Assembly: GCA_021432635.1 (NCBI GenBank)
Contig: MU270037.1
Span: forward strand, 877,191-941,190
Direction of reading: 5' to 3'
DNA: 64,000 bases
DNA from: Thozetella sp. PMI_491
Lineage: Eukaryota > Ascomycota > Sordariomycetes > Chaetosphaeriales > Chaetosphaeriaceae
How positions within the stretch are numbered: the stretch's first letter is position 1; every line of letters starts with the position of its first letter. The position numbers and the translations under genes are program-made. Below, piece after piece: positions 1 through 64,000 of the stretch. Under the pieces are notes generated by a model. That model saw nothing but the letters and a program-made list of their open reading frames with translations, was not told where the DNA came from and made no database searches.

Positions 1-1097
1 AGCGGAGTCATACTCCGTATATTTGTAGAGGATCTCGTATGCCCAGCGCTCCTGCGCCATTCTCTTCTCATTTGCGCAATGCTATTTTGCTACCCTGCGC
101 TTGCGGCCGGGGTCGAAACGAAATGACTGTCTTAACTGGAAAAAGGAGCCCTCAGGGCCAGAACCTAGTCAGGAGGAAAATGGCAGCGCGCGCGATGGGG
201 CACGTCGGCGCGGCCAGGGGCACGATGGTTGCTTCAAAGGCAGAGTTAACGGCAGCCGAAAGCGAAACTGCAGGTCGGGGCGAGGTGCAGCGTTTGAGAA
301 GCTGCGGGACAAAGCATTTACTCGCGGCGGCCTCGTATCAAACGCGCAAGAGGCCCATTTTGCGCTGTGGTTCGCGAGCTACCCGGCCGACCGGGGGTGC
401 ACGCCGAGCCGGGTGAGACCCACTTTTCGCCAAAACGAACGTGCAGCTTGGGCCATGGGTCTTGTTTACCAAACAAATAATGACCGGAACAGACCCAGCT
501 CGCCTGCAGCCAGCAATGTTGCCCCGACAGAGCTTTTGAATTCGACAGCATCGACGACTCCACTGCTGACTCTTTGCCGCATGCCTCGTCTCCTTTTCTC
601 TTCTTCTGCACTGGAGTTGGTTCGGCCCTCAGCTTCGCCAAAACTTCCTTTCTGAACGCTGTTTTCTGCAAGATTCGCTCGAGGGACGAAGATCCTTCCA
701 CGCGACGGCTACCCTTTTTCCGCCCTTCCACTTCCTTGCCCTCAACTTTTCTCCCCTCCACCAACGAGCGCATCGCGGCAGTTCTGCAACGTCGTGCATA
801 GCTGTCTCTGCCCACCATCGCCGCCTCCCCTCCCTGGCTGCTCTCTGCTCTCCGCCTTCCTCCCTTGAGTCGACCAGCTTCCAGCGCGTCGGAAGCGCAG
901 GGAGAGGCACCGCCATTGGTCGACGCCGAATAACTGGAAACCTACCTTACCGGGCGGACCTGCTTATTCGAACGCGACGAGCTGTACGGGCATACTACAT
1001 CCCAAATTTCGACGCTCTCGAACCGTTGATTCACCTCGTTTTCACCTGCCCGCTCGCTGCATCTACCTGCCTCCCGGGCGCCCCGGTTGGAGAGACA
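1..1097. other. Upstream/5' leader region of the cyclin gene
   Basis: No gene is supported here. The reading frames that cross it have no recognisable domain and overlap each other on both strands. The last 500 bases are pyrimidine-rich on the + strand (runs of CCTCC, CTCTC and TTCC), as is usual for promoters and long 5' leaders of filamentous fungal genes. This fits the 5' leader of the cyclin that starts at 1098. Confidence 0.5.
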
Positions 1098-3420
1098 ATG
1101 GACGCAAAAGTGAGTCGCCTCGTTCTTTTCACCTTGCTTGCTCCCTTTCCCCCCTTCTAGAAACCACCTCCTGCCAATTCTCGTCCAAACTCTCTTGTCA
1201 CGTCACTGCAAGGCAGCTAGCTGGTCACCCATCCGTTCCGGCCACTCTTTCGCTTCCCAAAGCAACTCGATTCTACTTCATCGTCATACAATCGCCCAAT
1301 CCAGGCAGAAGTAGCGCAATCCGTCATTCTTACGGCCTGCTCCATCTTGATGCCTTGCTAACCATCTCTTTTCGCCCGCCCTGCAGCCTCAGCGCGCGTT
1401 CAAGTACCGGGTGGTCCCGGGCCAGACGAGCCTCACCGACGAGAACATGATCCCCAGCAGTCACCTTGTTCACGACCGTCTCAAGTCAGCCAAGTCTACC
1501 AGCAACCTCAAGAGCACAATGAACATCACCGGCGCCATGAACGTCGCCCCGAAGCGCGCCGCCTTTGGGGACTTGAGCAACGCATCCAATGCTTTGATCG
1601 ACATCGGCGGGAAGGACCTGGGCAAGAACCGGCAAACCCTCGTCATCACCCGCGACACAAAGCCCGCCGACAAGGAGAACCCAACCAAGGCGGCCGGTAC
1701 CAAGCGTGCCGCCAATGCCTCGGTCGTCCCTGCTCTGGGGGTATCCAAGGCCGTCGCTGCTGCCCCTTCTCACCTAAACAAGCAGGTCATCGCCAAGAAG
1801 ACCACCATTGTGTTTCACGACCAGCCTGTCGCCTCGCTGGACACATCGTCCATTTCGGACAAGCCGGTTAAGAACCCCCGCCACTACAAGAGCCAGCCCT
1901 ACCTCAAAGCTCAGCAGCCGGTCCTTCGGCGCACCCAGAGCAAGCAGCTTGGCGGTGTTGGGAAGCCCCTTGATGTCGACGAGGATCTGACCGAGGCGGT
2001 CTACGAGGACGCCGTCGAGCAGCTTCCCGAGCACATCGAGTTGGCCGAGGAGGACCTGCTCCTCCCTGCCGAGGAGCCGAACGTGGTGGTCCACGGCGAC
2101 GACGACCTCTCGTCGTACCAGCCGTCCAACAAGGAGCTCTCCGTTGCAACTGCTCCTTCGGAGCCCGAGGAGTACTGGGACGACGAGGACGACCAGGAGC
2201 AGGACCTCTACGACGAGCAGGGCTTCACCACGGCCCATTCGTATCGTTCGCACGGTGACAACACCACAGGCGGGCCCACCACCATGATTGCGCCCAAAGC
2301 CACCGAATCGGCGAGGAAGGAGCTCGAGGAGGCGAAGAACTACGTCCTCGAGCATCAGACCGAGGAGGAGATCGAGGAGGAAGCCTGGGACGTCAGCATG
2401 GTCGCCGAATACGGCGATGAGATCTTTGAGTACATGACAGAGATGGAGGTAAGTTCCTCGTTGGTGCCTGCCCTCCCGCCGACCTCAATTGGTCTAACCG
2501 TGTTCGTTCCCCTCTAGTCGCGCATGCTCGCCAACCCCCACTACATGGACATCCAGACCGAGATTCAGTGGTCCATGCGGTCAGTTCTCATGGACTGGCT
2601 CGTGCAGGTGCACCACCGCTTCGGTCTGCTCCCGGAGACCCTCTTCCTGACGGTCAACTACATTGACCGGTTCCTCTCGGTCAAGGTGGTGTCGCTGGGC
2701 AAGCTGCAGCTCGTCGGCGCCACGGCCATCTTTGTCGCCGCAAAGTATGAGGAGATCAACTGCCCGTCCATCCAGGAGATCATCTACATGGTCGACCAGG
2801 GCTACACGGTCGAGGAGATCCTCAAGGCCGAGCGCTTCATGCTCGCCATGCTAAACTTTGAGCTGGGCTGGCCCGGCCCGATGAGCTTTCTCCGCCGCAT
2901 CAGCAAGGCCGACGACTACGACCTGGAGACCCGTACCCTTGCAAAGTACTTCTTGGAGGTGACCATCATGGATGAGCGCTTCGTCGGCAGCACGCCCAGC
3001 TTCCTTGCCGCCGGAGCTCACTGCCTGGCTCGCATGATCCTGGGTAAGGGTCAGTGGGTAAGTGCCATGCTCTCATGCCTCTCGTATCCGCCGCTTCGGA
3101 CACATCGCTGACCAGTCCGCTAGACCCCCGCCCACGTGCACTACTCAGGCTACGTCTTTGAGCAGCTGAAACCACTCGTCACCATGATCCTCGAGTGCTG
3201 CCAGGATCCCGTCAAGCACCACCGCGCGGTGTATGAGAAGTACTGCGGCCCCAAATTCAAGGAGGCGGCAACCTATGTCAAGCGCGAGCTCAAGGCTGGC
3301 TTCACCCTCGACTTCCACAACTATCCCTGGGGCCGCCCTGTCCCTAAATTGTACTGCCCCGACAGCCGCCGCCACTACCTCAAGTCGACGCTGCCCGAGG
3401 CAGTGCCTGCCCGGTCGTGA
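1098..3420 (+). CDS. G2/mitotic B-type cyclin
   Basis: Regulatory subunit of the mitotic cyclin-dependent kinase (Cdc2/Cdk1), acting in the nucleus at G2/M. Four exons are read: 1098-1109, 1387-2448, 2518-3057 and 3124-3420, giving 636 residues. All introns are phase 0 with GTGAGT or GTAAGT donors and CAG/TAG acceptors. The N-terminal half is low-complexity and acidic. It carries a destruction box (R-A-A-F-G-D-L-S-N, residues about 61-69) and a KEN box (about 100-102), both signals for APC/C-mediated degradation. The cyclin box starts near residue 365 with the typical MRSVLMDWLVQVH helix and the YIDRFLS motif; the C-terminal cyclin fold follows to about 615. It belongs with A. nidulans nimE and yeast Clb1-4/Cdc13. 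The first coding exon is only 12 nt, so a single-exon reading would misplace the start. The class is certain; the ortholog symbol was not assigned. Confidence 0.95.
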
Positions 3421-5473
3421 TGCATACCACCGCGCCTCTCGGCTCCATTCGATTCGCTGTACATCTTGCAACCACGACCCCCGCCGAGCAGGGCCAGACG
3501 TGGATACGCAACAATCTCGGCCAATGTCCTCTGTGCCATACGACCCGCCTGCGCTGCGCTGTTGTACCGACTAGTGAGCATGTCTGCGCACTCACCAGGT
3601 TTCCCGGCATCGTCAGCTTTTCCACCGGCACGATCATCATACAGAAAGGGGTAGGCTATGTCCTCTGGATGAGAGCTCGGGCTCTCTGAGGACCTCGCTA
3701 GCCTCCCGACCACGAGACCACGAGACCCACGATCGCGATTTTCTTTATTGTTTTTTCCCTTGCCTCGTCTGAGATGCCCTTTCGGTCTGCGCACCCGGCC
3801 CTCGTCGCAGACAACACAGATATCCGGTGTGCACGTACAGAGCTGCCACGCCTGTTCTGCGTGGCGTTCCAGGGAGGTCTTCTCATTTCCAGGACACGAC
3901 TAATACAGGAGGGGACATGATACCATCATGAAGAAAGTCAGAAAGGGCAGGAAGGGGGAGAAAAGGCGTTGACCCAGGAGGGGGTCTGCATGCTTTTTTT
4001 TAAAGGGGAGATACATGCATACCTTAATCATTTTGTCGTTTAGCTCTAGTTTTCCCCAGTTGGGGGATGGCGGATCTTTTCATTTCTCTGCGCGATGAAG
4101 GCGCGAAGCTACGAGCTGTGCCTAGCTGGTTCTTCCAGGTAGCAACCCGTAGCCGATACTCCCATCTCGGAGCAATGGAATCCCCCTTAGGGACCTAGTA
4201 AATACCATAATTTGGTGGCCAACGTGACCAGCGCCACTCTTGGTTGTTTATCTCGGTCGTCTCCGGCGGAAAACCGGACGCTAACCCTCCCTAAATCGAC
4301 TCCAAATGGAGTTGTCTAGTAGCTCCTATGGAGCAGCGAGGGTCCAAGGAGCGGCTAGAGAATTTCTTCTGTTGACAGCTCAGACATGCCTGCTGCAGGC
4401 CCCCACCATCGAGGGCCCGGTCAGCGGGTTAGCATCACTTAGTCTGTCCCCCAACCCCCTCCCCTTCAGAGACTGTCGGTGAAAAGTCCTACACCATCTG
4501 CTTTGTCTATCCTAGTGACGTGGGTTGGGGTTTGCTGGGCTGAGCAGATGTCTTATAACTTCAGTCCCTTTCTCCCACCCTTCCCCCCTCTTCTCCTTAC
4601 CTCGTATTCTTTCTCTTTGTGGCAATTCTTGCCTCCCGTACAGGAATACACGACAACCAAGAGTTTCTGAACCCAACCGAAACCACCCCCACCCAGAGCC
4701 CATGCGTCGAGCACCGGAGTAGAGGATGAGCTCCTTGCCCTGAACTGGCCGCTCTCGGACGCGCCAATCCGGGGCACCGGACAGAATAGTGGGGAAGGGA
4801 CCTGGTCTGCCCTTGTTGCTCTCCAAAAGCTCCCCCGGCCGCCCGTGGAAGGGGCGCTACGTAAATCCGCGCAGGGCGTCTCGGGGTAAGGGGATGTGGA
4901 GAAGATTGAATCCGGAAACGGAATATCATTGAGTCCGACCCAATCGAAGCACAATCCGCGCGACTTCCCCACGTTTCGCGCTTGCCCCTGTCGGTGAGCT
5001 CCGAATTCCCGAGTCGTGCACGAGGTACTGCCGATCCCCAAAAATTCCAATCTGGAAAGCTGTTCCTGGCATGGCGGCAACCGGACCTCGATTCTTTTTT
5101 TTTTTTTTGCTATCCCGTCCACAACATCGTGAGTCGTCCCACAGAGCCCCTCGAAGTAAGCCTACGATCGAGCGAGGCCGTCTCTCCTCTCTTTCAAACA
5201 TCTTTTGTCCGTTAGAAGGAAATTTTCTTCGTCCTCTCCATTTCCCTTCTTTTTTTTTTTTTTGCCCCTGCATGCCAAGCACGAAAAAAAAGGCTCCGTG
5301 ATCTTTGCGTGACTCGCGAGCCCGTGTCCATAATTGACTCACTTTGCGCCGCGTCCCCCCCCGGCACCTCCACTGCCCCAAACCACCGAGCAGTTTGCCG
5401 ACGAGTGCACAAGTGCATGCCTAGCCCCTGGGACAGCCATTGTTATCGGCATTGAGCATTTAGAAGCGGCACG
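3421..5473. other. Intergenic region between cyclin and AGC1
   Basis: No gene is supported. The 3' side of the cyclin gene is followed by mixed-composition sequence. From about 4540 the + strand becomes pyrimidine-rich, with T runs at about 5095-5109 and 5250-5263, which looks like promoter or 5' leader of the carrier gene at 5474. The overlapping minus-strand frames at 4553-5381 have no domain signature and translate poly-T runs as poly-Lys, so they were not accepted. Confidence 0.5.
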
Positions 5474-7759
5474 ATGGCGAACGTAGCCACCGTCAAGGTG
5501 GCGGTCAAGGAGACGCTGATCGGGTCCCAGGAACCGGCCCAGCCCACCGCACAAGTCAAGGCCCGGTTCACTACCTATGCGATCAAGGATGCCGAGACCG
5601 GCGACCTCTACATGGGACCTGACCAGTTTATCGATGCGATTGCACCGCCCGATGAGGACTACGTAGGTCGACTTGTTTCTTTCTTCCGCGCTCCTTCTCT
5701 CCCTGCAGCAGGTGGCGACGCTGTGACAGCCGGCTGACGCAGCTGAGGAAAACAGCACAAGATCAAGCGGGAGCAATACTCGATCCTGTTCTTCGTCGCC
5801 GACCGGACAAGCAAGGGCAAGGTTACCCTATCGGACTGGGCCTACTTCGAGAACTTGCTCAACAAGCCCGACGCCGAGTATGAGATCGCGTTCCGCCTCT
5901 TCGACGTCGAGCGCCTCGGAAATGTGAGCTTCGGGAACTTCAAGAAGCTGTACGAGCTCAACAAAGGCGCAGATAGCATCCCGTTCAACTGGGACTCCGA
6001 GTGGGCCAACCTCTACACCGGAAGCAAGTCCAAGAGGCACACCCTCGACTATGCCCAGTTCTCGCAGATGCTGCGCGGCCTCCAGGGTGAGAGAATCCGA
6101 CAGGCATTCCAGCTGTTCGACAAGAACGGCGATGGTTACATCGAGCCGGAGGAGTTTGAGCGCATCATCATGGAGACGGCCAAGCACAAGCTATCGGACC
6201 ATCTGCTCGAGAACTTGCATACCCTGTGCAACATCTCGACCGGCAGCAAGGTGTCGTACGCCAACGTGCGAGCCTTCCAGAACATGATCAAGGAGATGGA
6301 CCTGGTTGAGCTCATTGTGCGTCGCGCATGCGCGAAGAGCACAGACGGCAAGATCACGAGGTCTGAGTTCCTCAACCAGGCGGCCAGGATCACCCGCTTC
6401 TCCCTCTTCACCCCGATGGAGGCCGATATCCTCTTCCACTTTGCCAGCATCGACGAGCCGTCCGGCAGGCTTGGTCTCAAGGACTTTGCCAAAGTCCTCG
6501 ATCCTTCGTGGAGAAGCCCCGAGGAAGCAGACGATAGCGCTCGGTCAGCGCTGGCCGCGGCCAAGCCCAAGTCCCAGCAGGTGCTCCACAGGATTTTCGA
6601 GTCGAGCTACAACTTCATGCTGGGAAGTGTTGCCGGCGCCTTCGGCGCTTTCATGGTCTACCCTATCGATCTGGTCAAGACAAGAATGCAGAACCAGCGA
6701 GGGGCCTCCCCTGGACAACGGCTGTACACCAACTCGATCGACTGCTTCAGGAAGGTTATTCGCAACGAGGGTGTACGGGGTCTATACTCTGGCGTTTTGC
6801 CTCAGCTGGTTGGCGTCGCCCCGGAGAAGGCCATTAAGCTCACGGTCAACGACCTTGCCCGAAAGTATTTCACCGACAAGCAGGGCCAGATCTGGTGGGC
6901 CCACGAGGTGATTGCCGGTGGCACGGCTGGTGCTTGCCAGGTGGTGAGTAGTACCCATCTCGATCATGTCGCTATAGACTGAGCCAGGACAAGATTCTGA
7001 CTACTTTGCCCTTAGGTCTTTACAAACCCACTCGAAATTGTCAAGATTCGCCTGCAGGTACAGGGCGAGGTCGCAAAGACGGTGGACGGCGCGCCGAAGC
7101 GCTCTGCTATGTGGATCGTTCGGAACCTGGGTCTGGTCGGCCTCTACAAGGGGGCGTCAGCTTGCTTGCTTCGGGACGTTCCCTTCTCTGCCATTTACTT
7201 CCCCACCTACTCGCATCTCAAGAAGGATCTCTTCGGCGAGTCTCCGACTAAGAAGCTGGGTGTCGTCCAGCTCCTGACGGCCGGTGCCATCGCCGGCATG
7301 CCCGCTGCATATCTCACTACGCCCTGTGACGTGATCAAGACGCGCCTGCAGGTCGAGGCGCGCAAGGGCGACACTGCCTACACTGGCCTTCGCCACGCCG
7401 CCAGTACGATATGGAAGGAGGAGGGCTTCAAGGCCTTCTTCAAAGGTGGGCCGGCGCGTATCCTGCGGTCGTCTCCCCAGTTCGGCTTCACTCTCGCCGC
7501 GTACGAAGTCCTCCAGAGCGTGATTCCCTTCCCTGGAAACAAGGCAGAGGACCGGGTCCATACGGGCGTCGCTGAGGCCATATCGACCCTGAAGGAGAAG
7601 ACTGCCGTGGACAGCCCGTTCACACGCTCGCGCAACGTTCTCAAGACGGTCCTGGACATCGACGAGGACTTTGGTCGCAATCGCCTGACGAACGAGGCTA
7701 CCTGGAAGGCCCTACCCAAGTTTATGGGAGGCGGAGGCGGTGCCCTCGGTAGCCAGTAG
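5474..7759 (+). CDS. AGC1: Calcium-binding mitochondrial aspartate/glutamate carrier (aralar/Agc1 type)
   Basis: Inner-membrane carrier exchanging matrix aspartate for cytosolic glutamate, part of the malate-aspartate shuttle. Exons are 5474-5662, 5756-6943 and 7016-7759, 706 residues, joined at phase 0 (GTAGGT and GTGAGT donors; CAG and TAG acceptors). The N-terminal half is an EF-hand region facing the intermembrane space. The clearest loop is [12 protein letters not shown] at about 185-196, with degenerate EF-hands around it. The C-terminal half has three mitochondrial carrier repeats, each with a P-x-[DE]-x-x-[KR] signature: [22 protein letters not shown] and [11 protein letters not shown]. 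The length and the EF-hand plus carrier order match the Ca2+-dependent AGC/citrin group; yeast Agc1 lacks canonical EF-hands. The tail after about residue 640 is a short extension ending in a Gly-rich stretch. Confidence 0.95.
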
Positions 7760-9893
7760 AGCCCATCTGGGCCTTCACTAGGCACCGTCGGAAGACCTTG
7801 TCTCTCCAGGCGGCCGCATCTGTATAGCACAACAACGTCTCTGCTCGGCATAAAAGTGTGACGTTTTTTTTTTTCAGACTGTTGTCAGCCTTCCGGATCG
7901 CTTCGACCTTTAGACGTTGCTCTCACCAAGTAGAGAAGGGGAAGGGGGGCTCGCGGCTCTTGGTTGCTTTTTAGCCGCGTTTTTGTTATTTATGGCTGCA
8001 TGATGGAAGAGGTAGACGTCGCCGCCATTCACATATGCGTTGAGGGTTCGGCTTCCCGACAGGCGTTAAGAGGGTACAAGGTGCAGAAATCTTGCTTTGG
8101 GGCAAGCCGAACTGGTTAACATTTGCTTTTGCACACTGAAGCGCTAAATAGTTGCATCTTCTAGAAACGGAGTGGCTCTAGGTAGCTGCTCCAATGTAGA
8201 GTAACCAGGAAAGTATTTTTCCCGCTCCTCCCGGCGCTCCCGTGCCAGGATCGCTGCATCCTTCCCCTGCGACAGCCCCAACCATGTAGGAGCGTGAGGG
8301 CTAGGCTGAAAACTTCACTTCGAATTCATGTGCTCGAGTCTGAGCTACCCGGGAATCGCAGCACGGGTTTGCCCACAGGCCGTCACTGTAAGCTTCTTGG
8401 TCAGCTTCGGTAGAGCTACAGGTGTGTCAAGCTAAGGTGGAAGCAGGAGCTCAGAAGTGCGGAGACGAGAAGGCACAAAAGGGGAAGAATCATAAATGCA
8501 TGGCGAGCATTGAGTGGGATTTTTCTCCCTTCAGGTATGAACACAGTGGGCTAGGACGCTGTGCAAGTGTAAACGATTCTAGGCTTTTGAAATGATGCTA
8601 GGGTCTTGTGAACTACCTGCTGTCTGGAATCCTACGATGGCATCTACTGCGTCGGCAGCAAGGCTACCTAATTTGACAGCATCGCTGCAAGAACAAAGTG
8701 ATGACACTCCGGCGTTGCCTTTTATGTATGTTGAAGAGCTTTTCGAGATCATCTATAACAAAGTACCTACAAACTCCCTCATAGTCACCAGTATACTCCT
8801 ATCATTCCTACTTCTTGTCTTTTTGTCCTAGCTACTCTAGATGCCCCGCTTCAGGCCGATCGTCAAATCGGTAAAGAGAAAGTGAAGAGGCGTCATAAGT
8901 TTTGCTTTCGTCGCTGCTATTCGAACCTTCGCATCCTCATCATCATGTTCCCGACCGACCTTTACATACACCTTAACTCAAGATATACGAGCAGTTCCCA
9001 GAAATGCTTTATAGAATGTCCCTACGCGGAAATTCGGACTCGTAGGGAGCTTCTACACACCAAATAACAGGCGACCCCTAGAGAGGGGTGGCTCTACTGA
9101 TGGTATAAGACAGCCATGGGGCGCCTGGCCAACCCTAGTCGTCGAAGCCGAGGATGTAGCATCTTTGCGCAGTGTATGCGTGAGCATGCAGTCGCCGGTT
9201 TCGATGTCAAACTACGATGTCACATGGTCCTCTCGCCAAGTTCGACCATGAGCATCCCGAGATCCTCGTGGAGAATTGGTAAGAGAAATCGACAGCCCCA
9301 CCGCGACGAAGTGCTAGCACCACTCGAAGCGTAACTGCAGCGGTTCAAAGCATAAAGACTCCAGGCCCTCCAATGCTCCAGCACAGCGTTGCCATAGCTG
9401 AGAATATAGCAAATGGCCCCGTATTGTACAATATCAGGTGCGAGAGGAGGGCTTTTTTATCAGTGCCCAGCAGCTGAACGAAGTAGAACCGAAACTCGTG
9501 GACAATAGCGATTTAGACAAAGAACGAACGCCCCGCAGTCGAGACTACGTATAACCCAAGTTGGGTGGATAGCGGAAATGGTGTATGCTGTTCTAGTTGC
9601 TGAGGCTAGCACTTCGCAGGGGGTTCAATGTACTGTACAGGATAATTCACAAGAAGCTAACCTAGCGAGCTATACGATACCCGGGCCTGCAGCTCTCTGG
9701 TTTCAGCGTTGCAGTATTTACGGCGTATGCCTGCTGCCTCATGGCATTTGGCGCATGTCGCCTGACGATTTGGGGTGTTTCTCCGCCAGAGACAGACCCA
9801 CTATGCATACATTCTGCAGTCACAGCCGAAGTGCAGCTGCATATACCTGCGGTACCACCCCCATCGGACGTCCGCTCCACAGCGTTTAGGTAC
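7760..9893. other. Intergenic, lower-GC stretch
   Basis: No confident gene. The part from about 8.0 to 9.7 kb is visibly less GC-rich than the neighbouring coding regions and lacks any long GC3-biased frame. A short frame at 8592-8831 is listed separately with low confidence. The lower GC could reflect an old decayed insertion, but no terminal repeats or transposase motif were seen. Confidence 0.4.
8592..8831 (+). CDS. Questionable small ORF with C-terminal membrane anchor
   Basis: This frame encodes 79 residues. It has a polar Ala/Ser/Thr-rich N-terminus, a short acidic stretch, and then one strongly hydrophobic C-terminal segment (about residues 62-79, rich in Leu, Ile and Val) directly before the stop, the shape of a tail-anchored protein. 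Codon use is not GC3-biased, unlike the accepted genes, and no family is recognised. It may be a chance frame in an AT-richer spacer. Confidence 0.12.
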   Translation: MMLGSCELPAVWNPTMASTASAARLPNLTASLQEQSDDTPALPFMYVEELFEIIYNKVPTNSLIVTSILLSFLLLVFLS

Positions 9894-10796
9894 TTAACTC
9901 CAGCCCCTCAGCCTCTTGCGCTCGCGCTCGTCCGCCGCGACGTATTTCTCGACCTCCCTCCCGACCGGCGCCGTCATGCTCGCGGCCAACCACCGCAAAT
10001 AGCCCTCGAAGCCCGTGGTGCTGCCGACGATGCGCACCTTGCGCACCCCGCGCACGCCCTCGAACCGCTCGAGCACGTCGACGCCCGCCCCGCCCCAGAA
10101 CGTCGCTTGCCAAACTTCCAGCGCGAGCTCGTCGGCGCCCGTGAAGGCCGCCGTCACCGCCTCCGCCGTGAAGGGGCAGGCAATGTCCAGGCGCACCGAC
10201 ATCCGCCACCGGCGGATCTGCGCAAGTGCGCCGGGCTGTGTGACGGGGTGGTTAAAGGCGCGCAGGCGCGGCAGCGACGTGAGCAGCGACGTATGCGCCT
10301 GCCATGTGTTGGCGCCGTACAGCATGGGTGCCGCCTCGGTGTACACTTGGGCGCACGTCGCGAGCAGGGCCGGGTAGACACGCGGGCCATTGCCTGGCGC
10401 GTCCTGGTGCTTCCCGTACGGCGGGAGCAACAGGAGGTGCGAGTAGATCTCGAGGCGCACTTCAAGGGGCAGCGTGAGGAAGGTGGGAGGCGGGCGCCGG
10501 GTTATCGGCATAGCGGAGAAGCAACCTTCGGGCGTGGGGGCGGACGCGATGCAGTCTGTTGCATACGAGCCGACGTCCTTTTCTGGTTCTCTTCGTCCCC
10601 ACGCCTGTGTCTCTGCCTCTCGCTCGTCGTCAGCTTGCTCATGTTGAGCTTGGACTGGCTTGAGGCGTCGGCTCAGGGGGAATGGCAGCAAGAGTTCAAT
10701 CAGGAGTCGCATCCAGGGAACGGTGACGAGGATTTTGGCCGTCGACGACAGCGAGCCCTTGAGAACGGCGCCCATGGTGAGGATCGGAAAGGACAT
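9894..10796 (-). CDS. F-box-like / 2EXR-type fungal protein of unknown target
   Basis: Up to 300 residues on the minus strand. An internal start at 10511 would give 205 residues, beginning just before the conserved domain (M-P-I-T-R-R-P-P-P-T-F-L-T-L-P). The core L-P-L-E-V-R-L-E-I-Y-S-H-L-L is typical of fungal F-box-like/2EXR proteins. It is followed by the second usual element, Ala/Pro-x-L-L-x-T-C-x-Q-V-Y-T-E-A-A-P-M-L-Y-G, then a variable C-terminal half. True F-box proteins link substrates to the SCF ubiquitin ligase through Skp1; for this expanded fungal group the function is generally unknown. The first 95 residues are unlike the family and hydrophobic in part, so the shorter start or an unrecognised 5' intron is plausible. 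A longer opposite-strand frame (9741-10871) was rejected as its shadow. Confidence 0.6.
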   Translation of the reverse strand: MSFPILTMGAVLKGSLSSTAKILVTVPWMRLLIELLLPFPLSRRLKPVQAQHEQADDEREAETQAWGRREPEKDVGSYATDCIASAPTPEGCFSAMPITRRPPPTFLTLPLEVRLEIYSHLLLLPPYGKHQDAPGNGPRVYPALLATCAQVYTEAAPMLYGANTWQAHTSLLTSLPRLRAFNHPVTQPGALAQIRRWRMSVRLDIACPFTAEAVTAAFTGADELALEVWQATFWGGAGVDVLERFEGVRGVRKVRIVGSTTGFEGYLRWLAASMTAPVGREVEKYVAADERERKRLRGWS

Positions 10797-11972
10797 GTTT
10801 CTTGGTCCAACTTGGAGGAAGGATTCTTGGATCGGTTGGGTCGCTATGGTTGTGGCTTGTTCGAGAGGTAAGCACCAAAATTACACTTGAGACGGCGACA
10901 GCGGGGCCCGAGAATGGAGACTTATGCTCCCCCAAACTCTTTCATCGAGTATTCGAAGTCGTCCAGGCGAGAAACAGTGGGAACCCAGCGAGGTATATAG
11001 AAAATACAAAAGACAGGCCCGAATGCGGCAGAAAAGCCCGAGAAGGTAGCGCAGAGGCTAAGACTACAACGCAAGGATGAGTGCCAATCCCCTCCTGCAA
11101 GATGTCCCCCCCCCCCCCCCCTTCAGCACCTCGCCGGCAATCCGGTCCCCTAAGCCCTCCAACAGAAATCAGCGGGAGCCAAGGAAGGTTTCCGGTTTCT
11201 GGTTGGGATTAGACTCGACCAGCTCGATGGCACCAGCGCCAGTGCCGTCGACGTGTCCTGCCAATCAGATCCGGCTGAGCCGGCGTCCGGCTGACACCTG
11301 GATCGCGGCGGACCTCTGCGCTGCTGCATGCTAAAATGCCGCTGACGGCGGCGACGTTCCAGAGCTCCATTCTAGCGAGCGAGCGAGCGAGAAGATGCAT
11401 CTGCTGGCGCCTGACGCCGGCCTTCCAGTGTCGCGTGGCGTCCTCCAAATCCCACCACCCCAGCCCCCACGCGACGCAATGCCGCAATGCGCGTGTATCT
11501 ATGTCTGTGTCTGTGTCTGTGTCTATCGCTAGGCTCTGGGGGGTTGGGGGGATGTGGTTGGAAGGGGGGGGTAACAGGTTACTAGGCAAAGGCTTTTTTG
11601 GTTTCCGAGTCTACATCGTATCGCCGGCGCTCGGCGTTCGTCTAATTTGGCATTTGGAGCACGAGACGCGGTGGGTCCCCATCGATGTCCTCCTTCCCTT
11701 ACCTATTCTCTAGACGTTATCCCACCGTTCATCCTCCCACCTCCCCCATTTATGGCTACCTTAGCTTACGTGGTAGTATAACACGGCAAGAAGCACGATC
11801 TAGTGGCAGCCGTTACGCGACCACGACTGTCGGTCTGTGTGTAGGGTCACCCAGCCAATCATCCCTGGAAAGAGGAAACCAAGAGCCTCGCCTCTTGGCC
11901 CCCCCCTTCCCCCCCTCTCCTCCTGCTTGATACAGACCGTGATTCCAAACTGCCTCGTTGCCGCCGCCCGAC
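10797..11972. other. Divergent spacer upstream of the F-box-like gene and cystinosin
   Basis: No gene is supported. It separates two divergently transcribed genes and must hold both promoters. It contains a poly-C run near 11106-11121, a short TGTCTG-type tandem repeat at 11502-11524 and a pyrimidine-rich stretch just before the cystinosin start. Confidence 0.5.
11502..11524. repeat. Short (GTCTGT)n simple repeat
   Basis: About four units of a hexanucleotide made of TGTC and TG steps, directly readable in the sequence. It lies in the spacer upstream of the cystinosin gene and has no evident function. Confidence 0.8.
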
Positions 11973-12888
11973 ATGGAGCTTCTGCCGGCCATCTCGGCCT
12001 TCTTCGGCTGGATCTACTTCATTTGCTGGTCGCTCTCGTTCTATCCGCAGGCGATCCTCAACTATCGGCGCAAGTCGACATCGGGTACCACGGTCGACTT
12101 CCCCCTACTCAACTGCCTCGGTGCGGCTCCCCCCTAAGCTACTTAGGTAGCTATCAAATCCGTGCTGACGCTTTGCTGACCGGCTACTAAAAGGATTCTC
12201 GGCATACATGGTGGCTAACATCGCTTTCTACTATTCACCGCTCATTAGGGCCCAATACGGTGCCCGCAACCGCGGCCTGACGCCGACCGTGCAGTTCAAC
12301 GATATCACATTCGCTGCGCACGGCCTCTTGATGTCTGTGATCGTGACCAGCCAGTACTTCTTGCCCCGTGCGTGGGGGCTGACGCCCAGCATCGGGAATC
12401 GTCCGAGTCGTTTGATCCTGGGCATCTTCTTCGGCTGCGTGCTCGGCGTGGTCGCCGTCATCTTCGTCGTGCTCGGCTCGCCGGATCGCGACAGCTTGGG
12501 GCACGAGGCGGCGGGCGCCTGGGTCTGGCTCGATGCCATCTACGCCATCTCGTACGTGAAGCTCGTCGTCACGCTGGTCAAGTACACGCCGCAGGTGCTG
12601 TTTAACATCCGCAACAAGAGCACCCGCGGCTGGAGCATGCTGCAGATCCTGCTGGACTTCTCAGGCGGCATTCTGAGCATCGCCCAGCAGGGTATCGACA
12701 GCTGGATCCAGCACGACATCTCGGGCGTGACGGGAAATCCCGTCAAGTTTCTGTTGGGCAATGTGTCAATAGGCTATGACCTGATCTTTATGGCGCAACA
12801 CTACATCCTGTACCGGGGGGCGGCCGGCATTGACCCCGAGACGGACGCCCTGCTCGGCAGGGAGGACGAGGAGAGGCGGCTCGACTGA
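11973..12888 (+). CDS. Cystinosin/Ers1-family vacuolar cystine transporter
   Basis: Seven-span PQ-loop transporter expected to export cystine from the vacuole or lysosome in symport with protons. Two exons, 11973-12120 and 12194-12888, give 280 residues; the junction splits a Gly codon (C-L-G|F-S-A-Y). The first PQ-loop is [17 protein letters not shown] and the second is [17 protein letters not shown]; both keep the Pro-Gln pair and the following K-S-T-x-G. The second is followed by the cystinosin-like L-L-D-F-x-G-G-x-L-S-x-x-Q segment. The start is the ATG that opens directly into the first membrane span. The intron donor GTGCGG is non-ideal, but frame and homology require a splice here. Confidence 0.92.
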
Positions 12889-13809
12889 TTACTAGGACCG
12901 GTGTCTCTGTATGGCGTTGTTAGACCGGGCTGCAAGACAATAGACAGATAGAATATTGGGGCTGCATCCCTGCACATCCCGATGGGGATTAACCAGTCTT
13001 TCCAACCTCTCCGCACCGGCTCCTCTTCTGGCCGTGAATATGCGGCGTGGAGATTAGTGTGCTGTCCTCATGGGGCAATGGCTACTGTTATCTATCGTAT
13101 CGAGTGGGGAGCAAACCGGTGTGGTCCGGGCTACCACTGCAGCCCTTGATAGACAAAGCGGAGACGAAGCCGGCCATGATTACGGCTCCGCCAGCCCTAC
13201 AGGTTACATGCAGCTTACAATTCATATATGAGAGGCATGAAATGCGACCCTATCCCCGGCAGAATGCCGTCTGACCTGCTACGAGTTTCCCCTGAAGGCC
13301 GTATGTGCCGGACAAGGCCCTACCTAGGACTACACTCGCCTCCCCTCCTGACGAGCCAGATGATCGAGATCCTTTTTTCTGCTGGGAAAGAAACAAAGGG
13401 AGGCACACTCTTGAAGCAACGGAACTCTCGGAGAGACGGGGTCAGTATTTTGTAGGCGGGGCGGGGCAAGGTGCCAAACCTCGACTGGGCAGCGGTCTCT
13501 GTTTTGAGCGCAGACTTCTTTTTTGGAGACTTCTTTATGCCTATTCGGGCGCGTACATGATGCTCACAGCCGGCTGGCCCAACATAGCAGTGGCTCTAGG
13601 TCTTTGGGAAGAGAGACGAGTAATAAGGAAGATCCACGGCGGCTGTGGGCATGCACCCATCCAAGGGGGTTGAGCAGTGTCCCTGACTATCACCCTCCCA
13701 AAGCCTGAAACTCAAGACAGGGGGGGTCGAGCTTTGGATGTAGGCCGGTTTGGCTTGTTATCCAAGAGGAATGTGCATGGTATTACTTTATTTGCTGCCG
13801 AGTCTCTGC
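12889..13809. other. Intergenic region, convergent
   Basis: No gene is supported between the 3' ends of the cystinosin gene (+) and the Cys-rich hypothetical gene (-). Short overlapping frames around 13047-13877 have no domain content. It probably holds the two 3' UTRs. Confidence 0.5.
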
Positions 13810-14484
13810 CTAGTCTCCCACCAGCTCCGGCCTCTCTTCGATGCGATGGCCTGCCAGGTGGCCGGGCTCTTCCCTGAGCAGCCAGCCTTTGGATACTATC
13901 TGCATCAGCCTGGCATCTCGTCTCTTTGTGATCACCTTCCTGTCCTGTACCGCGTCCGAGTAGCTGCTCGTGCCCGAGTCGCTGCTCCCTCTCCTGGGCC
14001 ACTCGTCCACCTCCACCTCCCACAGCTTGACCCCGAACAGATGCTTCAGCCGCTTCTCGTACTCCTTTCTCCTCCACCAGTCGTACCGAGCCCCCAGCAA
14101 GGCGGCCGCATGCTCGCAGGCCCAGTCGCGCATGAAAACGAGCTCGCTCCGCTGTTCCACGCGCTTCCGCAGCGCCCGCCGCTCCATCCGGTGGTCGCGG
14201 AACGCCTGCTGGATGGTCAGGGCCACCCGGTTGTCCCTCGACATCTGCCCGCGCGCCTCCGAGGTCGCTAGCTGGGTTATGAAGGACTCGATTTCGACGC
14301 GCCGCACCAGCTGCCGCCTGCCCCAGTCCCGCGTATGGCACGCTAGGCACGGCGGCCTGCTGCGGTAGCGCGCGATGATTTGCGCGTTCGAGGGGTCGCA
14401 GTGGTCTGGGTCGGGGCGAGGGCAGGATATTTGGAACATGGCGCTGTGGCCACAGCCCGAGTGGACGGTGGCTACGTAGCACAT
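13810..14484 (-). CDS. Hypothetical protein with Cys/His-rich N-terminus
   Basis: Not recognised as a named family. The reading frame is open from 14619, but the start at 14484 (M-C-Y-V-A-T-V-H-S-G-C-G-H) is preferred. It gives 224 residues and begins directly with a Cys/His-rich segment (C2, H8, C11, H13, then C20, C28 and a C-x2-C at P-P-C-L-A-C) that could bind zinc. The rest is rich in Arg, Glu and Trp and predicted mostly helical (for example the stretch around D-H-R-M-E-R-R-A-L-R-K-R), with a Ser-rich loop near residue 175. Similar short proteins starting with M-C-x-x-x-x-x-x-x-C-G-H are common uncharacterised proteins in filamentous fungi. Codon use is GC3-biased, like the other genes. 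Function unknown. Confidence 0.6.
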   Translation of the reverse strand: MCYVATVHSGCGHSAMFQISCPRPDPDHCDPSNAQIIARYRSRPPCLACHTRDWGRRQLVRRVEIESFITQLATSEARGQMSRDNRVALTIQQAFRDHRMERRALRKRVEQRSELVFMRDWACEHAAALLGARYDWWRRKEYEKRLKHLFGVKLWEVEVDEWPRRGSSDSGTSSYSDAVQDRKVITKRRDARLMQIVSKGWLLREEPGHLAGHRIEERPELVGD

Positions 14485-16129
14485 GGTCGTCGGGCAAAGA
14501 GAGGCCACGGCGAGGAAGGGGGAGAAATGGGTCGGCGCGTTTGCTCTGTGCCCTGACGATAGTACGGTTTTTGTGCTCCCTACAGAGGCTCTGTCGTGAT
14601 GTTGGGTGCTATCTGTCAACGGTATTGGACCGAGACGAGTGCTGAGCGTGGATGACCTGCTTTGGCTGGCTCAAGGTGGATGGCGCTCACTATCGCGAAC
14701 GTGCCCATCCGCAATGTTGGATTTCTCGGGCAGTTTCGTCTTGCAATGTGGTGTCAGTACATGCAGAACATGGAGTTGCCGTTCGAGCTGGGGTATGGCT
14801 GGTGCAGACTTACAGTAAGCAAGAGCGACGAGTGAAGGTCAAGGTCGTCTCTGGCGTGGGTTGCCTCGAGGACTCAATATACAAAGTAGCCTCTGTGTAT
14901 ATACCACGACCGGGACGAGACTCCGCGTGTCGCTCTGAGTAGCAATATGGAGCCTTTGTCTCAGTCGTATCTGTGGTGTAGCAGGGACTCCGGTCCGGCG
15001 CTCGAGGCTCTCGGCAGCTTACACGCGGCTCGAGCGTTGGACGAGAGCGTCAAACCAAGACAAGCCACGGGGGTGGGAGGGACTCTGCGGCCACGGCTCT
15101 ACTCAAGTGCACATTCAAGGCAGAAGACGGGCAAGCTTGGGGAATGAGAGACAGGGAAAGTTCTGCTTCCGCATCCTGAGAGGATGGGCAACACTCGGCG
15201 GCGGGTCTCAACTAAGAAAGAGATCTACGGCCTCCTCGGGCGAAATATGCTCCCTGACACCCGGCTGGCATGGGGGAGATCTGAGATGGTACCTGGCCGG
15301 GCTCTCTGCCGTGAGGCCCCACGCCAGGGCGTAGTATACTTTTTAAGGTGTAAAGCTTGAGAGTAATAAGACATCGGAGCGCCCTTCGCCCCACACCTGT
15401 AGCTGCTCGACATCACACCGGGAGCGGGAGGTAATACAAAGAGAGGCCGGCGGGCCAGAGAGCTTCAGGTCAACTTTCGCCGTCCGGGATCCACCGCGCA
15501 AAAGGGCCCTTCCCACTCTGGGCCCACGGGCTCGAGGTCGAGCAGAGTTAGCAGTGGGAAGTTCCGAGCAGGAGGCCAAACGGAAGCGAATGTCGTTGTC
15601 TGTCACCGGATGCGGTCCGGTCGAACTTGGTCTCCCTCCCGTCACTCCACGCGAGCCTCCCCTTTTCTCCTTCTCTCCCTTCCCCACGCCAAGGCAAACC
15701 AAAGCCGGGGGGCTGCAGCGAGGAGGGGCAGCGGCGTTGTGCAAGTGCACGATGCAAGGCGCCGCTGCAGAAAATTGAATTGTGATGCTTTCTTTTCCCG
15801 ACAACCACCCGACTGTGTCGGACTCGCGTGCCCTTCAATGCCCTTCCTGGGCCGAATGAGAGCCGAGAGCCGCAGAAAGATCGGCGCATGCTGCCCTTCC
15901 AACCCCAGCCAGTCGTCATCTTTGGCAGGATTACATAGTACCTAGGACCCAAAAAAGGTACTCCATACTTGGGGGAAAGAAAAAAAAAAAAGGTCCGACC
16001 CACAAACCTCCTCCGCCTGCTCAGTGCTTGCTCGCCCTCGGCACACGCCCTCCAACAGCTAGCTCCTACTTTGTATTCTATTCGAAAAAAGACCCGCGAG
16101 GCTGCTCCCCCCCCTTTGGGACAAGAAGA
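14485..16129. other. Intergenic region upstream of the DUF7704-like gene
   Basis: No gene is supported. It lies between two divergent genes. The last 300 bases before 16130 hold an A-run (about 15979-15990) and pyrimidine-rich blocks consistent with a 5' leader. The minus-strand frame at 15548-16315 was rejected because it is antisense to the start of the next gene and has no domain. Confidence 0.5.
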
Positions 16130-16630
16130 ATGGAGACCCCCACGCTCTCCGCCGCGCAGCGCCTCCAGCGGCGCATCTCGCCGGTCTACAGGGTGTTCTT
16201 CCTCTGGGTTGAGCCCGTGGCCGCTTTCGTCGGCTCCGTCATGGGGCTCGCCACCCCAGACGACTACTTCGACTCCATGTCGCCCGTAGCGACGCCCTTG
16301 GCTCAGAACCCGCAATTCACCGTGGTTTTCAACCAGTTAGCCGCCACCTATTTCCTCTTCGCCTTCAACGAGGCTGTTGTGCTGCGCACAACCTCTGAGC
16401 TGAAAGTGTGGAAGGCCATGCTCTTTGGGATCGCCTGTTGCGACCTTGTGCATATCTACGCCACGGGACTGGCGCTTGGTGGACTACACACTCTGGTGAC
16501 GCCCACGGTGTGGAGATGGCAGGACTGGATCAACCTCACCATGCTATACGTTCCCATCACTATGCGCATCGCTTTCTGCTTAGGCGTGGGGATCAAGGAT
16601 GACATTGCCGACAGCAAGAAGACCAAGTAG
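16130..16630 (+). CDS. Small four-span membrane protein, DUF7704-like
   Basis: A 166-residue protein with four hydrophobic segments at about 22-40, 65-85, 95-113 and 134-154 and a short charged tail ending K-D-D-I-A-D-S-K-K-T-K. The N-terminal motif I-S-P-V-Y-R-x-F-F-L-W-V-E-P-V-A-A-x-x-G is characteristic of a widespread family of uncharacterised fungal membrane proteins (DUF7704 type), which also have a polar residue-rich second span with N-E, seen here as F-A-F-N-E-A. The ATG at 16130 starts just before this motif; the frame is open further upstream to 16028 but that part looks like leader. No intron is needed. The family has no known biochemical role. The gene is convergent with the oxidoreductase, with about 195 bases between stops. 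Confidence 0.75.
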   Translation: METPTLSAAQRLQRRISPVYRVFFLWVEPVAAFVGSVMGLATPDDYFDSMSPVATPLAQNPQFTVVFNQLAATYFLFAFNEAVVLRTTSELKVWKAMLFGIACCDLVHIYATGLALGGLHTLVTPTVWRWQDWINLTMLYVPITMRIAFCLGVGIKDDIADSKKTK

Positions 16631-16825
16631 CAGTTAGTGGAAGGGTGGTAGAAGCTATGCAATAGGGCGCCGCAAACCCAATTGCTACTCCTCCCCACCA
16701 CATTGCAACGAGTGTTTCGAACGGAAGAGAGAATCCGCTTTCGCTATCCAGATGGGTATATTACAGTGGTTAAACAAAACGTGTCGTACAGCTGGGTTTC
16801 GATCGGCTCCTTGTCATCGTACTCG

Positions 16826-18251
16826 TCATTTAACTTGTTTCCCGTCGTCCCCATCTTCTGCTTCGTCATCTGCGTCACCTTCATAATTCTCCCCGCCTCC
16901 CGAGTCCTCCTCATCCCCGAGGTCCTCACCGTCGTAGTCTTCGCCTTCTGCGTCTTCGTCATCGAGATCGTCGCCCCCTTCCTCCATGAGCTTCTCCAAG
17001 GCATCGTAGTCGTTCAGCTTCCTATGCTCCAGTAGTAGCTTGATGAGTGGCCTGGGATCCTCCTGGTTCACCTTCAGCACCACCTTGCCCCTGCTATGCC
17101 CGGCGTTTGCCTTGTCCATGGCCGCCTGGAATTCCTCCAGCGGGAAGACGTTCTCGACCACCGTCCGAAGTAGACCCTGCTCCAGCAGCATGGTGACCTG
17201 CTCGAGCTGGTAACTATCTGCTACCTGCACGAAAAAAGCCGTCTTGATATCAGGCTCGACGTCGCCATTTGAGGCCGGCTTCTTCAGTTTCGGTGGCATC
17301 GCTACGCTCAGAAGGGTCCCTCCCTGGCGCACGACGGTCCAGGCGGCAGCGAGCGCCTCGCCACCCACACAGTCCACCACAACATCGAACTTGGACCGGT
17401 TCTTGGGCCAATGGAGCAGATCACCCTCGGGCTTCGTGTAGTCCAGAACTTCATGCACGCCCAGCGACCGGACGAAGTCGACGTTGGATGGCCCGCACGT
17501 TGCCGCGATGTGTCCGACGCCGCTCAGCTTGGCCAGCTGCACTACCCACATCCCAACAGCACCGGCGCCACCCGTCACCAACAGCCGCCTCTTTCCGTTG
17601 CAAGGAGACGTGTGCTGCGCGCTCCATTCCTTTGGCGGGACGAATTCGAGGTGATCGAACAGGGCCTGGTAAGCTGTCAAGGCGCTGATGGGAACTGTGG
17701 CAGCTAGTTCCCACGACAGATTTTTGGGCTTCAGCCCTAACTCTGGGAAGGTGGCGAGCGAATATGAGCGTGCATTTCCCGCCCGGTTGAACTGTGGACC
17801 GCCCCCAGTCAGCGCCTTAGGGAACGAGAAGGGAGAGGGAGCGAAGGGAGGGATGATTTACAGCAGTGCGTCCATAGACCTGTGCTCCTGGCTTGAAAGT
17901 CGAATGCGGTGGTGCCGAGATTACATAGCCCGAGAAGTCGTATCCTGGGACTGGGGCTTCGGCCAACTTAGGCGGCGACCAACTAAGCTCTCCGTTGGTC
18001 AAGGCGACCTAGCAGGTGGCCAATCAGTACGTACTCGTCCGAAGGCCTAGGGTGCTCGAAAAAGGGGAACACAACTAGCAAATACTTACCGCGCATACTT
18101 GAATGACATGGGCTCGTGGTATAGTCTCTCGGGGATCTGGGAAGTCGTGGTGGTCACCCTCAGATGTCACAAGTGACAGGGTCCCGGTTACGGGGTAATG
18201 CCGCACTGTCAACATCTTGGGCGGCGTCAAGCCTTCCGGCCAAGCAGACAT
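16826..18251 (-). CDS. MDR-superfamily NADP-dependent oxidoreductase with acidic C-terminal tail
   Basis: Medium-chain dehydrogenase/reductase of the quinone/enoyl-reductase side, lacking the zinc-ligand pattern of alcohol dehydrogenases. Three exons on the minus strand, 18251-18090, 18008-17862 and 17791-16826, give 424 residues, all phase 0 (GTAAGT and GTAAAT donors; TAG and CAG acceptors). The GroES-like domain holds A-L-T-N-G-E-L-S-W and P-G-Y-D-F-S-G-Y-V; the Rossmann fold holds V-T-G-G-A-G-A-V-G-M-W-V-V-Q-L-A, with D-Y-T-K-P-E-G-D and D-V-V-V-D-C-V-G-G after it. Beyond the normal end (about V-V-L-K-V-N) there is an additional segment of about 75 residues, the last 50 almost entirely Asp, Glu and Gly, not usual in this family. 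Substrate is unknown. The start at 18251 fits the family N-terminus better than the upstream ATG at 18299. Confidence 0.85.
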
Positions 18252-19165
18252 GTTGTATCTGGAGCTGTGGAATAGTTGATGTGTGTTCTGTATTGACAAA
18301 TGGGGTAGTAGTATAAGCGCCTCAGCGCAGGTTGTTATTTGCTTTCCTTAGACTGTTTGCTTGGGGACTGAGGATACGGGAGCTGTGTTTGACATGAGCT
18401 AGATTCTGGCTGGCCTATCCTGTCTATTTATCCTGAATTCCTAGATGCTGAAAGGAGCGAGCGGGTTCGGCGTGCGTGCTTGCGCGAGCTGGGCCACATC
18501 GCGGCGCATGAGAAGGCGCTCCCGGCTATGTTCATTAACGTCTGCTTCTCCGGGAAAGCACATGTCTGTCCCCCAGTTTGGACAGTCGCTTCGAAGGGGT
18601 GCTGACAAAGCCTAGTTGTGGACTATGCATCTCCGGCCACAGCCCTCCAATGGGTGGTCGCAGGCAGGACACCCCATTCGTCCTTACAGTAACGACAAGG
18701 AAAAGCCGACAGCATGTTCCGTATCCACCCGGAACGTCGCACCAAGCTCGTGCCACATATCGTGGATTCTCTCGGAAGCTGGCATCGGACCATCGGACCT
18801 GCATTAGACTGCCCCTGCTCAGCTTATCCTGGTACATTGCGAAGAAAACTGAAGCTTACAAGAATCCGGCATCAGGAACGACAGCAAGGTAAACAAACAA
18901 GAAACTAGGCTCAAACGGACATGGCTGGCTTCTGCTGCATCCGGGGACATCGTATAGGAAGACAACGCCATATTACCGGACCCAATGTACTGCCCCTTGA
19001 AATATTTTGAGAAACGCCTTAGCAGAAACTCCCATGACGCCGCCCATCCGTCTGCACTGTCCGGTCAACACGCTCATCTGAACAGGCAGTCATTACCAGA
19101 CGCCAGCTTCGTCACCCAAAACCACCAAAGAGCAACCCCAAAGTTTTACACAATGCGCCTGTGGC
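18252..19165. other. Intergenic region between oxidoreductase promoter and DUG3 3' end
   Basis: Both flanking genes run on the minus strand. No gene is supported inside; the short frames at 18535-18908 overlap on both strands and have no domain. It should contain the oxidoreductase promoter and the DUG3 3' UTR. Confidence 0.5.
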
Positions 19166-20842
19166 TTAGGAGGTGAGGGTGCCCGTACCGAGCTCAGGGA
19201 AGAACTGCCTAATCTTATTGGGATTCCCAAACTCCGACCTCGACGGCTCGGGCGTCAGAGGGCTGACGTGGTCGTCATCTAATGGGCCACTAGCTGCGTG
19301 CCCCTGTAGACTGTCGAGGTTGGTGAGCGACTTGCGCTTCTTCTTGATGTTCCCCTGCGATGGCTGGTGCTGTGCAGAACGAACCATAGGGGGGTTCGTG
19401 CGGGAGCGGATGTCCAACGACGTCGAGGCCGACTCGGTGATAGACAGCGGCGTCCGGACCCGGGGCACGCTCGACGTCTCCGGCGTGCGGGTTCGGCTGA
19501 TGTTGAAGGGGATGGTGGGGCCGAACTTCTTCTGCGATTCCAGCTGCTGCTCCAGGGAGGGCGATGCGATCAACCCTGGCCGGGTGGTCTTCTCGTTGGC
19601 CACAAGCCCCTTGCTACCGACGAAGGCGGCCGAGCGACGGTGGTATGGGTTGCGCTCATAGTACTGGTCCGCGATTGGGTGGACAATGACAGACTCCTTG
19701 TGGATCGTCAGGATCGAGTTGGTGGGGACATTCACCCAGTTTTCTGCAGCCAGGTTAGTTCGCTTCCTCGGTGGCCCGCACCGTGACTTTAAAAAGAGGA
19801 TCCCTACCCCTCTCAAATGTCAATGGCTCGCTGGCTACGAGCACCACGTCAGCACCCTTGTCGCTGCGCTCCATTTGGTAGTCTTGGCCGCCGCCGGACG
19901 TGTTGTGCGGGCTCGTCTCCCACATGGTCCCCGACGAGTAGTAGAGGCTGGCGGCCTCGTCCACGTTGCTGCTCACGTAGCGCGTGCACACGACGCTGTG
20001 GCCGTCGGTGAGGGCGAAGTTGAGCAGACTGCGCGTGTCGACATTGTCGCTCAGCAAGATACTCTCGGGGATCGAGTCGATGAGCTCGTTGATGGTCGAG
20101 ATGGTCTTCAGCATGGCCTTCCTCAGCACTGTGGGGCCGAAGCCGTCCTCGGGCTGCGAGCTGGGATCGTGGCCCATGCGTTCGAGCGTGTCCAGGAAGA
20201 GCGCGAACGCCCACTCGCTGTCGGTGCCGCCCACGACGCCGAGATACCACTTGTCGGCAAGCCGCTCGCCCAGACGTCTCTTGATGTGCTTCCACCCTCC
20301 CAGCCCGCCATTGTGCATCCACATGAGACTGCCGTGGCAGAAAGGGTGGCAGTTGTCCTCGCTGAGGCTCCCCTCGGTGGTAGCGCGGACGTGGGCGAAG
20401 ATCAGATGAGAGGCCGTCTTGGACGCGATTCGTTGCAGGTTCGTGCAGTTCCATGCGGGGATCGTCGAAGTGAAGAGGCAGGGCGCCGCGCCGAGCTTGG
20501 GCTCTGTGTAGAAGCCGATCCCGAAGCCATCGGCGTTGTTCTGGCCTCGGCGGGTGTCCTGAAGAGTTTGCGTCAGTTCCTTGTACCGCCTACAGTATCG
20601 GCCGTGGCTCCGCCGGGACCTTGTGGAGCGCCGCAGGAGGGAATCGCCAGCAGAAGCCACCTACCAGTCGAAGTCGCGAGTCGAATGACTGTTTAAGGAT
20701 GGAATGTGTCGGATCGAGGATCAATTTAGAGAGGAGGATCTCATCGCTGCCCTTGTAGACCTTTGTAATGGCGCCGGGAGGTCAGTCCTGTCCTACAATC
20801 GGCTCGCGGCGGCGGAGGTTGACTCACCAGAAAACGACACAT
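19166..20842 (-). CDS. DUG3: Class II glutamine amidotransferase, glutathione-degradation subunit DUG3
   Basis: Dug3 with Dug2 forms the cytosolic glutamine amidotransferase that cleaves the gamma-glutamyl bond of glutathione in the gamma-glutamyl-transpeptidase-independent pathway. Four exons, 20842-20828, 20760-20665, 20558-19808 and 19743-19166, give about 479 residues. The first exon is only 15 nt (M-C-R-F-L) and supplies Cys2, the N-terminal nucleophile of this Ntn-hydrolase class. Family motifs follow: R-R-G-Q-N-N-A-D-G-F-G-I-G-F-Y, F-A-H-V-R-A-T-T and H-P-F-C-H-G-S-L-M-W-M-H-N-G-G. V-A-S-E-P-L-T-F-E-R joins E-N-W-V-N-V-P-T-N across the last intron. The final roughly 120 residues are Ser/Pro/Arg-rich and low-complexity, an extension beyond the yeast protein of about 357 residues. 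A Met start at 20660 would omit the catalytic Cys and is an artefact of reading the intron. Confidence 0.93.
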
Positions 20843-22789
20843 GGTCGACTGTCATGGAAGGAGTCACGGGTCGCAGTTTGTGTGTTGCGGCTCCCGAGGT
20901 TCACAGACGTCGGATACGAGGGCAAAAAGTCGCGAGGGCTCGGAGGGGGTAGACTAGGGAAGAAACGAGTGTAGCAGAAGGAAAGATCCAAGTGAGGGAG
21001 TGTTTTTCCGGTGTGGCTTCACCGTCTCGTCTGCTTCCTTCTTCGGAGGTTGCTGGATGCAAGGGCAGACGACAGCAATTGGGCGAGGCAACATGCATGC
21101 CCAAGCAGCTGTACCGACAGGGCTGACGCCATCGCCCAACGAATTACGCTAGCTGAGCTCGCAGCCCCTTGAGGTCCCTGCAGGGGCCTGGCTCCACGCG
21201 GCCACCGCCCCTCGCATACCTGCCTTGACTGGCTGCACTTGCTTCTACTACCTAGCCTGGAGGCGGATTGAAAAAGGGATCCGTCAGGTCGATAGCTCGA
21301 TCCTCCTCGGGGAGCGTTAGCTCGTACGTTGGTTCGCACTAAAGGGCCGCTCATGGGGTGATCTGATTCTGAGCAAAACAATCGCAATGCAAGGGGCGCG
21401 CGGAGAATTGCCATGCCTACCTCAGGGTAGTTACCTACTGTAGGTCAGGTAGCACATTGCTCCGATGGCGGCTGCTCGTCCTCCCGTCTCGTCCAGCGCG
21501 TTCTCCAAGTATACAGTGAACCCACGCGCTCGCAAGCTGCATGTCTCAATTCGTGATACGGCAATAAAGCGCCACAGCCCCAAAACACAATATCTCGACG
21601 GTCTCGTGGCTCAGGGCTGAGAGGTATTGACCCACTACGATTCCCGAGGTGCCAAGGAGACGGCAAATGCATCGAGTCTGGGGATGCTGCAGCTATTGCC
21701 CGCAGCACCCTTGCCTACCTACGGAGCATACCTAGGGAACCCGCCTGGGGGGGGGCAGAAGACTTCCAGGAGAAATAAGGCATTCAGTGCAGCTGCGGCC
21801 CATGTCTTTAAGGGACGTGTGGGGCTGTTGCAGCCCCAAACTGTCGACTCCGGCAGCATGGGTATTACGGTCCTGGCTCGTTTGTGCCTTGTTTCGAGGA
21901 TTGCTTGTACAATCCACCCCCAGTGTGTTTGCTAGCAGCTAGCTTGGTACGAGACAGAGGCTAGCCATATTTGAGGGCTCGAAAAGCCAGTAACGGCCCT
22001 TTCGGCTCGCTGCTAGAAATCCAAGATGTGTGTCAAGATGTACATAACGATTACGCCTAGCGTCTCTTTTGGCATATCACTAAGGTAACTAGAGAGGAAA
22101 AGACTCAAAAAAGACTGGGCTGCAGCTAGAACTAACCAGGCCGACACTACAATTCAGCAGAACTTCAGCTGATTTAACGTCGGAAACCATGGACGGTTTC
22201 CTAGCGCTGCTGCGAAAAGCTTTGAAGTTCGGTGCCGGGAGCCGATGCGCTGGGCTAGCGGACACCGAAACACCGAAACAGCCACATACCTTACCTAGTT
22301 GTCTATCAGACTGTTCCATCTCTTATCGATAGCAAGCCGAGAGAAACGGGCCCCTTATATGTAGCACAAAGAAAGAGTTGTTAGGAAAAAGAGAAGCGGC
22401 TATGCACAGCGATCAAGACCTGCTAGAGTGTTCGAAAAAGAAGCCAGGGACACACTGCGTTTGCATGTCGGCAGGTTCTCTTCGCATAAACAGCAGTTGG
22501 GTCCTGCATTGATGTGTCCGCTGTCTTTCAATACTCGCATGATGGGGCAATTTCCTTTTTTGCTGTAGACCCACTGACTGACACGTGCTTCCCGATTGGA
22601 CCTCCCCAACTTCACGCCACTCGTCATGGCTTCCCGCATCTGCAGCATTCGAGATTGAAGCCTCTAGCTGAGTACCTCAACCCCACGCTTCACCATCTTC
22701 TTACGGGTACCGCGATCAGTGCGAGACCAGCCCTCCGAGCCACGACATATGCAATCTACTTTCGCCGGACGACCAGCAACACCGCGACG
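20843..22789. other. Divergent spacer between DUG3 and MGM1
   Basis: No gene is supported. This spacer of about 1.9 kb separates two divergently transcribed genes. It contains a cluster of TAGGTA/TACCTA-like steps at 21416-21452 and a run of G near 21750-21756. The frame that opens at 22514 is in phase with MGM1 but upstream of its likely start; it is treated as leader because it would place about 92 residues in front of the mitochondrial targeting sequence. Confidence 0.5.
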
Positions 22790-25664
22790 ATGAGCGGGCG
22801 GCTCCTTGCAGCCGGAGCCTTCGCCCCGGCGACGCGACGCGCTTCCGTCCAGGCCGTCCGTCAATATCATCGCCTCCCCACCGGAGGCCTTCAGAGAGCC
22901 GATGCAGCGATTCGCGCCACCCGTCAGCGCATTTGGTTTGGTAACTCTTTCCATAATGCTGTCATTGTGCGCAACGCCTCGTTCGCTCGTTTCCTCCCTA
23001 AGCTTGTCATCAAGTTTGCCCGCATCCCCGCCATGTTCGGCGGCCTGATGATCGGGGGCGTCGCCTGGATCCAGTACCAAGCCATCCGTAAGTTTCTCCC
23101 TAGGCCTCAGCCTTCAGGACTCCGGACCTAGACCTTGGCTGACGCATACCCTAGAGGTCAGCAACTCGGCTCAAGAAATGTACGGCAACATGAAGGACAA
23201 CCTCGTGAGCACAGCCGGTACCCTCTGGGGCGGCGCGAAGGACATGGCCCAACAAACGAAGCTCGGCTGGGAGAACACCAAGGAACAAGTTGAAGTACCT
23301 GACTGGCTGGCGAAGATTCTCCGCCTCCACGAGGAGGTCGGAACCGGAGGCGGTGAGTCTGAAGGACAGGGAGGGCCCGAACCTCCTAAGCAGGGCAAGG
23401 TCGCCGCCGCCGGCGGTGCCGCAACTGCAGCCGCGTATGGATACGACAAGTCAGAGGAAGATGACGACCGAAGCGCTGAGGAGGCGGCCAAGGATGACCA
23501 GATGATGGTCTTGACCAAGAAGATGATCGAGATCAGGAACATCCTCCAGCAAGTGGACCAGTCTAACTCCTTCACCCTCCCGTCCATCGTCGTCATCGGG
23601 TCTCAGTCCTCTGGAAAGAGCTCCGTCCTGGAGGCCATCGTCGGGCACGAGTTCCTGCCCAAAGGCTCCAATATGGTGACTCGGAGACCGATCGAGCTCA
23701 CCCTGGTGAACACCCCCGAGTCCAAGACCGAGTATGGCGAGTTTCCCGATCTAGGTCTGCGGAGGATTACCGACTTCACGTCAATACAGAGGACGCTTAC
23801 AGAGCTCAATCTGGCGGTGCCCGACTCCGAATGCGTGTCTGACGACCCAATCCGCCTGACTGTATACTCGCCTTATGTCCCCGACCTCTCTTTAATCGAC
23901 CTACCCGGGTACATCCAAGTTGTTGGCCAGAACCAACCTCTCCAGCTCAAGCAGAAGATCGCCGAGCTGTGCGACAAATATATCCAGGCCCCCAACGTCA
24001 TACTAGCCATCTCGGCCGCTGATGTCGACCTTGCAAATTCCACTGCGCTGCAGGCCAGCCGGCGCGTCGACCCGAGAGGAGAGCGGACTATCGGCGTCAT
24101 CACCAAGATGGATCTCGTCGACGCGCCTCGAGGATCTTCGATCCTGCTAGACAAGCAGTACCCCCTTCGTCTGGGCTATGTCGGCGTCGTCTCCAAGGTG
24201 CCAGCGTCCGGTCTGTTCAAGCGGGACACAGGTAACATCATGGCTACCATTAGCCGGAATGAAAACGCTTTCTTCTCCGCACACCCCCTCGAGTTCGGCC
24301 CCGATGCTGGCGTCAACGTTGGCACTACCACCTTGCGGAAGAAGCTGATGACTGTCCTTGAACAGAGGATGTCGGCTAGCCTTCAGTCCACCAGTGACGC
24401 CATCCAGCAGGAGCTCGAGGAGGCGACGTACGAGTTCAAGGTGCAGTACAACGACCGGCCGCTGTCGGCGGAGTCCTACCTCGCGGAGAGCCTAGATGCC
24501 TTCAAGCACTCGTTCAAACAGTTCGCTGAATCGTTCGGCCGACCCGAGATGAACGAGGTCCTAAAGGAAACCTTGGATCAGCGCGTGCTCGACCAGCTCG
24601 CTGCCAGATACTGGAACAAGCCCATTGCCGATCTGTCGCCGGCCCCCCCTGAGCCCGATCACATCTCGAACCTGCCTAAAGCTACCCCCGACTCTCTGTA
24701 CTGGCACCGGCAGTTAGACGCCTCTGCTTCGGCCCTTACCAAGCTCGGCGTCGGCCGGCTTGCCACCACGGTTGTTGCCTCAGCCATCCAGTCCAACATC
24801 GATGCTCTCATCAGCCAATCTACATTTGCAAACCACCCCTTCGCGCGCCAGGCCATCACCGAAGCAGCCTCCACGATTCTCAATGAGCGATTCTACAGCA
24901 CAAGCGATCAGGTTGAAAACTGCATCAAGCCATTCAAGTTCGAAATCGACATCGAGGAGCGCGAGTGGAACCAGGGACGCGAACATGTCGGTGGCGTCCT
25001 AAAGGCAGAGTTGACCCATTGCGAGTCCGCCCTGAAGAGCCTCGAAGCATCCGTGGGCGGGCGGAGGAAGCTGAGGGAGGTCATGAACTTCATCGACAAA
25101 GTGAGGAGGGGCGATATCGTCGTCGAAGGCGAGGGCAGGAGCGGCGCGGGAGGATTCAGTGCCGCTCTTCTCACCAAGGGTGAGTCCCCCACCCAATTTG
25201 ATATTGAGGCTCCAGAGAGGCTAACGTATCTTGCAGGACGCGAGGCCATCTTCCTTCGGGACCGTGCCGACATCATCAACATGCGACTCTTGGCCGTCAA
25301 GTCTAAGCAGTGCAAGTCGCTCAAGAACAAATACTACTGCCCCGAGGTCTTCCTCGACGCGGTGGCCACCAAGCTCGCCGCCACCTCGGTCTTGTTCCTG
25401 AACGTCGAGCTGCTCTCGGAGTTCTACTACCAGTTCCCCCGGGAGCTCGACGCCAAGCTCGGCCGCCATCTGTCTGACGAGCAGATTGAGAGATTCGCCA
25501 AGGAGGATCCCAAGATCAAGAAGCACCTTGACGTCATCCGACGAAAGGAGCTTCTCGAGCTTGTCCTGGAGAAGATGGAGAGCCTCCGCCAGCTGGAGAA
25601 CCGACCCAAGGATAAGAAAGCCAGCGCTGAGAAGGAGAAGGGGGGGCGGTGGGGTTTATTCTAG
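22790..25664 (+). CDS. MGM1: Mitochondrial inner-membrane dynamin-like GTPase Mgm1/OPA1
   Basis: Large GTPase driving inner-membrane fusion and cristae shape. Exons 22790-23087, 23155-25179 and 25237-25664 give 916 residues. The N-terminus (M-S-G-R-L-L-A-A-G-A, Arg-rich, no acidic residues early) is a mitochondrial presequence. One membrane span lies at about 81-99 (F-G-G-L-M-I-G-G-V-A-W-I-Q-Y). An Ala-rich segment at about 182-194 (V-A-A-A-G-G-A-A-T-A-A-A-Y) is the probable second, rhomboid-cleaved region that yields the short isoform. GTPase motifs: G1 G-S-Q-S-S-G-K-S-S (about 248-256), G2 V-T-R-R-P, G3 D-L-P-G (about 348-351), G4 T-K-M-D (about 416-419). The C-terminal stalk/GED includes A-I-F-L-R-D-R-A-D and A-V-K-S-K-Q-C. 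The last intron is 57 nt, a multiple of three without a stop; it was removed because splicing gives the conserved L-T-K-G-R-E-A-I-F-L. Confidence 0.96.
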
Positions 25665-26397
25665 GCGGCTTGGTGTTGTCGGCCGATGGACCGAGATGTG
25701 TTCCATGACTGTTATGACCTTTCCCCGGCTTGGAGTTCAGGATAGTGCGTTGCGTGAAAGTTAGACGACCGAGGGCTCATGAGCCGCAAGGGAGGCAAAG
25801 ATCTCGGTGGCCGATGCTCTCTCCCTTCCACCTGTTAGACAAGTAGGGCCTGCTATATATCAAACCACTCTATTGATACCCTTAATCAATGTGGACTGCA
25901 ATGCACTGCTGTGAGTAACGCTACTTCTATGCAGCAGGACATAGGGGGCCATGGCAGCTCCGGGCAATGCCCGATCATCTCCGGCGCGCCTCGGAGCTTA
26001 GCCACGGGGAATGAAAGGCCCACAGCCGGCTCAAAGGCCGATAGCAGTTCGCTGGACAGATTGTTGATCCCACAGCTCCGGCCGGGTCCTCATTGCTTCT
26101 TTTTCGACTCCCCCGATGGGCCGTATAGTAATCCCGCACGCGCGACTCAGCTTCCCGAGCCTCCTCCGGCTTTTCTCCGTTCTGCCGTTCACTTGCGGGG
26201 ACCCGTGGAACCGGCAGGGCGGGGTTATGGCCTACCAACAGGATAAAGGTGCTGCATCATCAACACGGCGTCTGAAGGCAAGGAGCTGAGTAAGTATATC
26301 TACCTGAGGAGACCTCATAAGTAGAAGTATAAAGGAGAGCCGTTCTATATTCGCCAAGAACCAACCCAGACAGAGAACCCCCACCACTATCATCAAC
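25665..26397. other. Spacer upstream of the cyanase gene
   Basis: No gene is supported. The distal part includes the MGM1 3' UTR. The proximal part includes a TATA element (listed separately) and GATA/TATC core tetranucleotides at 26242-26245 and 26297-26300, the type of site bound by fungal nitrogen-regulatory GATA factors; such tetranucleotides are frequent by chance. Confidence 0.45.
26328..26333 (+). promoter_or_regulatory. TATA box of the cyanase gene
   Basis: TATAAA lies 65 bases upstream of the ATG at 26398, in the context A-A-G-T-A-T-A-A-A-G-G. Distance and sequence suit a strong, inducible promoter with a short leader. Confidence 0.5.
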
Positions 26398-27019
26398 ATG
26401 GCAGCTGCACCAAGACTCGCTTCCCTCGATGTAAGCCCATTGATGATGCCGTGGCTCGCCAGGGGCGAGAGTAAAGCAAGCTAACGAAACTCCCTAGAGC
26501 TCGATCATTGATCGGCTACCCGCCTACTCTCGGGTTCTCTTTGCCGCGAAGACGGCCAAGGGCCTCACCTTTGAGCAGATCGGCCAGAAGCTCGGGCGCA
26601 ACGAGGTAGCCGTCGCGGCCCTCTTCTACGGGCAGGCCCAGGCGTCGGAGGAAGATACCCAGAAACTGGCAGACATCCTGGGTATCTCGCACGACGGCAT
26701 CGCGCCGCAGCTGATGAGCAACCCGGACCGGGGCAGGGCCGGCCCCATGCCTCCCGTCGAGCCCCTCATCTACCGCCTGTACGAGATTGTGCAGAACTAC
26801 GGGTATGCCTACAAGGCCATCCTGAACGAGAAGTTCGGCGACGGCATCATGAGCGCCATTGCCTTCAGCACCAAGGTGGAGAAGGAGGTGGACGAGACCG
26901 GCACCACCTGGGTGAACATTTCCCTGCGCGGCAAGTGGTACGTTGCGCCTCGGTCCCGAGTCTGTCCTGCAGCCAAGTCCCTTACTAACTCGTGTAGGCT
27001 CCCTTTCTCAAGGTTCTGA
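26398..27019 (+). CDS. Cyanate hydratase (cyanase)
   Basis: Converts cyanate and bicarbonate to ammonia and CO2 (via carbamate), detoxifying cyanate and releasing usable nitrogen. Exons are 26398-26430 (11 codons), 26498-26937 and 26998-27019, giving 164 residues, near the usual 156-160. The N-terminal half is a helix-turn-helix-like bundle ([21 protein letters not shown]). The C-terminal catalytic domain has Y-R-L-Y-E-I-V-Q and [11 protein letters not shown]. The three catalytic residues are predicted to be Arg104, Glu107 and Ser130, with the same spacing as Arg96/Glu99/Ser122 of the E. coli enzyme. The last exon adds only the conserved end L-P-F-S-R-F after G-K-W; without it the protein would run into the intron. 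The enzyme forms a decamer with active sites between subunits. Confidence 0.96.
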
Positions 27020-27266
27020 TCCTTGGGCGCATATGGAGAGCTCCTCGTTTCAAGCGTGGGTTGCTCGAGGGAGCGATGCGGCTGCTGCGACCATCCATGC
27101 CGGCTCACACCCCATGCAGCGCGCCAATTGGGACGGAGCGTCTCCCGGCTTGATAGGTTATAACAACCCCTTTCTGCGGCGATGCATTGGTGTTTGTTCG
27201 CGATCCTTTCCTTGGTTGGATTGTGTGTAGGTGGTGTGCTCGGGAGACAAAAAAGTGACGGGGATA

Positions 27267-27292
27267 AAGGGAACAATACTAAGGGAACAATA
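27267..27292 (+). repeat. Tandem pair of AAGGGAACAATA
   Basis: Two identical 12-base copies at 27267-27278 and 27281-27292, separated by two bases. Each contains AACAAT, which resembles the core site of HMG-box (Sox/mat-type) proteins. It lies about 700 bases upstream of the pheromone ORF and 250 bases after the cyanase stop, so it could belong to either the promoter or the cyanase 3' flank. Regulation is an inference. Confidence 0.4.
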
Positions 27293-27837
27293 TCAACACA
27301 CGCTCACTTTTACGCCACCGCCCACATGTCACATAGGTGCTTCTCAGATTAAGAAAGAAAAAGCCATATGCTCCCAAAGATGCGTTCCTGCCGCCTGGGG
27401 TCAGTAGTCCATGACAGGCACAGAAAGAACAGCCCTTCTAGACTTCTTGGCCACGAGGAAGCCCGTTCCGCGTCTCCTTTGCATGCTGGACCCATCCTGC
27501 GGGCGCCTGGCCGCTTCTTGGGCAAAGGAGTAGAAGAGAATAATAGTAAGAAAACAATATTGCCTCATCCCTCGCAGATGACGGTCACTCCACCATGCCT
27601 TGCTATTTCTTTTGTTCCTTGGCAGTAAGCGTAGGCAAGGGATGGTTCTCGAACGGCCGGAGAGGAGAAGACACCCCGGTTCAAACTGTCCACCTAGTGG
27701 TTGTTATCTGGGTTTGGAAAGGATTGGTGTACACATCCACGACCTCGACCACCTCAGGGAAATAATAGGAGGCGCACTGCATTATCTGCCCAAGGAGCCA
27801 ACAGCGACCGGTGAGAGAGCCTCAGGTAGGACTCACT

Positions 27838-27845
27838 TATAAAAG
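27838..27845 (+). promoter_or_regulatory. TATA box of the pheromone precursor gene
   Basis: TATAAAAG is followed after about 30 bases by a C/T-rich leader with CTCTC and CATC repeats, and by the ATG at 27989. This layout is typical of highly expressed fungal genes. Confidence 0.6.
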
Positions 27846-27988
27846 AATCTCTCCTCGCCTGCCTTTTCAATCCTGAACTCTCTCTTCTCCATCATTCTCG
27901 CAACCATATACACTCTTCATCATCCTCCCTCGACCACAACACCTACCCCCGTGATCAACCATCGCAAACCAAACCCAAAACATACAAA

Positions 27989-28063
27989 ATGCCTTCCCAG
28001 CCGATCACCAAGAAGATCCCCCAGACCACCATGCAGGCCAACGGCTACTGCGTTGTCATGTAA
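27989..28063 (+). CDS. mfa-1: Lipopeptide (a-factor-like) mating pheromone precursor
   Basis: A 24-codon gene with no intron, from ATG at 27989 to TAA. The product starts M-P-S-Q-P-I-T-K-K, has a central Pro-Gln-Thr-Thr-Met, and ends N-G-Y-C-V-V-M. The C-terminal C-V-V-M is a CaaX box: the Cys would be farnesylated, V-V-M removed and the new end carboxyl-methylated. The mature peptide is presumably a short C-terminal fragment exported by an Ste6-type transporter and sensed by the Ste3-type receptor (PRE-1 class) of the opposite mating type. Length, the central P-Q-T-T-M and the N-G-Y-C-V-V-M end match the MFA-1 pheromone precursors of Neurospora and relatives as known to me. A clear TATA box and C/T-rich leader precede it. 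The gene is shorter than normal ORF cut-offs. Confidence 0.9.
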   Translation: MPSQPITKKIPQTTMQANGYCVVM

Positions 28064-29602
28064 ATGACACCAGTACGGCCTCGCGAACAATGGAATCGGC
28101 AAACTCAGTTGACTGCTCGGCAACATATCTTCTTCGATCTGGCGGCAGCGGTAGTCCTCCTTCCTCGAGGCTACATTTGGTCAAAGGCTGCCACCTCGAC
28201 TCCGGCGAGCACGCCTGACATCCATCAAAGTAATCACTTTGACTCTGCGATCCCTTGTCCGCTTATAAGTGCCAACTGGCCGGGCTTGCTGCTGCTTTGT
28301 GGTCAAGCTCAACGCATAACCGACTGTCGCTCACCAAACCGAGATCAACCGGCACATTTTCCTTCCATCACGACATAGTCGTTATGATTTGCATATATCT
28401 CGATCGGAAAATCATAAATAACACCAAAAAAAGTTTCCTACCTTCTGTTGGTAGCTCGTTGTTGCAGCTGTGACGCCTGACAGGCTAGCGAGCCACACAA
28501 CACCGGAAGCATGTCTCCGCCTTCAGCCGCGAGAAAACCTTTCCCACTTAGCTGCCTTAGGGGCAGACCAGACGGGGTCTTCTACTCTCATACAGGTAGC
28601 CCATCACGATCTTCATCATGTTGATTGTGGTGAAGAGAGGTTAGCGCGGCGGCATTTGCTTCTCTCTGGACTTCTCGTGCTGCCTTTAAGGTTGATGTAG
28701 ACTTTTGTAGCTTGCTCACAATACTGGTTGATCTCATGGTATTTCCGCTATGCTATGCTGTTACGTGACATGGTGCTACGTGATGCTATCTAGACAAGAG
28801 GCGTAGGATCCGTTGTAGGCGAACTCTTGTCTCCCCCGCTTAGGATTTGAGTGTGCATTGCCACTCGATTAGGCCATGCAAGCCTGAGCCGCAAGTATGC
28901 ATATTGGTTCAGTGCGGTAGTACAGTCGCGTGTTGGTGGTGTCGTTAGCCGCCTAGGCTGCTCCTTTCGCCACTCGAGTTCCTTGTGCGCTGCATCAATC
29001 CTAATCAGGATGCGATTGGGAGGGGAAAGAATACACGGCCGCACCAATGATCACACCAACAAGATGGGGAAAGAGGCAAATTGCACCCAATATACCAGCC
29101 ATCTTGAGAGATAATACATACAAAATAGTGCCTTTATTGAGAGGCGGGAGGGTGTAGTGGATGTTGGACAGTTGGTAGGAAGCACATCTACCTTCTGGTA
29201 CGATGAGCGTTGCGTCTCCTTTCGAGTATAAACATAACGAAGCAGGGTTAGGGTTTAGCTTGGTCTGTCGTCGTGGTCCTCGTCTCCCTCCACCTGCGGC
29301 CTTGACCGCCTTTTCAGTGGAGAATCCCCTTCAGCACCGCCCGACGGGGGCAAACTTATAGGCTTGTTAGCCTTCTATTGGCGAATACTGCCGGCAAAAC
29401 TTTGGCGGGGAGAAATTTCGAGGTCGCTCGAAAAAAAAAGTTCTGGAGCTCGGCGGGCGTCTACTTCCAGAATTTTGTGCAGCACGAGGAAGGTTCTTCA
29501 CTCGATAGCGGCCCGACTTTTTCGCAATTGAGTAGCGCAGCCCGCAATCCCTCCTGCCAGAGAATACTCCAAAATTCTTCTCCCTAAGAAGCTCTTGCCA
29601 GA
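28064..29602. other. Spacer between pheromone gene and EBP2
   Basis: No gene is supported. The first part is probably a long 3' UTR of the pheromone mRNA, common for this gene class. The section from about 28.4 to 29.1 kb is lower in GC. The telomere-like box near 29250 is listed separately. Confidence 0.45.
29244..29257 (+). promoter_or_regulatory. Telomere-repeat-like box (AGGGTTAGGGTTTA) upstream of EBP2
   Basis: This 14-base stretch contains two TTAGGG-type units about 345 bases upstream of the EBP2 start. Tbf1-type Myb factors that recognise TTAGGG are known activators of ribosomal and ribosome-biogenesis promoters in several fungi, so a regulatory role for EBP2 is a reasonable inference, not shown here. 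Confidence 0.45.
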
Positions 29603-31156
29603 ATGAAGCTCAAGGCTAAGAGCAGATTACAGGCCGCGCTGCTCAATGAGCAGGGCAAAGGGCCTAAGATCCTGAACCAGCTCGAGAAGAAGCGGGCGAA
29701 AGCGAGCCTCAAGACCAAGGGAAAGGACGACGTGGACGAAGTCGACCAGCCTTCTCACGATGCAGACGATTGGGAGGACGAGGAGAGCGACGAGGATTCC
29801 GCTAATGAGCTTCTGGACGTTGCCGCCGCCGAGGGCGAATCCGACGAAGAGGAGGAGGACGACGAAGACGAGGAAGATGTGGACCAATTAAACCTTGCCT
29901 TCGACAGCGCCGAAGAGACGTCAGACTCCGAAGTCGAAATGGAGAAGCCGCTGCCACGAGGCAAAGCGAAACAGAAGGCCGCTAAAGTAGAAGACGACGA
30001 GGACGACGAAGAGGAAGACGAAATCGATCTCGAGGAGATCGAGGACGACCTCGATAGCGAGGAGGAAGCGGATATTATCCCCCGAGTCCGGACCACAATC
30101 AACAACCACACTGCTCTTGATGCTGCAGTAGCTCGCCTGAGCTTCGTCAGCGCCGGCACCCCCTTCGCGGTACACCAATCGCTCCTCTCTAGCAAGAAGA
30201 TGGAGGACGCGGAAGATTTCGACGTACAAGATGACTTGGTAAGGCAGCTGTGCCGTCTGGATCTTATAAGGACCGTCTGCTAACTGTCTGAGTAGAAGCG
30301 AGAGCTGGCATTCCACGCCCAGAGTCTGGAAGCTGCAACCAAGGCCAGGAGTCTGCTCTTGAAGGAGAAGATCCCATTCACACGACCGAATGACTACTTC
30401 GCAGAGAGTAAGTTGGCTTCCGTGCCCCTACCAACACGACTTCTCAAAACAGGACCGAGGGCGCCCTCTCTGTCTCGAGCGGTCGCATAGAACGTCACTC
30501 TGGCTAACGGTTTCGGTTGCAGTGCTGCGGAGCAACGAGATCATGGACAAGGTTAAAGCCAAGCTCATTGAGCAGGCCACCAACAAAAAGGCTGCTACGG
30601 AGGCGCGCAAGCTCCGCGACCTTAAGAAGTTTGGCAAGCAGGTTCAGGTCGCCAAGCAGCAGGAGCGCGCGAAGCAGAAGAAGGAGGCACTAGAGAAGAT
30701 CAACTCTTTGAAGCGAAGTATGTCGCCCTTGAACTGTGTTTCCCCAAGTTCCCCGCTTCTCCCTTTGCCCCCATATAACTACATATACTGACCCTGCTCG
30801 CAGAACGCCAGGAAGGTGGGTCCGCCCACCTGGGCACCAAGGAGGCCGACGACATGTTCGACGTTGCTGTCGAGAACGAGCTCGGGGCATCCGGTCGGAA
30901 GAACCGCGGCGACAAGCGGTCCGCCGGCCGGGGCAGCTTCGGTGGCGACCGGGAGCCAAACGCCAAGCGGCAGAAGAAGGACGCCAAATACGGCTTCGGC
31001 GGCAAGAAGCGGCTCAACAAATCGGGTGACGCCATGTCCTCCAGCGACCTGAGCGGCTTCCGCGCCGGGCGCATGAAGGGCAAAGGGGGGACTGGCGGTG
31101 GCAAGAAGACGCCGCGGCTGGGGAAGAACAAGAGGGCGGCGGCGGCACGGCGATGA
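29603..31156 (+). CDS. EBP2: rRNA-processing protein EBP2
   Basis: Nucleolar factor needed for 27S pre-rRNA processing and 60S subunit assembly, ortholog of yeast Ebp2 and human EBNA1BP2. Exons 29603-30238, 30296-30407, 30523-30717 and 30804-31156 give 431 residues. The N-terminal 170 residues are basic, then extremely acidic (long Asp/Glu runs). The conserved EBP2 core spans exons 2-3: K-R-E-L-A-F-H-A-Q, E-K-I-P-F-T-R-P-N-D-Y-F-A-E-M, then the Lys-rich helix with L-R-D-L-K-K-F-G-K-Q-V-Q. The C-terminus is Gly/Lys/Arg-rich (K-Y-G-F-G-G-K-K-R and a final R-A-A-A-A-R-R), typical of this protein. The exon 2/3 junction rebuilds the Met codon of F-A-E-M-L. Confidence 0.96.
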
Positions 31157-32628
31157 GGGCAGTTTTAGTTGTTAGTCAAGCTCAGGCCTGCCAATCTTTC
31201 TCTCGTCCCCGGAAGGGGGCAAAGGGGAGCATGCTAGGACGTGGCGACAGTGTTCTTGCTGTGGAGCAGTTCTACCGAGCGATGATCCTGTACATATCTG
31301 TCCCGCCAGTCTCAGTTGGGATTCCAGGCCTTCTCAGTGGTCTTGTACCACAGACGCATAGGGACAGAGACCCCTTTAGATCGAGGGTCTTAGGTAAACA
31401 GAGGGACAAAGGGGCTTGTTTGATCCCCACGGTGTCTGCAAACCTTACTACTCTAGCGAGGACAAAGTGATCTTGAATCCCGACCCTCGGATGCAAAGTC
31501 TTTGGCATATCTTCATGCAAGTATCGACATCCAGTGTCTACAGGCACAAGGGGCAAACGGACAAGTAGACATTCGTTAATAATGCATGTTGCGATCCATT
31601 CCTTTCAGGTATTGGTAGAGATACATATAGACCGATCGGCCTTCTCCGTTCGTTTGTAAGCATCCATCGTCCAACTTAAGGACCTCAGAGGCTATCCTCC
31701 CAGTTTACTCCTCACATCCCATATGTGTTGCACATGATATTCAGTTCGTCGTTCCTCCAGGGGCTATGCCCAACGATTAACGGCCATATACCTTCGCTCT
31801 CAAGGATAGGGAGACGAGTCGGACGGTGATCCGTCTCTCCCTCCTCTATGCCAGTTAGCGGCCAGTAAATGCGCCTTTGTCGCGTCGTGTCATGAATCTC
31901 GTCACCTCAAGCTTTTCCCAGATGATAAGGGGGTAGCAAGTCTTGTGGTGCTGTGTGCTTTCCCTCCTTCGTTTGCACATCTCACCACCGAAAGCGGCAG
32001 AACAGAAGAAAAAAACAGGTATGAGTGCGCCGCTATCCATGCCGACCAAGAGAGACTTAGGAAATAAAAAGGGAAAAAAAGCAGGAAGTCAAAGACGCAG
32101 CCGCGAGTTTATCCTTTTGCAACGAAACAATTTATCCCAACGTCGACCATGTGTGCTCCTCGCCAACGAGGTTATCGCCCAGATCTGTAGGTGCGAGGAC
32201 TTCAGGAGCGCAGCCGAGGGCACGCTCAGTCGTCGGATTCGATTGTCATCACCGGATTGCCAGAGTCGGTCCGAGATTGCAAACTGCCCAAGTATATTTG
32301 GGGAGTGGGGGCTCTGAGAGACGGGAACCAGAATAAGTAAACGCCATCACCGTGGGGTCATCGAACGGAGGACGTGGAAAGATAGAGACGTCAAGATGTG
32401 GTAGGTGGTGCAACTGTCGTAATTCAAAACAATCCTTTGGTATCGTGCAACGCCATGCATGCCGAAGGATGGATATGCTGTGCTTCGCAACGCCATCCTG
32501 GATACTAAAAATTGCCAGTAGACATTATATATAACGCCATGCAAGGGGGGGTCGAGTTTCCCGGGAGGGATGGCCGGGGGGTATCATGGAGACCAGCTAC
32601 TTCGTTCCAGAGGAGGGGGCCAGGGGTC
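31157..32628. other. Intergenic region, convergent (EBP2 and samB)
   Basis: No gene is supported. It lies between the 3' ends of EBP2 (+) and samB (-). Short frames at 31272-31556 and 31943-32336 have neither domain nor typical codon use. Confidence 0.5.
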
Positions 32629-34509
32629 TCATTGCGTGGCCGCAATGCACCAGTGTCGGTGAAATGCCCAGGCGCTCTTCTGGCATTCCTTGCTGCAGTA
32701 CTTGGTTCGTCGACAGCGACGGCATTTGGCAAACTGTCTTGTGAACTCTTCCCACTTGCCACATTGGTAGTAAGCGCACTGGCGGATGCCTCCCCGGCTG
32801 TCGTCCTTGCGGCACAAGTTCCTCATAACAACCCCGGCCCAGTATTGCATGTCCGTGCTATGGTGTCGGACGGTGAACTTCTCCACGAGGGGAAAGATGT
32901 TCAGGTCATTGGGGAGCAGATACTCCTCGTCGCACTCGTCCTGGGCCGCGTCCAGCTCCTTCTCGATCGCGGCCGGGTCGGCACCATCGAGCAGCTGAAG
33001 CTCCTTGCCGATCTTGAGTTTCGGCACCAGGTGGCTGCCCTGGAAGTACTTGCGCAGGTTACAGTACTTGGAGACGTAGGCGAGGAGCTGCAGGGACATG
33101 AGGACGTCCTCTTCCCGGGGCATGGCGGCGAGCATCTGGGGATGCGGCTGCACCTGGCGGTCGAGGAGGTATCGAGGGACGTTGGTGTTGGGCAGCGTGG
33201 GCTGCGGCGGGGAAACCATGGCAGGTCTGTTGGGAGACAAGCCGATGGTCGGGACGGGAGTCGGCGTTGTGTTGACGAAAGTACCATCGACGGGACCCCG
33301 GTGAGTAATGTTGAAGGTTCCGGCTTCCTGGGCTTCAGATGCCTCAAGGGCCGCGCCGGCCATGATGCTGTCGCCGTCCTCCATAGTGATGTCTTGGATG
33401 CCCACAGCCGGCTGAATCTCAGTGGTCCCAGACATCTCGGCATCAGGTGCCTCGTCCGACTGGATGGGGTCCGGCAACACGTCTTCAGCCTCAGCCACCG
33501 ATGAGTGCTGGTGGCGGATGGATGGGCGCCTTCTCGACTGGGTCGTAGGCGTCAGCATTGAGGCCGGACGCACGGTAGGAGAGCGGATCTGCGGCGGGGG
33601 GAGGGGCGTGGTGGGCGATGCAGGCTGAGACGCCAGGTTGGTGTGAAATTCCATCATGGACGTTAGGTTGTCAATGTTCCGGAGGGGCATGGGCACAGGG
33701 CGGGTGAAAGCATCGCCGGCAGTACTCATGGATGGCAGGGAGGATGCCAAAGCCTGGACTGGGCGAGACGGCGAGTTGATAGCCTGCCGGGATCCGGGGT
33801 TGCGATGGCCGTGGTGATGGTGGTGATGGCCCCTGTGGCTAGCGAAAGCGGAGCCTTCTGCGGGTGAGACGACGGCCGAGAACTGAGCAGCAGTCGGCGT
33901 GGCGTCTGCGTTGGACTGTACGACTGTGGCCGCAGGGCTCGGCAGGGCCGCTACCGAGATGTCGATGGAAGGGGGAGGAGCCTGTCTCCTGAAGGAGCGC
34001 TGGTCGACGTCGAGGCGACCGGACCGGCTAGAAAAGGTGGACGACTTTGACACGCGACCGTGCTCGTGACTCCGGTGCCGGTGAGAGCTCTCTGCCTTTT
34101 GCTTCTCCTCGGCCTTCTCCCTGCACTTCTCGATGACCTTGATATAATTGTCGAGAATGGTAGCAATGACGGGGACCATGTCAGCCTCGACAACGCGGGT
34201 CCGGACCGCCTCGGTGCCCCTAACGCCTATGTTGACGACGCATTGGAAGGCGAGGTTCCATTTCCACATGTCCATCATATCTTTACTGCGACCCTGCTTC
34301 AGGATGCAGACCAACCTCTCGATGCCGCCATCGACTGTGAGGATGTCACGTATGCGGGCTGACGAGGTTGTGAGGTAAGCGAGGTGGTTGAGCGAGTTGA
34401 TTAGGGGGAGGGTCGACGTGCAATCGAGAGCCCGGCGGTCGTAGAGCGCGGTGGTGATGCCCACCGACGCCTTATTGACGTTGGGGATGCTGAAGTTGAC
34501 TTCCCTCAT
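32629..34509 (-). CDS. samB: MYND-type zinc-finger protein samB/Mub1
   Basis: A single exon of 626 residues. The N-terminal 140 residues (N-F-S-I-P-N-V-N-K-A-S-V-G-I-T-T-A-L-Y-D-R-R-A-L-D-C onwards) form an armadillo-like helical region characteristic of the Mub1/samB family. The middle is Ser/Pro-rich with a His tract (R-G-H-H-H-H-H-H-G-H). The C-terminus is a MYND zinc finger with Cys578, Cys583, Cys596, Cys599, Cys605, Cys609, His617 and Cys621 (C-x4-C-x12-C-x2-C-x5-C-x3-C-x7-H-x3-C). Yeast Mub1 works with the ubiquitin ligase Ubr2 to degrade the proteasome regulator Rpn4. In Aspergillus nidulans samB affects polarity, septum position and conidiophore development. The start at 34509 is supported by the conserved M-R-E-V-N-F-S-I-P. 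Confidence 0.93.
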   Translation of the reverse strand: MREVNFSIPNVNKASVGITTALYDRRALDCTSTLPLINSLNHLAYLTTSSARIRDILTVDGGIERLVCILKQGRSKDMMDMWKWNLAFQCVVNIGVRGTEAVRTRVVEADMVPVIATILDNYIKVIEKCREKAEEKQKAESSHRHRSHEHGRVSKSSTFSSRSGRLDVDQRSFRRQAPPPSIDISVAALPSPAATVVQSNADATPTAAQFSAVVSPAEGSAFASHRGHHHHHHGHRNPGSRQAINSPSRPVQALASSLPSMSTAGDAFTRPVPMPLRNIDNLTSMMEFHTNLASQPASPTTPLPPPQIRSPTVRPASMLTPTTQSRRRPSIRHQHSSVAEAEDVLPDPIQSDEAPDAEMSGTTEIQPAVGIQDITMEDGDSIMAGAALEASEAQEAGTFNITHRGPVDGTFVNTTPTPVPTIGLSPNRPAMVSPPQPTLPNTNVPRYLLDRQVQPHPQMLAAMPREEDVLMSLQLLAYVSKYCNLRKYFQGSHLVPKLKIGKELQLLDGADPAAIEKELDAAQDECDEEYLLPNDLNIFPLVEKFTVRHHSTDMQYWAGVVMRNLCRKDDSRGGIRQCAYYQCGKWEEFTRQFAKCRRCRRTKYCSKECQKSAWAFHRHWCIAATQ

Positions 34510-36690
34510 GCTGGATGGCTCCGGCGACGCACGCAGAAGGCACCAGGTCAGGGGAAGGGGTTGAAGGGAGGACGCCGGGTGTCTGGCGGCGATGGCAGCG
34601 GATGTGTCTGCACGATTCTAGGTATATTGCGAGAGACGTTGGATGGTAGCCCCTGCTTGGGGTAATGAGGATGGCCGCGTTTTGGAGGTTTATGCGTCAA
34701 TGGGAGACGAAATTGGAGGGAATGCGTGGGTTTGGCCAAAATTGGGCGGGCGCTGGGCCTGGGACGATGCTCGGGCCCTGGCGACGCGACGGCAGTAGAC
34801 AGGGAGAAAAGAGTCGGCAATGGATGGAAGGCTCGCCGAGGGAATGAAAATTGGCGATGTCGGATGAGAAAGGTAGTAGATGAGGGAGGGCTGGCAGATG
34901 AAAGAGGCCCCTGGATCACGTCGGTCGACTCTGGGCGCTTCCGGGTCGAGTCAGGGTCGAATACTTGGGGGTCTCACGTCGGAGTCGGGTCTGTCTGGGA
35001 CTCGAAGCATTCGAAGGCGCGGTCAGGGGAGAAAGAAAGACATGAAATTCGCAGGCTTCGCTGGAGGAGGTTAACAGAGAGGATATGGCGAAGCGAAGGA
35101 GAGAGAGGAATACTTTTTTTTGGCTGCGTCGTCCTCCCGTGCCTGGTGAAGAGAGGCTGGGCTGGTGGATGGAACAAGGCCCGAGTGCAGAGGGCGGAAA
35201 AAGCTGGGTTTTTGCGCTCCTCGCTCCAATTTCAAAAGCTGGACCGGAAGAGTGGGGCCCGGCTGCACCACCCCAGAACGCTGCTGCCTGAGGCCACAAC
35301 AAGCCGTTTTAACTGCCCCTCCGCATGGATTTGCAAATGGCGTATCACTTTGTCAATGGCAAGCGCGGGCGCGACTAAATATATGAGAGGAGGCGAAAGC
35401 AGAATCTTCTCGGGCCCCTCCCAAAGTGAAAAAAAATAAAATAACAATAATGCGATTCGCCTGGCTGGCCACCAACTTTTTCCTTGGGGATGACCGGGCA
35501 AGACGTGACGACAGCGCGTGATCAGTCAGCAGGAGCGAAGGTCGAAGAAAGACGAAACAAACCACGCTGACGCCGGTTCGGGAGGCCTAGCGAGGAGAAT
35601 GCGCGATTCTGATTCTAGCGGGGGTTGGCTTTTTAGGGGGCGCCGGCAGCCGATGTCCCCCTTTCTATTTCTATGAAAAAGACCCGCCAGAGGTATGGCC
35701 ACACGAGTTACGTAGGGTACGTACGGTACACTATACAGCACAACCTCCGCGCGCCGATAGAAGGGGGCGAAATTCGGTAGAAGTCCCCTCCCGGGCGACC
35801 GATCGAAGCGCGATAGCCCCGACCTTCCATTCCGCCCCAAGCCCAAGCGGGAAGCTTGGGGAAGGGCCGTAAAGGTCATCTCCACAAGTCACATCGCCAG
35901 GAGAATGCGCCTACATGCTTGCTAAACCCCTCGGGGGCGTCGTGCCCCATCGCCCCCCCTTTGTTCCAAGGGACGTCATTTCGCAATCAATCGGCTGCTT
36001 CGGTGTTGGGAAAGGGGAGAGGGAGCTACTTTCGGGTGAGCCGCCTGCTCCTGATGGACCTCTTGGTCTATTTTTCTTTCCTACTTCAATTTAGTCCCAG
36101 TGCCCCATCCCCCACGCCTCCTCTTTCAGGCCTCGGACGCGCCAGGCCGCCGAGGCCCTGCACGCGATATCGCACTCTTTCAGGCCCCGGCGGTCTGGAG
36201 TGGAGAGTGGCTTGTCTTCCTGCCTACCCGCCTGCCCGTCAGGTCCGTGGGCACTTTAGGTGGGGGGGAAGACAGGTAGGGGTTCTTCGCTCAAAGGACG
36301 CCACGCCCGAAACGCAGACAGCAGCCTAGCAGGAGGGTTGTGGCCTTGCCGATGGGCACGGCACTGTTTTCGTTGCTGCAACATTGCTAAGGGATCTCAG
36401 ACGCGCTGAGTCTAATTCATATAAGTCAAGTCCACCGAAGCCCTTCTCTCCCGTAGCCGAGGGGGGGCGGCCGTATGTCTTGAAGCGTCGTTGCGCACGC
36501 CTGGAACAACCTGGAGCTTTTTTTTTTTTTTTTCCCTTGTCGAGATCATGCCATTCTCTTCCCTCCCTACCTTCCCCCCGTCGTTTCCGTGCAACGCTCG
36601 CCTAAGGTAAGGTACTCGGCTTGTCGGGGGGTCTGACTGCACCGCACAGCGGTGCACACCAATTCGCTTCCTGGCGCTGCATCGAGGGCC

Positions 36691-36722
36691 AAAAGCCCAA
36701 AAGCCCAAAAGCCCAAAAGCCC
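36691..36722. repeat. Tandem repeat, four units of AAAAGCCC
   Basis: Four exact 8-base copies in a row, directly readable. They sit in non-coding sequence; a frame across them repeats Gly-Leu/Phe-Trp-Ala style peptides only because of the repeat. Confidence 0.9.
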
Positions 36723-39280
36723 AGATGCCCAGGGTCTCGGCCATTGCGGCCGACCCGACAGTATTCTCCAATAGAAGAGGGGGTAAAGTCCCCTATTGTC
36801 CGCACGCGCTGCACTAAGGCTCTTACTGCCTAGTGCGTATGAGAGAAAAAGAGAGGCCAGACCTTTCTGTAGACTGCGCGTTCGCTGATGTGTCATTCCG
36901 TGCCACCAATCCTGCAAGTGCTGAGCTCGTGGCGTTCCACCTGATGTCGAGCCAGTACACCGATGAGGCTTTGTTGGCCCTTGCCAAGGTGGTTTCCCCC
37001 TCCCCCATGATCGGGTCCCCGACTGCACCGCATCCGTTCCGGGCGTTCTTCGTTTGGGGCAGAGAGAGGGAGGAAGAGGGGAGGAGGCGCCCTTCTCAGT
37101 CGGGGCAGGGTGGCGGTTATTGCCACTGGCCGAGCGCAACTACATCATCAATTCCCCTCCCGACAACCAGTTTTTACGGGGGAGGCTTGGGAGCTTTGGC
37201 CGACTTGGGGGGCGCGCGCCTGCGTGCATCGTCGCGGCGCGAGAGGTACTGTGTAGAGGCGAGGCAGGGCGCAGACCCAATTGCTACGTAAACTTGTCAA
37301 CTCGGTACAGCACGGGGATTAAACGGCACGAACACACGGATGCTTGGAAATTTAGCCCCCAGACAACCTCTGTATTGTCGTCTTTTACCCTCGTTACACC
37401 TCGCCGGCGGGCGGGGTCGTGCACATCATGCCCCTCTATGGAGCATTTATTTGCCTTGACACTTCTCGACTCTTTCTCGCCCCCTTCTGCCTCCATCGCC
37501 CCCCCCCGCCTTTTCGGCTCTTCAACCTCCTCCCGCCCGCTGTGCGCCGTGCGCCGTGCGTCTCGCAGAGGGGTTCAATGCACGAACCCTGTTCGCAATG
37601 CTGTTGCTGTCTGTCCCCTTCCCCCCCCCTTTTCTCCCCCTTCCCCTCTCTCCCCCCACCAGACGCGACCTTGCGAGTTCTATGTTTAACCCGCCACGTC
37701 CTGGTTGTATTCGGCCAATTGGGGAGGAGAAAGCTGTTCCGATTCGCGGCGTCTCAGCGTCCCTCCTACCGCTACACACCGACGCGTGCTACCAAATCAG
37801 GCCGACCACGGTGGAGGAGGGGAGAAGAGGGGCGACAGGTAAGCTCTCGTCCGAATCGGGTGGCTGCGATAAGTCATCAATCCCGGGAGGAGAAACCCTT
37901 TTACGATCGTGGTGGCTCGGTCGTACAAACTGATCGAGCACGTACCACGTACCAAAAATCCCTATAGTGCTTGCCAGAGCGCACACCCCCGCCCCGACGC
38001 AATCGACAAACTCACCGTACCCTTGCAGGGGTCCCAGTGGGAGTGCCCTCCTGAAGAAGGCTAGCCCCAAGCCTCAGTATCGAACCCCTCCCAATTATCA
38101 CGACGTCTATTTTACCTTGACATGTCCGTCATTAGTGTGCCGTTCACGCGCGTGTGGTCAGGGCATCCCAGCCAGCCCGTACATTGGTGGCTAGCGAAAC
38201 CAGATGAATAAATAAAAAAGTGGATGCAAGCTGTGTTGCGTCTACGCAGCACTTGCAGTAGGCGGCGCGTCCATGGCCTGGCGCGGTTGCGCGGGTCTTG
38301 CTTCTGCATCATGGTACTGTCTGCTTGGAAGTCGCATGTGCGGGCTGTTGACTGGGCCGCTACTGCAGGGCGGCGAGGTCTGCAGCCTGGAGACACCTTG
38401 TCAAGACACAGGCTGCGGCGGCCCTCGGGCGCTTCCATGGACGCGGCTCCAAAATCCAGATGCGCGCCGCACCCGGGTTGCTGAAAGCGCCGAGGATCGT
38501 AATCGACTGCGCATGTTGCCATCGCAACGGCGGATCGCAGGCGGGCCGCCAGCCCCAAGCACACACGATGGGTTACCGATCAAGCCCATTCGCGGCAAGC
38601 CAGCGGCTGCGGACCCAGCCCTTTTTTCCCTGTGTTATAAATACCCACCGTTACGTAGCACCTGAGCACGCCACCACCCTAATCCGATTCGGCGCGCCTG
38701 CCAGACCGAGCTGTGGCAATCCCACCGAGCTGCACGATAATCACGATAATTATTGCTTGGCCGTGAAGGGCCGGTTTGACGCTCGATACGCCGTCGCGGA
38801 GAATCGGCAAGAGGCGTTCGACCAAGGCTTCAACTTTGTCCTCAACCCAGTGAAGTGCTCGAATGCAGCGCACTGGCAGGCTGGCTATAGCCTAATCAGT
38901 GCCGCCCCGCCGCTCCACCCCCTAATACGTAGTATTACTATGCTTGTCTGGCAGGAGTTGGCGGCTGGATGTTCCCCTACAGCCTTGCCCCCCCCTGCGT
39001 TTTGGGATGCAGCGCTTAACCTGCCAAGCCAGCCAGGCCCTCATTGGCGCCTGTAGAGCCACTCGTTTCGCGCCAGACTCCCTCTGCCCACTGCCAGCCT
39101 CCTCCCCCCGGCAAGCCCCCGACATCATCGACTTATCACATCTCACTCTTGTGTCAGCCGTGTGTGGGTCTCTTTCTGCTGTTGCATTCATCGCTGCCTT
39201 ATAAACCGAGACTTCTGCCTCAGGCATTGATATATCCCTACCTGTCATGTCTGTCAGTTTGATACCTTAGCCTAGCATCC

Positions 39281-39303
39281 AAAAAAAAAAAAAAAAAAAA
39301 AAA
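39281..39303. repeat. Poly-A run of 23
   Basis: An uninterrupted A23 tract in non-coding sequence. It could be a simple homopolymer or the remnant 3' end of a retroposed copy. No coding remnant was recognised upstream and target-site duplications were not evident by eye. Confidence 0.8.
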
Positions 39304-41223
39304 GTGTCTCAGGGGCACATCGTTCAAAGGGAGAAAGGGGGATCTCGATCTGAAATTCGTGTTTCCCACCCGGACCGGTTCGTTCCATTTCTAGCCGGGC
39401 ACGCCTATCTTCAAGGCATGCCGTACTAGCACTGCACGTCGGGCAGGTAGACGACAGCTTTGGGCTGGCCTGAAGGTGTGATTGGCCCGCTATTTGTGCT
39501 CGCCTTTGCTGCATCAAGGCCGTCGGCTGCTATAGCTTGATTGCGGCAGTACACATAGAGCTCAATCTGTATTATTTCTTAAATGCCATTGCATTGCCAG
39601 GGAGTCTATCGGACGGAACCCCCACTTCCAACCCCCCTTTTCGGGCTGGGTAGCTATGTAGGTAGCTGCACTGGTAAACTGGCTGCTTTACCTAGGCCCA
39701 GAAACCATCCTTCTCCCTCGCCTCTCTCTGCTGCTGCTCTTGGTTAGCGGATGGAGCAGGGTCTTGTCCCGCCGCCCCATCATCCGAGCGCGCTGACCCG
39801 CAGCAGCCACCCTGCCCGCCTTTTCGGTAAAGAAGAAACGGCCCTCCCCCTCCCTAACCCCCCGAAATCTCAAAAAAATAAGACGTGGCAGGGCGAAACG
39901 ACCACGTCGGGGGCCGGTTAGCGGAGCCCACGACGATCAACGCGTGTCCGAGCCCTCCCGAAGCTGCGCCAACTCTGAGTTTAACTCGAGCCCGTCAGTG
40001 CTAGCTTTGGGCCAACCCCGCCGAGAAGAAGGAAGGCATTCTCCCAAGCGCATGCGCCTGCAGCAGCTGCCCCGTCCAGCCCCTCGCTGCAGCCGTCACG
40101 GGATGAAACTGGTGTCGTCTCGCTGAGAGGGGATGAGGTGCGGTGACGGAGGCGGTGAGCGGCGCAACGGGGATAGGCCGGCTTGGGCAAAGCTTGGGGG
40201 GGGGGGGCAGGAAGGGGGGAGAGGCCAAGTTTCTCCAATGGACTTTTCATCGGCCCGTTGTCGCCGTGGTCACTGCCAGCAGGCAGGCCGAATACTACCA
40301 CTGCTCTCCCGTCGCACGTCCTTGTCGCGATTAGCGAGTGGGGAGGTACCAAGTGGTTTACCGACAGTCCGTCAGCATGCCACCGGCCGAGACTGATGTT
40401 TGCTCGTAATCGCCCCTTGAGATCCTTCCACGCAACACAAATTTGGCAAAATTGCAGGGGAGACCTCGGCGCGAGTTGCAAAGTCTCGGTCCGCTCGGTA
40501 TTAGAACACGCTCGTCTGCCTGTCAATCGCTATGTAACCTGCCCGGGGCCGTTGCAGGAGCACCCGCCGCCAGCGTGGCCGGAGGGTTTCGACGTGTTCG
40601 TCCCCTGCTCCCCCACTGCCTGCCGCATTGCCGGCAGGAGCTCTCCCCTTCCCCACCAAAGCCAGACTGAGGAAGACATGACACGTCTGGTTGTCTCTCA
40701 TGCACCTCGCTCGCTGAATGGTAACTGGCACTGCAATGGGCTTCTCTTCGAATCTAGCGCACCCTGTGTCCCAGACACTTGAACTATCTTGTTCTCACGT
40801 CTTGACGAAGTACTACGTATGCGCGATCCTACCTAAATAGGCATGCAGGAGGATGTAAGCCAGTCTCCCTTGGGTAGTCACATGGAACTGCCCGGATTAG
40901 AGGATGCCTGCTCTGGATAGTCCGGGACTCGCAGTTGATCACGGGGTGTGTCCTCGCCGGTCATGGGCAACCGAGCACGCCGAAGGACAGAGCTGGAGGC
41001 ACTCGCTACGGCGCTCCCGTCGGCGCAATGCCAAGCAACCAACGGCTCCGTCGTCGGGCTTAAGAAGCGGCCCGGCTGGTCATTATCCTAACCATGTCTG
41101 TGGCAGCCGCGAGGAAAGGAGAAGCAAACGCATTCTATGTTAGGGTATCTCGTATCTGAGGTTTTTTGCGGCCTTCAAGCATCATCTGCGCTACATGCAC
41201 GCGTGGTATCCCGTCATTATGCC

Positions 41224-42191
41224 TCAGTCTCCGCTGACCCTCGCATGCCTGAAGTACTTCATACCCACCCAGGCAACGACCACCCAGACCCAGGCCATGA
41301 CGCAGGTCAGTATTATGAGGGCAGGATAGTATCCCACGATAGGAAGTGTCGGATCATCCTCCAGCTCTGGCGGCGCATACGGCGTGGTTCCCACATCCCA
41401 TGCCCAGCTCCATACGCCTAGGGTGCTGCCCATGCCAGTGACGAATACAACCCATGTCACGATCAAGACTACCCATCCCCACCACTCGGTCTCTGCGTAG
41501 TCCCAGTCCGTGTCCGAGGGTGGCAAGGGCGTCGTAGAAAGCCCGGTCAGGCTGCTCAGCGAGAGGGGCGACTTTGCACGCTGTGTCGCGCTCCGTCGCC
41601 GTTGTATCGAAGGGAGCGAAGATCCAGTCCCGCGCGAGCCGGTGATGCCAAGCGACCGCTGGCTTGCGTGTTGCACACCCGATGGAGAGTAGCCCTCCGA
41701 GCCAGAAGATAAAGATGCTCGCTCGGGACGCAGCAAGCTTGAGGATGGCGTGGTCGGTCGGGATGGCGACCCCCCTATGTGCAGCGCGTCCTCGTCATCG
41801 GTTGTGCTATAGCTGATAGTGGGACTCGTGACGCTAGAGTCCGTCCCGTCAACCTGTGCTTGCCCGTGTGCGCTTGCCGAGCCCGAGAAGCCGTTCGGCG
41901 CGGTTGTAGCAGTGGGGGTCGCCTCGGCGCTCAGTGAAGTTGCGGACCGGCTCGCGAAGCCGTCCATGCTCGGCCGTGGGGTGACATCGGATATTCCCAG
42001 GCCGTAAGCCTCCGTCTCTCTGGCATCAAAAGGTGTGGTCCTAGAAGAAGGAGGGGCGCTGGCAGGCGCTGCCCGGAGATCCATGTTCACTTTTGTGTCC
42101 ACCGCCAACGACCCCTTGGATTCCTTTCGTTCGCGCTGGGCACCCCGGCCGAGTAGGGCGACCTTCCTCAGCGAGCCTTTGCGCCGCCGCG

Positions 42192-42227
<36 letters not shown>

Positions 42228-42603
42228 GGAGAGTGGGCGATAGGGGAAGGGGCTCGACCGATGATCTCGGGGTCGCTAGCGCGTCGGTGGCAGAGGGGAA
42301 CTCGGGCACTGGAGGAAAGGGAAACGAGGCAGAGGAGGAGGGGTCGGTCTCCTCGCTGCTGCGCCTAGACTTGGGACGGAGGTTGTCGCCGGACCGCGAA
42401 GATCTCACAAAGGGGATCCTGGACAACAGGCCCCCGGCGGTGCCTGATAGACTGCGTTTGCGGGCGGGGCCCGGTGGGCGGCTGCCATTTGTGCTGGCCG
42501 CCAATCCATCCGCACCCGGCGAGACGGCGGGTTTCTGATCCATTTTGGAGGAATGCTCGAACTTAGGACTCGAGGCGGCGCGCCGTGGCGAGCGATAGGG
42601 CAC
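41224..42603 (-). CDS. Two-span membrane protein with long Ser-rich N-terminal region
   Basis: 459 residues, single exon; an alternative start at the Met of M-D-Q-K-P-A-V-S (42543) would give 439. Residues 1-365 are low-complexity (Ser, Pro, Thr, Arg), with a poly-Gln tract of 10 encoded by CAG repeats and many S/T-P sites. The C-terminal roughly 90 residues hold two spans, about 375-398 (W-W-G-W-V-V-L-I-V-T-W-V-V-F-V) and 425-448 (Y-Y-P-A-L-I-I-L-T-C-V-M-A-W-V-W-V-V-V), joined by a loop of about 26 residues. The hairpin with aromatic residues before the first span and Y-Y-P before the second loosely resembles PIG-P/Gpi19-type proteins (GPI-anchor GlcNAc transferase accessory subunit), but the similarity is too weak to assign. 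It shares a 743-base divergent promoter region with ZRG17. Confidence 0.75.
42196..42225. repeat. (CTG)10 trinucleotide repeat, poly-Gln on the minus strand
   Basis: Ten CTG units on +, read as ten CAG codons in the minus-strand membrane-protein gene. Pure trinucleotide runs of this kind are prone to length change between strains. Confidence 0.9.
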
Positions 42604-43346
42604 CCGAGTTGAGGAACGTGGCTGCTTTAAGGTTCGGACGGAGTCGCCAAAGGCAGTGCCGTCGAGTCGAGATCTGCGGGGGAGGCCAGAGAACGACCGG
42701 TTCGGTCCATCATCTCACAATCTCAAAGCCAAGACATGGCTGCAAGCTATGCGGGCGTGCTTGAGGCCGTCGGATCGCGTTGCAATGGTCTTCGCGTCGA
42801 AGAGGCGACTTTCTAGAAAATTACCGGGCGACGTGGGCAACTGAGTCGATCAGTGCTGGCATGCAGAACCCCTGCAGCTAGCGGGAATACCCCTGATCCT
42901 GGTTCCTTCCTCCACTAGAACAAAGCGCCCCTCCCCCCCAACGCGGCATTGGACTGGCCAGCGTTGAGAAAACCCGCCAACTGCACTTTCGCGCCCGCCA
43001 CATTTTGGCAGGAGAGCGGCAGTCACCCACGGTCACAACGGAAGCTACCCACCTCCGACGACAACGCTTCCGTCCGTCCTTGCACGAGGGCGATAACGGG
43101 AGACGAATATCTCGCGCGCCGCGACACAGCCTGACTTTTAAATTATTTTTAAACCCAGATCGGCAGCCGTTGACAGGACTGCCAGCGCCCACATCCCCCT
43201 CCTCAGTCGCGCCCGCTAGGCCAAAAACAGCCCGCACTGCAACAAATCGAGAGAGGTGGCTGCAGCTCCTGGCAGGGGCAAAGAACAACAAGACCAGAGA
43301 GCCCTGGGTCAATTCATCGAATTCACGACACCCTCGACCTGGGCAC
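42604..43346. other. Divergent promoter region
   Basis: No gene is supported. It lies between the start of the membrane-protein gene (-) and the ZRG17 start (+). The frame open upstream of 43347 is in phase with ZRG17 but lacks a better start and was treated as leader. Confidence 0.5.
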
Positions 43347-44948
43347 ATGGCTTCTGGCCTCCCCACAGTCGATCTACCCGAACCTCCCGCGACGCCCACC
43401 ATCGTGACGCCGGACGACCATTGCGACGACTCTTCCCACGGCTCGTCGCCTCGCGCCGGTGGTAATGATAAGTTCGTAAACCCGAGCGACGATCGCGATT
43501 CCCTCGCGCCCTCCCCCTCTCCGTCCCCGTCCTTACTCCAACCGAACCTCCTCCGCCCACCTACGCCATCTTTCGCCTTCACTATGGCATCCGAAGACGT
43601 GCCTGCCGACACCAATGGCGGAGCGGCTGCCGCCTCACCGTTTAACTTTCAGACCCAATTCATATCGACATCGCCCGTCAAGTCGGTATGTCGTAGCTTC
43701 CCCGCCCCCAAGATCTCGTGAGCAGTTGTGCTCGCGGCCAACGAAGTCCCCGAGCAGCCATTCCTAATGAGCTCTCTGTTGCAGAACATCGGCCAGCGGC
43801 GCGGCCATAAATACAAGCACAGCTCCATCAGTGCGCAGCACCAGATCTTTCAAGAACCGCCGCCTCGGCCCCCTCCCGTGCTGCCAGCCTCCCTCCCCGT
43901 GCCGACCTTCAAGGAGGCTTGGGCGAGCATGCAGAAGGATCAGAAAGCACGGTTATGGTGGTGCTGCTGCCATGCGGCCGTCGCAGTTTACGTATTCTTC
44001 AGCGCCGAGGGCTCGCTCGCTATGACGGCGCTCTCCCACCTCGTCTTCTTCGACGTCGGATCCGCCGCCGTGTGCGTTGCCGTAGATGTGTTTGGGAACT
44101 TTGAAGTTTGGAGACGCTCGAGCATACGGCATCCCTTTGGCCTACAGAGAGCGGAGGTACTTGCTGGGTTCGCCATGTCGGTCTTCCTGGTGTTCGGAGG
44201 CTTCGATCTGCTCTCGCACAATCTCAAGCATGTCCTCGAGTCAGTGGGTGAGCATGCCCCCCACCACCCGCACCACCACCGGCTGGTCAACCCTGGCACG
44301 GTGGACATGGCGTCGCTCGCGGCGGTCGTCAGCACGCTTGTGAGCGCCTACGGCCTGCGAAATCATGGGCGCATACGGCGTGTTATGCGTGTGCCGTTGC
44401 CCTATCTCAGCAGCCTGCTACCCGGCACTGGTATCCTCGCGAACCCGTTCCACTTCCTGACCCTCTGCTTCGCCTTCCTGATGATTCTGCTCCCGTTGCT
44501 GAGCGTCACGTACTTTGTCTGGCTCGACCGCGTCATCTGTGCGGCTATTGCGATCAGCATGTTCGTACTGGGCACAAGGCTCGCGATTGCGCAAGGCCTG
44601 ATGCTGCTGATGAGCTACAGCGGCCAAGATGGCTCAAGAGAGGTCAAGGGAAAGAAGGAGGGCGGACTGGACGGCGGAGACACGGATGTGTCGGCCGTGG
44701 TGCGCGAGATCGAAGCCGAGCCCAATATCGCACGGGTCGAGGAGGCTCAGTTCTGGCAGGTGCACTACGGACTGGCTATGGCCAACCTGAAGGTGTGCTT
44801 GGCGCGAAGCCTGGACGACAGCACCGTCAGCCAGCTCCGCACCCGCGTCGCGAGGGTCGTACAGAACCGCTTGGGAGAGGGCTACGGCCGTGGCGGAAGC
44901 CTGAGGTGGGAGGTAACGGTGCAGATCAGCAGCACCTCTGGGAACTAA
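43347..44948 (+). CDS. ZRG17: Cation diffusion facilitator, endoplasmic-reticulum zinc transporter subunit Zrg17
   Basis: Zrg17 pairs with Msc2 in the ER membrane to import zinc in yeast and fission yeast. Exons 43347-43685 and 43785-44948 give 500 residues, joined at phase 0. The N-terminal 115 residues are disordered, followed by the conserved I-G-Q-R-R-G-H-K-Y-K-H-S-S-I-S-A-Q-H-Q-I-F. The CDF membrane domain holds L-S-H-L-V-F-F-D-V-G-S-A-A and the R-H-P-F-G-L-Q-R-A-E-V-L loop, which is diagnostic for CDF proteins. A His-rich cytosolic loop (H-A-P-H-H-P-H-H-H) sits in the middle. The fifth span lacks the His-x3-Asp zinc-binding pair of active CDF transporters, as expected for the Zrg17 partner. 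A cytosolic ferredoxin-like domain follows (Q-F-W-Q-V-H-Y-G). Start chosen at 43347 because a second in-frame Met at 43584 is also possible but would shorten the family N-terminus. Confidence 0.92.
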
Positions 44949-45328
44949 AGAAACCGCTGGATTTTGGGTCTACTAGGGGCTCTCTGTTTGTTGTGGCGTT
45001 TGGGACAGGCATAAGCTAGATACCTCGTATGAATGAACTATGAATGCCCCCGTGCCATGGGAATGCTTTCATCGAAATAACCTAGGCTTAAGCTATGCAC
45101 GAAGAGGGAATCGTCCGTTTTGCCTTCCATTTCAAATTTACCGTAGACGGGCTGTTCTGAGCTAAAAACGGAGGTAGCCTTATCTTATCGTAACTTTTCG
45201 TGGGGAATATTTCTTCTTAGATCGAACGCCCCCTCCACGCCTTGCACTGACGAGCTTTTGCTTGCGCACCGCCGCAAAATCTTGAGGACCAGCTTGTTGA
45301 ACCAAAAGTCCTGGTTCTTCTTCGCACA
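44949..45328. other. Short intergenic region
   Basis: Contains the ZRG17 3' UTR and the leader of the next gene. Nothing else is seen. Confidence 0.5.
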
Positions 45329-46358
45329 ATGCCTCATAAGCATACTCGGAGGGAGAAGGACCTTGCCACGTGAGTACACTCTGCTTCTCCCCTCTCCTAG
45401 CTTTCCACTGACACCGCACAGCTTCGACCTCCCACCATCTCAAATTGCAAAGCCCCTGCCGGTCGATTCAATATCGAAGAAGAACGCGCCAAAGAAGAAT
45501 AAGAATTTGAACAGGAAAGCTGCAAAGGCGGCGGCCCAGGCGAAGAGAGACAATCTTGGGGTAGAGTCGGCAGCGAAGAACAAGAAGAGGAAGCGGGCAG
45601 ATCCGAACCACGATGATGCGCCCCGTGCATTCAAGCGCCTGATGGCGTTCGCTGGTGGCAAGAAGACACGATCTGGGCTCGACGATCCCGGAGAGAAACC
45701 TAAGAAGGTGGCCAAGGAAGGGAACTCATCTGCTCCGGCTGCTCCGGCTGCGCCTGCCGTTCCCACCATTCGCCCGGGAGAGCGGCTCGCCGAGTTCAAC
45801 CACCGCGTGGACGCTGCTCTTCCTCTGAGCGGCCTCGTAAGCAAGACGGTCAAGAATGGCAAAGACCCGTTGGGCCTCAAGGTCTGGAAGACCAAGAAGG
45901 AGATGAAGATGCACAAGCTCTACGACGAATGGAGGGAAGAGGATCGGAAGATCAAGGAGAAACAGGAGGAGGAGCTTGAGGCGGCTGAGGAACGCGAGAT
46001 GGAGGACGACTCGCTCGGTGTATCATGGAAGCTGGAGGAAGAGGCTGCAGGCAAGAAGAAGAAGAAGAAGAGCAAGGCGACCAAGTATCTGGGCGAGGCA
46101 CGAGGTGCAGAAGAGGATCCGTGGGCAGAGGTCAAGAAGAGGAGAGGGGAGAAGAAGGTCGGGCTCAACGACGTCGTGCAGGCGCCCCCAGAGATCAAGG
46201 GACCAGGAAAGAAGTTTGTAGTTCGCGGCGCAGCTGTTGAGGTCGACGGAATCCCGAAGTCTGCGGGCAGTCTGCGCAAGAGGGAGGAGCTGCAGGGCAT
46301 CCGAGACGAAGTAGTGGCGTCGTACAGGAAGAGGATGAACAAGCGGCCTGGGCTATAG
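45329..46358 (+). CDS. Lys-rich probable nucleolar protein
   Basis: 325 residues from two exons, 45329-45369 and 45422-46358. The first exon encodes M-P-H-K-H-T-R-R-E-K-D-L-A, and the junction rebuilds a Thr codon before F-D-L-P-P-S-Q-I-A. The protein is strongly basic with many Lys/Arg runs (N-K-K-R-K-R, A-G-K-K-K-K-K-K-S-K), a segment R-P-G-E-R-L-A-E-F-N-H-R-V-D-A-A-L-P in the middle, and a charged helical region rich in Glu and Lys that is likely coiled coil. The layout recalls CCDC137-like nucleolar proteins (R-P-G-E-x-x-x-x-F-N-x-R-V), but this is a resemblance noted from memory. The preceding spacer is short and the gene is followed by a GT microsatellite. Confidence 0.8.
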
Positions 46359-46618
46359 ACGATGCATATACCCCGGAATATTCAAGACGAAAAGCAAATT
46401 TTAGGACGCATTGTAAACATGTAGCGATGGTTTGCTCGTCTACAGCGTTGTCTAGCACCTTAGACTATTAGTCGCAAAACATGGGGTACTTTTAGTGCTG
46501 CAGCTGGATCAATCAATCGGCCACATTCTGGGTATGCCTGGCCCTTTGCGCGAATCTACGCTGAGAACGCATGTCGTATGAAACAGAACAAAGCTCCGGG
46601 TCGTCTATATATATATAC

Positions 46619-46666
<48 letters not shown>

Positions 46667-47212
46667 ATAGAAACCCCCCCCCCCCGAGGAGGCCATTTCT
46701 GTAGCAGGCTTGGTGTAGCCTGCTCCGTTTTCTCACAAAGTAAAGAACGGATGGTTGTTCAAACACCCGATTTTCTGCCGGCAAAATGGCTCAGGCTCAC
46801 AAGTGAATTCAGCACCTTCTGAGCTACCTTTTAGCAGCCTTGCATCTGGTAGAACGAAGCCAATTAACTCTAATCCATCAACAACTACGTCTAGCGTCAA
46901 CAAAACGCCAACGGAGCGCAAGCCTTCTCATACTTGGCCGTGGCCATCTCGTGGGAATCTAGCAATCTAGCAGGCCGTCACCAACCGATCTGAGAATCCA
47001 CCGGCCACGCCCAGCGACTGAACTCAGTTCTTCTCGACCCCACCACATCCATCCACATGCCCCTCGATTCATCGACGCGCCAAAATTTCTGAAAACCTTC
47101 ACTTCGCGACACCGGTGCGTTCGACTCCCATAAGCGCCTAGGAGTGGACCGATTTTTCCTTCCTCGGCTTCCCTCAATTTCATTATAGGATGCGACATAT
47201 CAGCCAGGCAAG
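46359..47212. other. Spacer upstream of TFC3
   Basis: No gene is supported. It holds the previous gene's 3' UTR, a microsatellite (listed separately), a poly-C run near 46673-46685 and the TFC3 leader. Confidence 0.5.
46605..46664. repeat. Compound microsatellite, TA-rich then (GT)20
   Basis: A TATATA/CATATAT block is followed by an uninterrupted run of about 20 GT units (46625-46664), directly readable. It is a likely polymorphic marker. A frame across it reads alternating Val/Cys and is not a gene. Confidence 0.92.
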
Positions 47213-50200
47213 ATGAAAGGAAGGAAGCTCGAAGTGCATATCGAAGGGATCATCCCGGAGATCGCACTTGCTGGAGAGCAAGGTGAGCATTCTCTCAGTT
47301 TCATGGTCTCCCACTGTTGAAGCCGGAATTCTGTCTGTCGGATCAACCGCGAATATTACAGTCATAGCTAGTTCTACTATTCAAAACAGCTTGCTAGCCA
47401 TTGCAGGGCGACAAGCAGTTGAACTGAAAGAGCTGGTGTCCATGCCTGTCGTCGGATGCACTACTCATTCGAGATGTTGCTATGAATACCCTGGTGCAGC
47501 GCTGACTGCTCGGCATAGGAATGCGATTTAACGAATTCTTGAGGCTTGTTCAGAAGTTTCGCAGAGAGGCCCTTCAGTCGCCTGGCGAAGAGGAAGAATC
47601 AGAGCAGCAAGCAGACTCCGAGGGCACTACTGATGAACCGCGAGAGAATGACTCTTCGTCAGACTCTCAGCTCTCACCTTCCGATGTGGACATTGCGACA
47701 GCTCGTTGGGCTTGGGACTGGATACGCTCGCATCCTGAGATCGCGGTGAATGGCCACAAACGGTGGAACAAGCTCAAGCTGGACCAGATTCTCGAGTTGC
47801 CTGATGAGCCGGACCCAGAACCTGAGCCGGGCGAGACCACCAAACGGGAAGACGGCACGGAGCCCGCGACTGTTTCTTCGGCAACACTGGAGGAAGCATC
47901 ATCGCCGCCTAAGAACACTAAATCCAAGAAGAATCTCAAGACGCGTCCCCGAATCCACGCCTCAGAGGATTTGGTTTGGAGAACTATTGCGCACCATAGC
48001 GTCGATTATAAACAGATTCCACTGAAGGAATGGCAATGCCTCCTAGGCGTGGCTTCTGTCAGAGAGAAAGGCATTCTGCAAGGGGACCTGACACGGCTCG
48101 TTGGACAGGACAAGCGCTCTCTCCCCAAGAGAACCGATGCACTTGCTAGTAAAGGATACATCGTTAAGAGAACCACCGTTGCCAGAAAAGTCAAGACCAG
48201 TAGGATTTGGCTTGCCGACTTCGCTCCCGCCATGGTCCGCGAGGACGCCAACAAGGACGTCGATTTATCTGAAGATAGTCTGAGGGCTGATCTGGAACCA
48301 GTGCCCTGGCGCAACCGCTGGACTGGGGACACTGTCGACATAGAGTCGCTAGGCAGGACATTCCTCGCCATCGTCAAAGCCTGGAATGTCATACGCTACA
48401 CGCACGTCAAGATCAAGATGGGTGTCATCGAGCAGCGCTGGCAGATGCAGGTTCTTGCGAAGCTCTGTCGTCGCTTTGTCGACATGGGAATCTTGGGCTA
48501 CACAGCCGCCAGACTTAGCAGTTCTCGGAAGATCTACAAAGATTGCGTTAAGTTCCTTCGAGAGCCTGACCGTGAAGAGTGGGACACGTTGCTGGCGACC
48601 GGGAAGAGAACCTCACAGTATTCTGGCGAGGGGGGCAACCGCGAGCCAAAACCAAATGCTTTAGCACTTCCCAAGAAGCAGGAAGACATACAGGACGGCG
48701 ATGACGAAGGAGACGACGACGACGATGTCCCGGTGGACGTTCCGTCCCGTCAGAAGCTAGCATGGACCCCCGAGAAGCCACTGATCACCACTATCTTTGA
48801 TGTCATCGATACGACGAAATTGACTGGAGCGACAAACCCCCAAGTTAGCGCCGCGATTGTTGGTTACCAGTTCCACCGCTTCATGGGAAACAATCTCACG
48901 AAGATCGCGGAAACGGTTCAACCAGTTCACCTTAGGCATTTCCAAGTGAGAAGCGAGATGGTGCGTACCGGAAAAATAGCAGGCTACGTTTTTGTTGCCT
49001 CCAAGCACCTCGGCGGGGCTTCTAGCCAAGAGGGGGGCCAATGTTCTGGCTTAAAGACCGGCGAAGAGGGCACAGATGTTGTCATGGTGGACGCCCCCGG
49101 GCCCGTCAGCGACGATAACCCCTACGGTTTTGGCAAAGTCTATCGACGAGCTTTCGCTGGAGACGAAGCTTCGTTAACAGACCTTGGCAGATCAGCCGGT
49201 CGGCACCGTCTGGCCGGCAACCCCAAGAATTTTCTCCCTAAGCGTGGAAGAAAAAAACATCAGCCCGAAGAGGCCGACGAGCCAGACATTGCGGAAGAGC
49301 AGAAGGATCTACCGAGAGACGACCCAGCCGAAGAAAACGATGAGTCTATCTTCCCGGACGAGCCGTCAGCCCTCCCTGACCAAAGTGCGGCCGCATCATC
49401 CAGCAACAGTGCCCCTGAGAAACCCCGTGCTCCAGAGATGCTCCCAGGTAAACCACCAGGTGCTTATCTTGGGGATCCTGGCTCCTTGAATCCTCCTCGC
49501 AAGAAGCAAGGACGTCCGAGGAAGTCTTGTGTCGTGATCTTCAAGCTGAATCAGCTCCAAGATCCTACCTTCCTCAGCAGCTCTCGACCGGAAGCTTCGG
49601 TTGCCCAATGTAGCGAATCTACAGAACCGTTACCGGAGGAACCTCAACCAGACGAACAAAATCAACAGCCGGCGGAAGGCACGGAGGTTCCGGGCCTGGA
49701 GCTCCGAGCCGCTCCGGATTCTATTGAAGTATCGCAGCCGAGCGCTGCCGCTGCCGGTGGCGAAGGCGCTAGCAGTCGCGGGCGTGGTAGGAAGAAGAAG
49801 ATTGGAGGCTCCTTCCGATGTGATACCTGCGGAAATGTTTGGAAGAACGACCTCGGGCTCAAGTACCATCTGACCAAATCCCAGACCCCGTGCAATCCTG
49901 ACTATGACGCTGCTGCCGTCATGGAGGAGAAGCACAAGCGCAAGCGACAGAGACTCATCTCCCCTGCGCCTGCGACCGATGAGCAAGACACACACCCAGG
50001 AGCTGGGTCCTATGACATCGCACAAGCGAATGATGGCCGGACGCCGTCAGCAGCGCAGCCAAGCACTCCTCGACCATCTGTACGAAAGAAAGTACGGCCT
50101 GTCAAGTGGGCCGTGGACCAGAGCTTCCGAGGTCTCGACGTTGGAGACGTGCGAGGAGCTCGAGCCAGGCTAGCGAAAGAGCTAGCCGATAAAGGCATTG

Positions 50201-53200
50201 GAAAAGCAGCTCACCACTCGCCGATGCCTGGGAAACATCACCAGCATTCCAGGCCATGGCCAGGAACTGAGCCTCCGCGGCCTCCGCGACGCAAACCAGC
50301 TGGCGATACAAGCTCGACATCGCGAGACAGAAGTCTTACAGATCGAGGCAATGTCTTCGCCGAGCCCATTGGTTTGGATTCTGGCAAAGCTCCGCGACCG
50401 ACTCCAGCGGCGCCCCCAGGCGCACTAAACGCCCATCCTCAGAAGGATCCTGACTCGAAGGCGACTGCGGCCCAATCCGTTCACGAAGACAGCTTTCAGC
50501 CAGAAGCAGTCGCCAGTCCCACGACCTCAGATGAGGAGCTTTCGAGCGAACTGCAACCATTTGAGCGCACCAGAGACTACGACGCAATTTCAAACGCGTC
50601 GGCACGGAGGCATGCCCAAGTCTCTGACATCATCAACTACGTACTTGACAATAGCAACGGCGTGTTTCCTGGTGGCAAGTCACTCTTCTTCACCATCCTC
50701 AGAATCTTCCTGGACGAGTTTGAAGAAGAAACACCTTTGACCTGGGCCTTCTACCAAAAGTCCCTGAAGCGCATGGAAGCCGGAAAACTGATCACCACCC
50801 ATGTCCACCTGGTTCGGAATAGCCAAGCACGCATGGTTTCTTATTCTGTGGTTGTTCGCTATGGCACTGACCCCGGCAACAGCGTGGTTGCCGGGGTAAA
50901 GGAAGGTGTGCGGGCAGCATATCCCAAGGTCTTCATCCCGGAGCGATTCTCATTCGCAGACAACGAAGTTGATGCGCTGGAGGAGCTAAGCGAGCCTGGC
51001 AAGAACAATCACGCAGACACTCCTAGCGTACATGGTCCGTCCTTCCGAATGAGGCGTGCGAAGATTGAGGACGTTGAAGTGCTCGACGCCCCATACTACG
51101 AGCAGCAGTTGGAGACCATTAGAGATTTTGTCGAGAGCGATACTGCCCCTACATCAACTAAGCGGTCGAAGAGGTCCTGGGTTAGCACCGACGGTGACAA
51201 TGCATCCAAGAGACGGAAGCGGTCCCATGCGAAAGCAGCTTCTCCAGGGCGGCATGTCAGCTTCTCGTTGCCGGCAACACAACCCGACGACCTCGAGGAT
51301 GATCCAGACCATCGCATCTCAGAGAAGCGTGTCTCTGGACCGAAGCTTGTGGAACCTGGAAGAGAAGATCACGAGATGACAGACCTGACAATAGAGGCTA
51401 GCTCGTCCTCCCTGCTGCTAGATCCCGAAAATGCAGACACAGTCGCGTTCGCTCCCAGCCAGAAGCTCTCGGTAGCACAGGCGGTGAAGGCTTACGGACT
51501 TCTGCCAGTTAAGGGCAGGTCAAGACATTGGACTCGATCGAGGATGCAGAGGCTTAACAAACTTCCTGCAAATCTTGGCCGTTCCCGGAATCCTGGGCTG
51601 AAGAGCCTCCCAGGTACTTTTTTCACTAGTACCGGAGGGACGTCACGCGCTCCAGCCAGCAGCGCTGGCCTTGAATTCCTGGAGCCTAATACGCACCTTG
51701 GGGAATCGGACCAGGAAAGCGACGCTGGCTCTCGGAGCCCAAGCCCCGTGGTGATTCGCCGCAATCATGGTGTGCGTGAACAAACACTGCGATCTAGCGG
51801 GGAATTGTGTTTTACTTCCTTCTCAGCAATCCGCGAGTGCGCCGGAGATGAAGAAGGCCTCTATCCGGCGCTAGAAACAAGCTTCTTCGAGAAGGACGAC
51901 AAAAGCTTTGTGCTCCACGGGCGGCTGCCAGATCTGCAGTGGTTTTTTAGACAACGTATGCCAAAGAGCTTAGACCAGCTTCTCAACTCAACCCCCGGGC
52001 CGACTGGAAAGCCACAAGCGTGGGTTGACCCAGCCTATGGAAAGTTCTGCGGCATCGTCAACCGCTGCTTGCGATGGGAGCTGAACCCTAGGGGGCAAGA
52101 GGAACTGCTCTCAGGGCTATCCTTGGCTCCTGACTACTGCTTCATCAACCTACCTGCCCCAAGGATTTGGACCGATGGAGAAACTGGCATCCCAAGTTGG
52201 AGAGAACAAAACCAGTTTGATCTCGAGACTCTACCCTATGACGAGCTAGATGCATTCCTGCAGGACGACGATGGCATTGATTACTCGCAGCCAAGGTTCA
52301 GGCGCTCGTCAAGGGCACAGGCATCTAGCGATTTGGCGAAGCCCATTGCCAGGCGGCGCTCCAGAGTGGTCTCGCAAAACTCAGAGAAGATCGTACAACC
52401 GCAGGTCGAAGTTGAAGTTCTAAAGAAGAAGCGTCAGATGACCTCTCATCCGGCAACAACTGATGATTTCATTCGAACACCCGAGGAAGACCGAAGCGAA
52501 GACGACTGGAGGAGCGAACACACGCGCCTTGTTGCTTTTGTCGTCGTCAAGACGCTGGTGGGAGGCGTTGGTAGCGTCATCGACTGGGGGCTCCTGATGA
52601 GGCTGTTTCCCAGCCAGTCTTCGGCCCAGCTTCGCCGGTTCTGGACGGCAGCAAGGAAAGACAGGCAGTCTACCATCGCGCATCTCACAGACAAGTTCCG
52701 GAAGGCCTTCATAAAGGCCTACGAGAACAACGAGGTACCCGCTCTCGACTTCGACGACGTGGCTAGTTACGACTGGAAGTTTGTGATCGAGTGGGCCTGT
52801 AACCTCAACGACGGCGGTGATGCATCCATCCAGCTGCCCTCGACGCACAAGACTTTGGACGAGCGCTACGTCATCTCAGAGCGGGAGGTGATGGACCGAG
52901 AATGGCGGGAGAGATACGTCGTTTCCACCAGGTCTGTCCTCCACCGCTTCCAGGATGTCACCTCGGAACCGATGGCACTGCCGATAGACAAAAATGCAAG
53001 TGCGCCGGACGACGATTCTCGGATGATGGCGGTGGCCATATCCTGGGTGCGCTCGCTATGCGTCACCGGAGAGGATGAGTACTCAAAAGAGGCTGTTGCG
53101 AAAAAGCTTGAGGAGGTCTGCGGCTTGGACGTGGAAGCGGCCGAGGATCTTCTCGGTCGAGCCCATCGTCATCTCCAGGCTCAGAAGATTGTCACCAAGT

Positions 53201-53961
53201 CGATTGTCAAGTACACTTTCGAGCGTAGATGGCGCCTGAACAACCGCGTAGATGCCATCGTCGAGAAGGGGGCCAAGCTCGACCAGTTCATGCAGGCAAT
53301 GGCTTACAAGAAGGACCTTGACGTGGCCTTCCGCACAGAGGGCAAGAAGCGAGTGACATATATCACCGATGACGGCATGATCATGGCCTTGATCAATCTC
53401 CAAGCCTGTGGCCGCATCCGCGTGGAGACGACTGGTCAGCCCGAAGTCGCTCTTGGCTTCGAACCGGGCAACTATGAAACACGAAAATTCCCTAAGCGCT
53501 ACTATCACTTCCGACTCGACGTCTTCCCCACAGACGAGTATCTTTACGATTACGATGACGAAATGGTCGAGCTGCGCAACCGCATCCAGGCCGCCGAGCC
53601 GCCAACCGAGGGACCCGATGGCTCCATCCCAATCTGGTGCGATCTTTTTCGCAAGGTGGATAAGGAACGCTGGCGACAGTACCTCGGGCTAATACTGTTT
53701 CACCTGGCGTCGCGAGGGTCGATGCGGGCCAAAGAGCTGGCCAAGATCCTCAAGGTCGCGCTTATGGAATTTGAAGCACAACTGATTCTAGACTGGGGGG
53801 CGAAGGTGGGAATCATCAGCACGCCATTCCCTGGTTCGGCTCCCGCCATCCAGGAATGGTGGTGGATTGCCATCGATGCTCTTAAGGAAGCGGCGGAGGC
53901 GCCAAGGCCACGGAAGAAACTCCCCGGCATACGACATGGCATAGTGGATGAAGACGAGTGA
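47213..53961 (+). CDS. TFC3: Transcription factor TFIIIC subunit Tfc3/tau138 (B-block-binding)
   Basis: Largest TFIIIC subunit, contacting the B-block of tRNA and other RNA Pol III genes. Two exons, 47213-47282 and 47519-53961, give about 2170 residues. The first encodes 23 residues (M-K-G-R-K-L-E-V-H-I-E-G) and the junction makes E-Q-G-M-R-F-N-E-F-L-R-L. The B-block winged-helix domain near residues 160-250 has V-R-E-K-G-I-L-Q-G-D-L-T-R-L-V-G-Q-D-K-R-S-L-P-K-R. A single zinc-finger-like segment with Cys791, Cys794, His807 and Cys815 follows an R-G-R-G-R-K-K-K basic patch. Further winged-helix-like segments lie near 1060 and toward the C-terminus, which ends D-E-D-E. Long acidic and Ser/Pro-rich linkers separate them. 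The first intron (236 nt) has another possible acceptor at about 47406, so the N-terminus is the least certain part. Confidence 0.93.
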
Positions 53962-56900
53962 GAGAAGTCCATGCTAGACGATACCAGGGTAGGAGGGGGC
54001 TACGTTCTATATCAATGGTGGCTAAGCGGTTCACGGACTCGGCGTTCTGGCGGCAACACGGTGCTTGAGCTTAAAAAAAGAGGTGGAAGGAAACTACCGC
54101 AACGATTCTTGCGGGTTGCCTCACAGTGATACCCAGTGCTATCTAACAATGTGCTATTGTAATATAGATTATCTACACGCAAAAGATGAGCAATAATTGC
54201 GCATGCCGTGCCTTTCCTTCTGCTCAGACCTGGTGAGGTGATGGTACGATTTGAAAATCGAGCATCCACCTTCAGACCATTGAGCAGCAATGAACCTTAG
54301 GGCAACGAGCGGAGCGCTTGCAGCATGCATGCTGTCAGAAATGGCTCCGTCTCTGTAGCGGCAAAGTTTAAAGCTAATTTTTGCGTTGAAACAAGAAGGA
54401 CTTTTACGGTGATGTGCTTTTCTGTCAATGCCTCTCTAGTCGCGAGTCATTGGGATGCTCCATTCCCTCATGCGTCGCCCAGACTCCATATTTGTTTACT
54501 TTGAACCCCTGAAAATGGGGGCTGCAAGACTATGGACTTCCCCAAGACCGGAAACACAGCGGCTAGGTACGCACAGCATCCCCCAAAAGTCATAGTCCGG
54601 GGGAGGGATGAGGGGCCAAGCGAGAGCTCCCTGCGATCGCGCGCAGGGCGGCGGCGCCTGCCCTCCCCCCTTCCTCCAGGTGGTTTAGGTCTCGTGCAAC
54701 AGGCAGGGCGGTGAGGGGTAGTGGTCACGTCGTTTTTCACATGCCGACCTCACCGACAGGGCCCAATAACAGCGGCACGCTCAGGATGCACAGCAGAAAA
54801 GCCTTCGCTACATCGAGATAAGGCAACCAACCAGCCCCAACCACGGAGCTCCGTCGTAGCCGACGGGCGACCGGGACCGGCTGCGCTGGCCCAAACAGCT
54901 TGCAAAGCAGGACATTTGTCTCTTCTTTCCTCCCTCACTCGTCGGCCCCGTGCACCGCTTTCAGGGCACACTATCCCACTCGTTCACGCGCTGTCCGCAC
55001 CCTTATTCCAGCCGCTGGGCCGTCGGCTGCGGGCGATGGCCGGCGTCGGCGGCGATCTGTGAGACCCCTCAACCGCACCGCCCTTCCGCGAAGGCAGCAC
55101 CGGACTGGCTGGCCAAACTGCCGCATCACAGCAAGTCCAAAATCAAGGTGCGCCCCCATCGCTGTCGTGGCACCGCCTACCTCCTGTCGGCGCAGAGGAA
55201 GGGGCAAGCCGCGGTGGGTCGCGATCGAGGCCGGCTCGGGGCGTACAGGCGCTGCTGCTTGCTGTCGTGGACCGCTCGGAAGTTCCCTTCACTCTCCCCT
55301 TGGAGCACAAGGGCAATGGGGGAGGCGAAGAGAGAAGGGGAAAAGGGAAAAGCAGTGAGATTCTGCGGGGACCTCGCGCCAGCCGTCTGAGGGCCGCTCC
55401 CGAGGTCATGACACCCGGGGTGGGCTGAACCCGGCGGCATGCTTCCTCGACACCGCATTGGGCGGCGCCGCGGCGTGGGCGTGGGTGTGCCACCTCCCGC
55501 TTTTCTTCCCAGATATCACGGGCAGCACGGAGCGAAGGACGCGGCCGAGGGCGAGACATGTCACTCCGCAGCAAGCCGAGGATCGTCGCCGGATCGCCGC
55601 ATGCCATAGGCCCCCCGGAAGACCCCAGACCCTTGGCAAGAGGTACCTCTGGAACCGCGGCGAGTTGAGGCCGGGTGGTTGCTTTTTCGTTCCTTCATCA
55701 CACCGGCCGCGTCGAGCGCGCAACTCAACCCCGTGGCTCAAGAGGGCGCCAATTGTACGGCGCCGCTATTTGATGCTGTGCGCCGAGGCAAGCGGAGAAA
55801 AGTGACAGACGCTGCGGTATCACGGCACATGCGTGGTCCTGCAGGCTGGAGAGGGGGAGGGGAGGGGGGCGTCTACGAAGGAGGAGAGATGGGCCGATCT
55901 CCCCTGCTGAGGCAGCTCGTCGAGAGGGCCCTGTTCTCTATTCTTCTTCGACCCATTCGCCGAATAGGAATCCTCAGTCGGCGCCGTGTATGCAGGTCAT
56001 GAGGCAATTGCTGTCATGTCTCGAATATAGAGTGCCACCCTATCTCGGTTGCTAGACCAGTTGCACAGAGCTCTGAGAGCAGCGCGAGGCAACCACCGGT
56101 GTGCATCACGATAGCCTCACTTTTTTGCCCGTGTACTTCTCTCCTTTCTTCTTTTGGAAGCCCCCTGTTCCTTCGTCGCTCGCCTACTGCCGTCCACCCC
56201 ACTCCCCCAGTCTCGAGCCGGATCGGTTACGAGCCGACCGAGTCGCGCAGGTAGTGTCAGGTCATGACCCTCTCCGTCGGTGCCCGTGTTCGTGTCGCAG
56301 CTGCACGAGACCGGAACTCCCTCCCGGAGATATCACGGCTTCGCAAGCTGGCGTGCTTTCCTGACGGGGGGCAAAAGGAAAAAGAGAGACACAGAGGGAC
56401 TCGGCACGGGCAGTAGGGCGCAGATCTACGGGGATCTTGTGTGTTCGACGGTGATAGGAGCAGGACGGTGGCTCGAAGGCGCCGGAGAGGGATGAGCACA
56501 CCATGCCATGCTGGAACGGACCATCGAGATCACGCTACTCTCTCTCGGTTCGCGGCGTGTAGAATATCGCTTATACAAGTCCTTAGCGACCGGCCTCCGT
56601 CCTGTGCTTATCTGGCCCCCAGGCCAGTAATCACTGCTGCACATCAGCAACTTCTGAGTGGGAAGTGGGAGGGACACGCAGGGCGCTGGGCCGGTCCCGA
56701 GCGTGCCATTGGCAGCGCAGAATCACCGGACCGGTTAGTCGGTTAGCCGTCCTCCTTAAGCCGACCTCACGGCCTTCGCGAGGTTGGGCCGTGAATAAGC
56801 CTTCGTGGGGGTCCAGCATCGCGAATGCCGTTATTTCTATTTATTTTCTCTGTCTATACCGGTCTGCTTAGACCGTGCGAGCCGGAGCAGTGCCCGTCTT

Positions 56901-59900
56901 AGGTAAGGATAGCCATGTCATGTCAGAGACAGAAGGCGATAGATCACAATGTGGTGGAAGGGTACCACAAGTGACGCAGAAACGGAACCGCCCTCTAAGG
57001 TTCGGAACATAGCGAGTGAAGTCGCAGGGGCACACCGCAGCAGCACCACGCCGCAGCAGCACCTCCAGCAGAAGCACCGGCAGGGGTGGGGGGTGTGCGT
57101 GTGTGTTGGGGTGTTGGTTGGGGCGTTGGTTCCGATATCTTTGGAGCGACCCGTTCCAAAGATGCGTGCCCTGTTCTTTGTGTCACCAGGACTTGGGCTG
57201 TTTGGGTTGTTTGGGTTGTTTGGGTTGTTTTGGGCTGCCGTGGCCGACGCGAGGGAGATACGAAAAATGTACACGACGCTTCGCCAGCACTAGGGAGCAT
57301 GGGAATCTTGGGGATATTGCGTAGCCATTCTGTATGAAACAAGACGGCGGGGGGGAGAAATAGAGTTGAAGAAGCCGCATGTGGAGTCGGGTTACGCGGC
57401 CCTGGTGGGAGTTCTGGGGGCAGGTAACGGTAACGTTCTCTAGGCAGCGCTTAGTCGTCCCGGTTATCTTGTTGCGTCTTTATCGTGTCTCTCAAATGTT
57501 CTTTCCGCCCAGCCCCCCGCCCCGTGTCGTTTTCTTGGGCATGTTGTGCGGACCTACTTACCTACCAAATGGAGTTTTCGACGGCAACAGAGCAGAGACG
57601 GATGGACCACGGATGGGTTACGGGAGGCCCGGCGATCCAATCACCCCTCCCCCACCCCCGTCTCCCCTCTCGGAAGCGCCTCGAGAGGACAAAGGCGAGC
57701 CCAAGTATTCCGGCGGTATCGAGTACTGGGCACCATCCGCAGCTGCTGCATCTTGCGATGGGGGCTTTTGCCTAATGCAGCCGTAATCCCTAGTGCCTAT
57801 TGCAAATGCGGACGCATATGCTTTCTTTTTCGGCCAGGCAGCGGGCGCACAAAAGCCCCCAAAAATAAGAGCCGGTGACAGCTCACAAAGACGGGCACGA
57901 ATAGACGGCAATCGCGTTGCTGACAACGCAGGAGGCTCGGCTGCCAACGTGAGTCAGACTGCGGTGGAGCGGCACGAGCGATCCTCTCCTCCCTCATGTG
58001 ATCTTGGGGCCCGTGAGTAAACCACGGAGACGGCAGCCGTGTCTGCTGTAGAACAACCTGTGTGCGCAGCTGCGTCGGGTTCGTGTCGGAAGGCGGTCAA
58101 AACGAAAATGAGACCCTGGGGGCGGGGACGCCCTGACTTGCATCCTCCCCTCCCTGCAGCTATTCGCAAGCTGCTTCTTGCTTCTTTCCTCCCTCTTGTC
58201 GCGAGCGAATGGCCGCGGGCCTGTCGTGTTACACACGACTGTGGTTTCTGCTCGAGTCCTCCTATTCGGTGAGCTCTGGGGTGAGCAGGACCTCCGCTGT
58301 TTCGGTGTGGCTTGCCCCAGACCCCAAAGCATCGAGACATGCATATGCAGTATCCCTGCTTATTGGATTGCCCGGCCATCGACGGATTCCCCTCTGTACT
58401 GTAGATGCCCTGCATCGCCGGGCGTTGAGCCTTAGCCGGGTACCGGCTCTCAGCCCGACAGGGATCCCTTCCTCTCTTGGAGCTGGGATAACAGCAGAGC
58501 GAGCGAGCGCACACTCGTGCGCGACCAGACCGAGAGATAACGAGAGACAGCGAGAGACAGCAAGCGAGAATGCCCCGTCGAGAGGCGGCCTGATATGCGG
58601 CACCGGGTGCGAGGCTCTTTTGGGCAGCGGGCGCGTCCCCAAACGGACGGCTAGCGGTACTGGACCAGGCGGGATCTGCCGCTGGGTAGTCCCAGTGCTG
58701 ACGCAGTAGCATCTCACACCCGACCATCTCCCGCGACTCCCGTGAGCCTGGTACAGCGTGACAAGTTCGCGCACCGCCCGCCCCAAAACCAAGACTGCCC
58801 TCCACTTGGGTGCAGCTGCGAGTTCGTCAGAGATGGCCTTCTCACGCAATGGAGGGGGGGGCCGTGAAGGGGGAGATGTGACAGGTCATCTCAGGTTCCG
58901 TCTACGAACGGACACGGCCCCGATGAGGGACCACATGGCTCTGGGGAAAGAGGAGGGGGGGGGGACTGCATCTGCAACAACTCGAGGTTGAGGCCGTCTC
59001 GTCCCGTCTCTGCATCGGTTCCCTTGGTTGGCGTGCTGGACGTGGCCCCCTCGAATCCCTGTTGGGAAAGGGGGGTATGTGTGGCGCCGGCGTAGAAAGG
59101 GGCGGTGCGGGCAAGGATCACGGAGGTTGCGCCTTCATCGGTTGTTAGAGGCCGAACCAGAAGCAACGAGGAAGCCGGCTGAGGTGCGACAAAAGATAGA
59201 CGATGCCCACTGGACGGGTTCGAGGTCGCACATGCATAGGCCCTTCCGGCCCGTGAAGACATTTATGTCTTAGATGCAATCTAGACCGGCGTAAGATGAT
59301 ATATCGCGCGATAAATGAGCTGCTTCCTTACGTGGCGTCTGGGTTGCGAGAAACAAAAGCTGACGACGTGCGTGTTCGCGAAACTCCGAAAGCGAGTGAG
59401 CCTCACGCGCACACGTCTCTCTCTGTCTCCGTCTCGCCCTCAGCCACCGGATCGGCAGCTCCTGGAGCAGGCGAGGGTGTGCGGCTCGTAGCCAGCGAAG
59501 ATCACAGGCTGAGGAAAGGCGCGGCCGCATGTTTTGGGCTGCCTGCGCCGCTGAAAAGGGAAAGGGGATTCACTTTGGGGGGAGACGAAACGGAGAAGAC
59601 GCAGCACGACATCGAAACGGAGGTGGACGGCCCGACTGCTGGCTGGCAGAGAGCGCAAGAGAGGCTGAGACGGCAGGAACTAGGCCCTCTCGGTGCTCGT
59701 AAGAGATCAAAAGCAAATCTCAGCTGCTGTCCGCATAGCGGTGTGCTGGAAGAGGAGAGTGCAGAACAAGAGCGGGATTGAGACCAGGACAGCCCCTACA
59801 TAGTATCTCACAATCTCATCCTAAGCAGCTCCACATGGAACACATGGAGCAACCGAAGGGGTGCTCCTTCGCCTGTGGCAGTGGTGGCAGTGGTAGTGGC

Positions 59901-62900
59901 TTCATCGTCCAACAGTTCGGCCACACCCCTAAAGCAGGCCCCGGCAGGTGAGGGGGTGGAGGGGGGGGGACGTTCTTTTGCAAGGGACTGGCAGAAGAAA
60001 CAAACATTATTATTCGCCGAACGGAAACGAAAAAAAAAAAAAAAAAGGTGTAGATCAACTACCCGGTGTAGACATAACAAGACCTGATGCTCTTTCTCCA
60101 ACCAGATCTGCGTGTGCGAGAGGAGACATACGTCATAGATCTCCACCCATCTGAGACCGAGGGAAACTTGGTCCAAACTGGCGGGTACGGGCCTGCAGGG
60201 ATGTTTTGCGGAGGTGGAGCCACATTCTTCCCAGGATCTCGTTTGCGACCTCTCACGTCGTCCGGGCGCGTTGTCGGACCCCGTCGAAGGATTGATCCGT
60301 AGGCCACGCTATCGGGTTATCGGCAAGGGGCGGCGGCCATGGAGAACGTGTCGCGCCCGCGACGGGCGCCGTTCGTAATGAAGCCTGCTTGGCTCTGCGC
60401 CGATTGGACGGCGCAGCATGTGCCCGCTGTTGCCCTAGTCGGGGTCCCTTAAAAATAGATACCGAGGTGCAAAGGGAAAAGAAAAATTAAAGAATACGGA
60501 TACTAGAGTTGGCACAGCCCGCGCCCATGGGCCTCGCTGGAGTATCCTCCGTGATCTGAGATTGCGCTCGGGGAGGATTGACCCGCCAATGTTCGTAATG
60601 ACAGGAAGGAAGAAGGAAAAATAAAATAAAATAGAGGACGCACGTGGACTGACGATAATTAGTTGGTCCCTTTTTTTTTTCTTCCCTCCGGTTGTCCGCG
60701 CTCCCCCCTACCCCCGTATCTTTCTCTATCCCTCGGGTTTGTAGTAGATCATCAGGGGTAAAGTCGGATAGGGGTTGGCTGCTCGACACTACCCGTCGAT
60801 TTGCAGTGCAAGGAGAAAAAAATTTCCACGGACCCACCCTCTCTGTATCCTCACAATATATTCCAGCATATTAATCCGCCATGTGCACACCCTGGATGGT
60901 GATGATCTGGGGGATGCTGGTTGTCGCACGATACGATGAAACAGGGTCTCTGGTCCTCCCGCCAATCTGTCTAGTTTTTTGCTGCAAGAATGATGTGCAG
61001 GAAGGTCCATGCGTCGTCCCAAGAGAATAAAAAAAAGGGGGGGAACTCGGACTTGCTCGTGGGCCACAGGGATAAAGTCAGTTTTGACTCCTCACCAGCT
61101 GCAAGATAGACAGGTCGTCCAGGTCCTCCCCAGATGGTATGATAAGCGACCCCTGGGGCCTGGTCGTCCAGGTACAGGGCAGAGGAGCTAGTCGAATTGA
61201 GTTCCCTGGCGCTGTAATGGAGATCAGCTCCCCTGTCGTGCCTTGCGCGTGGGCATCGCGCACTGATGCGAGTTATTACGTAGCTTTCTTTACCCAAGCT
61301 GTCGGTGCTGGTGCCGAGAGGACAGGCGCATGCAAGCAGCACGCAAAGCCTCTCCCCTTTTTCTGAACATGCCGGACGATCAACTTAAGCAGCCCCTTCA
61401 TAATCGCCTTTGACAGAAAGTATGGGGTGATCTGCTGACCCGCCTGCAAGCCAAGCTCCGGCATATGGTGGTTGTATATTGTCCCCCTGCAGAGCAGGGA
61501 GCGGTCGCCTTCAGGGGCCTGTGCGAGCAAAAAGCACGACAGGATTCCGTTGCTCATGGGTCCGGCCCGTATGGTGAAGCTTTTAATGCTGTAAATGGCG
61601 TCTAGGCAGAAGCTTGGCGGGCTCACAACATCGCGGGCTGTACGAGCGCGTCTTGTCGCGAAGGGCCGCGTCTCCCTAGCGATGCGGTTTCGAGGTGCAT
61701 GACAATCATCTGAATCGCAAGAAGGGGGATGCTGGTCCCATGCCCCCGGTGGACTGAGGGTTGGGGCCGACGCGCCCTGGGCTAGCATCCGATAGGCTTG
61801 CCCGATGAGACCCAGCAAAGGCCGTTTGACGATTCAGCTGCGCCTTGGCTCGGTCGACTGCAAGACATGATCGGCCGTGATGGCGGGGGAGAAAGAAACG
61901 AGGACAAGGGGCCGCGGAAGAATGGAAGGCATGCGAAGGGAAGGGGAGGGAAGGGTCAGCGCCGGCTCTGCCCGACCACGGGGTCCCATCGAAAGGGTCA
62001 CCGAAGGTGCCATCTTTAGGGGTACTACGGATTGATTGTCGGCGGAGTGCCGCCATGTCATGGCTATATTGCCTACTTCCACGATGTCCCCGGCTGCGTC
62101 TCCTCCATAGAGAGCTTAGGCTGTTCTCCCCTCGTGGTCCTGAAGATAGCAACACCGGAATGACTCCGGCCTCCCCGCCACCCGGGATGGACCGACCGGG
62201 CAGGGCCAATCCGCTACATCTCGCCACTGCGCGATGACGGCCACCAGGGCGTGGGATTCCGCGTCCCGCGCCGCGTGAGGGCGGCGGGTTGCGGTTTGCA
62301 TCCTCGTATCATAGGCGAGGGCGTCTCAAGGCGCGACGGACCTGAGCAATCACGGTGCATCTCGGCTTGTTCCCCGGGGCCCGGCAGAGAAATTGAGGAA
62401 TCAGATGCCGGAGCAAGCTTTTTCTTGCCTGTGCAATTGCAGCTGCAAGCTGCAGTGTTTCGAGATGCTGGACGCAACGGCCCCTCCCGCGGCCATGCAG
62501 CTAGCTCGTTACGGATATGAATGGTCGGTAGCTTCTTGTACCTCTGCGCCCCCGACACTCTGGCAAAGAAAAAGGAGGGCAGGAGATGGTTAGGGAACGG
62601 GGAAGAAGAAGGGGGGGGGGGCGGCGCAACGCCGGCACGCTGGGCCATGTTCCACCTGAGTCTGTAGCTCTGCTTCCACGCGATTGCCAAGCAACCCTCT
62701 AGCTCTCGGAAGCTGTAGCGCTGGGCCGCCCGAACAAAGCCAAATTGGCGGAGCTGCGCTATGCTCCCATCTTTGTTGGCTTACCTGACCTGGCAAGCGG
62801 CAAAGCCAGCTTCTGAGTCATTGGCGGTGACATTGGGCCTCGGCGGTGAGAGTGCTCGGCCCAGGATGTGGTCTACCGAGTCCAAGCAGCGATAGGACAA

Positions 62901-64000
62901 CGGCCCATCATCAGGCGCCCGGCCCGCTGTCGTTGGATTGTCGCTGGCAGTTGAGCTGGCCGAGCGTTGTCGTGGCAGGGCTGCAGATCGCCGCGACAAG
63001 AGGGTGGGTTTGGACCCAACCATGCTGTGACGTCTGCCGACATGTGAAGGAGTCAAAGAAAAAAAAAAGGGGACCCAGAGTTTCGCTGGGCCCGGTCTAC
63101 GGCGGAGCCTGCCTCGCTTAGGCTGATGGAGCGGAGCTTGTGGTCGTCGCTTGTTGCCAAGTCGGATAAGCGGCGACCTGCTGTGTAGTCCAAAGGTGTT
63201 TGCAACGGGTGGAGGGGAGCATAGCAAGGGCACAGCAAGGGGAACGAGGGGAGCAAGGGGAGGTTCGAACGGAGAAAGCTACGGGCTGCGCGTGAGAGTG
63301 ATAGTCGTGGGATTGACGGGACTAAGTTGACAGATGCAGCTGAACTGCATGCGCTAGGCGTGTAGAGCCGCCGACAAGTTTCCCCCAAGCCGTTAGTGAT
63401 GCACGAGGGAGGTCACAGGCCGTTGCTGCCCCCCTCCTCTGCTGCCCTCCTCCGCGGCCTTGTAGGGTCTGATGTGCCCGCAACTCCGAGTTGAGCCTGT
63501 CGGGATGATGGTTGACAGTGCTCGTTGCAAGATCGGCCTCCAGGGCCAAGGAAACTCACGGAACGCCCTTACAACCCTGCCAGAGATGAAACCGAGATTG
63601 AGCTGGAATACTGCAGAGCGAGTCGATCCATTGTGGGGGAGCCCCGTCCTGGCCCAGTAAGCGTCCAGTGCGCTGGCATCGACGCCGGTCGCTTCGGGCC
63701 TGTGCCATCCCCAGGCCGCCCCTTCCCGACGATTGAACAGAGTTACGGAAGGATGGTAACTACCCACACCGGCCGGGCATTCCAGGTGCTGTACCAAACA
63801 AGAAGGTGTTCGCAGGCTAGCCGGCGGCTTGGGCGGAATGCCAAAATTTCATCTTGCAACACGATGAACTCAGTCCCCCGCGAGCCAGACGGCAATCCTC
63901 ATGCATCCCTAGCTGCTCGTATTGTCATGTATTGCCCGGCGAAAGAGCTACCCTTGCGAGAAGCTCGGATTACGAGCCGTGTCTTGAGACATCCCCTCCC
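53962..64000. other. 10-kb stretch with no supported gene
   Basis: After TFC3 no reading frame shows a recognisable domain, sustained GC3-biased codon use or a plausible exon set. The longest (57954-58805 on minus, 59296-59781 on +) are Arg/Ser/Gly/Pro-rich shadows overlapped on the other strand. Visible sequence features are a 9-base minisatellite near 57193-57237, A runs at about 60032-60047, T runs at about 60671-60680, and many short C- and G-runs. The composition stays GC-rich, so the region is not obviously RIP-mutated. It may be a long promoter/leader for a gene to the right, non-coding RNA, or simply spacer; the sequence alone does not decide. Confidence 0.45.
57193..57237. repeat. 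Minisatellite of 9-base TTTGGGTTG-like units
   Basis: About five units, three exact (57201-57227) flanked by variants with C in place of T. On the minus strand a frame reads repeating Gln-Pro-Lys or Asn-Pro-Asn, a by-product of the repeat. It lies in the gene-free right part of the window. Confidence 0.85.

Follow-up and report, generated by a model that had tools for sequence, protein, structure and literature searches.

The window analysed here, a stretch of 64,000 nucleotides from the Sordariomycete Thozetella sp. PMI_491, carries a very short open reading frame between the genes of a cyanate lyase and of an EBP2 homologue, and the features of this region (positions counted from the first letter of the window) are the following.

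26398..27019, forward strand: cyanate lyase gene (PF02560, 5.9e-30; 6xgt, 5e-60)
27838..27843, forward strand: TATAAA, 151 bases 5' of the ATG
27851..27988, forward strand: probable 5' leader, its initial part C/T-rich (from the sequence and its C/T fraction)
27989..28063, forward strand: predicted a-factor (MFA-type) lipopeptide pheromone precursor MPSQPITKKIPQTTMQANGYCVVM (from the frame, the CaaX end, GC3 and chance tests)
28049..28060, forward strand: C-terminal CaaX motif CVVM with TAA immediately 3' (from the sequence)
28064..28378, forward strand: 104-aa open frame in the same frame, its ATG straight after the TAA of the pheromone ORF (from the open-frame listing)
29603..31156, forward strand: EBP2 homologue (PF05890, 3.4e-22)
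32629..34617, reverse strand: MYND-finger protein gene (PF01753, 4.7e-08)

The ORF at 27989-28063 runs on the forward strand from ATG to TAA, comprises 24 codons plus the stop and translates into MPSQPITKKIPQTTMQANGYCVVM. With 24 aa the product stays below 100 aa and its CVVM motif abuts the stop codon, as in short CaaX/CpaX precursors, while the cysteine is preceded by Gly-Tyr (NGYC), a dipeptide which PMC10569646 describes as conserved before the C-terminal CaaX across Sordariomycete a-factors. A methionine-ending CaaX is held to predict farnesylation (PMC3068285), and the Met end of CVVM predicts this modification for the 24-mer. Serine and threonine richness of the N-terminal part, a trait of many members of the a-factor family (PMC10569646), is weak here, with one Ser and one Thr among the nine residues of MPSQPITKK. 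No signal stretch was seen in the peptide by eye; Pfam returned no family for it at E up to 1, and the solved structures gave no match at E up to 10. The initial annotation had described a 24-codon ORF with a TATA box, a C/T-rich leader and a CVVM end, and all of this was borne out: the TATAAA at 27838 is the sole forward-strand copy within 27001-29000, the C/T fraction of 27851-27910 is 0.75 against 0.38-0.50 in four 60-base windows starting at 27701-27791, and the frame closes with NGYCVVM-TAA. From the TATA box down to the start codon of the pheromone ORF, no other ATG was found by eye. The GC3 of the 24 codons reaches 0.92, compared with 0.60 for the window's 2151-aa ORF.

With regard to its neighbours, the order is cyanate lyase (forward), a-factor (forward), EBP2 (forward) and MYND-finger gene (reverse), so that all four members of the locus are present. 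The scan for the cyanate lyase covered 26498-27019; a start at 26398 and, close to either end of the gene, short introns are inferred. The EBP2 homologue is spread over the open frames 29603-30283, 30390-30791 and 30779-31156, of which the second carries the Ebp2 match and the first gave no Ebp2 match in the Pfam scan. According to PMC3068285, these same four genes were reported in 2010 to share one locus in several Sordariomycetes; N. crassa, M. grisea and G. zeae have an a-factor gene close to the one for cyanate lyase, in C. globosum, M. grisea and P. anserina the cyanate lyase gene has a CaaX precursor on its downstream side, and both order and orientation within the locus differ between genera. 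Because the stretch between cyanase and EBP2 is a described a-factor home in several Sordariomycetes, the setting is unsurprising, and the housekeeping neighbourhood that the initial annotation had singled out as noteworthy can no longer be regarded as such. This site is not universal, since the a-pheromone of Ceratocystidaceae resides elsewhere, at a laccase-linked locus, according to PMC13037118.

Repeats in the intergenic stretch amount to two short two-copy families and one inverted pair, which we judged chance-like, and the tRNA scan gave none. One promoter-like site was returned by a bacterial-type scan of 27500-29000 (shuffle mean 1.1), which has little meaning in a fungus; five bacterial-terminator-like hairpins, in excess of the shuffles, were seen over the same interval (shuffle mean 1.1, sd 1.0), again by a bacterial-type scan and in a fungal host. 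The Mgm1 product of the window aligns over query residues 29-849 with the mitochondrial dynamin chain 6ql4 (1201.6 bits), a chain that presumably originates from Chaetomium. Together with the pheromone locus and the mating genes described below, this match places the fungus among the Sordariomycetes.

Among known pheromones, the N. crassa peptide is likewise 24 aa long and shares PQTTM and CVVM with this one, whereas the a-factors of N. crassa and P. anserina differ from the 24-mer in their N-terminal half. The a-type precursor of Chaetomium globosum, MPSTTTQTKVPQSTNFNGY (PMC3068285), has in common with the 24-mer the MPS start and a K-[IV]-P-Q-[ST]-T core; its printed part ends in NGY, as in the 24-mer, and its gene likewise lies downstream of cyanate lyase, but the alignment of the two differs at residues 4-8, 10, 13 and 15-17. 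Neurospora crassa mfa-1 and the a-factor gene of Podospora anserina share with our ORF the GY before the C-terminal CaaX (PMC10569646) and the locus of cyanate lyase, EBP2 and MYND genes (PMC3068285). The a-type precursor of Magnaporthe grisea, MSPSTKNIPAPVAGARAGPIHYCVIM (PMC3068285), which is the MF1-1 of a table in PMC6562746, is also short, ends in Y-C-V-[VI]-M and is encoded downstream of cyanate lyase as here, but it is devoid of the PQTTM core and two residues longer than the 24-mer. The hypocrealean h-type precursors (HPP1), which are needed for male fertility, have the CaaX/CpaX end in common with the 24-mer; they carry three motif copies and two Kex2 sites where the 24-mer has a single copy with the aliphatic CVVM (PMC3068285). 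As the h-type, or hybrid, precursor is defined in the same source by three (LI)GC(TS)VM copies with Kex2 sites, and the 24 aa contain one CaaX motif, an h-type assignment was rejected. The initial annotation had also stressed a differing N-terminal half: the greatest divergence from C. globosum does lie there, but this is not remarkable, the N-terminus being also the more divergent part of the putative a-factors of Leotiomycetes (PMC10569646).

Searched against its own assembly (72,315,471 bases, 157 contigs), the pheromone protein gave a single match (E up to 0.001), and the pattern GYC[VIM][VIM]M-stop occurs at one site of the 72.3 Mb, its reversed control pattern at none. On contig C93, two exons match the STE3 receptor family (best 2.8e-48), and on contig C37 two exons match STE2 without stops (best 4.1e-67). 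Both STE3 matches report one stop each, at their touching ends, and these stops at the junction are therefore read as part of a presumed intron. The alpha-factor pattern W-C-x3-G-Q-x-C-W has four exact matches on contig C21 (reversed control 0), where the following frame is found.

L029 4787-5638, contig C21, reverse strand: alpha-factor precursor, a 284-aa frame with four copies of WCQIRGQSCW and Lys-Arg sites

An N-terminal signal stretch was recognised by eye in this precursor. The ICMT family gave four matches in the assembly and the Rce1 family one, both being broad families with control matches in 5 (ICMT) and 11 (Rce1) of 14 prokaryotes.

As for the mating type, HMG boxes gave ten matches in nine places of the assembly. 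One of these places, on contig C57, holds a gene with an intron within the box (2.4e-18 once the exons were joined by eye), neighboured by an APN2-like exonuclease/endonuclease (PF03372, 5.8e-13), by APC5 (6.7e-36) and by a weak, below-cut-off match to COX6A (0.0036). APN2-like, COX6A and APC5 genes are the usual surroundings of MAT in Sordariomycetes, and it is because of the split HMG box and of these neighbours that we take this gene as MAT1-2-1. SLA2 is another usual flank of MAT; no SLA2-like frame was recognised by eye among the listed long frames of contig C57 at 245000-264999. A divergently oriented 339-aa open frame (L015 2966-3982, reverse strand, contig C57) lies about 0.3 kb from the start of MAT1-2-1; it has no Pfam match at 0.1, went unreported in the genome search for the MAT1-1-2 family, and may be either a MAT1-2 gene specific to the lineage or a MAT1-1-2 that has diverged. 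For MAT1-1-1, PF04769 had no match in the assembly and an alpha-box probe had none at E up to 1, and the MAT1-1-2 family had just one below-cut-off match on another contig (E 4.79), all of these searches being run without a fungal positive control. Finding MAT1-2-1 and, by such uncontrolled searches, no MAT1-1-1 is what would be expected of a heterothallic species represented by a MAT1-2 strain; it does not prove heterothallism, and the species may instead be homothallic with a missed or unlinked MAT1-1-1. Present or past heterothallism, which had been claimed at the outset, does not follow from the pheromone gene itself, because the homothallic F. graminearum and S. macrospora carry an a-factor too (PMC10569646).

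The MFA-type identification made by the initial annotation is well supported because it combines the similarity to C. globosum, the locus and a pheromone system in the same genome. We are thus highly confident, judging from sequence, that the ORF at 27989-28063 represents an a-factor (mfa) mating pheromone precursor gene of a Sordariomycete, a statement which concerns its identity and not its present use. In S. cerevisiae and in Sordariomycetes, the a-factor route consists of farnesylation, removal of aaX, carboxymethylation, N-terminal trimming, export and recognition by a STE3-type receptor. Along such a route, the 24-mer would be farnesylated on Cys21, the VVM would be clipped off and Cys21 would then be carboxymethylated, while the N-terminal part may be removed, perhaps behind the Lys-Lys at residues 8-9. 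The resulting lipopeptide with its NGYC-farnesyl-OMe end would be exported by MAT1-2 male cells and sensed by a STE3-type receptor on MAT1-1 trichogynes, if we assume, by analogy with other species, that expression of the a-factor gene depends on MAT1-2.

Nonetheless, a mating function of the gene is not to be presumed, since pheromone expression was found not to be mating-type dependent in three Leotiomycetes, some members of this class having been proposed to be pheromone-independent (PMC10569646). The gene could accordingly be intact in sequence and yet no longer serve in mate attraction, in an asexual or pheromone-independent fungus, a reading that overlaps with ours inasmuch as the gene is the same and its use different. 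Sequence alone cannot show use; on the other hand, the presence of both pheromone precursors, of both receptor families and of MAT1-2-1 suggests upkeep of the system, and the only stops in STE3, one per match, sit in the presumed intron, so that disuse appears rather unlikely to us.

The region behind the stop codon calls for a different kind of consideration. The 28064-28378 frame has a GC3 of 0.49 against 0.92 in the 24 pheromone codons, and its codon score of -0.018 is that of any frame of its size (mean -0.016, sd 0.049, for 181 frames of 90-139 aa), the codon score being a weak measure that gives only 0.04-0.09 for the known genes of the window. This frame is without coding signature and is read as 3' untranslated sequence. 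It is very unlikely that the 28.06-29.0 kb segment, including the 104-aa opening, constitutes a functional 3' part of the pheromone gene: neither codon bias, nor RNA folding (28064-28560, z -0.41, 33 of 100 shuffles equally stable), nor Rfam (no match over 27000-29620) lends it support. If it were true and such a functional 3' element were shared, the a-factor transcript would, besides, act in female development independently of the pheromone. Considered as a coding extension, the frame was rejected for its missing codon bias, again by this weak measure. A longer protein, made by reading through the stop or by translating the 104-aa frame, draws on an ATG that stands directly behind the TAA in the same frame and on 104 open codons, yet it is hardly tenable in view of the ordinary codon score and of the drop in GC3, and read-through would hide the CaaX end inside the product.

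There remains the question of chance. Our reference here was the window's 493 short frames, read on both strands from the first ATG that follows a stop and 15-60 aa in length. The strict end C[VIATLS][VIL]M is found in one of these 493 frames, namely 27989-28063; when the window was shuffled by dinucleotides, 5 of 600 randomised copies held a frame with such an end, and for the intergenic stretch between cyanase and EBP2 (27020-29602) 2 of 5000 shuffled copies did, figures that are post hoc inasmuch as the motif classes were chosen once the ORF was known. The loose CaaX definition is uninformative because three such ends were observed among the 493 frames, where 60 shuffles average 1.85. Elsewhere in the window, at 46578, a short Cys-Val repeat frame resembling a TG-type microsatellite mimics a CaaX end. 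For similarity, the single reference was the C. globosum precursor as printed in PMC3068285, that is without its CaaX residues, and the CaaX end is therefore not counted twice. Against this reference the 24-mer scores 43, on top of all 493 frames and ahead of a runner-up at 27, while the best scores of 60 shuffled windows average 29.7 with a maximum of 41 and one of 600 further shuffled windows attains 43. A frame scoring at least 30 arises in 119 of 5000 shuffled intergenic stretches; the strict CaaX end together with a score of at least 30 arises in none of 600 shuffled windows. Similarity to C. globosum alone is thus moderate evidence, and similarity plus the CaaX end is strong evidence. 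That a short frame in this intergenic region happens by chance to carry a CaaX-like end can practically be dismissed, for, common as loose ends are at random and moderate as the N-terminal similarity is by itself, the rarity of the strict end, its combination with the similarity, the position at the published a-factor locus and a GC3 of 0.92 all speak against it.

The ORF is real and very probably an a-factor gene, though an ordinary one, being a further family member at an already described locus. It adds one a-factor gene too small for gene callers to pick up, and it agrees with the published locus rule, according to which such genes are to be searched between cyanate lyase and EBP2. From the same strain come the alpha-factor that matches it, the two receptor families and MAT1-2-1. 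For work on this fungus, the outcome is a probable mating type for the strain and a peptide to synthesise for mating assays.
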